Shown piece by piece: positions 1 through 40,118 of a stretch of 40,118 bases of DNA (positions within the stretch are counted from its first letter, which is position 1; the number at the start of each line of letters is the position of its first letter). Position numbers and translations under genes: made by a program. Below the pieces are notes generated by a model. It was not told where the DNA came from. It did no database searches and worked only from the letters and a program-made list of their open reading frames with translations. This DNA is from a bacterium (GTDB taxonomy: Bacteria > Patescibacteriota > Saccharimonadia > Saccharimonadales > UBA4665): the NCBI GenBank assembly GCA_021850365.1, contig JAJZMH010000009.1, forward strand, positions 1 through 40,118. Reading direction: 5' to 3'.

Positions 1-1233
1 AATTAAGGCGCTATCCTTAAATGATTTACCTTTTCTAATAAGAACATACTTTGAGCTAAGTTTACTAGGATCTATTTGTTCTTGATTAAATCTTAGATTA
101 TTTAAATATATCCCGCCATCTTGAAGAAGCTTCCTAGCTTCGCTCTTTGATTTAGCAAATCCAAGATTAATTAGTACTTCACTTGTTTCAATTATATTAG
201 TAATTTGTATACTCCCCACTTCTTTTTTTAGCTCAGATAATTCATCTTCTGAAATTAAACTAATATCTTTTCTTGAGGTTAAATACTCTGTTACATTTTG
301 AGCTATTAAAGTATTCTTCTCTCCATGAACATAACTGGTTATTTCGCTAGCTAGTTTCTTTTGAGCTATTCTTAAGGAAGGTTCCTTATTATGTTCTTTT
401 TCTAATTGATTAATCTCTTCTTTAGTCAGATAAGTATATATTTTAAGGTAATCAATTACATTTTGATCATCAATATTTATCCAGAATTGATAAAATTTGG
501 TAATTGAGGTTTTCTTTTGATCAATCCAAATAGCACCTTCCTCAGATTTACCAAACTTTATACCTGTAGTCTTGTTTATAACTAAGGGCATCGTTAAAAC
601 ATTTACCTCGTTTTGGTTTAATCTTCTTACTAGATCTACACCGGCTATAGCATTACCCCATTGATCAGCACCAGCTAATTGTAAATTGACACCGTATTTT
701 TGATTTAAATAAAAGAAATCATATCCTTGTATTAAAGAATAGCTAAATTCACCATAGCTAATTCCATCATTTTCTTGATTAATTCTACTCTGCACAAATT
801 CTCTAGATAACATAGTACGCAGTGGAATAAAGTATCCTACATCCCTTAAGAAATCTACGAATTTTATCTCTTTAAACCAGTCATAATTATCTACTATGGT
901 TACTTGATTATTAAAAAGTTTATTTAATTGAATATTAATACTTTGCTTATATAAATTAATTTTAGCTTTATCTTTAAGTTCTCTTTTTTTAGATACTCCA
1001 TCAGGATCTCCAATCAAACCTGTTGCACCACCAATTAATAAATAAACCTTATGCCCAGATTTTCTGAAATGATCAACCATAATTAATGATGCTAGATTAC
1101 CAATTGTTAGCGAATCTGCACTAGGATCAAGACCTAAATATAGTATTTGTTTTTTCTTATCGATTTCTTGGATATCTTTAAAAGTAGTCTGATTAATAAA
1201 CCCACGCCATTTTAATTCTTCACTTAAGCTCAT
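1..1233 (-). CDS. tyrS: Tyrosyl-tRNA synthetase (3' end cut by window edge)
   Basis: Charges tRNA-Tyr with tyrosine in the cytoplasm. The minus-strand reading frame is open for 411 codons from ATG at 1233 to base 1. The N-terminal part carries GLDPSADSLTIGNL, the class I HIGH-type region of TyrRS, and KFGKS appears about residue 220. The last ~60 residues look like the S4 RNA-binding domain (LGFAKSKSEARKLL, GGIYLNN), so only a few codons should be missing. A TATAAT box (1242-1247) ends 8 nt before the ATG and there is no Shine-Dalgarno site, so the transcript may be leaderless. It is divergent from the penicillin-binding protein gene. The family call is secure; the exact C-terminus is outside the window. 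Confidence 0.95.
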   Translation of the reverse strand, partial: MSLSEELKWRGFINQTTFKDIQEIDKKKQILYLGLDPSADSLTIGNLASLIMVDHFRKSGHKVYLLIGGATGLIGDPDGVSKKRELKDKAKINLYKQSINIQLNKLFNNQVTIVDNYDWFKEIKFVDFLRDVGYFIPLRTMLSREFVQSRINQENDGISYGEFSYSLIQGYDFFYLNQKYGVNLQLAGADQWGNAIAGVDLVRRLNQNEVNVLTMPLVINKTTGIKFGKSEEGAIWIDQKKTSITKFYQFWINIDDQNVIDYLKIYTYLTKEEINQLEKEHNKEPSLRIAQKKLASEITSYVHGEKNTLIAQNVTEYLTSRKDISLISEDELSELKKEVGSIQITNIIETSEVLINLGFAKSKSEARKLLQDGGIYLNNLRFNQEQIDPSKLSSKYVLIRKGKSFKDSALI

Positions 1234-1241
1234 AAGTTCAT

Positions 1242-1247
1242 ATTATA
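1242..1247 (-). promoter_or_regulatory. -10 box for tyrS, leaderless layout
   Basis: TATAAT on the minus strand, with 8 nt between it and the tyrS ATG. No good -35 box is visible at 16-18 nt. The usual distance from -10 to transcription start would put the first base at or next to the A of ATG. Confidence 0.45.
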
Positions 1248-1297
1248 TTCTATTTACTCTGTTAAATCTATTAATTTATTTAAATAATCAAAATAAG

Positions 1298-1326
1298 TTA
1301 ACACGCGCTTAATAAATTGATATAAT
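1298..1326 (+). promoter_or_regulatory. Promoter for the penicillin-binding protein gene
   Basis: TTAACA (1298-1303), a 17-nt spacer and TATAAT (1321-1326) form a near-consensus sigma-70 type promoter. The predicted leader is about 40 nt. It contains GAGGGA at 1355-1360, a weak ribosome-binding site 11 nt from the ATG. Confidence 0.65.
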
Positions 1327-1371
1327 TTAAGAACTACCAAGAGAAGATTCAAATGAGGGAATTGTTGACTA

Positions 1372-4300
1372 ATGCCAAGCAAAGATAAGTATAGAAGTTA
1401 TAAACCGAAAACAAGAAGAAGTGCTATAAATCTGAATAAAAATATTGTTAGTTCGCGTAAAAGTAGAAAGGAATTAGCAGCCCAACAAAAAGCTTTGTAT
1501 TTAAGTAGCCTACCTAAGAATAAATTTAAAAGAATATTATATAGATTAAAACCAAGCCATCTATTTCATTATTGGTTTAGCCGTCAAGGCCTTGTTATGG
1601 GTCTAAAACTAGTTGGCATTTTTGTAGTTTTAGGGTTTATATCTACTCTTGGCTTATTTGCCTATTATCGAAGGGATTTACCTCAATTAAAAGATATATC
1701 TGGTGATAATATTGGTGGAAGTGTATCTTATTATGATCGAACTGGTAAAGTACTTCTTTTTCAAGATTATTCTGGAATCAAGCGTATTCCAGTCCAGAGC
1801 AATCAGATCTCTAATTATATGAAAGAGGCTACTGTAGCGATTGAAGATAAAAATTTTTATACAGAAGGTGCTTTTGATATCCGGGGTATATTTAGAGCTG
1901 CTTTTCACGACATTTTTAATCGAGGGGGAGTTCTTGAAGGTGGATCGACAATTACTCAACAGTTAGTTAAATTAAATGAAAATTGGACGGATAATCGAAC
2001 TATAACTCGAAAAATAAAGGAACTAATTTTAGCCGTTGAGGTAGGTAGAGAGTATACTAAAAGTCAAATCTTAACAGGCTATTTAAATATAGCTCCTTAT
2101 GGTGGAGTAGATTACGGTGTTCAAAGTGCAGCTCAGGACTACTTTGGAGAAAATGCATCTCAACTTGATTTAGCTCAAGCAGCCCTACTGGCCGCTATGC
2201 CTCAATCTCCTTCACTATATTCTCCTTATGGATCTACTCAGTTTAATCCAGCTGCTGGAAATACCTTTGATGAACAAGCTTTACTCGGAAGACAACACTA
2301 TATATTAAATTTAATGGTTCAACAACACCTTATAACCGCTTCTCAGGCAACTGCAGCAAAGAAAGAAAATGTTATGGCGGAAATTCATCCAATGAGTGGT
2401 AAATATACTCATATTATTGCCCCTTATTTTGTACTAGTTGCAAAGCAACAATTAGAAAATCAACTAGGTTCTCAGGTAGTAAGCAGAGGTGGACTTAAAG
2501 TTATAACTACCTTAAATCTATCTTTGCAGAAAGATGCTGAAACTGATGTTGCCAATAACTATAATAATGTGGTAAACGATTATGGTGATGAAGAAGCTGT
2601 TGTAGCTGAAAGTGTCAAAACAGGACAAATTGAAGCTTTAGTTGGAGGTGTTAATTTTAATAACCCACAATATGGTCAAATTAATTACGCAAATATCAAT
2701 GTATCTCCTGGTTCTTCGGTGAAGCCAGTTGTTTATGGAACATTAATTAATAATAATACGGATGTTGGAGCTGGTTCGGTGCTTTATGATGTTCAACAAC
2801 CAATAATGAACTATTATCCTTGCACGAATAAAGCTCTACCTCTTAATGGTGGTAATTGTTTGGAAGACTATGATTTTAAGTATCCGGGAGCTGAAAGTAT
2901 TAGATATGCTTTAGCTGGATCTAGAAACGTTCCGGCAATAAAGGCTGTGCTATCCGAGGTTCCAAACGATACTTCTAACGGTCACTTAGCTTCGATAGAT
3001 AAGTTCATATCAACCTTTAATTCAATGATGGACGTTAAGGATGGATATAATTGTTATCAACCAAATGTTAATGTTGAAACAGCTGGTCCAAGTCAACAAG
3101 CTCAATGTTACGCATCGGCTGGAATTGGAGATGGAGCTTATATCCATATAGATAATCAAGTTAATGCAGATGCAACTCTAGCAAGATTAGGACAAGCTAT
3201 TCCTGAGACTTACATCTTAAATGTTACAGATGCTTCTGGAAAAACCTTATATAATTGGACTCAACCTAAGCCATATCAGGCTATTAGAACTGATGCTGCA
3301 TATATTATTGATAATATCCTAAGTGATCCAAGAGCATCATATTTACCGGGTTATTGTACGGCTACAAACTGTACCCCACTATCTAGTTTTGGGTACAAGT
3401 TCCACAGATATAATGGTTGGGATAATGCTATTAAGACAGGTACTACAAACTATGGATTTGATGGTTTAATGACTTCTTGGAATACTCAATTTGCAATTGT
3501 TAGCTGGGTTGGATACCATACTAGAAATAGAACCCTTAAAGCTGGGCAGATGGAGTACTTAACTGAGCCTTTAACTAGGACTTTAATGGAACAAGCACTT
3601 AATTCTTTAAATATGAAGCCAGTTAATTGGGTGCAACCTTCGGACATTAAAGTTTTACCTGCATACATACAAAGAACACATATAGATTTTGGGGATCAAG
3701 AACCTGGACCATCGACAGAGCTATTTCCTTCATGGTATAAAGGTAAAAACTCCGGTAATACATCTGAAACTCTTGATAAAGTAAGTGGATTTATTGCTAC
3801 TAGCTGTACGCCGGCATTAGCAAAAGAAGTTGTTGGTGGCGCAAATGATTCATCATTTTCAGCAGATATTTTCTATCCAACTTTTGTTGGTAACGAACAA
3901 ACGCTTGAAGGTGGAGGTTTAGTTAAGAGTAGTGCTTCTTCTCAAACAGATAACATTCATAATTGTAATGATTCTCCTCCTACTATTACCGTAACTGTAA
4001 CATCATCAAACCAAACTGCTAACTCTTGTTTAGATTCATGTACGATAACGGTTGCAGCTACTCAAGGAACACATCCATTGTCTGGTGGGACTTACACTAC
4101 TGCACCTGCAAGTACGGTTCAAATATTATTAGGATCAAATCAGATAGAATCAATTAACATACCTACTTCATCGGCGGCAAATTTTAATTATTCATTTAAT
4201 TATAGTCCTACTTCATCAGGTTCAGGTACCCTAACAGCTAATGTAATTGATAGTGTTTTATATCAAGGAACTTCATCCGTTAATATTAATTATTCACCAA

Positions 4301-4518
4301 AACCATCTAATCTGACTATTACAAGTGAAACTGGTAATTTAGACCAGTTTTCATGGAGTGGAGGAACTCCAAATTATACAATTACCGATCCATCTGGTAC
4401 TACTATTTGTAGCTCTTCATCCGCAACCTCCTGCAACGCCACTATTCCAGTTATTTCTGGTACCACTTATACTTTAACAGATGGTGCTAATGATACAGTA
4501 ACCCAAACTGCACCTTAA
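1372..4518 (+). CDS. Bifunctional class A penicillin-binding protein (glycosyltransferase/transpeptidase)
   Basis: Polymerises and crosslinks peptidoglycan outside the membrane. A basic cytoplasmic tail (1-72) precedes one membrane anchor (about 74-98). The GT51 domain follows, with catalytic Glu in IEDKNFY (E158), GGSTITQQ (190-197) and the NIAPYGG region near 240. The transpeptidase domain has the Ser-x-x-Lys motif at S448-K451, Ser-x-Asn at S517-N519 and KTG at 688-690, so all catalytic motifs are intact. At 1048 residues it is longer than most PBP1a/PBP2a proteins. The excess is a Ser/Thr/Asn-rich C-terminus (about 850-1048) that reads as beta-sandwich repeats, with a few cysteines that could pair. 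It has its own promoter and converges with radA. The family is certain; the C-terminal fold is inference. Confidence 0.95.
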   Translation: MPSKDKYRSYKPKTRRSAINLNKNIVSSRKSRKELAAQQKALYLSSLPKNKFKRILYRLKPSHLFHYWFSRQGLVMGLKLVGIFVVLGFISTLGLFAYYRRDLPQLKDISGDNIGGSVSYYDRTGKVLLFQDYSGIKRIPVQSNQISNYMKEATVAIEDKNFYTEGAFDIRGIFRAAFHDIFNRGGVLEGGSTITQQLVKLNENWTDNRTITRKIKELILAVEVGREYTKSQILTGYLNIAPYGGVDYGVQSAAQDYFGENASQLDLAQAALLAAMPQSPSLYSPYGSTQFNPAAGNTFDEQALLGRQHYILNLMVQQHLITASQATAAKKENVMAEIHPMSGKYTHIIAPYFVLVAKQQLENQLGSQVVSRGGLKVITTLNLSLQKDAETDVANNYNNVVNDYGDEEAVVAESVKTGQIEALVGGVNFNNPQYGQINYANINVSPGSSVKPVVYGTLINNNTDVGAGSVLYDVQQPIMNYYPCTNKALPLNGGNCLEDYDFKYPGAESIRYALAGSRNVPAIKAVLSEVPNDTSNGHLASIDKFISTFNSMMDVKDGYNCYQPNVNVETAGPSQQAQCYASAGIGDGAYIHIDNQVNADATLARLGQAIPETYILNVTDASGKTLYNWTQPKPYQAIRTDAAYIIDNILSDPRASYLPGYCTATNCTPLSSFGYKFHRYNGWDNAIKTGTTNYGFDGLMTSWNTQFAIVSWVGYHTRNRTLKAGQMEYLTEPLTRTLMEQALNSLNMKPVNWVQPSDIKVLPAYIQRTHIDFGDQEPGPSTELFPSWYKGKNSGNTSETLDKVSGFIATSCTPALAKEVVGGANDSSFSADIFYPTFVGNEQTLEGGGLVKSSASSQTDNIHNCNDSPPTITVTVTSSNQTANSCLDSCTITVAATQGTHPLSGGTYTTAPASTVQILLGSNQIESINIPTSSAANFNYSFNYSPTSSGSGTLTANVIDSVLYQGTSSVNINYSPKPSNLTITSETGNLDQFSWSGGTPNYTITDPSGTTICSSSSATSCNATIPVISGTTYTLTDGANDTVTQTAP

Positions 4519-4527
4519 TTTTAAGAA

Positions 4528-5859
4528 CTATTTTAAATAGTCTATTAGAGTTTGTCTTAAGTCTTTCTGATCGTGGTAGAGTTTGTTTTTTATATTTGTT
4601 TTTGGACCAATAACACCATCAAAATGCATTTTAATAGATTCATCAAATCTTGTTTGTATTTGAGGAACATGTCTAATTTCTCCACTTAAACCAACCTCAC
4701 CAAAAACAACAAAATCTTTCGTTAATTTTTTAGATGTTGCTCCAGATGCAATAGCCATACAGACCGCTAAGTCCGCTGATGGATCTTTAATATTAATTCC
4801 ACCAACAACATTAATAAAAATATCTTTATCTGAAAGTCTAAGTTTAGTTCGTTTCTCGAGCATAGCTATCAATAAATTTAGTCTATTGGCATCAAAACCT
4901 GCTGCAGTTCTTTTTGGATAACCAAAAGTACTTTTATTAACTAAAGCTTGAATTTCAACTAATATTGCCTGATTTCCCTCAATAGTAGCATGTACTATAG
5001 AGCCATCACTATAGATTCGTTCTTTTAAGAGGGTCTCTGATGGGTTTTTAGCAATATTTAAACCCATTGAAGTCATTTCAAAGATTACAACTTGATTTAC
5101 GGAACCAAATCTATTTTTTATTGCTTTTAAAATTTTAAATGTACCGTATTTGTCTCCTTCAAATTGAAAAACGCTGTCAACTAAATGTTCTAAAACTTTA
5201 GGACCTGCGATAAATCCATCTTTAGTAATATGTCCGATCATCAAAGTAGCAACGTTAGATTCTTTTGCGCTACTTATTATTAAAGAAGCAGAATTAGTAA
5301 TCTGAGATACAGATCCAGTTTGTGATCCCACTAAATAAGTAGAAATGGTTTGGATCGAGTCGACAACAACTAAATCATATTTTTTGGTAGATATAGTTTT
5401 AGCGATATCATCTGCTGAAGTTTCTGATGCTATAAATAAGTTTTTATTGGTTATTTTAAGTCGTTTAAGTTTTAAATAAATTTGTTTAACAGACTCTTCT
5501 GCTGATACATAGAGTATTTTAATATTAGGATCTAAATAATTTGCTAATTGCAGTAAAAGAGTTGTTTTTCCTGAACCTGGAGCTCCTGCAATTAACGAGA
5601 CACTTCCTCTAATAATACCCTCTCCGAAAATATTATTAAGTTGATCGATTCTTAATTTAATCGTAGATTTATCCAGCTTAGAATTAGATAATGGCTCTGG
5701 GATGATTTCCTTGGCTAAACTATCATCTTTTGCCCTAGGAGAAAGTTTATTTTCAATCAAACTATTCCAAGATCCACAGCTTGGACATCTTCCATTCCAT
5801 TTATTAAAAACCTCTCCGCAATTAGTGCATAGAAAACTATTTTTAGAAGACTTTACCAT
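4528..5859 (-). CDS. radA: DNA repair protein RadA (Sms)
   Basis: RadA is a RecA-like hexameric ATPase that helps process recombination intermediates. The 443-residue protein has the usual order: an N-terminal four-cysteine zinc finger (C11, C14, C25, C28), a RecA core with Walker A GAPGSGKT (92-99), the RadA-specific KNRFG motif near residue 248, and a C-terminal Lon-protease-like domain ending in the GEVGLSGEIR region. Full length for the family. It starts 24 nt after the clpC stop, so the two are probably cotranscribed, an arrangement also common in Firmicutes. Its 3' end nearly touches the stop of the convergent penicillin-binding protein gene. Confidence 0.96.
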   Translation of the reverse strand: MVKSSKNSFLCTNCGEVFNKWNGRCPSCGSWNSLIENKLSPRAKDDSLAKEIIPEPLSNSKLDKSTIKLRIDQLNNIFGEGIIRGSVSLIAGAPGSGKTTLLLQLANYLDPNIKILYVSAEESVKQIYLKLKRLKITNKNLFIASETSADDIAKTISTKKYDLVVVDSIQTISTYLVGSQTGSVSQITNSASLIISSAKESNVATLMIGHITKDGFIAGPKVLEHLVDSVFQFEGDKYGTFKILKAIKNRFGSVNQVVIFEMTSMGLNIAKNPSETLLKERIYSDGSIVHATIEGNQAILVEIQALVNKSTFGYPKRTAAGFDANRLNLLIAMLEKRTKLRLSDKDIFINVVGGINIKDPSADLAVCMAIASGATSKKLTKDFVVFGEVGLSGEIRHVPQIQTRFDESIKMHFDGVIGPKTNIKNKLYHDQKDLRQTLIDYLK

Positions 5860-5883
5860 TGGTTTTAATTATATAGTCAATCT

Positions 5884-8382
5884 TTATTTTTTGACAGTTA
5901 GTTCTTTTACTTCATTAGTAATAGAGTAAACAAGTTGATTATTTTTAGAACTAATTTTTAAAATATCTGCATATTTAATGTTATCTTTTAATATTAGATT
6001 GGCAATGTAGTCCTCAATAGTTGATTCGATTAGTCTTCTAAGAGGTCTAACTCCATTTTTTGGTTCGTACCCATTATTTAAAAGGTAATCTTTAGCTTTT
6101 TTATCTACTTCAATAATTATACCCTGTTTATTTAAGCGGAAGTTAATTTGCTCAATTTGAAGATCAATAATTTTATAGATAGTATCTTTAGATAAGTTCT
6201 TAAAGACTATAACCTTATCGATACGATTAAGTAGCTCTGGTCGTAATATTTTCTTTAGTTCCTTCATACTACTAGCTTCATTTTTAATATAAAGTTTTTC
6301 AAGGTCTAAATTGAGATTTTGATTGAATCCAAGACTACCTTCTTTTTGAAGTTTTTCTGCACCAATATTTGAAGTTAAAATAATTATTGTGTTTTTAAAG
6401 TCTATTTTTCTTCCTTTAGCATCGGTCAGAACACCATCTTCAAGAATTTGTAATAAAACGTTATAGATATCTGGATGAGCTTTTTCAATTTCATCAAATA
6501 AGACTAATGAATATGGTTTTCTTCTAATTTTATCTGTTAAATCTCCTTCGTTTTCATAGCCCACATACCCTGCCGGTGCACCTACTAATCGAGCAACATT
6601 ATGATGTTCACTAAATTCACTCATGTCAATTTTAATTAAACTTTTTTCTGATCCAAAATATTCTTCTGCGAGAATACGTGCAAGTTCGGTTTTACCTACT
6701 CCAGTAGGTCCCATGAAAATAAATGAACCTATTGGCCTGTTTGGATTAGCAATTCCTGATCGATTACGTTTGATGGCTTTTACTACTTCATCAATGGCAT
6801 GTTTTTGTCCTAATACTTTTTGAGCTAGGATTTGGTCTAGTTTAAGGATGTATTTTGCTTCAGATTTAATAACTTTAGCAACTGGAATACCTGTTATTCT
6901 AGAGACTACTTTTGCAATGTCGTCTGAGCTAAGCACTAGTTGATCTTTATGCTGATTATCTGTTTTGATTAACTTAATTTGTTCAAGTATCCTTGAGGCT
7001 TCAGTTTTATATTTGGCAGCTAATTCATAGTTCTGATTATCTACAGCGTCATCAATATTAAAGTTAATTATTTTTAATTCTTTTTCTAGTTTTCTAGCCT
7101 CAGGATTTGATTTAATTTTATCTATCCTTAAATTTGCTGATGCTTCATCTAGTAAATCGATTGCTTTATCCGGCATATACCTTTCAGTTAAATATCTCCG
7201 GGCGAATTCGACGGTATCAATTAAGACTTCTTCTGGAATCTTAATTCCATGAAAATTCTCGTAATGTTTAACTAATCCTTTTAGAATTTGGACAGTTTCC
7301 TCAGGAGTTGGTTCATCAACATCAATAGGCTGGAATCTTCGTTCTAGGGCTGAATCTTTCTCAATATATTTAGTATACTCATCCCTTGTTGTTGCTCCAA
7401 TTAACTGAATTGTTTTCCTGGCTAACGCTGGTTTTAGGATATTTCCGGCATCCATTGAACCTTCAGCCGACCCTGCTCCTATAAGTAGATGAATTTCGTC
7501 TATAAATGCTATTATATTTTTATTTTTTTCAAGTTCATCGATTACTTTTTTGAGCCTCTCTTCAAATTCACCTCTATATTTAGTACCCGCTATCATTGCA
7601 GCTAAGTCTAAGACAAAGATCTTTTTATCTAATAAGCTCTCAGGAACATTCTCGGCAATTATTTTTTGAGCAAGTCCTTCAACAATAGCTGTTTTACCAA
7701 CACCTGGCTCACCAATTAGAACTGGGTTATTCTTTAACCTTCGATTTAAGATGGTTATGATTCGTCTTAATTCATTTTCTCTTCCAACTAGAGGATCTAA
7801 TTTATTGTTTTTGGCTTTTTCAGTTAGATCTATACCGTAACTATTTAATGCCGATTCTCTATTTTTTAATCCTTGACTCTTGTATTTCGAGAATCCAGCT
7901 AAATTATTAACTAAATGTTGATGATTAATAAATCTACCTACATTATTTAAAAGTGTGTCTACATCAACGTGCATATCTTTAAGCAGTAGTGTGCCTCTAG
8001 AGCTTTTCTGACTTAAAATACTATATAAAATATGTTCAGTTCCAGTTAATTCTTGATTTAATTCTTGAGCTACTTCATAAGCAGTCCTTAAGGTTAATTT
8101 AGCTGTTGCACTTAGGCCTTTTGCACCAATATTAGATTTATTCGCACCAGGACTTAAATTCTCTTTAACCTTAACTTTATCTATTGCTATGCCAAAATCT
8201 AGAAGTAATTTAGAAGCCGTTGAATCTTTAATTTGTAATATTCCTAGTAGTAAATGTTCCGTACCAATATAGGCACTGCCCATTTCGTTTGCCAGGCTAT
8301 CTGAAATTCTTAAACTTTCCCTAGCATTTAAAGTCAAATGGCTTAAAAACTCATTAAAGATTGGATTATTTTCTGGTAGCAT
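5884..8382 (-). CDS. clpC: ATP-dependent Clp protease ATPase subunit ClpC
   Basis: An Hsp100 unfoldase that feeds ClpP or refolds proteins. The 832 residues comprise a double Clp N-domain (about 5-150), AAA-1 with Walker A GEPGVGKT (224-231), a short middle region with a UVR-like motif (DNQNYELAAKYK, about 444-455), AAA-2 with GPTGVGKTE near 560, and the C-terminal D2 small domain. The short UVR-type middle domain, not a long coiled coil, favours ClpC over ClpB. The ATG at 8382 follows AAGGAA (8388-8393), a good Shine-Dalgarno site. A perfect CIRCE operator lies just upstream, so HrcA heat-shock repression is expected. radA follows in the same direction. Confidence 0.95.
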   Translation of the reverse strand: MLPENNPIFNEFLSHLTLNARESLRISDSLANEMGSAYIGTEHLLLGILQIKDSTASKLLLDFGIAIDKVKVKENLSPGANKSNIGAKGLSATAKLTLRTAYEVAQELNQELTGTEHILYSILSQKSSRGTLLLKDMHVDVDTLLNNVGRFINHQHLVNNLAGFSKYKSQGLKNRESALNSYGIDLTEKAKNNKLDPLVGRENELRRIITILNRRLKNNPVLIGEPGVGKTAIVEGLAQKIIAENVPESLLDKKIFVLDLAAMIAGTKYRGEFEERLKKVIDELEKNKNIIAFIDEIHLLIGAGSAEGSMDAGNILKPALARKTIQLIGATTRDEYTKYIEKDSALERRFQPIDVDEPTPEETVQILKGLVKHYENFHGIKIPEEVLIDTVEFARRYLTERYMPDKAIDLLDEASANLRIDKIKSNPEARKLEKELKIINFNIDDAVDNQNYELAAKYKTEASRILEQIKLIKTDNQHKDQLVLSSDDIAKVVSRITGIPVAKVIKSEAKYILKLDQILAQKVLGQKHAIDEVVKAIKRNRSGIANPNRPIGSFIFMGPTGVGKTELARILAEEYFGSEKSLIKIDMSEFSEHHNVARLVGAPAGYVGYENEGDLTDKIRRKPYSLVLFDEIEKAHPDIYNVLLQILEDGVLTDAKGRKIDFKNTIIILTSNIGAEKLQKEGSLGFNQNLNLDLEKLYIKNEASSMKELKKILRPELLNRIDKVIVFKNLSKDTIYKIIDLQIEQINFRLNKQGIIIEVDKKAKDYLLNNGYEPKNGVRPLRRLIESTIEDYIANLILKDNIKYADILKISSKNNQLVYSITNEVKELTVKK

Positions 8383-8420
8383 ATTATTTCCTTATAGATT
8401 TATATAAATAATCTACAATA

Positions 8421-8450
8421 AGAATAATACATTTAGCACTCGGATGTCAA
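8421..8450 (-). promoter_or_regulatory. clpC promoter overlapping CIRCE
   Basis: On the minus strand TTGACA (8445-8450), an 18-nt spacer and TATTCT (8421-8426) form a plausible promoter. The -35 box sits exactly inside the 9-nt CIRCE spacer, so a bound repressor would cover it. The predicted leader is about 30 nt and includes the AAGGAA ribosome-binding site. Confidence 0.6.
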
Positions 8451-8459
8451 GAGTGCTAA
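8433..8459. promoter_or_regulatory. CIRCE operator (HrcA binding site)
   Basis: TTAGCACTC (8433-8441), nine spacer bases and GAGTGCTAA (8451-8459) are a full-identity match to the known CIRCE consensus bound by the heat-shock repressor HrcA. It begins right after the nusA stop codon and lies about 50 nt upstream of the clpC start. HrcA itself is not in this window. Confidence 0.95.
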
Positions 8460-9605
8460 TTATTGATCTTGTTCATTGATTGCGTCAAGTAGAGAACTTT
8501 CTAGATCAGATTTTTTCTTTAGTTTTGGAGTAATCGGTTTAGGTTCAGGAACTGTCGCCTTATTTTTAGTATCATCAATAATATCCATTTCATAACCTAC
8601 CAACTTAGAAGCTAATCGAACATTCTGACCACCTTTACCAATAGCAATGCTTAGTTGATCATCGTTAACATAAACTTTAATATTTTTAGACTTTTGATCA
8701 ATTTCTATCTTATTGATTTGAGTTGGACTGAGAGCATTTTGAACTAATTCTTTTATGTCATCACTAAAAACAAGAATATCTATTTTTTCTTGCTCACCAA
8801 TTTCACTCATAACAGCGTTAACTCTAATTCCATGACCTCCAACAAATGTTCCTACTGGATCTACTCCGTGAACATTAGATTTTACGGCTATTTTAGTTCG
8901 AACACCAGCTTCTCGAGCAATTGCTTTTATTTCAACAGCTTTGCTTTCCATTTCCGGAACCTCATTTTCAAATAATTTTTGGATAAATTCGACAGAGCCT
9001 CTAGAAACAACTAGTTGCGGACCCCTAACATCTTTTTCGATACTTTTAACTAAAACTTTTACTCGTTGACCAGGATACAAATATTCACCTTGGATTTGCT
9101 CGCTTCGAGGCATTATTGCCTGTACGCGCCCAAGGTCGATTTTAACTAGTCCATTTTCGATTCGTGAAACATTTCCATTCGCAATCGTACCTAGCTTATG
9201 CTCAAATTCAGAAAAGAGGATTTCTTTCTCAGCTTCTCTTAGTCTTTGAAGTATTACTTGTTTAGCTGTTTGAGCAGCTACTCTACCAAATCTAGAAATA
9301 TTTTCATTGACATTAACAAATTCACCACTTTTAATATCTTTTTGAATATTCTTAGCATCACTTAGACTAATTTGGTACGCAGGATCTTCAACATTATCTA
9401 CAACTTCTTTATTAACAATTATCTTAATATCTCCAGTATTAGGGTTAAAAATGACTTTAATCTCTTGGTCATTATCTCCAAAATCTTTTTTATAGGCAGC
9501 GATGATAGCTTGTTCAAGGATATCTTTAACTACATCCTCATCTAAGTTTTTTTCTTCAGCAATTGATCTAATTGCGACGGCCAATTGTTTTATATCTAAG
9601 TCCAT
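8460..9605 (-). CDS. nusA: Transcription termination/antitermination protein NusA
   Basis: NusA binds RNA polymerase and nascent RNA and modulates pausing, termination and antitermination. The 381 residues show the N-terminal NusA domain, an S1 domain (about 130-200, with NGLVKIDLGRVQAIMPRSE) and two KH domains (VGGHGIRVNAVMSEI, then IAIGKGGQNVRLASKL near 320). It stops soon after KH2 with a charged tail and lacks the acidic repeats of the E. coli protein, as is usual outside Proteobacteria. The ATG at 9605 is preceded by AAGGAGAG, a strong Shine-Dalgarno site. The leader contains a small hairpin. It is upstream of clpC but clpC has its own promoter. Confidence 0.96.
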   Translation of the reverse strand: MDLDIKQLAVAIRSIAEEKNLDEDVVKDILEQAIIAAYKKDFGDNDQEIKVIFNPNTGDIKIIVNKEVVDNVEDPAYQISLSDAKNIQKDIKSGEFVNVNENISRFGRVAAQTAKQVILQRLREAEKEILFSEFEHKLGTIANGNVSRIENGLVKIDLGRVQAIMPRSEQIQGEYLYPGQRVKVLVKSIEKDVRGPQLVVSRGSVEFIQKLFENEVPEMESKAVEIKAIAREAGVRTKIAVKSNVHGVDPVGTFVGGHGIRVNAVMSEIGEQEKIDILVFSDDIKELVQNALSPTQINKIEIDQKSKNIKVYVNDDQLSIAIGKGGQNVRLASKLVGYEMDIIDDTKNKATVPEPKPITPKLKKKSDLESSLLDAINEQDQ

Positions 9606-9627
9606 CTTAATCTCTCCTTAATTTAAA

Positions 9628-9651
9628 AATTCCGACTATCATGCCGGAATT
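9628..9651 (-). promoter_or_regulatory. Hairpin in the nusA leader
   Basis: AATTCCG (9628-9634) and CGGAATT (9645-9651) can form a 7-bp stem with a 10-nt loop in the nusA mRNA leader, ending 22 nt before the start codon. It has no U-run, so it does not look like a terminator. Autoregulation of nusA is known in other bacteria, but nothing here shows it. Confidence 0.35.
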
Positions 9652-9666
9652 AACAGTATATTTTAT

Positions 9667-9695
9667 AGTATATATGGAATAATTAAATATGTAAA
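9667..9695 (-). promoter_or_regulatory. Promoter for nusA
   Basis: On the minus strand TTTACA (9690-9695), a 17-nt spacer and TATACT (9667-9672), each one base from consensus. The predicted leader is about 55 nt and includes the hairpin at 9628-9651 and the Shine-Dalgarno site. Confidence 0.55.
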
Positions 9696-9700
9696 ATTAT

Positions 9701-9711
9701 TATGATAAAAT
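9701..9711 (+). promoter_or_regulatory. -10 region for pepN, leaderless layout
   Basis: TATGAT (9701-9706) and overlapping TAAAAT (9706-9711) are candidate -10 boxes. The second ends 7 nt before the pepN ATG. No Shine-Dalgarno site precedes the gene and no clear -35 is seen. The region overlaps the divergent nusA promoter. Confidence 0.4.
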
Positions 9712-9718
9712 ATTTTTA

Positions 9719-12280
9719 ATGTCTAAATCTGTAGCGCGCTTATACAAATACATAAGACCCATCCAATATGATCTAGCTTTAGATATTGATGATCAAAAGT
9801 TAACTTTTCATTCAAAAGAAGAAATTATCTTTAATAAGACTAAAAATCCTACCAAACGATTAACCTTCCATCAAAAAGGGTTAAAAATAACCAAAGTAAA
9901 CGTATATAAGTTTGACTCGAATGGTAATTTAGAAGAATTAAAAATTAAAAGAGTTAATAAACAGGATAAATCTAATGAGTTAAGAATTCATTTTGGTTTT
10001 TTAATCTTTCCTGGAAAGTATTTATTAAAAATAGAATATTCAGGAATAATTACTGAGGAAATGAATGGTATTTATCCAAGTAGCTATAATTTTAAAGGAA
10101 AAAAAGAAAGAATCATATCTACCCAATTTGAAAGTCACCATGCCCGGGAAGCTTTTGTTTGTATTGATGAGCCTGAAGCTAAAGCTACTTTCATTTTAAG
10201 TTTAATAACGTCTGAATTTAATACAATTCTTTCTAACTCCCCAGTTTTGAGTAGTTCTAAGAAAAAAGATAAGGTTCTAACAAAATTCAAATCATCTCCC
10301 ATAATGAGTTCCTATTTAGTTGCCTTTGTAATTGGGAATTTCGATAGAATATCTTCTGAATCTAACAATGGTATAAAATTAAGTGTATTTGGTCCAATGG
10401 GTAAAGCAGATCAGTTAAAGTTTGGTCTATCTATTTTTAAAAAATGTCTAGATTTTTACCAAGAATATTTTAATATTAATTATCCCCTAGAAAAATGTGA
10501 TCTTGTAGCTATTCCAGATTTTGCTTCAGGGGCAATGGAGAATTGGGGATTAATAACATTCAGAGAACATGCCTTGCTATATAATCCAAAAATTAGTTCT
10601 ATTCAAAGTAAGGAGTACGTAGCCAATGTTATTGCTCACGAATTAACTCATCAATGGTTCGGAAACCTAGTTACAATGGAGTGGTGGTCAGATTTATGGC
10701 TAAATGAAAGTTTTGCTTCATGGATGAGCTATTTAGCAATCGATCATTTATATCCTGAGTGGAAGGTATGGGATAAATTTATTGTCGATGAACAAAATAT
10801 TGCTTTAAAAGAGGATAGTCTTAAAAGTACCCATCCAATTTTAGTTAAAATTCATCATCCGGATGAGATTAGATCTATTTTTGATGTAATAAGCTATGAA
10901 AAAGGAGCCTCTGTGATTGCCATGCTTGAAGCTTTTATGGGTGCAGAAAACTTCAGAAAAGGAATTTCCTATTACTTAAAAAAACATCAATACAATAATG
11001 CCAGAACAGATGATTTATGGGAGGCTTTAGAAGCAAATTCAGATTTGCCAATTAAGAATTTTATGTATTATTGGATAAATTATGCAGGATTTCCTAAATT
11101 AAGTGTTAAATACAGAAACGGTATTTTAAGTTTTTCTCAAAAAAGATTTTTTGTAGATAAAGATAATAAGGAAGATAATCATCCTTGGCCAATACCAATA
11201 ATTACCAATATAGCTAATTTTAAAATGAAAGTTTTTAATAAATTTAATCAGGAGCTAAGCTTTAATCTTAAACAGGATTTGTTTATTGCCAACAAATTAA
11301 GGAAAGGATTCTATAGAACGTCTTATGATTCAAAGCTACTTAGCAGAATTATAGACAATATTAAATCAATTAGTTTAATAGATCGATTCAGTATTTTAAA
11401 TGATATGTTTGAGCTATCTAAAGCAAGAGAATTTAAAACAGTCGACTTACTTCGTAATCTAGATCAATTTATTTATGATAGAGAGTTAATTATTTGGGAA
11501 GAATTCGGATCAATTCTACGTTCAATTAGATTAATAATGTCTGATCAAAAATTAAATGAGAATATAAATCGATATATTTTAGCTAAAACTAAAGACATAT
11601 TAGAATATTATGGCTTTTCTGAGAAAAAAACAGATAGCTACTTCGATAAACAACTAAGACCATTGATACTAGCCTTAAATGATTTGGCTAAAAATCCTGA
11701 TATAAAAAAGTGGACCTTGACTGAGTATAGTAAAGATTCTCTACTTAGTGATGTATCTCCAGATATTAGACCTGTTATTTATTTATCAATTGCCCGAAAT
11801 AATTTAAGAAAAGATTATTTAACGCTACTTAAAATTCACAATCATTCTTCTGATCCTGAACAAAGACTTATCCTAGCTAATGCACTTTGTATGTTTAAAG
11901 CACCCGATCTAATCAAATCTAATTTAGATTTATTGAAATCTGATGCTATTAGAATTCAAGATTTGATGTTTTGGATTAATTCATTATTGGCCAATAAATC
12001 ATCAAGAAAATTAATCTGGAATTGGATTAAAGAAAATTGGAAATATCTTAATTTAAAAATTGGTAACGATCTTGGATTTTCTAGATTACCTGTATACGTA
12101 GCTAGAGTAAATTCATCTGAACAATTTTTGAATGAATATAAAGATTTTTTTGAGTCTAACTCAACTCCCGCTCTAAGAAGAAGTATTGATCAAGGAATTG
12201 AAATTATTACATGGCACTACAAATGGGTTAAAGAAGATTATAAAGATATTTCTAATTTCTTTAAAAAAGATAATCTATGA
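9719..12280 (+). CDS. pepN: M1-family zinc aminopeptidase
   Basis: Removes N-terminal residues from peptides, probably in the cytoplasm since no signal peptide is seen. The 853 residues carry the M1 substrate motif GAMEN (271-275), the zinc motif HELTH (307-311) and the third ligand Glu in WLNESFASW (E330). A beta-sandwich N-terminal domain precedes these and a long helical ERAP1-type C-terminal domain follows. All catalytic residues are present. Peptide use would suit a host-dependent cell with little amino-acid synthesis, but that is inference. The gene stops with TGA and its last 43 bases overlap the end of the convergent rnhB. The symbol pepN marks the family, not proven orthology. Confidence 0.94.
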   Translation: MSKSVARLYKYIRPIQYDLALDIDDQKLTFHSKEEIIFNKTKNPTKRLTFHQKGLKITKVNVYKFDSNGNLEELKIKRVNKQDKSNELRIHFGFLIFPGKYLLKIEYSGIITEEMNGIYPSSYNFKGKKERIISTQFESHHAREAFVCIDEPEAKATFILSLITSEFNTILSNSPVLSSSKKKDKVLTKFKSSPIMSSYLVAFVIGNFDRISSESNNGIKLSVFGPMGKADQLKFGLSIFKKCLDFYQEYFNINYPLEKCDLVAIPDFASGAMENWGLITFREHALLYNPKISSIQSKEYVANVIAHELTHQWFGNLVTMEWWSDLWLNESFASWMSYLAIDHLYPEWKVWDKFIVDEQNIALKEDSLKSTHPILVKIHHPDEIRSIFDVISYEKGASVIAMLEAFMGAENFRKGISYYLKKHQYNNARTDDLWEALEANSDLPIKNFMYYWINYAGFPKLSVKYRNGILSFSQKRFFVDKDNKEDNHPWPIPIITNIANFKMKVFNKFNQELSFNLKQDLFIANKLRKGFYRTSYDSKLLSRIIDNIKSISLIDRFSILNDMFELSKAREFKTVDLLRNLDQFIYDRELIIWEEFGSILRSIRLIMSDQKLNENINRYILAKTKDILEYYGFSEKKTDSYFDKQLRPLILALNDLAKNPDIKKWTLTEYSKDSLLSDVSPDIRPVIYLSIARNNLRKDYLTLLKIHNHSSDPEQRLILANALCMFKAPDLIKSNLDLLKSDAIRIQDLMFWINSLLANKSSRKLIWNWIKENWKYLNLKIGNDLGFSRLPVYVARVNSSEQFLNEYKDFFESNSTPALRRSIDQGIEIITWHYKWVKEDYKDISNFFKKDNL

Positions 12281-12789
12281 ATCGGGCTTAAACCATTACT
12301 GAATATCTTTAAGTAGTGTTCTTTAGTTCCATACCCCATATTTTTTTCCAGTAAATAATTACTATATAAAGTAGCATAGGCACTCATTAGCTTATCTCTT
12401 GTTACTTTAGCTAAAATAGAGGCTGCTGCTATGTCTTGATTTAAAGAATCACCTTTAATAATAGTTTTTACGTTTTTAAGACCTAAAAAATTATAACTAC
12501 CATCTATCAATATCTGATGCCTTAATATATCAATGTTTCCTAGTGCTCTCAAAATAGCTACTGCAGTCGCTTTGCTAAGACCTAATTTATCTATTTCATA
12601 CGGCCAAACATATCCAACGCTGTGAAATTTTGAATTAATCATAATATTGTTGTATGCACTAATTCTTTGAGATTTAGTTAATTTTTTAGAATCTTTAAAT
12701 TTAAATTTATTTTTCTTAAGACTAACACAACCAACCACTAGCGGTCCGCATAAACTACCTCTACCTACTTCATCAATTCCAATAATCAC
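12238..12789 (-). CDS. rnhB: Ribonuclease HII
   Basis: Cuts RNA in RNA-DNA hybrids and single ribonucleotides in DNA. The N-terminus IGIDEVGRG carries the catalytic Asp6-Glu7 pair; LIDGSYNF and KGDSLNQDIAAASILAKVTRD supply the other acidic residues and the RNase HII signature. At 183 residues it is slightly short but complete. The start is GTG, with no in-frame ATG just upstream and no Shine-Dalgarno site. TACAAT at 12797-12802 ends 7 nt before it, so an internal leaderless transcript is possible. It lies 22 nt after rplS, a common pairing, and overlaps the pepN 3' end by 43 bp tail to tail. Confidence 0.94.
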   Translation of the reverse strand: MIIGIDEVGRGSLCGPLVVGCVSLKKNKFKFKDSKKLTKSQRISAYNNIMINSKFHSVGYVWPYEIDKLGLSKATAVAILRALGNIDILRHQILIDGSYNFLGLKNVKTIIKGDSLNQDIAAASILAKVTRDKLMSAYATLYSNYLLEKNMGYGTKEHYLKIFSNGLSPIHRLSFLKKLEISL

Positions 12790-12811
12790 ATATACTATTG
12801 TATGCTAATTT

Positions 12812-13240
12812 TTATTCTTGTGTAGTTACTTCTTCGGGTTCTTTCTCTTCCGTGATTTTTGTTTCTTCAACAAAGTTAGCTTTTTCTCGATCAAAATCTT
12901 GAGCATTTAAACGAGCTGATTTTCCAGTTCTATCTCTCATGTATGAAAGATAATTTCTACGAACTTTACTTCTTTTAATAATTTCAACCTTTGTAATTAG
13001 TGGGCTATGTAGCAAAAAAGATTTTTCAACTCCAACACCAGAAGATATTTTTCGAACATATATTCTACTTAAATGATTCTTTGGATTTGATGATTTTATA
13101 ACTAAACCTTGGAATACCTGTACTCGTTCCTTATTGCCTTCCTTAATTTTTTGAGAAACTTTTACAGTATCACCGCTTCTAGGGCTTACAAACGAGCTTT
13201 TCATATATTGATTGCTAATATCTGTTATTATACTTCCCAT
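12812..13240 (-). CDS. rplS: 50S ribosomal protein L19
   Basis: A large-subunit protein at the subunit interface. The body matches L19 well: FVSPRSGDTVKVSQKIKEGNKERVQVFQG, then ISSGVGVEKSFLLHSPLI and KVRRNYLSYMRDRTGKSARL. It is 142 residues, longer than the typical ~115, because of an acidic Glu/Thr-rich tail (about 118-142). It has a near-consensus promoter whose -10 box ends 10 nt before the ATG, so the mRNA would have almost no leader. rnhB follows in the same direction. Confidence 0.96.
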   Translation of the reverse strand: MGSIITDISNQYMKSSFVSPRSGDTVKVSQKIKEGNKERVQVFQGLVIKSSNPKNHLSRIYVRKISSGVGVEKSFLLHSPLITKVEIIKRSKVRRNYLSYMRDRTGKSARLNAQDFDREKANFVEETKITEEKEPEEVTTQE

Positions 13241-13250
13241 AATCTGTTTG

Positions 13251-13279
13251 ATTTTACACGATTATTACTAAATAATCAA
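13251..13279 (-). promoter_or_regulatory. Promoter for rplS, leaderless layout
   Basis: On the minus strand TTGATT (13274-13279), a 17-nt spacer and TAAAAT (13251-13256). Only 10 nt separate the -10 box from the rplS ATG, predicting a leader of a few bases at most. It sits in the short gap between pilB and rplS. Confidence 0.6.
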
Positions 13280-13286
13280 TTCTTTT

Positions 13287-14900
13287 TTAACCGACTACCC
13301 TAAAGACTTCTTCTAGAGTTGTGATGCCTTGAATTACCTTTAATATTCCGTCTTGAAGCATGGTTTGCATTCCTGATTGGATAGCTGCCTTTTCGATCTC
13401 TATTGCATTGGGTATATAATTTTTGTAATTATTAATTAAAGATATTATCTGATCAGATACTTTAAATTGTTCCCTGATTGCAATTTGTCCCTTATACCCA
13501 AATGGATTATCTTCAGTAGGATTAGCCTTATAAAATTTAACTTGACTAAGGTCTGGTTTTGAAACTGTACTAGGTAATGAATTAATCACTTCAGAAATTT
13601 TGTTCATCTCAGCTTCACTTGGAGAATATTCTACTTTAGAACTATCGTCTAATTTTCGGACTAGACGTTGAGCCATAATTAGTCTTATTGAAGAAACAAA
13701 TAGTGGATTTTCTCCAATAATATCGATTAATCTAGAAACTGCACCAGCAGCTGAATCTGCGTGAAAAGTGGTTAAGACTAAATGTCCAGTTAGGGCTGCT
13801 TGGAGGGCTATTCTAGCTGTTTCTCCGTCACGGACCTCACCTACCATGATAATGTCTGGGTCTAATCTTAAAATACTTTTAATTTGATCTGAGAAATTAA
13901 TTGGCTTAGACAAGTCAACGCCAGCTTCTACGGATATTTGAGTTATATCATCAAATTGATACTCAACAGGATCTTCTATGGTAATGATTTTCCGTTGATC
14001 AGTTGAAAGGGCATTAATCATAGAATAAAGAGTTGTTGTTTTTCCAGAACCAGTCGGTCCAACTATCATCACTAGTCCACTTGGTTTCTTAATAATTTGA
14101 TCTACAGTTTCTCTCTCGGTCTGGGATAAGCCTAGATTATCTAAGCTATACATAGCTCGATCCATATTAAATAAACGCATGACTACATCAACATTATTAA
14201 TTGTTTTAATGGTTTCAATTCTTACATTTACATCAATTAAACTTCCATCCGCCATTTTAACTTTTTGAGATATATGTCCTTGTTGAGCTTCTTTAGCGTT
14301 AGTTGAAATATTTCCAGCAGATGCAATTGCACCGAGTAATACCCTATATTTGTCATAAGAAACTTTAGCAATTGAATGAAGAATACCATCAATTCTAAAT
14401 CTAATTAAAACAAACTCTTTTTTAGATTCTATATGAATATCTGATGCATTAAGTTTATGAGCCTCATTTACTAGATAGGCTAGCATATCAGCTGCGTTAA
14501 TTTGTTCTAAAATGTTAGATACTTCAGAAACTAAATCAACATTTTCGGAAGTTTTTAGGCTAATATCCTTGTATTCAACCTTAGGAGGTGGATCATAAAT
14601 ATCGATATATTCTCTAAATCCACTTTCAGAAATTAGAGCGAAAGATATTAACTGATCCTGAAAACGATCTTTGAGTAAGGATAAAGTATTTGGGGGTGTA
14701 GTATTTAAAATACCAAAAAGAATATGATTCTGATCATGTCTTATAGGAACTATTTTAAGATTTCTCATCTCATCAACAGATATTAATCCTTTATAAGTTT
14801 CCTTAGGAGCACTGTCTGATGTATCATAATAGCTAAGGTTTAATATTTGAGAGCGTCTGGAAGTTGAACGTTCTTCATCTAATCTAGCATCGTTACTCAT
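13287..14900 (-). CDS. pilB: Type IV pilus assembly / type II secretion ATPase (PilB/GspE family)
   Basis: The cytoplasmic hexameric ATPase that drives pilus extension. An N-terminal GspE/MshEN-type domain (about 20-105) leads to the ATPase core with Walker A GPTGSGKT (281-288), the Asp box ITIEDPVEYQF, Walker B LDPDIIMVGEVRD and the His box LTGHLVLTTFHAD. The C-terminal zinc-binding tetracysteine insert typical of PilB/GspE is missing: the corresponding stretch, up to NPFGYKGQIAIRE, has no cysteines. I prefer the ATG at 14900 to the in-frame TTG at 14906. A TATAAT box at 14910-14915 leaves 9 nt before the ATG. Retraction ATPase and pilins are not in the window, so PilB rather than GspE is an inference from the likely lineage. 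Confidence 0.92.
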   Translation of the reverse strand: MSNDARLDEERSTSRRSQILNLSYYDTSDSAPKETYKGLISVDEMRNLKIVPIRHDQNHILFGILNTTPPNTLSLLKDRFQDQLISFALISESGFREYIDIYDPPPKVEYKDISLKTSENVDLVSEVSNILEQINAADMLAYLVNEAHKLNASDIHIESKKEFVLIRFRIDGILHSIAKVSYDKYRVLLGAIASAGNISTNAKEAQQGHISQKVKMADGSLIDVNVRIETIKTINNVDVVMRLFNMDRAMYSLDNLGLSQTERETVDQIIKKPSGLVMIVGPTGSGKTTTLYSMINALSTDQRKIITIEDPVEYQFDDITQISVEAGVDLSKPINFSDQIKSILRLDPDIIMVGEVRDGETARIALQAALTGHLVLTTFHADSAAGAVSRLIDIIGENPLFVSSIRLIMAQRLVRKLDDSSKVEYSPSEAEMNKISEVINSLPSTVSKPDLSQVKFYKANPTEDNPFGYKGQIAIREQFKVSDQIISLINNYKNYIPNAIEIEKAAIQSGMQTMLQDGILKVIQGITTLEEVFRVVG

Positions 14901-14909
14901 ATGCAAACT

Positions 14910-14917
14910 ATTATAAC
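14910..14917. promoter_or_regulatory. Overlapping divergent -10 boxes (pilB and methyltransferase genes)
   Basis: Bases 14910-14915 read TATAAT on the minus strand, 9 nt before the pilB ATG. Bases 14912-14917 read TATAAC on the plus strand, 16 nt before the methyltransferase ATG at 14934. Both start codons lie within 35 bp, so polymerases for the two genes should compete. No strong -35 boxes are seen. Confidence 0.45.
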
Positions 14918-14933
14918 TGCTTAAGCTTTTAAA

Positions 14934-15434
14934 ATGAATAAGAATTTAATTTTAGTAGCAGATAATATTAGAAGTGCCCAAAACGTCGGTTCTTTATTTA
15001 GAACGGCGGAATGTTTAGGCGTTAAGATGATCTACTTGTGTGGATACACACCATATCCAACCGAAGAAAATGACTCTAGACTTCCACATATAGCAAGAAA
15101 AAATGAATATCTTATTTCAAAGACAGCTCTTGGAGCTAATTCATATATTAAATGGTCCCATTTTGATAATATTCAATTACTTATTGAAAAGTTAAAAAAA
15201 GATGGATTCTTCATTATTGCTCTAGAACAATCTTCTAAAAGTATTTTGTTAAATGAACTTAAAATTAAGCACTCCAAGATAGCCTTAATAGTTGGGAATG
15301 AGCTTAAGGGAGTATCTGAAGACGTCCTTAATTTAGCTGATACTATATCTGAAATTAAAATGGAAGGGAAAAAAGAATCGTTAAATGTAGTTCAAGCTGC
15401 AGCTATTGCGATTTATGCTATCCTAAACATATAA
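14934..15434 (+). CDS. SpoU/TrmH-family RNA 2'-O-methyltransferase
   Basis: Methylates a ribose 2'-OH in tRNA or rRNA with S-adenosylmethionine. The 166 residues form a bare SPOUT domain with the three family motifs: NIRSAQNVGSLFRTAE (11-26), IVGNELKGVSED (119-130) and SLNVVQAAAIAIYA (149-162) at the knot. There is no N-terminal extension, so the target cannot be told from sequence. The predicted leader is about 9 nt and no Shine-Dalgarno site is present. The next gene starts 8 nt after the stop. Confidence 0.92.
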   Translation: MNKNLILVADNIRSAQNVGSLFRTAECLGVKMIYLCGYTPYPTEENDSRLPHIARKNEYLISKTALGANSYIKWSHFDNIQLLIEKLKKDGFFIIALEQSSKSILLNELKIKHSKIALIVGNELKGVSEDVLNLADTISEIKMEGKKESLNVVQAAAIAIYAILNI

Positions 15435-15435
15435 T
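15430..15435 (+). promoter_or_regulatory. -10 box before the 102-residue membrane protein gene
   Basis: TATAAT overlaps the stop codon of the methyltransferase gene and ends 7 nt before the next ATG (15443). This predicts a leaderless internal transcript, though read-through from the upstream gene is equally possible. Confidence 0.35.
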
Positions 15436-15442
15436 TATAAGT

Positions 15443-15751
15443 ATGACCCTAGTTAAGAAAAATCCTAATAAAAAAGAACTTAAAGCTATCCGTATCCGAA
15501 ATGGTCATCATAAAAATATTAGACACTTACGTAAAATATATTGGCCTTACTTGCCTATTATTAGTGTAATTGGTTTATTCCTAGCAATTGTTGGCCAATA
15601 TAACTTATTTAAAAATACTATCAATTTAGGTAATAGCTCAGCTGAAGCTTCTTTGGCAAATGGCAATCTAAAAATATTAATCATCTTAATCATTGCGCTT
15701 TTAATCCTAATTTCAATTATTTTAGTTATTCTTAAGTTGAAAAAAAGATAA
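15443..15751 (+). CDS. Small two-helix membrane protein, function unknown
   Basis: I do not recognise this 102-residue protein. A very basic, His-containing N-terminus (1-33, with KKNPNKKELKAIRIR and HHKNIRHLRK) is followed by a hydrophobic helix at about 34-51, a short Asn/Ser/Ala loop, and a second long Ile/Leu-rich helix at about 77-98 ending in KLKKR. The charge pattern suggests both ends are cytoplasmic. It lies 8 nt after the methyltransferase gene and ends 1 nt from the convergent dnaE. The hydrophobic segments and coding-like composition make it likely real. Confidence 0.75.
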   Translation: MTLVKKNPNKKELKAIRIRNGHHKNIRHLRKIYWPYLPIISVIGLFLAIVGQYNLFKNTINLGNSSAEASLANGNLKILIILIIALLILISIILVILKLKKR

Positions 15752-15752
15752 A

Positions 15753-18700
15753 TTATTTAATTACTACGTTTTCTTGACCAACTAAAAATTCAAATTTATC
15801 TAGCTGGTTCTTGGTACATTCAATCCGATCTGGAAGCTGAATTGCCTTTTTTTGATTATTTTCAGTATAGACTAAAATTACCTTGACACTACCCTTATCC
15901 TTATCTAGTACTTCTTTAATTGAAACTAAAAGTTTTGAATTATCTAGATTATCCACTTTTAGATATAGCTTATTTGGTTTGTTAGCTATCGTTTCTTTAA
16001 TAGACTTTGCTCCTGGACCATTAAAATCTTCATCTTTGGTTTCTTTCTCTTCTTGATCAAATAATTTAATTGACTCAATTATTAAACTGTTTCCTCTTAA
16101 GCTATCTTTTGCTAGCTTTAATTTAAATTCATAAATATTACTTGAGTTTAAGATATTTTCGTACTCCATAAACTGTTTTGGAAAGATTATAGCTTCAAAT
16201 TCTTGATTGATTGTCTCAATTTTAATAAAGGCCATTTTTTGATTTTTCTTAGTCGTAATATTGTGAATATTTTGTATTATCCCAATTATTTTGAGTATTG
16301 AATCTTGCCTTAAATCATCTAATTTATTTAAGTCTGAATTAAACTTAAGAATCATTTCCTTATTATCTTCCAAGGGGTGTTTACTTAAATACATCCCTAG
16401 TAATTCTCTTTCCCAGACTAGATAAGTTTGAGCTGAATTTTTAGTATCAATATTTTTATTCAAATTCAATTTTTGAGATACGTCAGTAGCTTGTTCTGTT
16501 AAGTTAAAAATACTTAATTGGTTATTGGTTTTATTTTTAGCAATTGCGTTACTATAAACTATCAATTGATCTATATTTTCAGATAGTATTAAACGGTTTT
16601 CGAAACTATCGAAGGTTCCCGTCTTAATTAAGCTTTCTAATACTTTTTTATTAACTATTCTAGGATCGATTCTAGACAAAAAATCTTCAATAGATTTAAA
16701 TGGCTGATCGCCTCTAGTCTCAACGATATGCTCAGCTGCTGAAGTTCCAACATTTTTAATAGCATTCAGCGAGTATCTTATTTTATTTAGATCTTTATTA
16801 ATTCCAAATTCTACAAATGATTCATTAAGATCTGGAGGTAAGATATCAATATTTAATTTATTTGCTTCTTTTATCTCTATTGCTAATCTATCTTTATCGT
16901 CATAATCTGAACTAAGTAGAGAAGCCATGAAGGCTAGGGGATAGTTTGCCTTAAGATAAGCGGTATAGTAAGCAATCATTGCATAACAAGTCGCATGCGC
17001 TTTATTAAATGAATAATCTGCAAAAGGTTGAATTAATGACCATAATTTTTCAGCAGATGATTTAGTTAGACCATTTATTCCTGCTTTTTTAATAAAATTT
17101 GGATATTCATTTTTCATAATATCCTTATTTTTCTTACCTATTGCTTTTCTAATTAAATCTGCCTCTCCAGCACTATATCCCGCAATAATTTGAAGCATTT
17201 GAATAATTTGCTCCTGATAGACAATTACCCCATAGGTATCTTCAAGGACGGGTTTTAATAAGTCACTCAAATAGGTTATTGACTCAGGATTATTTTTTCC
17301 CTTGATATAATTTGGTATTTCTAGCATAGGACCAGGACGATAAAGTGCATTCATAGCAATAATATCTTCAAATCTATTTGGTTTTAATTCCTTTAAATAT
17401 CTCTTCATTCCAGTTGATTCAAATTGAAATACTCCAGTAGTTTTTCCCTCCTTGAACAAATCTAGTGTTTTGGGATCATCTAAGGCAACGGTACTAAGAT
17501 CTATATCTAGAGAATAGACTTTTTTTAATATTCGTAAACAATTTTTAATAGTAGTTAGGTTGGATAATCCTAGAAAATCTATTTTTAATAGTCCAAGCTC
17601 CTCGATAGGCCCCATAGGATACTGGGTTGCTATGACTCCTTTTTGAGCCATTTCTAGGGGTACGTGATCAGATATTGAGGTTGGAGCAATAACTACACCG
17701 GCAGCGTGTACACCATGACTTCTAATTGTTCCTTCTATTCTTTTAGCATAATCTAATATTTTTTTGGATTGAGGATTTTGCTTATATTCTTCTATAAGCT
17801 CTCTATTTTCTTGAAGGAGTACATTTAATGGTGTATGTCTACCCTGGTTTGGTGGAGGAATTAACTTTGCTAAACGATCTGCATCTGCGTAAGGAACTTC
17901 TAGCACTCTAGCAACGTCTCTGACGGCATTACGAGCTGCCATTCGTCCAAATGTTACTATATTAGCAACTCGATCTTTGCCGTACTTAGAAACACAATAC
18001 TCAATTACTTCATCCCTTCTAGTATCTTGGATATCGATATCAATATCTGGCATTGAAATTCTAGACGGATTTAGGAATCTTTCAAATATTAGGTTAAATC
18101 TAATTGGATCAATTTCAGTTATATTTAAAGCGTAAGAGACAATAGACCCTGCAGCTGATCCTCTACCAGGCCCAAAAATGATACCTTGTCCTTTACCCCA
18201 ATTAATGAAATCTTGAACTATTAAGAAATATCCGGTGTATTTCATTTTAGATATAACATCAATTTCATATTCTGTTCTCTCGTAAATATCTTTTGGGATA
18301 TCCTTTTTAATCTGTAAGTAGTCTATTTTAGTAATATTTTTATCTAGATATTTTTTATATATACCTTTATAAACTAAATCCTTTAAATATTGGTCTTCGG
18401 ATACTCCTTTTGGCAAAAGAAACTTAGGAATTAAACTTTCACTGAATGAAATATCTACCTTACATTTTTGAGATATTTCTTTTGTATTTAAGATAACCTC
18501 AGGATTATCCTTTCCCCATCTCTCAAATATTTCAGCAGGAGGAGTAAGATGTAAATCAAAATCTTCAAGGCTAAATCTATTTTTTTGACTTAATAAAGAG
18601 TTTGTTTGAACACATAGTAATATTTCATGAATAATCTTATCCTCTTTTAAAAGATAGTGTGCATCAGCTGTTAGAACTACTTTAATATTTAATTCTTTGG

Positions 18701-19325
18701 CCAATTTAAGAATTTGTTGGTTTATTTTAAACTGTTCCTGTTGATATGTTGGATGGTGGAGGTGGCCGTGATCCTGAATTTCAAGATAATAATCATCCTC
18801 AAATATTTCTTTATAGAATAGAGCTATTTTTTTAGCTTCTTGGTATTGATCATTCTTTAGCGCATTGCCAATCTCACTACCCATACAACCACTTAATACA
18901 ATTATTCCGTTGTGATATTGTTTTAGGAGTTGATGATCTATTCTTGGTTTATAATAATATCCTTCTAAATTGGCAATACTTGAGAGTTTAATTAAGTTAT
19001 GATATCCCTGGTCGTTTTTTGCTAGCAAAATTAAATGGTAATTCTGCTTGTCTTTGTTAACATCTTTATCTGATATGGTTCTAGATGCAACGTAAGCTTC
19101 CATGCCTAAAATTGGATTTATACCAGCTTTTTTAGACTCCTTATAGAACTCGATTAACCCGGATAAGGTACCATGATCCGTTACGGCAACAGCGTTCATA
19201 CCCTTATTTTTAACTAACTCAACCATTTGTGGAATCTTTGTCAATCCATCAAGCAAACTGTATTCAGTATGATTGTGTAAATGGACAAAATCGGTATACT
19301 TTATTTTTTCTATTTGTTTTGGCAC
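15753..19325 (-). CDS. dnaE: DNA polymerase III alpha subunit
   Basis: The replicative DNA polymerase catalytic subunit. The 1190 residues begin with a PHP domain (FVHLHNHTEYSLLDG, VAVTDHGTLSG). The polymerase core carries GRGSAAGSIVSYAL near 390 and the catalytic-aspartate motif MPDIDIDIQDTRR near 424-436. Fingers (YGVIVYQEQIIQMLQ, SFNKAHATCYAMIAYY), a helix-hairpin-helix region and a C-terminal OB fold (about 1000-1080) follow. Length and order fit DnaE1. The start is GTG at 19325. Its Shine-Dalgarno GGAGG lies in the loop of a 6-bp hairpin. It may be a monocistronic unit. Confidence 0.97.
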   Translation of the reverse strand: MPKQIEKIKYTDFVHLHNHTEYSLLDGLTKIPQMVELVKNKGMNAVAVTDHGTLSGLIEFYKESKKAGINPILGMEAYVASRTISDKDVNKDKQNYHLILLAKNDQGYHNLIKLSSIANLEGYYYKPRIDHQLLKQYHNGIIVLSGCMGSEIGNALKNDQYQEAKKIALFYKEIFEDDYYLEIQDHGHLHHPTYQQEQFKINQQILKLAKELNIKVVLTADAHYLLKEDKIIHEILLCVQTNSLLSQKNRFSLEDFDLHLTPPAEIFERWGKDNPEVILNTKEISQKCKVDISFSESLIPKFLLPKGVSEDQYLKDLVYKGIYKKYLDKNITKIDYLQIKKDIPKDIYERTEYEIDVISKMKYTGYFLIVQDFINWGKGQGIIFGPGRGSAAGSIVSYALNITEIDPIRFNLIFERFLNPSRISMPDIDIDIQDTRRDEVIEYCVSKYGKDRVANIVTFGRMAARNAVRDVARVLEVPYADADRLAKLIPPPNQGRHTPLNVLLQENRELIEEYKQNPQSKKILDYAKRIEGTIRSHGVHAAGVVIAPTSISDHVPLEMAQKGVIATQYPMGPIEELGLLKIDFLGLSNLTTIKNCLRILKKVYSLDIDLSTVALDDPKTLDLFKEGKTTGVFQFESTGMKRYLKELKPNRFEDIIAMNALYRPGPMLEIPNYIKGKNNPESITYLSDLLKPVLEDTYGVIVYQEQIIQMLQIIAGYSAGEADLIRKAIGKKNKDIMKNEYPNFIKKAGINGLTKSSAEKLWSLIQPFADYSFNKAHATCYAMIAYYTAYLKANYPLAFMASLLSSDYDDKDRLAIEIKEANKLNIDILPPDLNESFVEFGINKDLNKIRYSLNAIKNVGTSAAEHIVETRGDQPFKSIEDFLSRIDPRIVNKKVLESLIKTGTFDSFENRLILSENIDQLIVYSNAIAKNKTNNQLSIFNLTEQATDVSQKLNLNKNIDTKNSAQTYLVWERELLGMYLSKHPLEDNKEMILKFNSDLNKLDDLRQDSILKIIGIIQNIHNITTKKNQKMAFIKIETINQEFEAIIFPKQFMEYENILNSSNIYEFKLKLAKDSLRGNSLIIESIKLFDQEEKETKDEDFNGPGAKSIKETIANKPNKLYLKVDNLDNSKLLVSIKEVLDKDKGSVKVILVYTENNQKKAIQLPDRIECTKNQLDKFEFLVGQENVVIK

Positions 19326-19327
19326 CA

Positions 19328-19348
19328 GATAACCCTCCGTCAGTTATC
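19328..19348 (-). promoter_or_regulatory. Hairpin presenting the dnaE ribosome-binding site
   Basis: On the minus strand GATAAC and GTTATC (plus-strand 19343-19348 and 19328-19333) can pair around a 9-nt loop that contains GGAGG. The GTG start follows 2 nt after the stem. The Shine-Dalgarno site would be displayed in the loop, not hidden in the stem. Confidence 0.4.
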
Positions 19349-19363
19349 ACTCAATTTAATTAA

Positions 19364-19391
19364 AGTATATATTTTTTATGCTTATTGTAAT
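19364..19391 (-). promoter_or_regulatory. Possible dnaE promoter
   Basis: On the minus strand ATTACA (19386-19391), a 16-nt spacer and TATACT (19364-19369). The -10 is close to consensus and the -35 is weak. It lies between the galU stop and dnaE start. Confidence 0.35.
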
Positions 19392-19401
19392 AGGCTAACT
19401 T

Positions 19402-20301
19402 TTACAACAGAATTTTAGATTTAAGGTACTCTTTAAGTTCAGGTCCAATATCTTTACGCATCAGAGCAAAATCAAAGACTGTTTTATGATAATCAAGAAC
19501 ATTACCTACATCATAATATTTACCATTAGCAATCTTAAGAGCGTACATTTTTTGTTTATGCTTCAAGGCTAAATTAAGGGCTTCATTGGCATAAAATTCT
19601 TTTCCTTGCTTAAGATATTTTTGATATTGGTGGAAATATTTCAAAACATTTTTGGTTAATATAAATCCACTTACAGTCGCTAGTTTAGATGGTGCTTTCT
19701 TAATACCTGGTTTTTCAACTATTTTATCTACCAATAAAACATTCTTATCTATTTCTTTTCCGGAACAAAATCCATATTTTGAATAATCATCTGGATTATT
19801 TACTTCAATTGTACTAATTATTGGTGCCCTATATTTGTTATAAGCCTCAAGCATCTGTCCAAACCGAACGGGATTGGAAATAAAGAAATCATCACTCCAG
19901 GTATAATAAAATGGTTCATCTCCTAATAAATGCTCAGAGTTTAAAAGAGGAGTTGCAGATCCATAAACTCCTTTCTGACGAATATAAATAAAATTAGCTA
20001 AATCTGATATCTTTTCAACCTCATTAACTAAATGCATTTTTTTCTGACCACCTTGCATTAAATTAGTAATTAAGCTTTCGGTAGGTCGATCAAAATGATC
20101 TTCAATAGCACGTTTTGTATATCCTGTTACGATAATTATATCCTTAACACCTACACTTACTAACTCTTCTACTACGTATTGAATAATTGGTTTATTAATT
20201 AAGGGAAGCATTTCTTTGGGCATGGCTTTGGTTTGGGGAAGAAACCGGGTTCCAAATCCTGCTGCTGCTATAACTGCTTTTGTAATTACTTTTTTAGCCA
20301 T
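19402..20301 (-). CDS. galU: UTP-glucose-1-phosphate uridylyltransferase
   Basis: Makes UDP-glucose from UTP and glucose-1-phosphate for glycan synthesis. The nucleotide-binding signature AAGFGTRFLPQTKAMPKEML is at residues 13-32. The GalU-type KRAIEDHFDRP and YGSATPLLNSEHLLGDEPFYYTWSDD regions follow, the latter holding the metal-binding Asp. At 299 residues it is full length. Its ATG overlaps the gatB stop by one base (TAATG), so it is the last gene of the gatC-gatA-X-gatB-galU operon and probably translationally coupled. Confidence 0.95.
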   Translation of the reverse strand: MAKKVITKAVIAAAGFGTRFLPQTKAMPKEMLPLINKPIIQYVVEELVSVGVKDIIIVTGYTKRAIEDHFDRPTESLITNLMQGGQKKMHLVNEVEKISDLANFIYIRQKGVYGSATPLLNSEHLLGDEPFYYTWSDDFFISNPVRFGQMLEAYNKYRAPIISTIEVNNPDDYSKYGFCSGKEIDKNVLLVDKIVEKPGIKKAPSKLATVSGFILTKNVLKYFHQYQKYLKQGKEFYANEALNLALKHKQKMYALKIANGKYYDVGNVLDYHKTVFDFALMRKDIGPELKEYLKSKILL

Positions 20302-21758
20302 TACTCCTCCTTTTTAATCTGTTCATTAAGAAGCTTGTTGATAAGTACTGGATTGGCTTGACCTTTAGTTTCTTTCATAATTTGTCCAATAAGAAAGCCG
20401 ATTGCTTTTTGCACTCCTGCTTTAATGTCTTCTACAACTTTAGGATTTTCTAAAATTACCTTCTTAACGACCTCATTAAGTTGATCAAGGTCGGAGTTTT
20501 GGACTAGTTTATTTTGCGCAATATATTGGTCGATATCTGGTAATTTATCCAGTTTTAGAATATCTTTAATTAAAACTTTTATATTTGATGAACTAATTAT
20601 GTTTTGTCTAGCTAGAGAACTAATTTTTAAATAGAGCTGCTGTCTTTGATCAATACTTAATATTGGAGCTTCTGAATTTTTAATTTCTGGCATTTCAATA
20701 TTAACTATGTAATTTGATATTAATTTAGCATCCTGAGGATCAAGAGTAACTATAAATTGAAGATTACTAAATTGATTATCTAATCCATCTTCAAGAAGTG
20801 AATAGATTATAGACTCATCCAGATTTAATTTTTTTAGTTTATCAATCCAATAATCTGGGAGTAAGGGCATACTTTGTTTAATATTAGCTATATACATATC
20901 ATCTAAAATTACTGGTGGCAGATCTGGATCGGGCATATAGCGATAATCATCAGCATTCTCTTTGCTGCGCATTAAATAAGTAATTCCTTTATTATCATCC
21001 CATCCCCTCGTTTCTTGATGGACTTGCTGATTATTTTTTAAGAGTTCTACTTGCCTTTTATATTCATAATTAATTGCTCTCTCAATTGATCTAAAACTAT
21101 TAAGGTTTTTTATCTCAGCTCTTTTTCCCAAGTTCTCATCCTTAGAAACACTGACGTTCACGTCAAAACGCATATTACCAAAAAAAAGATTACCGACAGT
21201 AACGTCTGCATAACGCATTAACAAATATAGAGTTTGGGCATACTGCTTAGCTTGCAAGGCAGACTTTATATCGGGTTCTGAGACAATTTCAAGAAGAGGT
21301 GTTCCTGCTCTATTTAAGTCAACTAGTGAGTAATCAGTCCCTTCTGGATGAATGCTTTTGCCGGCATCTGATTCTAAATGTGCTCTTGTAATTCCTATTT
21401 TAACAATTTGGTCATTGCTCAAAAAATTAACACTACCACCTAATATTATTGGTTGGTCATACTGAGAGATCTGATATCCCATAGGTAAATCTGGATAAAA
21501 ATAGTGTTTACGATCAAATTTAGAAAACTTTTGAGGTTGGCTATTGAGGGCAAATGCAGCTCGTGAAGCTAATTTTATAGCATCCTTATTCAAAACAGGT
21601 AGAGCACCAGGAAGGCCGAAATCAATATGATTAACGTCAACATTTGGTCTTGATTGATCGTCCTGATTAAGAGACCCTGAAAACAATTTAGTCTTGGTTT
21701 TTAATTGAACATGACATTCAATTCCAATAGTTAGTTTATATTCATTTTCTTCTGTCAT
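20301..21758 (-). CDS. gatB: Asp-tRNA(Asn)/Glu-tRNA(Gln) amidotransferase subunit B
   Basis: GatB binds misacylated tRNA and holds the kinase site of the GatCAB complex, which makes Gln-tRNA and/or Asn-tRNA. The 485 residues start with LTIGIECHVQLKTKTKLFSGS and contain DFGLPGALPVLN, FDRKHYFYPDLPMGYQISQ and YRYMPDPDLPP, all typical of GatB. The C-terminal YqeY-like tail (about 410-485) for tRNA contact is present. The start overlaps the end of the upstream membrane protein gene by 17 bp. Confidence 0.97.
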   Translation of the reverse strand: MTEENEYKLTIGIECHVQLKTKTKLFSGSLNQDDQSRPNVDVNHIDFGLPGALPVLNKDAIKLASRAAFALNSQPQKFSKFDRKHYFYPDLPMGYQISQYDQPIILGGSVNFLSNDQIVKIGITRAHLESDAGKSIHPEGTDYSLVDLNRAGTPLLEIVSEPDIKSALQAKQYAQTLYLLMRYADVTVGNLFFGNMRFDVNVSVSKDENLGKRAEIKNLNSFRSIERAINYEYKRQVELLKNNQQVHQETRGWDDNKGITYLMRSKENADDYRYMPDPDLPPVILDDMYIANIKQSMPLLPDYWIDKLKKLNLDESIIYSLLEDGLDNQFSNLQFIVTLDPQDAKLISNYIVNIEMPEIKNSEAPILSIDQRQQLYLKISSLARQNIISSSNIKVLIKDILKLDKLPDIDQYIAQNKLVQNSDLDQLNEVVKKVILENPKVVEDIKAGVQKAIGFLIGQIMKETKGQANPVLINKLLNEQIKKEE

Positions 21759-22179
21759 TGTCTTTTTTTACTATTTTTAATGCATTTAGATCAACTAAGG
21801 CTTGTTTGAAACCATTAAGTGCTTTAATTATTTGACTCTTAGTAAATTTATTAATATTCTCTTCTGTGATTTTATTAGATAGCTTATGAGCGTACCAAAT
21901 ATCCTCAGAATCTTTGAACTTCTTTTGAGCAGATACTAATTTTTCACCAACTGAATTACCTTTATAGTGAGCCTTAGTTAGAGCTTCGTCTAAGAGTTTA
22001 TCGGCATCAACTATTGCTTTGTACCAAAGTTTTTTTTCCCTTAAATAAGAAACTAACCTCAACCAATTTTCTAAATAATACTTCGGATTAATTAATTTGT
22101 TTTTATATCTTCTTAAACCAATATATAAAACGAGACAAAGTAAAACTAGAAGAATTATGTAATATAAGACTATAAGCAT
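21742..22179 (-). CDS. Membrane-anchored helical protein between gatA and gatB, function unknown
   Basis: I do not recognise a named family. The 145 residues begin with one hydrophobic helix (about 3-22). A charged, helical soluble part follows (NWLRLVSYLREKKLWYKAIVDADKLLDEAL, later IIKALNGFKQALVDLNAL), reminiscent of a small helical-repeat domain. It overlaps gatA by 10 bp and gatB by 17 bp, so it is locked into the amidotransferase operon. The tight overlaps imply cotranslation with the complex, but a functional link is only an inference. Confidence 0.85.
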   Translation of the reverse strand: MLIVLYYIILLVLLCLVLYIGLRRYKNKLINPKYYLENWLRLVSYLREKKLWYKAIVDADKLLDEALTKAHYKGNSVGEKLVSAQKKFKDSEDIWYAHKLSNKITEENINKFTKSQIIKALNGFKQALVDLNALKIVKKDNDRRK

Positions 22180-23597
22180 ATTTCATCCTCAATTTGGTTA
22201 CAAAAATCTAATAATTGATTATCCTTAGTAATTGGAGCCATAATTTGTAGTCCAACTGGTAAGTTATCAACCATACCAACTGGCATACTGATTGCTGGGA
22301 TACCAACTAAATTAGCCGCTACAGTCATAATATCATTTAAATACATTTCCAATTTAGAATTGCTTTTCTCGCCTATTTTAAAAGCTGTATCTGGAACCGT
22401 TGGTCCTAATAAGAAATCATAGCTATTAAAAACTTGATTAAAATCATTAATTAATTTTGTTCTCACGGTTTGTGCCTTTTTATAGTAAGCATCATAATAA
22501 CCACTACTCAAAACGTATGTACCAATCATTATTCGTGTTTTGGCTTCATCGCCAAATCCATTTGTTCGAGATTTTAAATAACTCTCATCTAAATTTTGGG
22601 CATCTGGATAACTATATCCAAATCTTTGCCCATCATATCTACTTAAGTTAGAAGCAATTTCGGCAGGACATAAAACATAATAGACTGCTAAGGCTAGATC
22701 TAGACTTGGAATGCTTACTTCTTGAACATTAACTCCTAAAAATTTTAACTTAGCAATACTAGATAATATAGTCTCCTTAACCTTAGGATTGATATTATCC
22801 GATAAATATTCTTTAATTATGCCTACTTTAATTGATTTAAAATCTATCTTTTCTAGGTTACTTGTAATCCTATATTGATCGGGTAAAGTTGTGCTATCTA
22901 GTGGATCATTGCCGGAAATTACACTACTTACTCTTTTAGAATCGGAGACATTTTTAGTAAATGTACCAATTGTATCTAAACTACTTCCCATGGCCACAAC
23001 TCCAGATCTACTCACCATCCCATAACTAGGTTTAAAGCCAACTACCCCGCAAAAACTAGCTGGTTGACGGATCGATCCACCTGTATCCGTACCCAAACTA
23101 AAGGGAACAAGATCTAGGGCAACGCTGGCTGCTGAGCCTCCCGAACTTCCACCTGCCACTCGATTTATGTCATGAGGATTTTTTGTTATAAAGAAATCAC
23201 TGTTTTCGGTACTTGATCCATGAGCAAAAGCATCCATATTCGCTTTTGCAACGCAAATGGCACCCTCATCTTCAAGTCGGTTAATTGCACTAGCCTGATA
23301 AGGGGCATAAAAGCCTTTTAGAATATTAGAGGCTGCAGTAGTTTGAACGTCAAATACTAAAAAATTATCTTTAGCTATAAATGGAACACCGGCTAATATT
23401 CCTACTTTTTTATTGGCTTTAATATCTTGATCTATTTTATTAGCTTTATCTAGGGCTTCTTTATCTAAGGTCGAGATTATGGCGTTATACTGACTATTTT
23501 TTTGAATATTATCTAGGGCTAATTGAACATTTAAAAGTGCACTATTTTCACCACTTAAAACAGCACTAACAATATCGTCTATCTTGGGCCAACTCAT
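22170..23597 (-). CDS. gatA: Asp-tRNA(Asn)/Glu-tRNA(Gln) amidotransferase subunit A
   Basis: The amidase subunit that releases ammonia from glutamine for GatB. The amidase signature is intact: the catalytic Lys lies in GVPFIAKDNF, and GGSSGGSAASVALDLVPFSLGTDTGGSIRQPASFCG carries the Ser-cis-Ser-Lys catalytic serines. At 475 residues it is full length. Its ATG overlaps the gatC stop (ATGA), indicating translational coupling. Confidence 0.97.
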   Translation of the reverse strand: MSWPKIDDIVSAVLSGENSALLNVQLALDNIQKNSQYNAIISTLDKEALDKANKIDQDIKANKKVGILAGVPFIAKDNFLVFDVQTTAASNILKGFYAPYQASAINRLEDEGAICVAKANMDAFAHGSSTENSDFFITKNPHDINRVAGGSSGGSAASVALDLVPFSLGTDTGGSIRQPASFCGVVGFKPSYGMVSRSGVVAMGSSLDTIGTFTKNVSDSKRVSSVISGNDPLDSTTLPDQYRITSNLEKIDFKSIKVGIIKEYLSDNINPKVKETILSSIAKLKFLGVNVQEVSIPSLDLALAVYYVLCPAEIASNLSRYDGQRFGYSYPDAQNLDESYLKSRTNGFGDEAKTRIMIGTYVLSSGYYDAYYKKAQTVRTKLINDFNQVFNSYDFLLGPTVPDTAFKIGEKSNSKLEMYLNDIMTVAANLVGIPAISMPVGMVDNLPVGLQIMAPITKDNQLLDFCNQIEDEICL

Positions 23598-23890
23598 TCA
23601 ATTACTCTTTTAACTTGTATAAAATTATCCTTAACTTTGGGTACATTTTCTAGTAGTGATTTTGGATCATATCCATATTCAATTCTTTGATCTTCTCTTG
23701 TAATATTATTAAGTCCGTTAACAGAAATTGTTGGATCTAAATTAGAAGTATCAACAGAATTTAGTTTTTGAACGTATTCAATAATTTCACTTAATTCTTC
23801 AGAATATTTTGAAATTTCATCTTTTGTTAGCTCTAATTTAGCTAATTTAGCAATTTTAATAACATCTTCCTTAGTTATCGCTTTGTCCAT
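23594..23890 (-). CDS. gatC: Asp-tRNA(Asn)/Glu-tRNA(Gln) amidotransferase subunit C
   Basis: The small subunit that wraps around GatA and stabilises the complex. The 98 residues match GatC: ITKEDVIKIAKLAKLELTKDEISKYSEELSEIIEYVQKLNSVDT, then an extended segment ending LLENVPKVKDNFIQVKRVIE. It is the first gene of the operon. The promoter CTGACA-18-TATAAT ends 10 nt before the ATG, predicting a nearly leaderless mRNA. It stops with TGA inside ATGA. Confidence 0.96.
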   Translation of the reverse strand: MDKAITKEDVIKIAKLAKLELTKDEISKYSEELSEIIEYVQKLNSVDTSNLDPTISVNGLNNITREDQRIEYGYDPKSLLENVPKVKDNFIQVKRVIE

Positions 23891-23900
23891 ATTTAAATCT

Positions 23901-23930
23901 ATTATACAAAATTTAGGTCTAATTTGTCAG
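23901..23930 (-). promoter_or_regulatory. Promoter for gatC operon, leaderless layout
   Basis: On the minus strand CTGACA (23925-23930), an 18-nt spacer and TATAAT (23901-23906). Ten bases separate the -10 box from the gatC ATG. It lies back to back with the plus-strand promoter at 23938-23965. Confidence 0.65.
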
Positions 23931-23937
23931 TATTTTA

Positions 23938-23965
23938 TTGACAATAAAGATATAAGATCTAATAT
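23938..23965 (+). promoter_or_regulatory. Promoter for the structured leader and 71-residue protein
   Basis: TTGACA (23938-23943, perfect), a 16-nt spacer and TAATAT (23960-23965). Transcription would start near 23972, just before the first helix of the leader. Confidence 0.55.
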
Positions 23966-23971
23966 ATAAAA

Positions 23972-24124
23972 TATGTATAGCTTAACTAGAGAACTAATTT
24001 CTAGACTCTTATGCCTTAGACTACTAGGGCTGTACTTTAGTTAAGCTAGTCTCCATCAATAAAAATATAAAGTACAGCCACCAAATCTTAAAGAGACTAG
24101 TAATATTTTAAATAAGGAGAAAAA
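23972..24124 (+). ncRNA. Structured 5' leader, candidate cis-regulatory RNA
   Basis: The roughly 150-nt leader holds three perfect complementary pairs. Helix A is 23978-23988 with 24038-24048 (11 bp). Helix B is 24028-24039 with 24068-24079 (12 bp, half G-C). Helix C is 24046-24053 with 24093-24100 (8 bp). The arms interleave, so A and C can coexist after slight trimming, while B crosses both and shares bases with A. This gives either a pseudoknot or two alternative states. Bases 24050-24054 (TCTCC) can pair either with helix C's 3' arm or with the Shine-Dalgarno GGAGA at 24116-24120. I do not recognise any known riboswitch class. Boundaries are inferred from the promoter and start codon. Confidence 0.55.
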
Positions 24125-24340
24125 ATGGAAAAAGGATATGAAAATAGTCCAAATAACCCAATTGATTATAGTGCAATTATTAATTTCTTAGAGGAAAATA
24201 ATTATATTATGAAGGATATTTTAGAAAATTTTGATCAAACTGGATTAGGAATAATTGACTCAGAACAATTTAATAAATTCGTTTATAACGCATTAAAAAT
24301 ACAAGAAGAACGAAATAATTTTAATAATAGACCAGCTTAA
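24125..24340 (+). CDS. Small acidic protein with a degenerate EF-hand-like loop
   Basis: A 71-residue protein I cannot assign to a named family. Residues 37-48 (DQTGLGIIDSEQ) resemble an EF-hand loop: Asp at position 1, Gly at 6, Ile at 8 and Asp at 9. However, position 5 is Leu and position 12 is Gln, not Glu. Helix-like flanks (YSAIINFLEENNYIMKDILENF and FNKFVYNALKIQEERNNF) fit a helix-loop-helix. No signal peptide or membrane helix is present. AAGGAGA at 24114-24120 gives a strong ribosome-binding site 4 nt from the ATG. The gene has its own promoter and a long structured leader, and its stop overlaps the convergent uvrB end by 3 bp. Calcium binding is uncertain. Confidence 0.8.
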   Translation: MEKGYENSPNNPIDYSAIINFLEENNYIMKDILENFDQTGLGIIDSEQFNKFVYNALKIQEERNNFNNRPA

Positions 24341-26310
24341 GAATTTAGATCTTTAATTAAATCCCTAAGTTTTGCTGCTTCTTCAAACTGAAGATTTTTT
24401 GCAGCAAATTCCATCTGGGTGTTTAATTGATTAATAATGTTCGATTTTTCGTTTTCGGTTAGTTTTAATTTATTGAAGTTTATAAATTGATCATTTTTCT
24501 TAGGGTTTAGGATAGAACTATCAAATAAGTTAGGTTTATGATTACTTTTGGTAATGCTTGTTGGCGTTATAGAGTGTTTGTTGTTAAATTCAGATTGAAT
24601 TTTCCTTCTATAATTTGTCTTATCTAATGCATTTTGAATGCTTTTGGTAATAACATCGGCAAACATGATTACTTTCCCATCAATATGTCTTGCTGCCCTT
24701 CCAATTGTCTGGATTAAAGCTTGCTCGCTCCTAAGGAAACCTTCTTTATCGGCATCAAGAATAATAACTAGGGATACTTCAGGAAGATCAAGGCCTTCTC
24801 TTAATAGATTAATACCTACTAATACGTCATAGACTCCTTTTCGTAAATCATCGAGTATACCGGTTCTATCTAAAGTATCAATATCACTATGGATATAAGC
24901 TACTTTAAATTTTAGATTCTCTAAATATTCACTTAAATTCTCTGACATTCGCTTAGTTAATGTTGTTATGAGAACTCTTTGGTTTTTGGCTATTCTTTTC
25001 TTAATTTCTGATATTATTTTATCAATTTGATTTGACGTTGGTAGGATTTCTATTTCAGGATCTATTAATCCAGTTGGTCTAATAATTTGTTCTACTACCT
25101 GACTACTTCTAGAAAGTTCAAAATCTGCTGGTGTAGCGCTTACGTATATAACTCTATTGATATGTTTTTGAAATTCAATAAATGTTAAAGGTCTATTATC
25201 TAGGGCACTAGGAAGTCTAAAACCGTAATCGACCAATACTTTTTTACGAGCTAAATCACCATTATACATACCTCTTATTTGGGGAATAGTCATATGTGAT
25301 TCATCGATAAACAAAAGGAAGTCATCAGGGAAATAATCTAATAAAGTTGCTGGTTGAACTCCTGGTTCACGAGAAGTTAAATACCGGGAATAATTTTCAA
25401 TTCCTTTAACAAAACCTATTTCTTGAAGCATTTCTAAATCAAAATTAGTTTTTTGTTCTAATCTTTGTGCTTCGAGTAATTTATTATTTTCTTTAAAATA
25501 TTTTAATCTAGTTTCTAATTCAGCTTTAATTTGACTAGTAGCTATTTCCATTCTTTGTTTAGGTGTAACAAAGTGAGAACTTGGATAGATATCCAGAAAC
25601 TGAAGATTGGCTATTAATTCACCAGTAATTGGATTAAATGAACTTATTTTTTCTATCTGATCACCAAAAAAATGAATCCGGTATCCCAAATCATCACTAG
25701 CTAAGAAAATATCAACAATATCCCCTCTTACCCTAAACGTACCTCTTTTAAAATCTAAATCATTTCGTTGATATTGAATATCTGTTAACTGTCTTAACAA
25801 TTTATCTCTATTTTTTTGCTCATTAAGCTTAATATTAATTTTTAAATCTGAATAATTTTCTACCGAGCCTATTCCATATATACAACTTACGCTGGCTACA
25901 ATAATAACGTCTTTTCTTGATAATAAATCATCCGTTGCGCGGTGTCTTAATCGATCAATCTCATCATTAATCTTTGAGTCTTTTTCAATATAAGTATCCG
26001 AACTCGGAATATATGCCTCTGGTTGATAATAATCAAAATAGGAAACAAAATAATTGACTGCAGAATTTGGAAAGAATTGTTTAAATTCAAAATATAATTG
26101 AGCAGCTAGTGTTTTGTTATGGCTTATTATTAAAGTAGGTTTATTATACTTCTTTATAATATTAGCCATTGAAAAGGTTTTTCCTGAACCCGTTACTCCA
26201 AGTAAAGTTTGTTCTTTATACCCTTTGTTTAAACCATCTAACAATTGAGTAACGGCTTTAGGCTGATCACCAGCTAAATTAAAATCTGCTTTTAAATCAA
26301 AACTTGACAT
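24337..26310 (-). CDS. uvrB: Excinuclease ABC subunit B
   Basis: The damage-verifying helicase-like subunit of nucleotide excision repair. Walker A GVTGSGKT is at 38-45. The damage-clamping beta-hairpin region YFDYYQPEAYIPSSDTYIEKD follows, then helicase motifs (FIDESHMT, YVSATPADFE, LLREGLDLPEVSLV, QTIGRAARH) and a C-terminal UVR motif (FAAKNLQFEEAAKLRDLI, about 635-652) for UvrA/UvrC contact. At 657 residues it is full length. The -10 TATACT (26321-26326) lies 10 nt before the ATG and no Shine-Dalgarno site is seen. Confidence 0.97.
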   Translation of the reverse strand: MSSFDLKADFNLAGDQPKAVTQLLDGLNKGYKEQTLLGVTGSGKTFSMANIIKKYNKPTLIISHNKTLAAQLYFEFKQFFPNSAVNYFVSYFDYYQPEAYIPSSDTYIEKDSKINDEIDRLRHRATDDLLSRKDVIIVASVSCIYGIGSVENYSDLKINIKLNEQKNRDKLLRQLTDIQYQRNDLDFKRGTFRVRGDIVDIFLASDDLGYRIHFFGDQIEKISSFNPITGELIANLQFLDIYPSSHFVTPKQRMEIATSQIKAELETRLKYFKENNKLLEAQRLEQKTNFDLEMLQEIGFVKGIENYSRYLTSREPGVQPATLLDYFPDDFLLFIDESHMTIPQIRGMYNGDLARKKVLVDYGFRLPSALDNRPLTFIEFQKHINRVIYVSATPADFELSRSSQVVEQIIRPTGLIDPEIEILPTSNQIDKIISEIKKRIAKNQRVLITTLTKRMSENLSEYLENLKFKVAYIHSDIDTLDRTGILDDLRKGVYDVLVGINLLREGLDLPEVSLVIILDADKEGFLRSEQALIQTIGRAARHIDGKVIMFADVITKSIQNALDKTNYRRKIQSEFNNKHSITPTSITKSNHKPNLFDSSILNPKKNDQFINFNKLKLTENEKSNIINQLNTQMEFAAKNLQFEEAAKLRDLIKDLNS

Positions 26311-26320
26311 CTTACTTTTA

Positions 26321-26326
26321 AGTATA
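26321..26326 (-). promoter_or_regulatory. -10 box for uvrB, leaderless layout
   Basis: TATACT on the minus strand, 10 nt before the uvrB ATG. No convincing -35 box is visible. Confidence 0.35.
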
Positions 26327-26351
26327 TATAAAAGATGCTCTAAATAATAAA

Positions 26352-26918
26352 CTAATAATAAATATCTTTATATTCACTAAATTTTTGATCTAAGTGTTTG
26401 GTAATTTTAGTCACTAATTCCTTAGGATCTTTACTAAAATAAATAAAGGCATCTTTTCTAAGAGGTTTAGCTAATTCAATTAATTTATTTATTTCTTGTT
26501 CTATCCCTCCAGATCCTTCTAAAAAACCAATCGGAGTATCCGACTCGATTGAAATTGTAAATTCATGCAACGTTCCAAGCCTACCTCCAATGCTTATTAC
26601 AGCGTCAGAAGACGTAATTAAGAGCGAATCTCGACCAACATAATGCATTCCTGAATATAGAATACAATCATAATATTTTGTAGGAAGATTGTATTTAAGG
26701 ATATGTTCAGCTTTAGAAGATGCTGGACTTATCCCGAGACTCATTTTACCGCCTGCTCTTTTATATCCTTCGGCAGCATAATTAGGTAATCCAATTGTGG
26801 CTCCGGTCATCAAGGTATGACCAGCATGAGCAATTTCTTGACCAATTTTAAGGGCCAGATCTTTACTTTCTTCAACAGAAATACCTTTAGCTGCTCCAGA
26901 TACACAAATTTGATACAT
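26352..26918 (-). CDS. SLOG/LOG-superfamily Rossmann protein
   Basis: A 188-residue single-domain protein of the LOG/SLOG type, a fold that binds nucleotides or nucleotide-derived ligands. The N-terminal strand-glycine turn (ICVSGAAKG), the helix entry MTGATIGLPNYAAEGYKRAGG and GGRLGTLHEF (111-120), equivalent to the GGxGTxxE motif, are visible. In cytokinin-type LOG enzymes the motif is PGGxGTxxE; here it lacks the Pro and carries Arg-Leu. It could be a nucleotide-monophosphate phosphoribohydrolase or a ligand-sensing relative, and the sequence does not decide. It lies 41 nt upstream of uvrB. Confidence 0.8.
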   Translation of the reverse strand: MYQICVSGAAKGISVEESKDLALKIGQEIAHAGHTLMTGATIGLPNYAAEGYKRAGGKMSLGISPASSKAEHILKYNLPTKYYDCILYSGMHYVGRDSLLITSSDAVISIGGRLGTLHEFTISIESDTPIGFLEGSGGIEQEINKLIELAKPLRKDAFIYFSKDPKELVTKITKHLDQKFSEYKDIYY

Positions 26919-26927
26919 ATAGCTACT

Positions 26928-26933
26928 ATTCTA
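26928..26933 (-). promoter_or_regulatory. -10 box for the SLOG protein gene, leaderless layout
   Basis: TAGAAT on the minus strand, 9 nt before the ATG at 26918, with no Shine-Dalgarno site. No clear -35 box is seen. Confidence 0.3.
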
Positions 26934-26945
26934 TCAAGTTTATGC

Positions 26946-28157
26946 TTAATTTTCTACTGTCTGATATTCATAACTTAAAAGATTACTGGTTTGATTGTTT
27001 TTATTTAAATAACCAAGATAAAAGGCAACCTTCATTTCGTTAATAAAATGATTTATTTTGGTTCTTGGGTAATCTAAGTTATGGTAAAGATTATAGGCAT
27101 TATCTAAAATATTAAATGAAACAAACTGATTATTCAAAAAACTGCCTAGATTGTATGTATCAAACCAGAAGTTAAGATCTTTGGATAATTCCAGTGATTT
27201 AAATATTTTTGTAAAATGAATAAATTCGTCGGTTTTAAATAATTCTAATTCTGAAAGATTATTTTTTTTGAATAAATATCGGTAAATAACTTCCCATGAG
27301 ATATCTCTATTAAAAAATGAAGAGTGTATTTTTAATGGATGTTTAGTGGAATTGTAGAACAATTGGTTAAAGTTCTTATAAGGTAAATGATACTTTAAAT
27401 AGGTTGAGTATAAATTAATTTTATAAATAGAGTAAATAATGGAACTATAATAATATATGCTCTTTCCAGGCTTATATGCATTTTGGCAAGGAACAATTAT
27501 TAATGATCCTAATTCAGGGATTGAAAGATTAACTTTATCTATTTTTTTAATTAAGCCTTTAAGGGCAGTTTGCCATTTATTGTTTAAAAAAATTATTTCC
27601 AGGTCTGCTGTTTTAAAGTTAAGAGAATTTAAGTTTTTATAATTTAAATAATATTTATGAATATAGTTCTCACTTTCAAAATAATTGATACCTAGCACAA
27701 TTAAGCTCAAATTTTCTCTCTTAATCAAAGAATCAACCGTTCTATAATGAAGAGCCTTTAAAAGATTTTTTGGTGGATTGTTCTTAAAATATTTTTTTAA
27801 GTAAGTTGGTTTAATAATTAGCAAATTTTCCAGCTTGATATTTTTAGTTAAGAGTTTAAAACCATCATTTAAATTAGCTTCGGCGTTAATCTTAGATCCA
27901 GCTAGGTTTCTAAGAGATAAATATAGTTTACGGTCATCTTCTTTTAATTTATTTAATAAACCGTGATAAATTTCGAAAGAATTTGAGTCTATAGGATCTA
28001 AATTTAATTCCTTTATTTTAGATATTAATTTAATGTTTAACTTATTATGTAGTCTAATATCCTGTCCAGAAAATCCAGTTTTTCTTTCTAAATCATTAAT
28101 AAATTGTTTTAATTCAAGAAGGTTTTCATTAAATAATGTTTTATAAAACTTGAGCAT
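26946..28157 (-). CDS. Unrecognised 403-residue protein
   Basis: I do not recognise this protein. It has no signal peptide or clear membrane helix and is rich in Asn, Lys, Leu and Tyr. Its N-terminal part contains TGFSGQDIRLHNKLNIKLISKIKELNLDP (split here as TGFSGQDIRLHNKLN and KIKELNLDP) followed by SFEIYHGLLNKLKEDD. This reads as two short helical modules that may recognise another protein or RNA. The middle holds beta-type stretches (LSLIVLGINYFESENYI, GSLIIVPCQNAYKPG) and the C-terminus is helical. It sits between the SLOG gene and the pfkB-end of the carbon operon, 42 nt after that operon. A weak TAAAAT lies at 28176-28181. The intact 403-codon frame supports a real gene. Confidence 0.8.
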   Translation of the reverse strand: MLKFYKTLFNENLLELKQFINDLERKTGFSGQDIRLHNKLNIKLISKIKELNLDPIDSNSFEIYHGLLNKLKEDDRKLYLSLRNLAGSKINAEANLNDGFKLLTKNIKLENLLIIKPTYLKKYFKNNPPKNLLKALHYRTVDSLIKRENLSLIVLGINYFESENYIHKYYLNYKNLNSLNFKTADLEIIFLNNKWQTALKGLIKKIDKVNLSIPELGSLIIVPCQNAYKPGKSIYYYSSIIYSIYKINLYSTYLKYHLPYKNFNQLFYNSTKHPLKIHSSFFNRDISWEVIYRYLFKKNNLSELELFKTDEFIHFTKIFKSLELSKDLNFWFDTYNLGSFLNNQFVSFNILDNAYNLYHNLDYPRTKINHFINEMKVAFYLGYLNKNNQTSNLLSYEYQTVEN

Positions 28158-28199
28158 ATTTTTCTTTTCAAGCTTATTTTAACATAAGTTTAATAAATA

Positions 28200-29204
28200 T
28201 TAATTGATATTTTTTGGATAGTACCAATCCGGAGCGTTTTTTAAAAAGTTATCTAGCTGATATTCAGTTAGAAGACCGGCTTGAGCACCAACTCTTTGGA
28301 CAACATTCATTGAATTAATTGGAGCCCACATCAAGGCTTCTTCGGGACTAAGCCCCTTAATTAAAGCTGCTACAAAAGTCGAAGCGAAAGAATCTCCAGC
28401 TCCAGTTCGATCAATTGGAGGAGCAGGATCAGGATAAAGAGGCATTTGTAATCTTTTACCACCATCACTTAAATAGGCTCCATTAGGACCATCGGTAATC
28501 ACTACAATCTTGGGTCCTATTTGGTGTAATTTGTCTAATAAATCATTTATATCCTCATGGTTTCCACCACCTACCGTTACGGCTTCTTCCCGATTTAGGA
28601 TTAGGACTTCACTTTTTTGATATATTCTAGATAGTTTCTCTACTCCAAATTCCATTTGGAAAGTTCCTGGCTGAAATGCCAATTTTACTTCAGAGTTTTG
28701 GTCTAACCAATTGGCAATCTGATCGTGATAATCCTTACAATGTTCCGAGACAGAAGATAAATAAATCCATTTAGGCTTTTCTTTTTCGGTTAAATGAGGC
28801 CATTGATAATCATAGTCTTCATGTTTGATTAAAATAGTTCTTTCTTCTTTATACCAAAGTACATAATGATAATTACTTTTTTTGTCGTGGTTAATTCTGA
28901 CTAAATGAGTCTCCACACCACTATTGTGGAGAGCTTGAATCATATCCCTACCATGAGCATCTCCTCCTACATTTGTAATAAAGGAACTCTTTAGTCCTAA
29001 TTTAGCAAATGCGACGGCTGCATTTGAGGCATTACCAACTGCTTCAATTATCTCAGCATGGTCAAAAGGAAGTTTTGTACCAAATTCCATAGCAAGGAGT
29101 TGATCGTGATCTCTTTTAATTATCTCAGCATTTTCATCAATCAATTTTATAAATGCATCAGTTACTATGTCCCCAACGCTAATTACATCAAATTGATCAT
29201 GCAT
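28200..29204 (-). CDS. PfkB-family carbohydrate kinase
   Basis: Phosphorylates a sugar or sugar phosphate with ATP. The PfkB signatures are visible: an N-terminal VGDIVTD, GNASNAAVAFAKLG with the glycine-rich lid, GGDAHGRDM, and the C-terminal DRTGAGDSFASTFVAALIKG holding the catalytic Asp. I chose the ATG at 29204 because GAGGAGGT (29209-29216) is correctly spaced for it; a GTG at 29210 would overlap that site. As the last gene of the gap-rpiB-rpe-tkt-fba operon it could be a phosphofructokinase-type or pentose/nucleoside kinase. The substrate cannot be read from sequence. Confidence 0.9.
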   Translation of the reverse strand: MHDQFDVISVGDIVTDAFIKLIDENAEIIKRDHDQLLAMEFGTKLPFDHAEIIEAVGNASNAAVAFAKLGLKSSFITNVGGDAHGRDMIQALHNSGVETHLVRINHDKKSNYHYVLWYKEERTILIKHEDYDYQWPHLTEKEKPKWIYLSSVSEHCKDYHDQIANWLDQNSEVKLAFQPGTFQMEFGVEKLSRIYQKSEVLILNREEAVTVGGGNHEDINDLLDKLHQIGPKIVVITDGPNGAYLSDGGKRLQMPLYPDPAPPIDRTGAGDSFASTFVAALIKGLSPEEALMWAPINSMNVVQRVGAQAGLLTEYQLDNFLKNAPDWYYPKNIN

Positions 29205-29220
29205 ACCCACCTCCTCTTAG

Positions 29221-30144
29221 CTAACTATTAGGTTTTAAAGCCTTATTAGCCGAATTAAAATCATCTAACTTACTCTCAACAACTTTAGTTACTGCATCAA
29301 TAACATCTTTAGCAATTAATTTAGCAACAGAAAATTCATTAGGATTCTCCTGTAAAACCTTTTCTAGGGTTGTTCTATAGGCATAACGCATATCTGAATT
29401 GATATTAATTTTTGATACCCCAATCTTAACCGCTTCTCTAAAATAATGACCAGGTGTATCGCTTCCGCCGTGAAGTGATATATTGCAATCAATAGCTTCT
29501 CTAATCTTAGTAAGTAGATCTAGATCTAAAATTTTAGGAACAGGGTACTTGCCATGTAAATTACCGATAGCAGCCGCAAACGTATCTATTTTGGTCTCAT
29601 CTACGAATTTTTTAGCTCCTTCTGGTGTCGAAAAAGTTTTTTTAATTTCTTGATAATCTATATTGGTACTAAATACATTAGAACCACCACTAAAATAATG
29701 TGGTTCACTCTCGACTGATGCTCCGGTTAACCTAGCATAGTTAACAACTTCTTTAGTTGCCGAAATTATCTGTTGATCAGTAGCATCATGGTTTGATTGA
29801 GAAATATCGATATGGATAAATTCAAATCCTGCCTCAATTCCTTTTTTGGCATCCTCAACACTAGGACTATGGTCCAAATTAACATATATTTCAACGTTAT
29901 ATTCTCTCTTAAAATTATCCACCATATCTCGGATATTATATAGTCCTAAATCATCAACTTCGCCCTGACTTACTTCGACTAAAACTGGTGCTTTTTTATT
30001 AACAGCAGCACGAACAACAGCTTTTAGGGTGGCTTCATCGTCTAAATTGAAGGCTCCAAAAGCCCAATGCTCCATTCTGGCTTGTTTCATTCTAAGCCTA
30101 GCTATAGCACAGTTTTTTCTAATTTCTGGTAGTGTTAATGGCAT
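29221..30144 (-). CDS. fba: Class II fructose-bisphosphate aldolase
   Basis: Interconverts fructose-1,6-bisphosphate with dihydroxyacetone phosphate and glyceraldehyde-3-phosphate using a metal ion. The core carries AFNLDDEATLKAVV, VNLDHSPSVEDAKKGIEAGF (HxxDH-type region), GNLHGKYP and LHGGSDTPGHYFREAVKIGVSKININSD, which together give metal and phosphate ligands typical of class II. I start it at ATG 30144, giving 308 residues; an upstream in-frame TTG at 30180 would overlap tktC and adds a non-conserved stretch. The pfkB gene follows after 16 nt. Confidence 0.93.
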   Translation of the reverse strand: MPLTLPEIRKNCAIARLRMKQARMEHWAFGAFNLDDEATLKAVVRAAVNKKAPVLVEVSQGEVDDLGLYNIRDMVDNFKREYNVEIYVNLDHSPSVEDAKKGIEAGFEFIHIDISQSNHDATDQQIISATKEVVNYARLTGASVESEPHYFSGGSNVFSTNIDYQEIKKTFSTPEGAKKFVDETKIDTFAAAIGNLHGKYPVPKILDLDLLTKIREAIDCNISLHGGSDTPGHYFREAVKIGVSKININSDMRYAYRTTLEKVLQENPNEFSVAKLIAKDVIDAVTKVVESKLDDFNSANKALKPNS

Positions 30145-30157
30145 ATTTTTTATTATA

Positions 30158-31159
30158 CTACTTATGCTTATGCTGCCCAAGAAAATTAATTACTTGCTCA
30201 TAAATTCCTTGGCTATCTAACTGAAAAAATTTAATTAATTGATCTGGACTTCCGGATTCACCAAATCGATCATATATTCCTAGACGTTTTAGTTTAACTG
30301 GATAGTTTTCGGCAATTACTTCAGCCACAGCCGAACCAAATCCACCATTAACCTGAGCTTCTTCTACGGTTAGGCCAATTTTTGTCTTTTTTACACTTTC
30401 AAGAATTGTTTGCTGATCTAAAGGCTTAATAGTTGGTAAATGAACTACCTCAGCATCGATTCCTTTTTTATAAAGTAATTCACTGGCTAAAAGTGCTTGA
30501 GCAGTCATTGTTCCAGTTGCAAATATAGATATATCACTACCCTTAGATAGAACGTACCCTTGACCAATCCGAAAGGGAGTCTTTTCGGTTGTAATGATCG
30601 GGGTTTTTTCTCGAGCTAATCTTAAGTAATTAGGTTTATTGTCTAAAACCATAGCTAAGGTTATTTTTTCTGCCTCTATACTGTCTGCTGGGGCGAATAC
30701 TTTCATATTAGGTAGAACTCTCATTAGGGCAATATCTTCGAGCATTTGATGGGTGGCTCCATCAGGACCAACACTAACTCCGGCATGAGAGCCAACAATT
30801 TTAACTGGTCGATCGTTAAGACAAATTGTAGTTCTTATCTGCTCCCAATTTCTACCTGGACTAAATGCAGCGTAACTTGAAACAAAAGGAATTTTATTGA
30901 CCGCTGCCAAGCCACTACCAACCGTCACTAGATTTTGTTCAGCTACACCAATTTCAAAAAATCGATCAGGAAATTGTTCTTTAAATAAATGCATCTGGGT
31001 AGATTCGGTCAAATCTGCACAAGCAGCAACAACGTTTAGGTTTAGATAACCTGCTTTAAGCAAACCTTTGCCAAAACCAGCTCTAATTGGTTCATAATTT
31101 AGGGGTTTAAGCAAATCTACTAGAAATAGATCATTATTTAATGATTCACTGATGTTCAC
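30158..31159 (-). CDS. Transketolase, C-terminal subunit
   Basis: Carries the pyrimidine-binding and C-terminal domains of a split transketolase. The thiamine-diphosphate Glu region is ERFFEIGVAEQNLVTVGSGLA-like (FFEIGVAEQNLVTVGSGLA). AFSPGRNWEQIRTTICLNDRPV, GSHAGVSVGPDGATHQMLEDIALMR and EEAQVNGGFGSAVAEVI follow. At 333 residues it completes the 284-residue N-terminal subunit. The start is GTG at 31159, preceded by a strong purine-rich site (AGGAGGGAGGAT), and it overlaps the end of the N-terminal subunit gene by 14 bp. Related 1-deoxyxylulose-5-phosphate synthase is excluded by the split layout and motifs. Confidence 0.93.
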   Translation of the reverse strand: MNISESLNNDLFLVDLLKPLNYEPIRAGFGKGLLKAGYLNLNVVAACADLTESTQMHLFKEQFPDRFFEIGVAEQNLVTVGSGLAAVNKIPFVSSYAAFSPGRNWEQIRTTICLNDRPVKIVGSHAGVSVGPDGATHQMLEDIALMRVLPNMKVFAPADSIEAEKITLAMVLDNKPNYLRLAREKTPIITTEKTPFRIGQGYVLSKGSDISIFATGTMTAQALLASELLYKKGIDAEVVHLPTIKPLDQQTILESVKKTKIGLTVEEAQVNGGFGSAVAEVIAENYPVKLKRLGIYDRFGESGSPDQLIKFFQLDSQGIYEQVINFLGQHKHK

Positions 31160-32000
31160 TTTTAATCCTCCCTCCTAATGTTCTTAGTTCTTTGAGGGCT
31201 AATTTGGCTTGTTCGGGATTTGGTGGAACTCCGTGCCAATGAAAATCTTTTTCCATAAAATCTACCCCTTTTCCTGGAATTGTGTGAGCAATAATTATAA
31301 CCGGTTTCTCAACTATAGCTTGAGCCATTGTTAATCCATCAATAATATCCTCAATATTATTTCCATCAATTTCAATAACATGCCAATTAAATGCCTCCCA
31401 TTTGTGTTTTAATTCTTCAAGTGGCATAACTTCTTCGGTAGGACCATCAATTTGAATGTTGTTTCGATCCAAAATTGCGGTAATGGAATTTAATTTATAC
31501 TTAGGGATTAACATTGCAGCTTCCCAAATATTACCTTCGTCTATTTCTCCATCGCCTAAAACTACATAAATTCTTCTTTTGTTTTGTTTATCTAGCCTTA
31601 AACCTAAAGCCATTCCAGCCGCCTGAGATAATCCACAACCTAATGGTCCTGAAGTATTTTCTAATCCTGGTAGTCTTAATCTTTCTGGGTGACCTTGAAG
31701 TCTTGAACCAAATTTCCGAAGTGTCATTAATTCTTCTCTCTTAAAATATCCAGCTTCAGCCATTGCGGCGTATCTAACGGGAACACAATGACCATTACTA
31801 AGAAGTAAAATATCTCTCTCATCCCAATCGGGATTTTTAGGATCGTGATTTAGGATATCAAAATAAAGGGCAGTAAAGATATCGGCTAAGCCTAATGGTC
31901 CGGCAGAATGTCCGCTACCAGCTTCAACTAGCATACTAATAATATCTTCACGAATATTATTAGCAATTATTTCTAGCTGTTCGATTGAATATTTACCCAT
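31146..32000 (-). CDS. Transketolase, N-terminal subunit
   Basis: The thiamine-diphosphate-binding half of transketolase, which moves two-carbon units between sugar phosphates. SGHSAGPLGLADIFTALYF, LLLSNGHCVPVRYAAMAEAG, LQGHPERLRLPGLENTSGPLGCGLSQAAGMALG and the pyrophosphate motif GDGEIDEGNIWEAAM...DRNN are all in place. 284 residues match the N-subunit of split transketolases known from archaea and some bacteria. It is coupled to the C-subunit by a 14-bp overlap and follows rpe by 1 nt. Confidence 0.95.
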   Translation of the reverse strand: MGKYSIEQLEIIANNIREDIISMLVEAGSGHSAGPLGLADIFTALYFDILNHDPKNPDWDERDILLLSNGHCVPVRYAAMAEAGYFKREELMTLRKFGSRLQGHPERLRLPGLENTSGPLGCGLSQAAGMALGLRLDKQNKRRIYVVLGDGEIDEGNIWEAAMLIPKYKLNSITAILDRNNIQIDGPTEEVMPLEELKHKWEAFNWHVIEIDGNNIEDIIDGLTMAQAIVEKPVIIIAHTIPGKGVDFMEKDFHWHGVPPNPEQAKLALKELRTLGGRIKSEHQ

Positions 32001-32001
32001 T

Positions 32002-32643
32002 TTATCCTTCCAGTGCCTTGATTAAATGCTGATATTGACTTTTTGGATCTATACTAAACTGGATAAATCCTCCAACATTAAAAACACTAACTCCAAGATC
32101 AAATAAGGGCTTGATATTAACGTCATTAATTCCACCATCCCATCCAATTTGGATATTTGGAAGTAATTTTTTAATTTGCTTTACTTTAGATGTATTACTC
32201 AAATCTATTTCTCCCCCTTGATAACCTAAATGTCCGCCAAATATTAAAACGTGATCAAATAAACTAATAATCTGAATATTATCTGCAGTTAGTTGAGTAC
32301 TAGGCAATAGACCAATACCAGAACTAATATTATTATCATGCAACTTTGAAATCACTTGCTGATGATTAAATTTGCTTTCAATATGCAAAATAACCAAATT
32401 GGCTTTTTTAGATATTAATTGATCCAAATATGGTTCTGGATTTTCAAACATTAAATGAAAATCGGCTTTAATATTATCTGGCAGATCAATGTTAGCAATA
32501 TCCGGAGATTTGCTAGGAGCAAAATTTCCATCCATCAAATCATAATGTATTCGGCTAGTAAAAGATTTTACTTTATCAATTTGTTCTACGAATTCTAGTT
32601 CGTTTTCAGAAGTAACGGTAGGACAAATGAAGTAATCGTTCAT
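32002..32643 (-). CDS. rpe: Ribulose-phosphate 3-epimerase family protein (divergent)
   Basis: Expected to interconvert ribulose-5-phosphate and xylulose-5-phosphate. The TIM-barrel metal/catalytic motifs IHYDLMDGNFAPSKS, FHLMFENPEPYL, LHIE and IGWDGGIN are visible. Two usual signatures are changed. The N-terminal SILSADF-like segment is PTVTSENE, and the phosphate loop usually reading PGFGGQ is GHLGYQGGEI. 213 residues is the normal length. It overlaps rpiB by 4 bp (ATGA) and lies in a pentose-phosphate operon, which supports the epimerase role. A different pentulose/hexulose phosphate epimerase remains possible. Confidence 0.85.
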   Translation of the reverse strand: MNDYFICPTVTSENELEFVEQIDKVKSFTSRIHYDLMDGNFAPSKSPDIANIDLPDNIKADFHLMFENPEPYLDQLISKKANLVILHIESKFNHQQVISKLHDNNISSGIGLLPSTQLTADNIQIISLFDHVLIFGGHLGYQGGEIDLSNTSKVKQIKKLLPNIQIGWDGGINDVNIKPLFDLGVSVFNVGGFIQFSIDPKSQYQHLIKALEG

Positions 32644-33086
32644 GATCCAAATTGATCCAATTCATTAATTCTTCTTATAAACCGTGGGGCTTTGGCGAAT
32701 TCAGTATTTAACCAAACCGTTAATATATCTTTAGCCTGATTGAAAGAAGTTTGCTTAGAACTAAAGCAAAGAACATTGGAATCATCATCATTTCTAGAAT
32801 CAATTGCTTCTTCTTTATTCCAACAGAGAGAAGCTCGTATATTTTTAAATCTATTGGCAGCTATTGCCATTCCTTGTCCACTGCCACAGATAAATATTCC
32901 TTTTGCGTTTTTATCATTTAAAATCTTATGGATAGTTTTAAAAGCATAATTTGGAAAATCATCATTTTTATCAAAAACGAGATTACCATCATCAATTACA
33001 TTAAATTCCTTAAATTTCTTGAGATAATCTATGAGCTGATCCTTTAAGTAATACCCATTATGATCAGCCGCAAAATAAATATTCAT
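32640..33086 (-). CDS. rpiB: Ribose-5-phosphate isomerase B
   Basis: Interconverts ribose-5-phosphate and ribulose-5-phosphate. The RpiB/LacAB fold is shown by YFAADHNGYYLKDQL at the N-terminus, the catalytic Cys in GIFICGSGQGMAIAANRF (C67), and the RASLCWNKEEAIDSRNDDDSNVLCF segment. I chose ATG 33086 (148 residues), 4 nt after the gap stop, over an in-frame TTG at 33104 that overlaps gap. It is coupled to rpe by ATGA. Confidence 0.94.
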   Translation of the reverse strand: MNIYFAADHNGYYLKDQLIDYLKKFKEFNVIDDGNLVFDKNDDFPNYAFKTIHKILNDKNAKGIFICGSGQGMAIAANRFKNIRASLCWNKEEAIDSRNDDDSNVLCFSSKQTSFNQAKDILTVWLNTEFAKAPRFIRRINELDQFGS

Positions 33087-33090
33087 TATT

Positions 33091-34116
33091 TTATTCCCTG
33101 GCAAGCACTCTGCCTAAATCAGCAACAACTTCAATAAGTCTATTACTATAGCCCCACTCATTGTCATACCAAGAAACTACTTTAAGCATATTTCCAGCTA
33201 TAACAGAAGTAAGACTAAGATCAATTATCGCTGAATGGCTATTACCAATAAAATCACTACTGACTAATTCTTCATCAGTAACATCTAAAATACCCTGATA
33301 ATACGGTTCTTTAGCAGCCCTTTTAAATGCTTCATTAACTTCTTCTTTGCTAACATCTCTTTTTGTTAAAATAACAAAATCTGCTAACGATACAACTGGG
33401 GTAGGTACACGTACTTCGAAACCACCAAATTTATCTTGTAGAACCGGAAAAGCCTTAGATGCTGCAATCGAAGCACCAGTAGTTGTTGGAGTTATATTAA
33501 CAGCACCTCCTCTATCTTCTCTTAAGTTCTTGCCCGGTCCATCCTGAAGATGTTGTGAAGCTGTATAACTATGAATTGTTGTCATCATTAATTTCTCAAT
33601 CCCAAAGTTTGTTTCAATTACTTTTGCAACAGGAGTAATGCAATTTGTAGTGCAAGATGCGTTACTAAAAATGTTACTTTCATTTTTTAATTTATCATCA
33701 TTAACACCCAGAACTACGGTAGGTGCACTATCTGCATTTTCACCTTTTGCTGGGGCAGATATAACGACCTTTTTTGCTCCTGCTTTAATATGGACATCTG
33801 CCTTATCTGGATCAACAAAGAATCCGGTTGATTCAATCACAACATCAATCTCTAAATCTTTCCAAGGAAGATTAATAGGGTCTTTTTCGGCATATACTCG
33901 AATAGCTTTTTGATCAACAATAATATTATTATCATCATAACTAACATCTTTATCATAGGTACCGTAGGTTGAATCATGTTTTAGCAGATAAGCTAGTGTT
34001 TTAGTGTCCGTAAGATCATTAATTGCAATAATATCTAGGTCACTTCTACTAAATGCAATCTTAAATGCATTCCTTCCAATCCTACCAAACCCATTAATAG
34101 CTATCTTAGTGTTCAT
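33091..34116 (-). CDS. gap: Glyceraldehyde-3-phosphate dehydrogenase
   Basis: Oxidises glyceraldehyde-3-phosphate with NAD(P) and phosphate. The NAD-binding GFGRIGR (9-15), the catalytic Cys in SNASCTTNCITP (C155), the His-containing TIHSYTASQ and the C-terminal SWYDNEWGYSNR are intact. 341 residues is typical. AAGGAAG precedes the ATG. It is the first gene of a seven-gene central-carbon operon and has a promoter at 34153-34181. Confidence 0.97.
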   Translation of the reverse strand: MNTKIAINGFGRIGRNAFKIAFSRSDLDIIAINDLTDTKTLAYLLKHDSTYGTYDKDVSYDDNNIIVDQKAIRVYAEKDPINLPWKDLEIDVVIESTGFFVDPDKADVHIKAGAKKVVISAPAKGENADSAPTVVLGVNDDKLKNESNIFSNASCTTNCITPVAKVIETNFGIEKLMMTTIHSYTASQHLQDGPGKNLREDRGGAVNITPTTTGASIAASKAFPVLQDKFGGFEVRVPTPVVSLADFVILTKRDVSKEEVNEAFKRAAKEPYYQGILDVTDEELVSSDFIGNSHSAIIDLSLTSVIAGNMLKVVSWYDNEWGYSNRLIEVVADLGRVLARE

Positions 34117-34152
34117 TCAACTTCCTTTATTTAGATTTATTTATATTCTTAT

Positions 34153-34181
34153 ATTTTAAATCTGGATGGTAATAAACACAA
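34153..34181 (-). promoter_or_regulatory. Promoter for the gap operon
   Basis: On the minus strand TTGTGT (34176-34181), a 17-nt spacer and TAAAAT (34153-34158). The leader of about 30 nt carries AAGGAAG in front of gap, so this operon is not leaderless. Confidence 0.5.
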
Positions 34182-34191
34182 GCGTAATTGG

Positions 34192-34722
34192 TTAAGATTG
34201 CTTATATCTTTCTATACACTCAGCAATTATTTCTTTTGCTCTCTGAATATCTCCCCAACCTTTGACTATTGTACTAGCTGGTTTTTTAAGGTCTTTATAA
34301 TGCTTAAAATGTTCTTCAATTTGAAGTTTAAGTTGATTAGATAGATCATCAAGACTATTAATACTATCTCCATTATTTCTATTATCTTTGGGTACACAAA
34401 TAATTTTATAATCATTCTCCTGATCATCTTCAAAATCTAATACACCAATTATTTTAGCCTCAATCCAAATACCGGTAGGTAATGGTTCGTCGCAAATTAC
34501 TAAGGTATCAAGTTCGTCGCCGTCTTCGTCAATAGTTTGCGGAATAAAACCATAATTAACCGGCTTAGTGTAAATAGCAGGTTCGATCCTATCTAGAGTA
34601 AAAGCAGCCCTTTTTCTATCCCATTCTATTTTCAGATTACTCCCCTTACTGATCTCAATAACTGTGTTAATTACTCCCTCCTGATAATTTCCTGGATCGA
34701 GTACTTGATTAAAATCTGGCAT
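34192..34722 (-). CDS. ppa: Inorganic pyrophosphatase (family I)
   Basis: Hydrolyses pyrophosphate in the cytoplasm. The family I signature DGDELDTLVICDEPLP holds the metal-binding Asp residues. IEISKGSNLKIEWDR, YGFIPQT and EDDQENDYKIICVP give the rest of the active site. 176 residues is the usual bacterial length. AAGGAG precedes the ATG and TATAAT lies at 34756-34761. It is upstream of gap in the same direction with a 75-nt gap that has a separate promoter. Confidence 0.96.
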   Translation of the reverse strand: MPDFNQVLDPGNYQEGVINTVIEISKGSNLKIEWDRKRAAFTLDRIEPAIYTKPVNYGFIPQTIDEDGDELDTLVICDEPLPTGIWIEAKIIGVLDFEDDQENDYKIICVPKDNRNNGDSINSLDDLSNQLKLQIEEHFKHYKDLKKPASTIVKGWGDIQRAKEIIAECIERYKQS

Positions 34723-34755
34723 ATATCTCCTTTATTTATTCTTATATTTAAGTAT

Positions 34756-34761
34756 ATTATA
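34756..34761 (-). promoter_or_regulatory. -10 box for ppa
   Basis: TATAAT on the minus strand, giving a leader of about 27 nt with an AAGGAG ribosome-binding site. The -35 is not clear. Confidence 0.45.
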
Positions 34762-34794
34762 CAAAAAAAATACAATCCTAGTTTAGATTTGTTC

Positions 34795-34800
34795 TATAAT
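34795..34800 (+). promoter_or_regulatory. -10 box for the flavin reductase gene, leaderless layout
   Basis: TATAAT ends 8 nt before the ATG at 34809. There is no Shine-Dalgarno site and no clear -35. Confidence 0.45.
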
Positions 34801-34808
34801 TATATTCA

Positions 34809-35501
34809 ATGACTACAAGATTCATAAAACGAAAAAAAGAAGCTAGCAACATCTATTCATATTATTTTATAAAACCAACTAATTTTAAATATATTGCTGG
34901 TCAATATTTAGAATTAAGTTTAAATCACCAAAATCCTGATAAAAGAGGGATTAAGAGGTGGTATACTTTATCCTCATCTCCAGAAGAAGAATATTTAAGT
35001 ATTACTACAAAGCACACAAAAGATGGAAGTTCATTTAAAAAAGCCCTCTTTGATATTAAAAAAGATCAACAAATAAAAATTAGTGAGTGTTATGGTGATT
35101 TTGTACTTCCAAAGGATAAGCACAAACATTTAGTATTTTTAGTTGGAGGAATTGGAATTACTCCTGTATTAAGTATTTTAAAAACATTAAAAATGTCTAA
35201 TGATCAAGGGTACATAATTGACATTATTTATCTTTTGTCTAACTTAGATGAACTTGTCGATTTAAGTCCATATCATGATTTTATAAATAAGCTAACAATA
35301 ATAGACACTTCTAAATTAAATAGCCTTTACTCTTCTAAAGAGTTAATAAAATATCTTAATGATCATCATATTTTGAATTATCTTATCTATCTTTCTGGAC
35401 CTGAAAAAATGATTGATACTTTAACTAATGACTTAATAGCAAATAAAATAGATAAAAATAAAATAATATCCGACTATTTCGAAGGGTACAATCAAGTATA
35501 A
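34809..35501 (+). CDS. Ferredoxin-NADP reductase-type FAD/NAD(P) oxidoreductase
   Basis: A single-polypeptide flavin reductase of the FNR superfamily, 230 residues. The FAD site is RWYTLSSSP (50-58, equivalent to RxYS), preceded by the GQYLEL strand. The NAD(P)-binding VGGIGITPVLS starts at 112, and YLSGPEKMIDTL is the C-terminal substrate-facing motif. There is no ferredoxin domain, membrane helix or heme domain, so the electron acceptor is unknown. It stands alone between ppa (divergent) and the surface propeller gene. Confidence 0.88.
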   Translation: MTTRFIKRKKEASNIYSYYFIKPTNFKYIAGQYLELSLNHQNPDKRGIKRWYTLSSSPEEEYLSITTKHTKDGSSFKKALFDIKKDQQIKISECYGDFVLPKDKHKHLVFLVGGIGITPVLSILKTLKMSNDQGYIIDIIYLLSNLDELVDLSPYHDFINKLTIIDTSKLNSLYSSKELIKYLNDHHILNYLIYLSGPEKMIDTLTNDLIANKIDKNKIISDYFEGYNQV

Positions 35502-35504
35502 AGC

Positions 35505-35532
35505 TTGACATAAACTTAGTTTGTCTTAAAAT
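35505..35532 (+). promoter_or_regulatory. Promoter for the surface propeller protein
   Basis: TTGACA (35505-35510, perfect), a 16-nt spacer and TAAAAT (35527-35532). The leader is about 30 nt with AAGGAT at 35561-35566. Confidence 0.65.
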
Positions 35533-35570
35533 TAAGATATATAAACATAACAAAAATAAAAAGGATATAA

Positions 35571-37211
35571 ATGCTAAAAATGATTAGTCACACAGAACGT
35601 CTTATTTATGATTGTTCGATTTTTATATTATCTTGTTTTCTAATTATCTTTCTGTTCAATTTTAAATTGGCTTTTGCTAGGACAGGCTCCCCTATACCGC
35701 TGAACTATTCAATTTTAAACAGGGTTATAGTTGGACCAGATGGTGATTTATGGTTCGGAGACAATCAAAATAACCAAATCGATGTTATGAACACTTCTTC
35801 TCAGATAATTGCAACTTATCCAGTTTCTGGAGGAGCATATTCAATGGCAGTTGGATCTGATGGAAATATTTGGTTCACAAATCCAGTCAATAATACTATT
35901 GGTAAAATTACTCCTACTGGAACTGTTAGTACATATTTAATACCTACATCTAATAGTCAGCCAATGGACATTACTTTAGGACCTAATGGCAATTTATGGT
36001 TTACCGAATATGGGGGTAACAAAATAGGGACTATTACTACTTCTGGTGTAATTACTGAATATTCTATTCCAACTTCTGGGAGTGAACCTGTCAGTATTAC
36101 TTCAGGACCTGATGGCAATTTATGGTTTACCGAAGTTAATAGTAGTCAAATTGGTAAAATTAGTCCATCTGGAACTATTACTGAATATCCGACTCCGACC
36201 TCAAGTTCAGGTCCATGGGATATAACAACTGGACCTGATGGGAATTTATGGTTTACCGAAAATGGTGCTTCAAATATTGCTAAAATAACTACTTCTGGTG
36301 CCATTACGGAGTATCCTGCTTATCCTGCTTATAGTCCAGCACAAATTATAGATGGACCTGATGGTAATTTGTGGTTTAGCAATGTTTCAAACCATATATA
36401 CAGCTTAAATCCTAACACTGATACGATTAGCGCTTTTAGCGGATCAGAAGGATATATTTCAAATTTATTAGTAGGACCAGATAATAATATTTGGTATGCA
36501 TCGACTTATTATAATAATCCCATAGGCACTAGTGGCACTAATAGTAGCCTTATTAGCAATTATGTAATCAATAATAGTGGTAATTTCCATCAAAGATTTA
36601 CAACTATAAAGAATTCAAATAATTCTAAGGTTAGTTTATTTACTAGAACTAGTACCCAAATTTCATGTTCTGCGGCAATAAGCCAAAGTAATTTAACAAT
36701 AAATGATCCTAATTATAATTATCCTGATGGGCTGGTTAATCTATGTTTTTCAAAAAATCCCAATAACTTAAACTACGTCACTTTATTCTTCCAGACAAAT
36801 TTAACGCCAGCACAAGTTGTTGCAAGAGACTATAATCCACTTACAAAAACATTTATGAATGTTCCTGGAGCAGTTATAAATGAATCAAGTTTTAATGGTT
36901 TACCAGCATTAGAATTAACCTACAATATTCCATCCAATAGTCCCTTAAACTCTAGTTCTAATCCAAATATAATTGAAGATCCAGTAGGTCTTGGGGTTCC
37001 TACTAGCAATACGACCTCATCAACAACTACTACAAGTCCTCCATCTACTAACACTAGTTCAAAATTGACACCAGATACTGGAGCAGGAAAACCAATTAAT
37101 AAATTAAATCTAGTTTCTCCTATTATAATTTTGTCTTTCTTTGGTATTATTGTGTCTTTAGGTTATACTTCATATAAGAAGTTAACTACTCAAAGAAGCA
37201 AAAACAACTAA
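35571..37211 (+). CDS. Secreted beta-propeller surface protein with sortase-type C-terminus
   Basis: Likely a wall-anchored adhesin or binding protein. An N-terminal export signal (hydrophobic 15-31, possible cleavage after AFA at 36) leads to about seven repeats of ~42 residues built on GPDGNLWFTE and IGKITxSGxITEY. These are the Vgb/NHL-like propeller blades of streptogramin-lyase type proteins. A Cys-containing second domain (about 330-465) and a Ser/Thr-rich linker follow. The end is TPDTGAG (500-506), a hydrophobic helix (about 514-533) and a basic tail, the layout of a sortase substrate, with TPDTG in place of LPxTG. The catalytic context of a lyase is not evident. It converges on the sortase gene, overlapping it by 30 bp. 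Confidence 0.88.
   Translation: MLKMISHTERLIYDCSIFILSCFLIIFLFNFKLAFARTGSPIPLNYSILNRVIVGPDGDLWFGDNQNNQIDVMNTSSQIIATYPVSGGAYSMAVGSDGNIWFTNPVNNTIGKITPTGTVSTYLIPTSNSQPMDITLGPNGNLWFTEYGGNKIGTITTSGVITEYSIPTSGSEPVSITSGPDGNLWFTEVNSSQIGKISPSGTITEYPTPTSSSGPWDITTGPDGNLWFTENGASNIAKITTSGAITEYPAYPAYSPAQIIDGPDGNLWFSNVSNHIYSLNPNTDTISAFSGSEGYISNLLVGPDNNIWYASTYYNNPIGTSGTNSSLISNYVINNSGNFHQRFTTIKNSNNSKVSLFTRTSTQISCSAAISQSNLTINDPNYNYPDGLVNLCFSKNPNNLNYVTLFFQTNLTPAQVVARDYNPLTKTFMNVPGAVINESSFNGLPALELTYNIPSNSPLNSSSNPNIIEDPVGLGVPTSNTTSSTTTTSPPSTNTSSKLTPDTGAGKPINKLNLVSPIIILSFFGIIVSLGYTSYKKLTTQRSKNN
35850..36390 (+). repeat. In-frame tandem repeats of ~126 bp (propeller blades)
   Basis: The blade core is nearly identical at the DNA level in successive copies. 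GATGGCAATTTATGGTTTAC or a one- or two-base variant starts near 35983, 36109 and 36236, at a 126-127 bp period. More diverged copies occur before and after. Synonymous sites are also conserved, which suggests recent duplication or gene conversion. Confidence 0.75.
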
Positions 37212-37820
37212 TCTTTGATTAAACTCTGATGTGCCCTTAATGACAGATCCAGTACAAGTCATTAGGTTAAGACCTGGTAAATTGGGGTTTATTGGTGATA
37301 AGACCTGATTCATATTAACTGAGTTATATGGATATATTCTGACATTTTGAACTATGTATCTAAATATTTTACCCTCACCATTAGTAATATTTATTAAATC
37401 TCCTTTGGTTAGATATTTTAGGTTATAAAAAACACCCTTAGAGGTCCATGATGATACGTGACCATAAATAAACATTGCTCCCTTATTTCCTGGTAGGGCA
37501 GAATTCTTATACCACCCAGTTTCAAATACATTATCTGGGGTAGCAATAGATCCATTTGCCAATAATCCAAGACTAATAACAGGTATATTCTCTAGACCTA
37601 TCCTATTAATAGTTATGTATTTTGGGTATGTTCCGTTGCTAACCGTATAATTCTGGATAAATTGTTTGGTAAGTGGTTTTGAAGATGGTATATTAGATAA
37701 ATTTAAATTAGGAATCAATTTAAGATCATTATTTCCGTTTAATAGATAAATAGAGTAGATTAGTCCTAATACGGCTATAAATAGAACGATAGATATAAAT
37801 AAAATGGTCCTTTTTTTCAT
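37182..37820 (-). CDS. Sortase (class E/F-like transpeptidase)
   Basis: Cuts a C-terminal sorting signal and links the protein to peptidoglycan. The 212 residues have an N-terminal membrane anchor (6-26) and a sortase beta-barrel with the catalytic triad: H121 in FIYGHVSSW, C189 in LNLMTCTG and R203 in NQRLVVFA. The single N-terminal anchor, TCTG context and short length resemble class E/F housekeeping enzymes; the class is inference. It is the last gene of the grx-trxB-msrA-msrB operon (ATGA overlap with msrB). It faces a gene with a sorting-type C-terminus, the obvious candidate substrate. Confidence 0.93.
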   Translation of the reverse strand: MKKRTILFISIVLFIAVLGLIYSIYLLNGNNDLKLIPNLNLSNIPSSKPLTKQFIQNYTVSNGTYPKYITINRIGLENIPVISLGLLANGSIATPDNVFETGWYKNSALPGNKGAMFIYGHVSSWTSKGVFYNLKYLTKGDLINITNGEGKIFRYIVQNVRIYPYNSVNMNQVLSPINPNLPGLNLMTCTGSVIKGTSEFNQRLVVFASLSS

Positions 37821-38209
37821 ATTTTCTTATTTTTAAAGTTTAATGATATTGAGTTTATGCAGTATCTAATTCCAGTTGTTTCTTTCGGTCCATCATTAAA
37901 AACGTGTCCAAGGTGAGCGTGACAATTTGCACAGGTTATTTCAATCCTTTGCATATTATGAGATAGATCTACTGTTTCAAGTACGCTATTTTTAAGAGCA
38001 TTATCAAAACTAGGCCACCCACAGTTTGAATTAAATTTTGTTTTGGAATCAAATATTTTATTACCACAAGCTTTACATAGATAATACCCTTCCCTAGTTT
38101 CGGTTAATAAACTCCCACTAAATGGTATTTCGGTGTGTCCATTCTCGAGAACCTCTTTCTCTTCAGCAGTAAGTGTTGAATAGTATTTTGCCTTATTTCG
38201 ATCAATCAT
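37817..38209 (-). CDS. msrB: Peptide-methionine (R)-S-oxide reductase MsrB
   Basis: Reduces methionine R-sulfoxide in proteins. The zinc site C45-C48 and C93-C96, the possible resolving Cys C63 in NCGWPSF and the catalytic C117 in GIRYCINS are all present. 130 residues is full length. It overlaps msrA by one base (TAATG) and the sortase gene by 4 bp, so expression should be coupled. No signal peptide is seen, so it acts in the cytoplasm. Confidence 0.96.
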   Translation of the reverse strand: MIDRNKAKYYSTLTAEEKEVLENGHTEIPFSGSLLTETREGYYLCKACGNKIFDSKTKFNSNCGWPSFDNALKNSVLETVDLSHNMQRIEITCANCHAHLGHVFNDGPKETTGIRYCINSISLNFKNKKI

Positions 38210-38694
38210 TATATTAATTTTTGATCACTTCTAATAAAATGGCAAGTATATCCGCCTGGATGTTTTTTAAGATATTTCTGATGATATTCTTCGGCAGGAT
38301 AAAATGTATCAAATTTTTCTAATTTTGTAACAATTTTGTCTTTCCAAAAGTGAGTATTATCTATTTTTTGTATTATACTTTTTGCTACCTGAAAATCTTT
38401 TAGATCTCTATAGAAAATAACCGATCTATATGAAGATCCTAGATCATTTCCTTGTCTATTAATAGTTGTAGGATCATGAATTCTAAAAAAATAGTCTAAA
38501 ATATCTGCGTAAGATATTATTTTTGGATCATATACTATTTCAACGGTTTCTGCGTGTCCAGGATGATTCTGATAGGTTGGATTTTTGGTTTGACCTCCAC
38601 AATAGCCAACTTTAGTTTTAGTTACGCCTTCTAAATTAGAAAATAGCTCCTCTAATCCCCAAAAGCATCCTCCACCAAGATAAATTTTATTCAT
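38209..38694 (-). CDS. msrA: Peptide-methionine (S)-S-oxide reductase MsrA
   Basis: Reduces methionine S-sulfoxide. The catalytic motif GGGCFWGLEE (C10) is at the N-terminus. TKVGYCGG, NHPGHAETVEIVYDP and FFRIHDPTTINRQGNDLGSSYRS are the family blocks, and FYPAEEYHQKY is close to the end. 161 residues is normal. It directly abuts trxB and overlaps msrB by one base. Confidence 0.97.
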   Translation of the reverse strand: MNKIYLGGGCFWGLEELFSNLEGVTKTKVGYCGGQTKNPTYQNHPGHAETVEIVYDPKIISYADILDYFFRIHDPTTINRQGNDLGSSYRSVIFYRDLKDFQVAKSIIQKIDNTHFWKDKIVTKLEKFDTFYPAEEYHQKYLKKHPGGYTCHFIRSDQKLI

Positions 38695-39624
38695 TTATTT
38701 TTTTTCTAGATATTCACGAATTTTTAAGGCTGCCGTTGCACCTTCTCCTGATGCAGAAGCGATTTGCATCGTTGCACCGCTTCTGACATCTCCGGCTGCA
38801 AATACCCCAGGAAGATTAGTTTCTAAATTTAAATTTGTTTTAATAAAGTTTCTATCGTCTAAATCAATTAGTCCTTTAAGAAAAGCTGTATTTGGCAAAA
38901 GTCCAACAAATATAAAGACACCATCAACATTTAAGTCCGATACCTCACCATCCTGATTAATTTCAATTTTATTGACTAAATTATTTTCGCCCTTTATCTG
39001 GTTAATTGTAGTTTTTAGATGGACTTTTACTTTTCCACTATCAATATGCCTTTGAAGTTCCTTAATTAATACATCACTTGCTTTAATGGTTGATCTAACT
39101 AATAAATCAATGCTCGATGCGTACCTTGTTAAAAAAAGAGTTTCTTGAACTGCTGAGTTTCCACCTCCGACTACAGCTATTGGTTTATCCCTATAAAATG
39201 CACCATCACATGTAGCACAATAATGTACGCCACGAGATAAATATTCTTTTTCGCCAGGTACATCTATCTTTTTATAATCTGTTCCTGTAGCTATAAGGAC
39301 AGTTTTAGCTCTATATTGATTGATCTCGCCTTGAAGTAATTTATATTTTCCTTCATCTTTAATGGAATTAATCTGATCATATTCAATTTTTGTACCAAAT
39401 CTTTCGGCTTGTTTAGATAATTCATCAGATAACTCTAACCCAGAAATTCCTTTAGAAAAACCTGGATAATTATCTATAAGATCAGTTACTGAAGCCATAC
39501 CACCAATAGCTCCTTTTTCGATTAAAAGAGTTTCAATATCTTCTCTGGTGGTATAGATAGCAGCAGTTAGGGCTGCAGGACCAGCACCAATAACCACAAG
39601 ATCATATACTTTATCTTGATTCAT
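38695..39624 (-). CDS. trxB: Thioredoxin reductase
   Basis: A flavoprotein that passes electrons from NADPH to a thioredoxin or glutaredoxin-like partner. It has the FAD motif GAGPAA (13-18), the redox pair C136-C139 in CATC, the NADPH motif VGGGNSAVQE near 152 and the C-terminal FAD motif GVFAAGDVRSG. 309 residues is full length. It follows the glutaredoxin-like gene by 30 nt and abuts msrA, which suggests that the encoded system feeds the methionine sulfoxide reductases. Confidence 0.96.
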   Translation of the reverse strand: MNQDKVYDLVVIGAGPAALTAAIYTTREDIETLLIEKGAIGGMASVTDLIDNYPGFSKGISGLELSDELSKQAERFGTKIEYDQINSIKDEGKYKLLQGEINQYRAKTVLIATGTDYKKIDVPGEKEYLSRGVHYCATCDGAFYRDKPIAVVGGGNSAVQETLFLTRYASSIDLLVRSTIKASDVLIKELQRHIDSGKVKVHLKTTINQIKGENNLVNKIEINQDGEVSDLNVDGVFIFVGLLPNTAFLKGLIDLDDRNFIKTNLNLETNLPGVFAAGDVRSGATMQIASASGEGATAALKIREYLEKK

Positions 39625-39654
39625 TAATACGATTATACCTTCTTTAATGCTTTT

Positions 39655-39906
39655 TTAGGCAGAAATTGCAGGGGCTAATTTAGACAAATTATATCCTACG
39701 ATTACTTCTCTACTATCATCTTCCTTAGTAACTACAGTAACTGGTACTGTCAATGCTCCCGAAATAGTTAAAGCTTCTTGTCTTTTTGCTGGATTTTCAT
39801 CGAGATTAACTTCTTCATAATTAATTCCCTTAATTCCAAGATATTTTTTAACCATTCCGCAATAACCACATTGATTGGTGGTGAAAATTGTAACTTTCTT
39901 AGGCAT
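39655..39906 (-). CDS. Glutaredoxin-like/NrdH-like redox protein
   Basis: An 83-residue thioredoxin-fold protein with the redox pair C13-C16 in NQCGYCGMVKKYL and the cis-Pro loop ALTVPVTVV. The small size and NLDENPAKRQEALTISGALTVPV layout resemble YruB/NrdH-type glutaredoxin-like proteins, which are often reduced by thioredoxin reductase. trxB is the next gene, so TrxB is the likely reductant, by inference. AGAGGA precedes the ATG and a promoter lies at 39959-39987. First gene of the redox-sortase operon. Confidence 0.92.
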   Translation of the reverse strand: MPKKVTIFTTNQCGYCGMVKKYLGIKGINYEEVNLDENPAKRQEALTISGALTVPVTVVTKEDDSREVIVGYNLSKLAPAISA

Positions 39907-39958
39907 TTTTAAATCCTCTTTTATTTTTAATATTTGTTCATTCTAGAGTGATATATCT

Positions 39959-39987
39959 ATTATATATAGCGTTCATACTAAAAGCAA
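39959..39987 (-). promoter_or_regulatory. Promoter for the grx-trxB-msrA-msrB-sortase operon
   Basis: On the minus strand TTGCTT (39982-39987), a 17-nt spacer and a perfect TATAAT (39959-39964). The leader is about 45 nt and carries AGAGGA before the ATG. Confidence 0.55.
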
Positions 39988-40017
39988 TACACTATATATT
40001 GTGTAATTTAGTACATT

Positions 40018-40118
40018 TTAGTTGTTTTGGGGTATTGACAATAAGGTTACATCGAATACTAGAGGAGCATTAGCTGGTATACCTGATCCTGCAGGTGGAT
40101 TTGCTCCATAGGCAAGAT
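40018..40118 (-). CDS. FKBP-type peptidyl-prolyl isomerase (3' end only)
   Basis: Only the last 33 codons are in the window, reading LAYGANPPAG-SGIPANAPLVF-DVTLLSIPQNN before the TAA stop. AYG, GSGIPANAPLVFDVTLL is the C-terminal signature of FKBP prolyl isomerases. The 5' part lies beyond the right edge, so signal peptide and size are unknown. Confidence 0.85.
   Translation of the reverse strand, partial: LAYGANPPAGSGIPANAPLVFDVTLLSIPQNN

Follow-up and report, generated by a model that had tools for sequence, protein, structure and literature searches.

The region at positions 23972-24124, directly upstream of a gene for a 71-residue protein, carries three perfect helices that compete for a single strand, and this competition is non-random, far beyond what chance would give. 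From its predicted folds, the region is read here, tentatively and at somewhat less than even confidence, as a cis-acting, ribosome-operated translational attenuator, in which translation of a short upstream open reading frame (uORF, or leader peptide) would act on the downstream gene. All positions refer to the window, the whole stretch of 40,118 nt that was analysed, which is one contig (32% GC) of a 653-kb host genome assembled in 35 contigs and 91% complete. Its small size, its gene content and relatives with genomes of 0.5-1.6 Mb suggest a bacterium of the Candidate Phyla Radiation. The leader lies between gatC (23594-23890, minus strand) and uvrB (24337-26310, minus strand). The features on which the argument depends are as follows.

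23938-23965, plus strand: predicted promoter with -35 TTGACA (23938-23943), a 16-nt spacer and -10 TAATAT (23960-23965), a consensus match only, at 10 of 12 positions.
23973-24044, plus strand: candidate leaderless uORF of 23 codons, encoding MYSLTRELISRLLCLRLLGLYFS and then a stop, with its AUG 7 nt past the -10 box and its TAA at 24042-24044.
23978-23988 with 24038-24048, plus strand: helix A, TAGCTTAACTA, 11 bp, perfect.
24028-24039 with 24068-24079, plus strand: helix B, GGCTGTACTTTA, 12 bp, perfect.
24046-24053 with 24093-24100, plus strand: helix C, CTAGTCTC, 8 bp, perfect.
24028-24053, plus strand: central strand of 26 nt, common to the B 5′ arm, the A 3′ arm and the C 5′ arm, and containing the uORF stop codon.
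24050-24054, plus strand: putative anti-Shine-Dalgarno TCTCC, paired with GGAGA (24116-24120) at a probability of about 0.9 in the predicted ground (helix A) state.
24116-24120, plus strand: Shine-Dalgarno (SD) GGAGA, within AAGGAG ahead of the 71-codon gene.
24125-24340, plus strand: gene for the 71-residue protein, ending in a stop that overlaps by 4 nt with that of the convergent uvrB.

The preliminary description had listed three perfect pairs of 11, 12 and 8 bp, with helix B crossing both A and C, and each of these proved exact to the nucleotide. The reverse complement of the central strand, GAGACTAGCTTAACTAAAGTACAGCC, is tiled by GAGACTAG, TAGCTTAACTA and TAAAGTACAGCC, and is present in the region as three overlapping pieces, namely the C 3′ arm, the A 5′ arm and the B 3′ arm. 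On the central strand, A has two bases in common with B (24038-24039) and three with C (24046-24048), so that helix A and full-length B or full-length C are mutually exclusive. Helices B and C, which have no nucleotides in common, could coexist only as a pseudoknot. Of 20,000 sequences obtained by dinucleotide shuffling of 23972-24124, none contained two perfect repeats of at least 11 bp, crossing or not, and only 206 contained even one. Within the 549,870 bases (84%) of the host genome that were covered, this is the sole crossing pair of at least 11 bp in which each arm contains at least 3 G/C; the other crossing pairs, of 10 bp, are confined to a repetitive, adhesin-like coding region. That region (L113, 17700-18932) is made of NNTAVGxxALxxNT-like units that reach the contig end, a composition resembling that of a surface adhesin head domain. 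The folding energy of the leader is modestly unusual (z of -2.0, with 37 of 1000 shuffles equally stable); with a z of only about -2, the signal lies in the repeats and not in overall stability.

The 71-codon gene is clearly coding in its frame: the coding log-odds there are +33 bits, while the other two frames score +0.9 and +3.9. Its Shine-Dalgarno is strong. No significant match to the protein was obtained in Pfam, PHROGs or the PDB, where the best match, a Ca2+-binding protein, stood at a non-significant E of 0.26; together with it, a degenerate EF-hand-like stretch, FDQTGLGIIDSEQF, points weakly to a link with Ca2+. Structure prediction was of low confidence (pLDDT 61), and the predicted structure had no fold match. 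Homologues of the protein at E 0.001 were absent from 99 relatives and from 393 genomes of the order, as well as from the genome contigs, viral contigs, phages and plasmids searched, and in a genome of the same genus a different gene lies upstream of gatC. The leader gave a similar result at the DNA level. Among 93 genomes of the family no homologue with the helices was found, and the best matches inspected were short, either partly promoter-like (GGGCTGTACTT, TATACT) or within coding frames, and did not carry the helices. A 51-nt match of 75% identity in three genomes of one genus was set aside, as it is at chance level and has none of A, B and C. Across the same-genus, family and order genomes and the other collections searched, neither the leader nor the protein had a homologue. 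A tmRNA, considered on account of the ACCA that follows helix B, was likewise discarded, the tmRNA gene being located elsewhere in the genome.

Transcription of the leader is predicted to start near 23972, from what is the only plus-strand promoter-like site within 23800-24450; its -10 box, TAATAT, matches the consensus at only four of six positions. Such a start would place the 5′ end almost at the uORF AUG. Leaderless gene starts, with the -10 box 6-11 nt ahead of the ATG, appear common in the host genome, in keeping with the earlier remark that neighbouring genes have short or no leaders: where the upstream gap is at least 25 nt, 57 of 155 genes have a -10 box located 5-12 nt before the start codon, as opposed to 3 of 57 genes where the gap is below 5 nt, and the modal leaderless spacing from -10 box to start codon is 7 nt. 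The promoters of gatC and of the 71-codon gene diverge, and their -35 boxes together form a dyad, TTGTCA-N9-TGACAA (23924-23944), a possible shared operator. Elsewhere in the window, a CIRCE-type sequence, TTAGCACTC-N9-GAGTGCTAA, is located at about 8433-8459 on the minus strand, ahead of a clp ATPase gene (5884-8382); this putative HrcA operator overlaps a TTGACA box and suggests that the clp gene is under heat-shock control.

The uORF at 23973-24044 had been overlooked in the preliminary description. It spans the 5′ arm of helix A and ends inside the shared central strand, and its peptide, MYSLTRELISRLLCLRLLGLYFS, contains 8 leucines and 3 arginines. The leucine enrichment (8 of 23 residues) has a P of 0.001 before correction for the choice of residue, and six of the eight leucines are within nine codons, interrupted by Cys, Arg and Gly. 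Codon log-odds for the uORF are -3.6 bits, no more coding-like than those of the other frames. About 185 promoter-like sites in the genome are not followed by a longer gene; an AUG at such a spacing is found at about 14 of these, and from these AUGs four open reading frames exceed 20 codons, the candidate uORF among them. A chance AUG at this spacing with 20 or more codons behind it is, on these counts, not especially rare. From these sites, the joint chance of such an AUG together with such a frame is roughly 2%. Given this figure, and with codon statistics lending no support, we infer that translation of the uORF is likely. A short upstream open reading frame that overlaps the competing arms and has a plausible start signal, as expected of an attenuator of this class, appears by its sequence to be in place.

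In the predicted ground state helix A forms with a pairing probability of about 0.96, extends beyond its 11 bp and encloses a hairpin at 24013-24019/24024-24030. The suggestion that TCTCC could act as an anti-SD fits this fold, in which it occupies GGAGA at the probability listed above; the computed cost of opening the SD is 2.3 kcal/mol, so predicted masking in this state is weak. A nested state with helix B was calculated to be 1.6 kcal/mol above the ground state, and in it the SD would be contacted by CUCUUA near 24007-24012 instead. When growth of the transcript was simulated, A formed first, and the A and B states were near-equal in energy with the 3′ end at 24105-24115. Mutually exclusive hairpins, one of which masks a downstream SD, are thus present according to these models. 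The shared strand at 24041-24052 is also complementary at 11 of 12 positions to the end of the 71-codon gene (24329-24340), possibly a long-range competitor or a product of chance. Another gene of the window (8460-9605, minus strand) appears to be of the SD type with a hairpin leader, the region ahead of it (9606-9718) containing a AATTCCGgcatgatagtCGGAATT hairpin followed by T-rich sequence and AAGGAG.

No U-tract follows hairpin A or B on the plus strand, and the one terminator-like match is weak, with a stem at 24013-24030, inside helix A, and a poor tail. Since U-tracts are lacking after the plus-strand hairpins, the output of the leader is more likely SD access, that is translational control, than transcription termination. 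A leucine (amino-acid) transcription attenuator was rejected on the same ground, since none of the alternative hairpins is an intrinsic terminator.

Since the leader opens with an AUG at its predicted 5′ end, and the frame of 23 codons covers the 5′ arm of A and ends in the shared strand, translation of the uORF is the simplest input for the switch, and it probably governs production of the 71-residue protein. How the switch operates, and what triggers it, we infer as follows. The mRNA would begin near 23972, almost at the uORF AUG, and the uORF would be translated as a leaderless message. With no ribosome on the uORF, helix A would form, TCTCC would pair with GGAGA and the ribosome binding site (RBS) of the 71-codon gene would be masked. 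A ribosome on the uORF would prevent formation of A, and the position at which it paused would decide between B (12 bp) and C (8 bp); alternatively, a ribosome at termination would cover the TCTCC strand. Either formation of B or C, or coverage of TCTCC, would leave the RBS more accessible, and slow or stalled translation of the uORF would result in the 71-residue protein being made. Candidate triggers would be leucine shortage, nascent-peptide arrest or drug-induced arrest.

The effect of a ribosome on the fold was modelled with a footprint from P-14 to P+16 and with pseudoknots left out, simplifications that make the codon-by-codon pattern illustrative only. In this model a footprint on codons 1-11 abolishes A and brings B to a probability of 0.98-1.00, on codons 12-17 A is able to re-form, on codons 18-19 C reaches 0.98-1.00, and on codons 22-23 A, B and C are all lost. 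With the ribosome at codons 10-11, 18-19 or 22-23, the SD becomes easier to open in the model, at a cost of 0.2-0.9 instead of 2.3 kcal/mol. At most uORF positions the SD is about as masked in the model as at rest, and at codons 6 and 21 it is more masked.

Leaders with comparable parts have been described in other bacteria, and the proposed mechanism would follow the logic of the leader-peptide attenuators of ermC and toiL. In ermC and ermB (leader peptides ErmCL and ErmBL), a short uORF precedes the gene, a hairpin masks the SD and the fold is set by ribosome position (PMC5118997); the present leader is predicted to share all three, but here the uORF is leaderless and unrelated in sequence, the regulated gene would be an orphan and not one for an rRNA methyltransferase, and stalling is a candidate only. 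In the E. coli toiL-topAI system, the uORF overlaps an RBS-occluding hairpin and ribosomes stalled at several positions relieve repression (PMC12121999). The uORF described here is likewise predicted to overlap a hairpin linked to RBS occlusion; however, the two show no homology, and toiL has been demonstrated experimentally and includes a Rho-dependent step. The leader peptide of Corynebacterium glutamicum ilvBNC has its AUG one nucleotide from the transcription start, contains branched-chain codons and is associated with overlapping hairpins H1-H3 (PMC11857589). The present leader resembles it in having a putatively leaderless leader peptide, codons for a branched-chain residue and overlapping hairpins, but ilvBNC uses a transcription terminator and encodes amino-acid synthesis enzymes, while the present leader lacks a terminator U-tract and appears to act through SD access. 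The mRNA of Sinorhizobium meliloti trpL begins at the leader-peptide AUG (PMC7298713), as is predicted here; trpL, in contrast, is a tryptophan transcription attenuator, with a different sequence and a different output. With riboswitches and pseudoknotted leaders in Rfam the region has in common a pseudoknot-capable leader with an anti-SD arm, but it matches no family.

A rival reading is that the leader is a ligand or ion riboswitch, or a thermosensor-like bistable leader, alternating between an A/anti-SD state and a B/C state, with the short open reading frame incidental. The same competing helices and anti-SD arm would serve such a device, its two nested states are within 1.6 kcal/mol of each other and the uORF has no coding signal. 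As had been noted from the outset, no known riboswitch class is recognisable: Rfam returned no family at the gathering threshold and nothing relevant even at E 10. Known riboswitch classes are widespread, whereas none of the relatives searched carries this element, which disfavours a riboswitch; A would, moreover, be disturbed in any event by a ribosome initiating at the 5′ AUG. We regard this alternative as unlikely. The preliminary description had offered a pseudoknot or a two-state switch, and of these the mutually exclusive layout fits both sequence and folding, but a stable pseudoknot is less well supported. A stable RNA with a pseudoknot of B and either C or A might serve to stabilise the transcript or to bind a protein, for instance the 71-residue protein in an autoregulatory loop; the interleaving of the arms is exact, they lie edge to edge on a single 26-nt strand, B and C do not overlap, and H-type loops of 6, 14 and 13 nt would be sterically possible. 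However, a crude hand sum of B (-16.8), the C duplex (-10.5) and a 5′ hairpin (-5.5), with an assumed penalty near +9 kcal/mol, lies about 8 kcal/mol above the nested ground state, and the three full-length helices cannot form together, A sharing bases with both B and C. A stable pseudoknot is accordingly considered improbable.

That the complementarity is incidental and has no function would agree with the failure to show any conservation and with a folding energy that is modestly unusual, yet the shuffles, none of which reproduced the repeats, and the uniqueness of the arrangement in 550 kb of genome make this quite improbable. The region might instead be a small expressed peptide gene with a structured mRNA, encoding a hydrophobic Leu/Arg-rich 23-mer, possibly type I toxin-like or membrane-associated, next to a separately translated 71-codon gene. 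The Leu-rich hydrophobic sequence with spaced arginines, the leaderless position and a weak antisense promoter-like site (24091-24064) would suit such a gene, but promoter-like sites in the region are no commoner than expected from shuffles (3 found, shuffled mean 4.2), gene order makes the region a leader of the 71-codon gene and no relatives were found; we hold a peptide gene to be very improbable. Least credible is an element acting at the DNA level, such as an integron attC-like recombination site, an operator or a terminator. The arms of helix A contain GCTTAAC and GTTAAGC, a formal match to the attC core boxes RYYYAAC and GTTRRRY, and the site is between divergent promoters. Against this, helix A is continuous and has no unpaired spacer of the attC kind, the host genome has no second copy of the element, no T-run follows the plus-strand hairpins, and B, C and the anti-SD would be left unexplained.

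The translational attenuator proposed above would make the leader an instance, from a single genome, of a style of regulation already known, and no relatives were found to support it. A more specific version, which we consider doubtful, is a three-way switch in which ribosome position would determine which of three partners pairs with the 26-nt strand containing the uORF stop; such a switch would control a small protein specific to its lineage in a bacterium with an ultra-small genome and common leaderless mRNAs. No translational attenuator of this kind in ultra-small-genome bacteria was found in the literature searched. Even if the attenuator reading is wrong, the leader is uniquely structured within a genome where GC-containing hairpins are very scarce. 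If it is right, it would represent gene control by ribosome sensing in a minimal bacterium that uses leaderless mRNAs and whose regulation has hardly been studied, and would offer a handle on the condition that requires an otherwise unclassifiable small protein.

Follow-up and report, generated by a model that had tools for sequence, protein, structure and literature searches.

Sorting signals without a leading Leu are, as such, already known. SrtB of Clostridioides difficile, described as a class B sortase, is reported to cut SPKTG (PMC4371152), and the evolved Staphylococcus aureus SrtA variants F1-21 and F40 are reported to target APXTG/APATG; in the excerpted passages of the latter review, APXTG is given solely for evolved SrtA variants (PMC9126251). 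The class E sortase SrtE1 of Streptomyces is described as taking LAXTG (PMC5148588). For class F, excerpts of a study in Actinoplanes describe a search for NPXTG, SPXTG, PPXTG and other motifs, and there the deletion of four class F genes gave no phenotype (PMC13251363). The sortase family is reported from more than half of CPR genomes (PMC6744442), and cultivated members of the lineage considered here are said to include epibionts (PMC12857230). A full-text search, outside of which most subscription journals fall, returned no paper linking a sortase to APDTG, TPDTG or APNTG, and within the same scope apparently nothing on sorting signals in work on sortases in Saccharibacteria or TM7x. Here we analyze a sortase gene that faces the gene of a protein ending in TPDTG, in a 40,118-nucleotide stretch of DNA (the window) that is contig 11 of a 35-contig genome totaling 653,293 bases, with a completeness of 91%.

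A sortase gene and its putative substrate

The two open reading frames, one of 546 aa on the plus strand (35571 to 37211) and one of 212 aa on the minus strand (37182 to 37820), converge and overlap by 30 bp (37182 to 37211), exactly as the initial annotation had described them. Close packing is general among related pairs: in all 32 pairs that could be resolved, the window's included, no more than 100 bp separates the sortase gene from its substrate gene. Ten of these are convergent, 21 are tandem with the substrate first, and one has the sortase first. All ten convergent pairs have a short sortase (<250 aa), and a tree built from 41 sortases puts the window enzyme in a 13-row group (99/99), to which 8 of the 9 convergent members in the tree belong. 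We rejected the idea that the convergent layout marks one clean clade, since five changes are needed on the tree, for which the bootstrap values are rough. On the minus strand the sortase gene is the last of a tight run (37182 to 39906) that also holds glutaredoxin-like, thioredoxin reductase-like, msrA and msrB genes, and it overlaps msrB by 4 bp. Apart from the window's own copy, msrA-msrB was found beside the sortase in none of 116 other loci scanned, and a functional link between them was therefore dropped. A PHROGs search gave a weak short-repeat match only.

The 546-residue protein is built from several modules, all encoded on the plus strand. It starts with a predicted signal peptide (35571 to 35678), seen by eye in the translation as a hydrophobic helix ending in KLAFA before R37, and modeled as a helix at residues 2 to 29. 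There follows a seven-bladed Vgb-like β-propeller (35706 to 36506), identified from a Pfam Vgb_lyase match (7.2e-74, 248.6 bits), from blade W-motifs at residues 60, 100, 142, 184, 226, 267 and 307, and from the structure model. Next are a pre-anchor β-sandwich module at approximately residues 344 to 477 (36600 to 37000), apparently akin to choice-of-anchor U modules of substrates that are unrelated elsewhere, and a Ser/Thr/Pro-rich linker that is predicted to be disordered (37008 to 37067; pLDDT about 30). The chain closes with the sorting signal (37068 to 37208), in which TPDTG AGKP is followed by a hydrophobic helix, residues 512 to 545 in the model, and a basic tail. The model, built with 10 aligned sequences, is mostly confident for the propeller strands, moderate for the sandwich, and disordered around the motif.

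The pre-anchor module of the window protein has no direct match in NCBIfam, choice-of-anchor U (NF041766) included. It is 46-47% identical to the equivalent modules of two related loci, L049 and L052, the N-terminal parts of which look unrelated to the propeller. A further locus with the same C-terminus as L049 (L018) matches the choice-of-anchor U model at 56.7 bits against a cut-off of 32, and the module was recognized in 4 of 31 signal-bearing neighbors. A similar pre-anchor module on substrates whose N-termini look unrelated supports a display module with changing cargo, and the propeller is probably a binding module mounted on such a swappable domain.

The gene on the minus strand (37182 to 37820) encodes a class F-like sortase, assigned from Pfam, NCBIfam, alignments and a structure model, with a predicted N-terminal membrane helix (residues 2 to 32) and an extracellular catalytic domain. 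It matches the Pfam Sortase family (PF04203) at 72.5 bits, above the cut-off of 26.6. H121, C189 and R203 lie where the initial annotation placed them, and they are invariant across 41 aligned relatives. The model has a mean pLDDT of 93 and places a helix at the same N-terminal residues; the fold matches listed are all sortases, with Z of about 14-16 over 126-143 residues, and as classes A, C, D, E and F all fall within Z 14-16 the fold leaves the class undecided. Among the seven NCBIfam models listed, class F (NF033748) is the best at 100.5 bits, which is under its curated cut-off of 166; four related sortases score about 108-113 bits and one from Bacillaceae (L089) scores 154. Judged from its alignment and model, the enzyme has intact predicted catalytic residues and a sortase β-barrel. 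Many related sortases, among them those of L028, L033 and L059, carry an N-terminal extension of roughly 100-170 residues before the membrane helix, and these extended enzymes (open reading frames of 320-400 aa) mostly stand in tandem with TPDTGF- or APDTGF-like substrates.

Sorting signals across related genomes

The C-terminus of the window protein, SSKLTPDTGAGKPINKLNLVSPIIILSFFGIIVSLGYTSYKKLTTQRSKNN, bears out the earlier description: TPDTG is followed by a hydrophobic helix and then by a basic tail. This is the architecture of an LPXTG signal, with Thr instead of Leu in the first motif position. The initial annotation had also pointed to a Leu one residue before TPDTG; this residue carries no meaning in relatives, most of which have G, K or T there. 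General models do not recognize the signal: the window tail had no match to sorting-signal models at E 1, and PF00746 at E 10 found two weak places elsewhere in the same genome and missed it. Among 19 tails tested from proteins paired with class F-like sortases, the window's included, only that of the Bacillaceae locus L089 passes an LPXTG-anchor cut-off.

In the 653,293 bases of the window's genome, two places fit the codon pattern for PDTG, and only the window copy ends a long open reading frame before a hydrophobic helix. The pattern for [A/T/S/P]PxTG occurs 14 times, again with the window copy as the only sorting signal, and that for [L/F]PxTG occurs 11 times. These three codon patterns, by which the genome was approached, leave exactly two signals, TPDTG in the window and LPNTG elsewhere; any signal that has V, I, N, G, K or Q as its first residue may be missed. 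This is what the collection of signals that had been proposed as a check yields. Standard LPxTG motifs alone among the other substrates had been named as evidence against an altered specificity; the one other signal found is of this kind, however the genome holds a second, different sortase that can account for it.

Over 148 related genomes, [A/T]PDTG[F/Y] as a codon pattern gave 25 matches in 21 genomes against 6 for a reversed control; of these 25, 17 proved to be genuine signals at a C-terminus. The pattern PxTGxGxP showed no excess (34 against 34 in the reversed control), and 15 of the 30 loci read from it have real signals. Both reversed-control counts were made by hand.

At an E of 0.001 the window sortase has matches in 89 of the 148 genomes; at the weak end, some of them overlap the other sortase type discussed below. 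We read 70 neighborhoods, comprising 30 loci from the sortase search (with the window's own, L016) and 40 added by falling score, a choice that left out some partial or lower-scoring rows. One adjacent protein with xPxTG, a helix and a basic tail is present in 40 of the 70, counting open reading frames of at least 150 aa whose signal lies no more than 60 residues from the end. This filter dropped TPDTG in L043 (a 78-aa frame starting near the locus edge), YPTTG in L160 (110 aa), VPETG in L177 (140 aa) and PPLTG in L044 (69 from the end). In the 40 signals the residue before Pro is A in 19, T in 12, S and V in two each, and N, I, K, Q and L in one each; the third position is D in 24, N in 11, V in three, and K and Q in one each; and Gly is followed by F in 24, Y in five, L in four, and others in fewer. 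The longer signal PxTGxGxP, common to the window's group and fitted by its TPDTGAGKP, is found in 8 of the 40. The altered specificity proposed from the window alone is thus well supported by comparison (Leu in 1 of 40), as a rule of the lineage and not a peculiarity of this locus.

The share of neighborhoods with a signal is higher among closer relatives, 20/30 for L016-L045 and 18/25 for L150-L174, than among the most distant, 2/15 for L175-L189, where one of the two signals is LPNTG (L183). The 30 neighborhoods with no adjacent signal passing the filter include those of the nearest sortases in both same-genus genomes (L021 and L022). Two other genomes (G055 and G030) have a sortase with no adjacent signal and a matching signal elsewhere in the genome.

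A second data set, of 47 named related loci with 650 open reading frames of at least 120 aa, is mostly labeled Candidatus Saccharibacteria or Patescibacteria and includes the complete chromosome CP025011.1; a single-sequence scan of the genome contigs found nothing, and an alignment query worked. The combination of xPxTG, helix and basic tail has 32 matches in 31 loci of this set, well above chance, as 13 control motifs have 0-4 matches each; two of the 32 look spurious by eye (SPFTG in L061 and PPLTG in L088). Among these frames the first residue is A in 13, T in 10, S and M in three each, and N, V and P in one each, with Leu in none. An LPKTG does occur in L061, where an open frame of 82 aa at the edge of the locus carries it, some 6 kb away from the sortase. 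Met as first residue comes from the three Bacillaceae loci (L089, L091 and L092), where class F-like sortases lie directly downstream of MPQTG/MPKTG proteins. The proteins that carry the signals are diverse: the 31 signal-bearing neighbors match 37 Pfam families, the commonest of them in five. Vgb propellers are found in five, and kelch, BNR, subtilase, cohesin, DUF4397 and ice-binding domains in fewer. As these neighbors were picked for carrying.P.TG, their P, T and G could not vary; the preferences for Ala/Thr, Asp/Asn and Phe/Tyr do not arise in this way.

A second sortase and the competing readings

The window's genome encodes one further sortase, nearest to class E, and this type is found in 144 of the 148 relatives. 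None of 30 loci has an accepted signal beside it, the one hit being an antisense false hit. The LPNTG signal of the genome belongs to a DUF11-type surface protein (G000:C19:22318-23682; L012, L190) that ends in LPNTGPG. C-termini of this family were readable in 27 of 30 loci under a looser filter with no demand for a basic tail (13 of 30 under the strict filter), and 26 have Leu and one Met. The difference in Leu, 1 of 40 beside the class F-like sortases against 26 of 27 in the LPNTGPG family, gives a Fisher p of 2.6e-16, which overstates independence, since the rows and loci share ancestry. LPNTGPG is presumably handled by the class E-like sortase, which is nearly universal.

The DUF11-type protein, which weakly matches an isopeptide-forming fimbrial domain, has relatives in 88 of the 148 genomes, and its gene adjoins one that by eye resembles a conjugation-type ATPase. 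At its own C-terminus the class E-like sortase has a tail that resembles a sorting signal, a motif followed by a membrane helix and basic residues (L001, G000:C3:1-781; L120-L149). Over 30 loci the motif in this tail is LPGNGP in 24, LPSNGP in four and LPGDGP in one, with LPSDAQ as the exception. The tail resembles the LPNTGPG of the presumed substrate, Asn taking the place of the cut-site Thr, and from its sequence it is possibly a self-processing site or pseudosubstrate.

We consider that the two genes of the window probably form an accessory class F-like sortase and its dedicated [A/T]PxTG substrate, beside a housekeeping LPxTG lane, and we put the probability of this reading at roughly 0.78. 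It draws on the anatomy of the two proteins, the predicted fold, the conserved catalytic residues, the recurring adjacency and the two signal consensuses in the lineage. A single sortase could instead serve all signals, with the class E-like enzyme processing TPDTG proteins as well and the neighboring sortase otherwise employed, for example in pilus assembly. Its presence in 144 of 148 relatives, against 89 for the class F-like type with the weakest of these apparently cross-hits, suits such a role. However, 40 of 70 neighborhoods have an [A/T]PxTG-type protein next to the class F-like gene, 0 of 30 have one with an accepted signal next to the other sortase, and the neighbors share no common pilin family, so we regard this arrangement as unlikely.

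We likewise doubt that the enzyme is a broad xPxTG sortase with no preference at the first position, with Ala and Thr arising from composition or descent. Nine of the 40 signals do start with S, V, N, I, K, Q or L, and Met is used in the three Bacillaceae relatives, but Ala or Thr in 31 of 40 extends across otherwise mostly unrelated substrates, and Leu is retained in 26 of 27 members of a different family from this lineage. That the C-terminal helix serves simply to anchor the protein in the membrane, with TPDTG before it by chance, is highly improbable, even if Thr/Pro-rich linkers may ease the formation of such strings: the adjacent sortase has its catalytic residues intact, and across one set of open reading frames the motif has 32 matches where 13 control motifs have 0-4 each.

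In the dedicated-pair reading, the propeller protein would be exported by Sec and halted in the membrane by its C-terminal helix and basic tail, and would there offer its disordered TPDTG segment to the sortase, itself tethered to the membrane. We infer that Cys189, with His121 and Arg203, would cut between Thr and Gly, and that the protein would be transferred to a cell-wall amine, probably lipid II or a peptidoglycan stem peptide. The subsite for the first residue may take a small residue, Ala or Thr, and not Leu, which would keep the accessory cargo apart from LPNTGPG cargo. Extending this to Saccharibacteria at large, we lean toward two orthogonal lanes, with a nearly universal sortase and LPNTGPG on one side and, on the other, an accessory class F-like sortase with a natural [A/T]PxTG signal (PxTGxGxP in the window's subgroup) and a swappable displayed domain. 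If the enzyme reads an [A/T]PxTG tag, cells of this group would decorate their surface through two separate lanes, and a constant signal and pre-anchor module with a swapped display domain would give an epibiont lineage a changeable surface platform. The initial annotation had seen in such a protein a candidate for host contact. A C-terminal [A/T]PxTG would then flag probable display cargo that LPXTG models miss, and a single odd motif becomes a testable rule for a lineage with a hard-to-study surface.

Comparison with known systems

The propeller resembles the virginiamycin B lyases VgbA and VgbB in fold and sequence, and differs in scoring 198 and 182 against NCBIfam cut-offs of 600 and in having no His at the two lyase histidine positions. 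VgbA His228 and His270 are presumably the catalytic histidines of streptogramin lyase. The window protein has three His among 546 residues, one of them (H275) within the propeller, and none at the P-H blade positions seen in the VgbA chains 2z2n and 2z2p. We therefore rejected a streptogramin lyase reading.

Class F of Actinobacteria and Bacillaceae is the best NCBIfam class for the sortase, although the enzyme falls below the curated cut-off. In the tree the Saccharibacterial enzymes stand apart from the three of Bacillaceae, and their signals mostly have Ala or Thr instead of Met or Leu, in contrast to MPQTG/MPKTG in Bacillaceae. The NCBIfam GVDTG sorting domain (NF058571) matches the tail of the related class F locus L089 and none of the 18 Saccharibacterial tails tested.

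SrtE1 and its LAXTG offer a parallel in that the signal leaves LPXTG at one position and the fold matches at Z of about 15, however the departure there is at Pro and the window's is at Leu. C. difficile SrtB, from what is described of it, is a demonstrated natural sortase with a first residue other than Leu; it differs in being class B and in having Ser/Pro in place of Ala/Thr. The evolved SrtA variants F1-21 and F40, as presented in the review excerpts, share the acceptance of Ala in the first position, and in their case it came from directed evolution, whereas here the preference is apparently natural. Natural APxTG or TPxTG sortases would be useful as ligases orthogonal to LPXTG enzymes.
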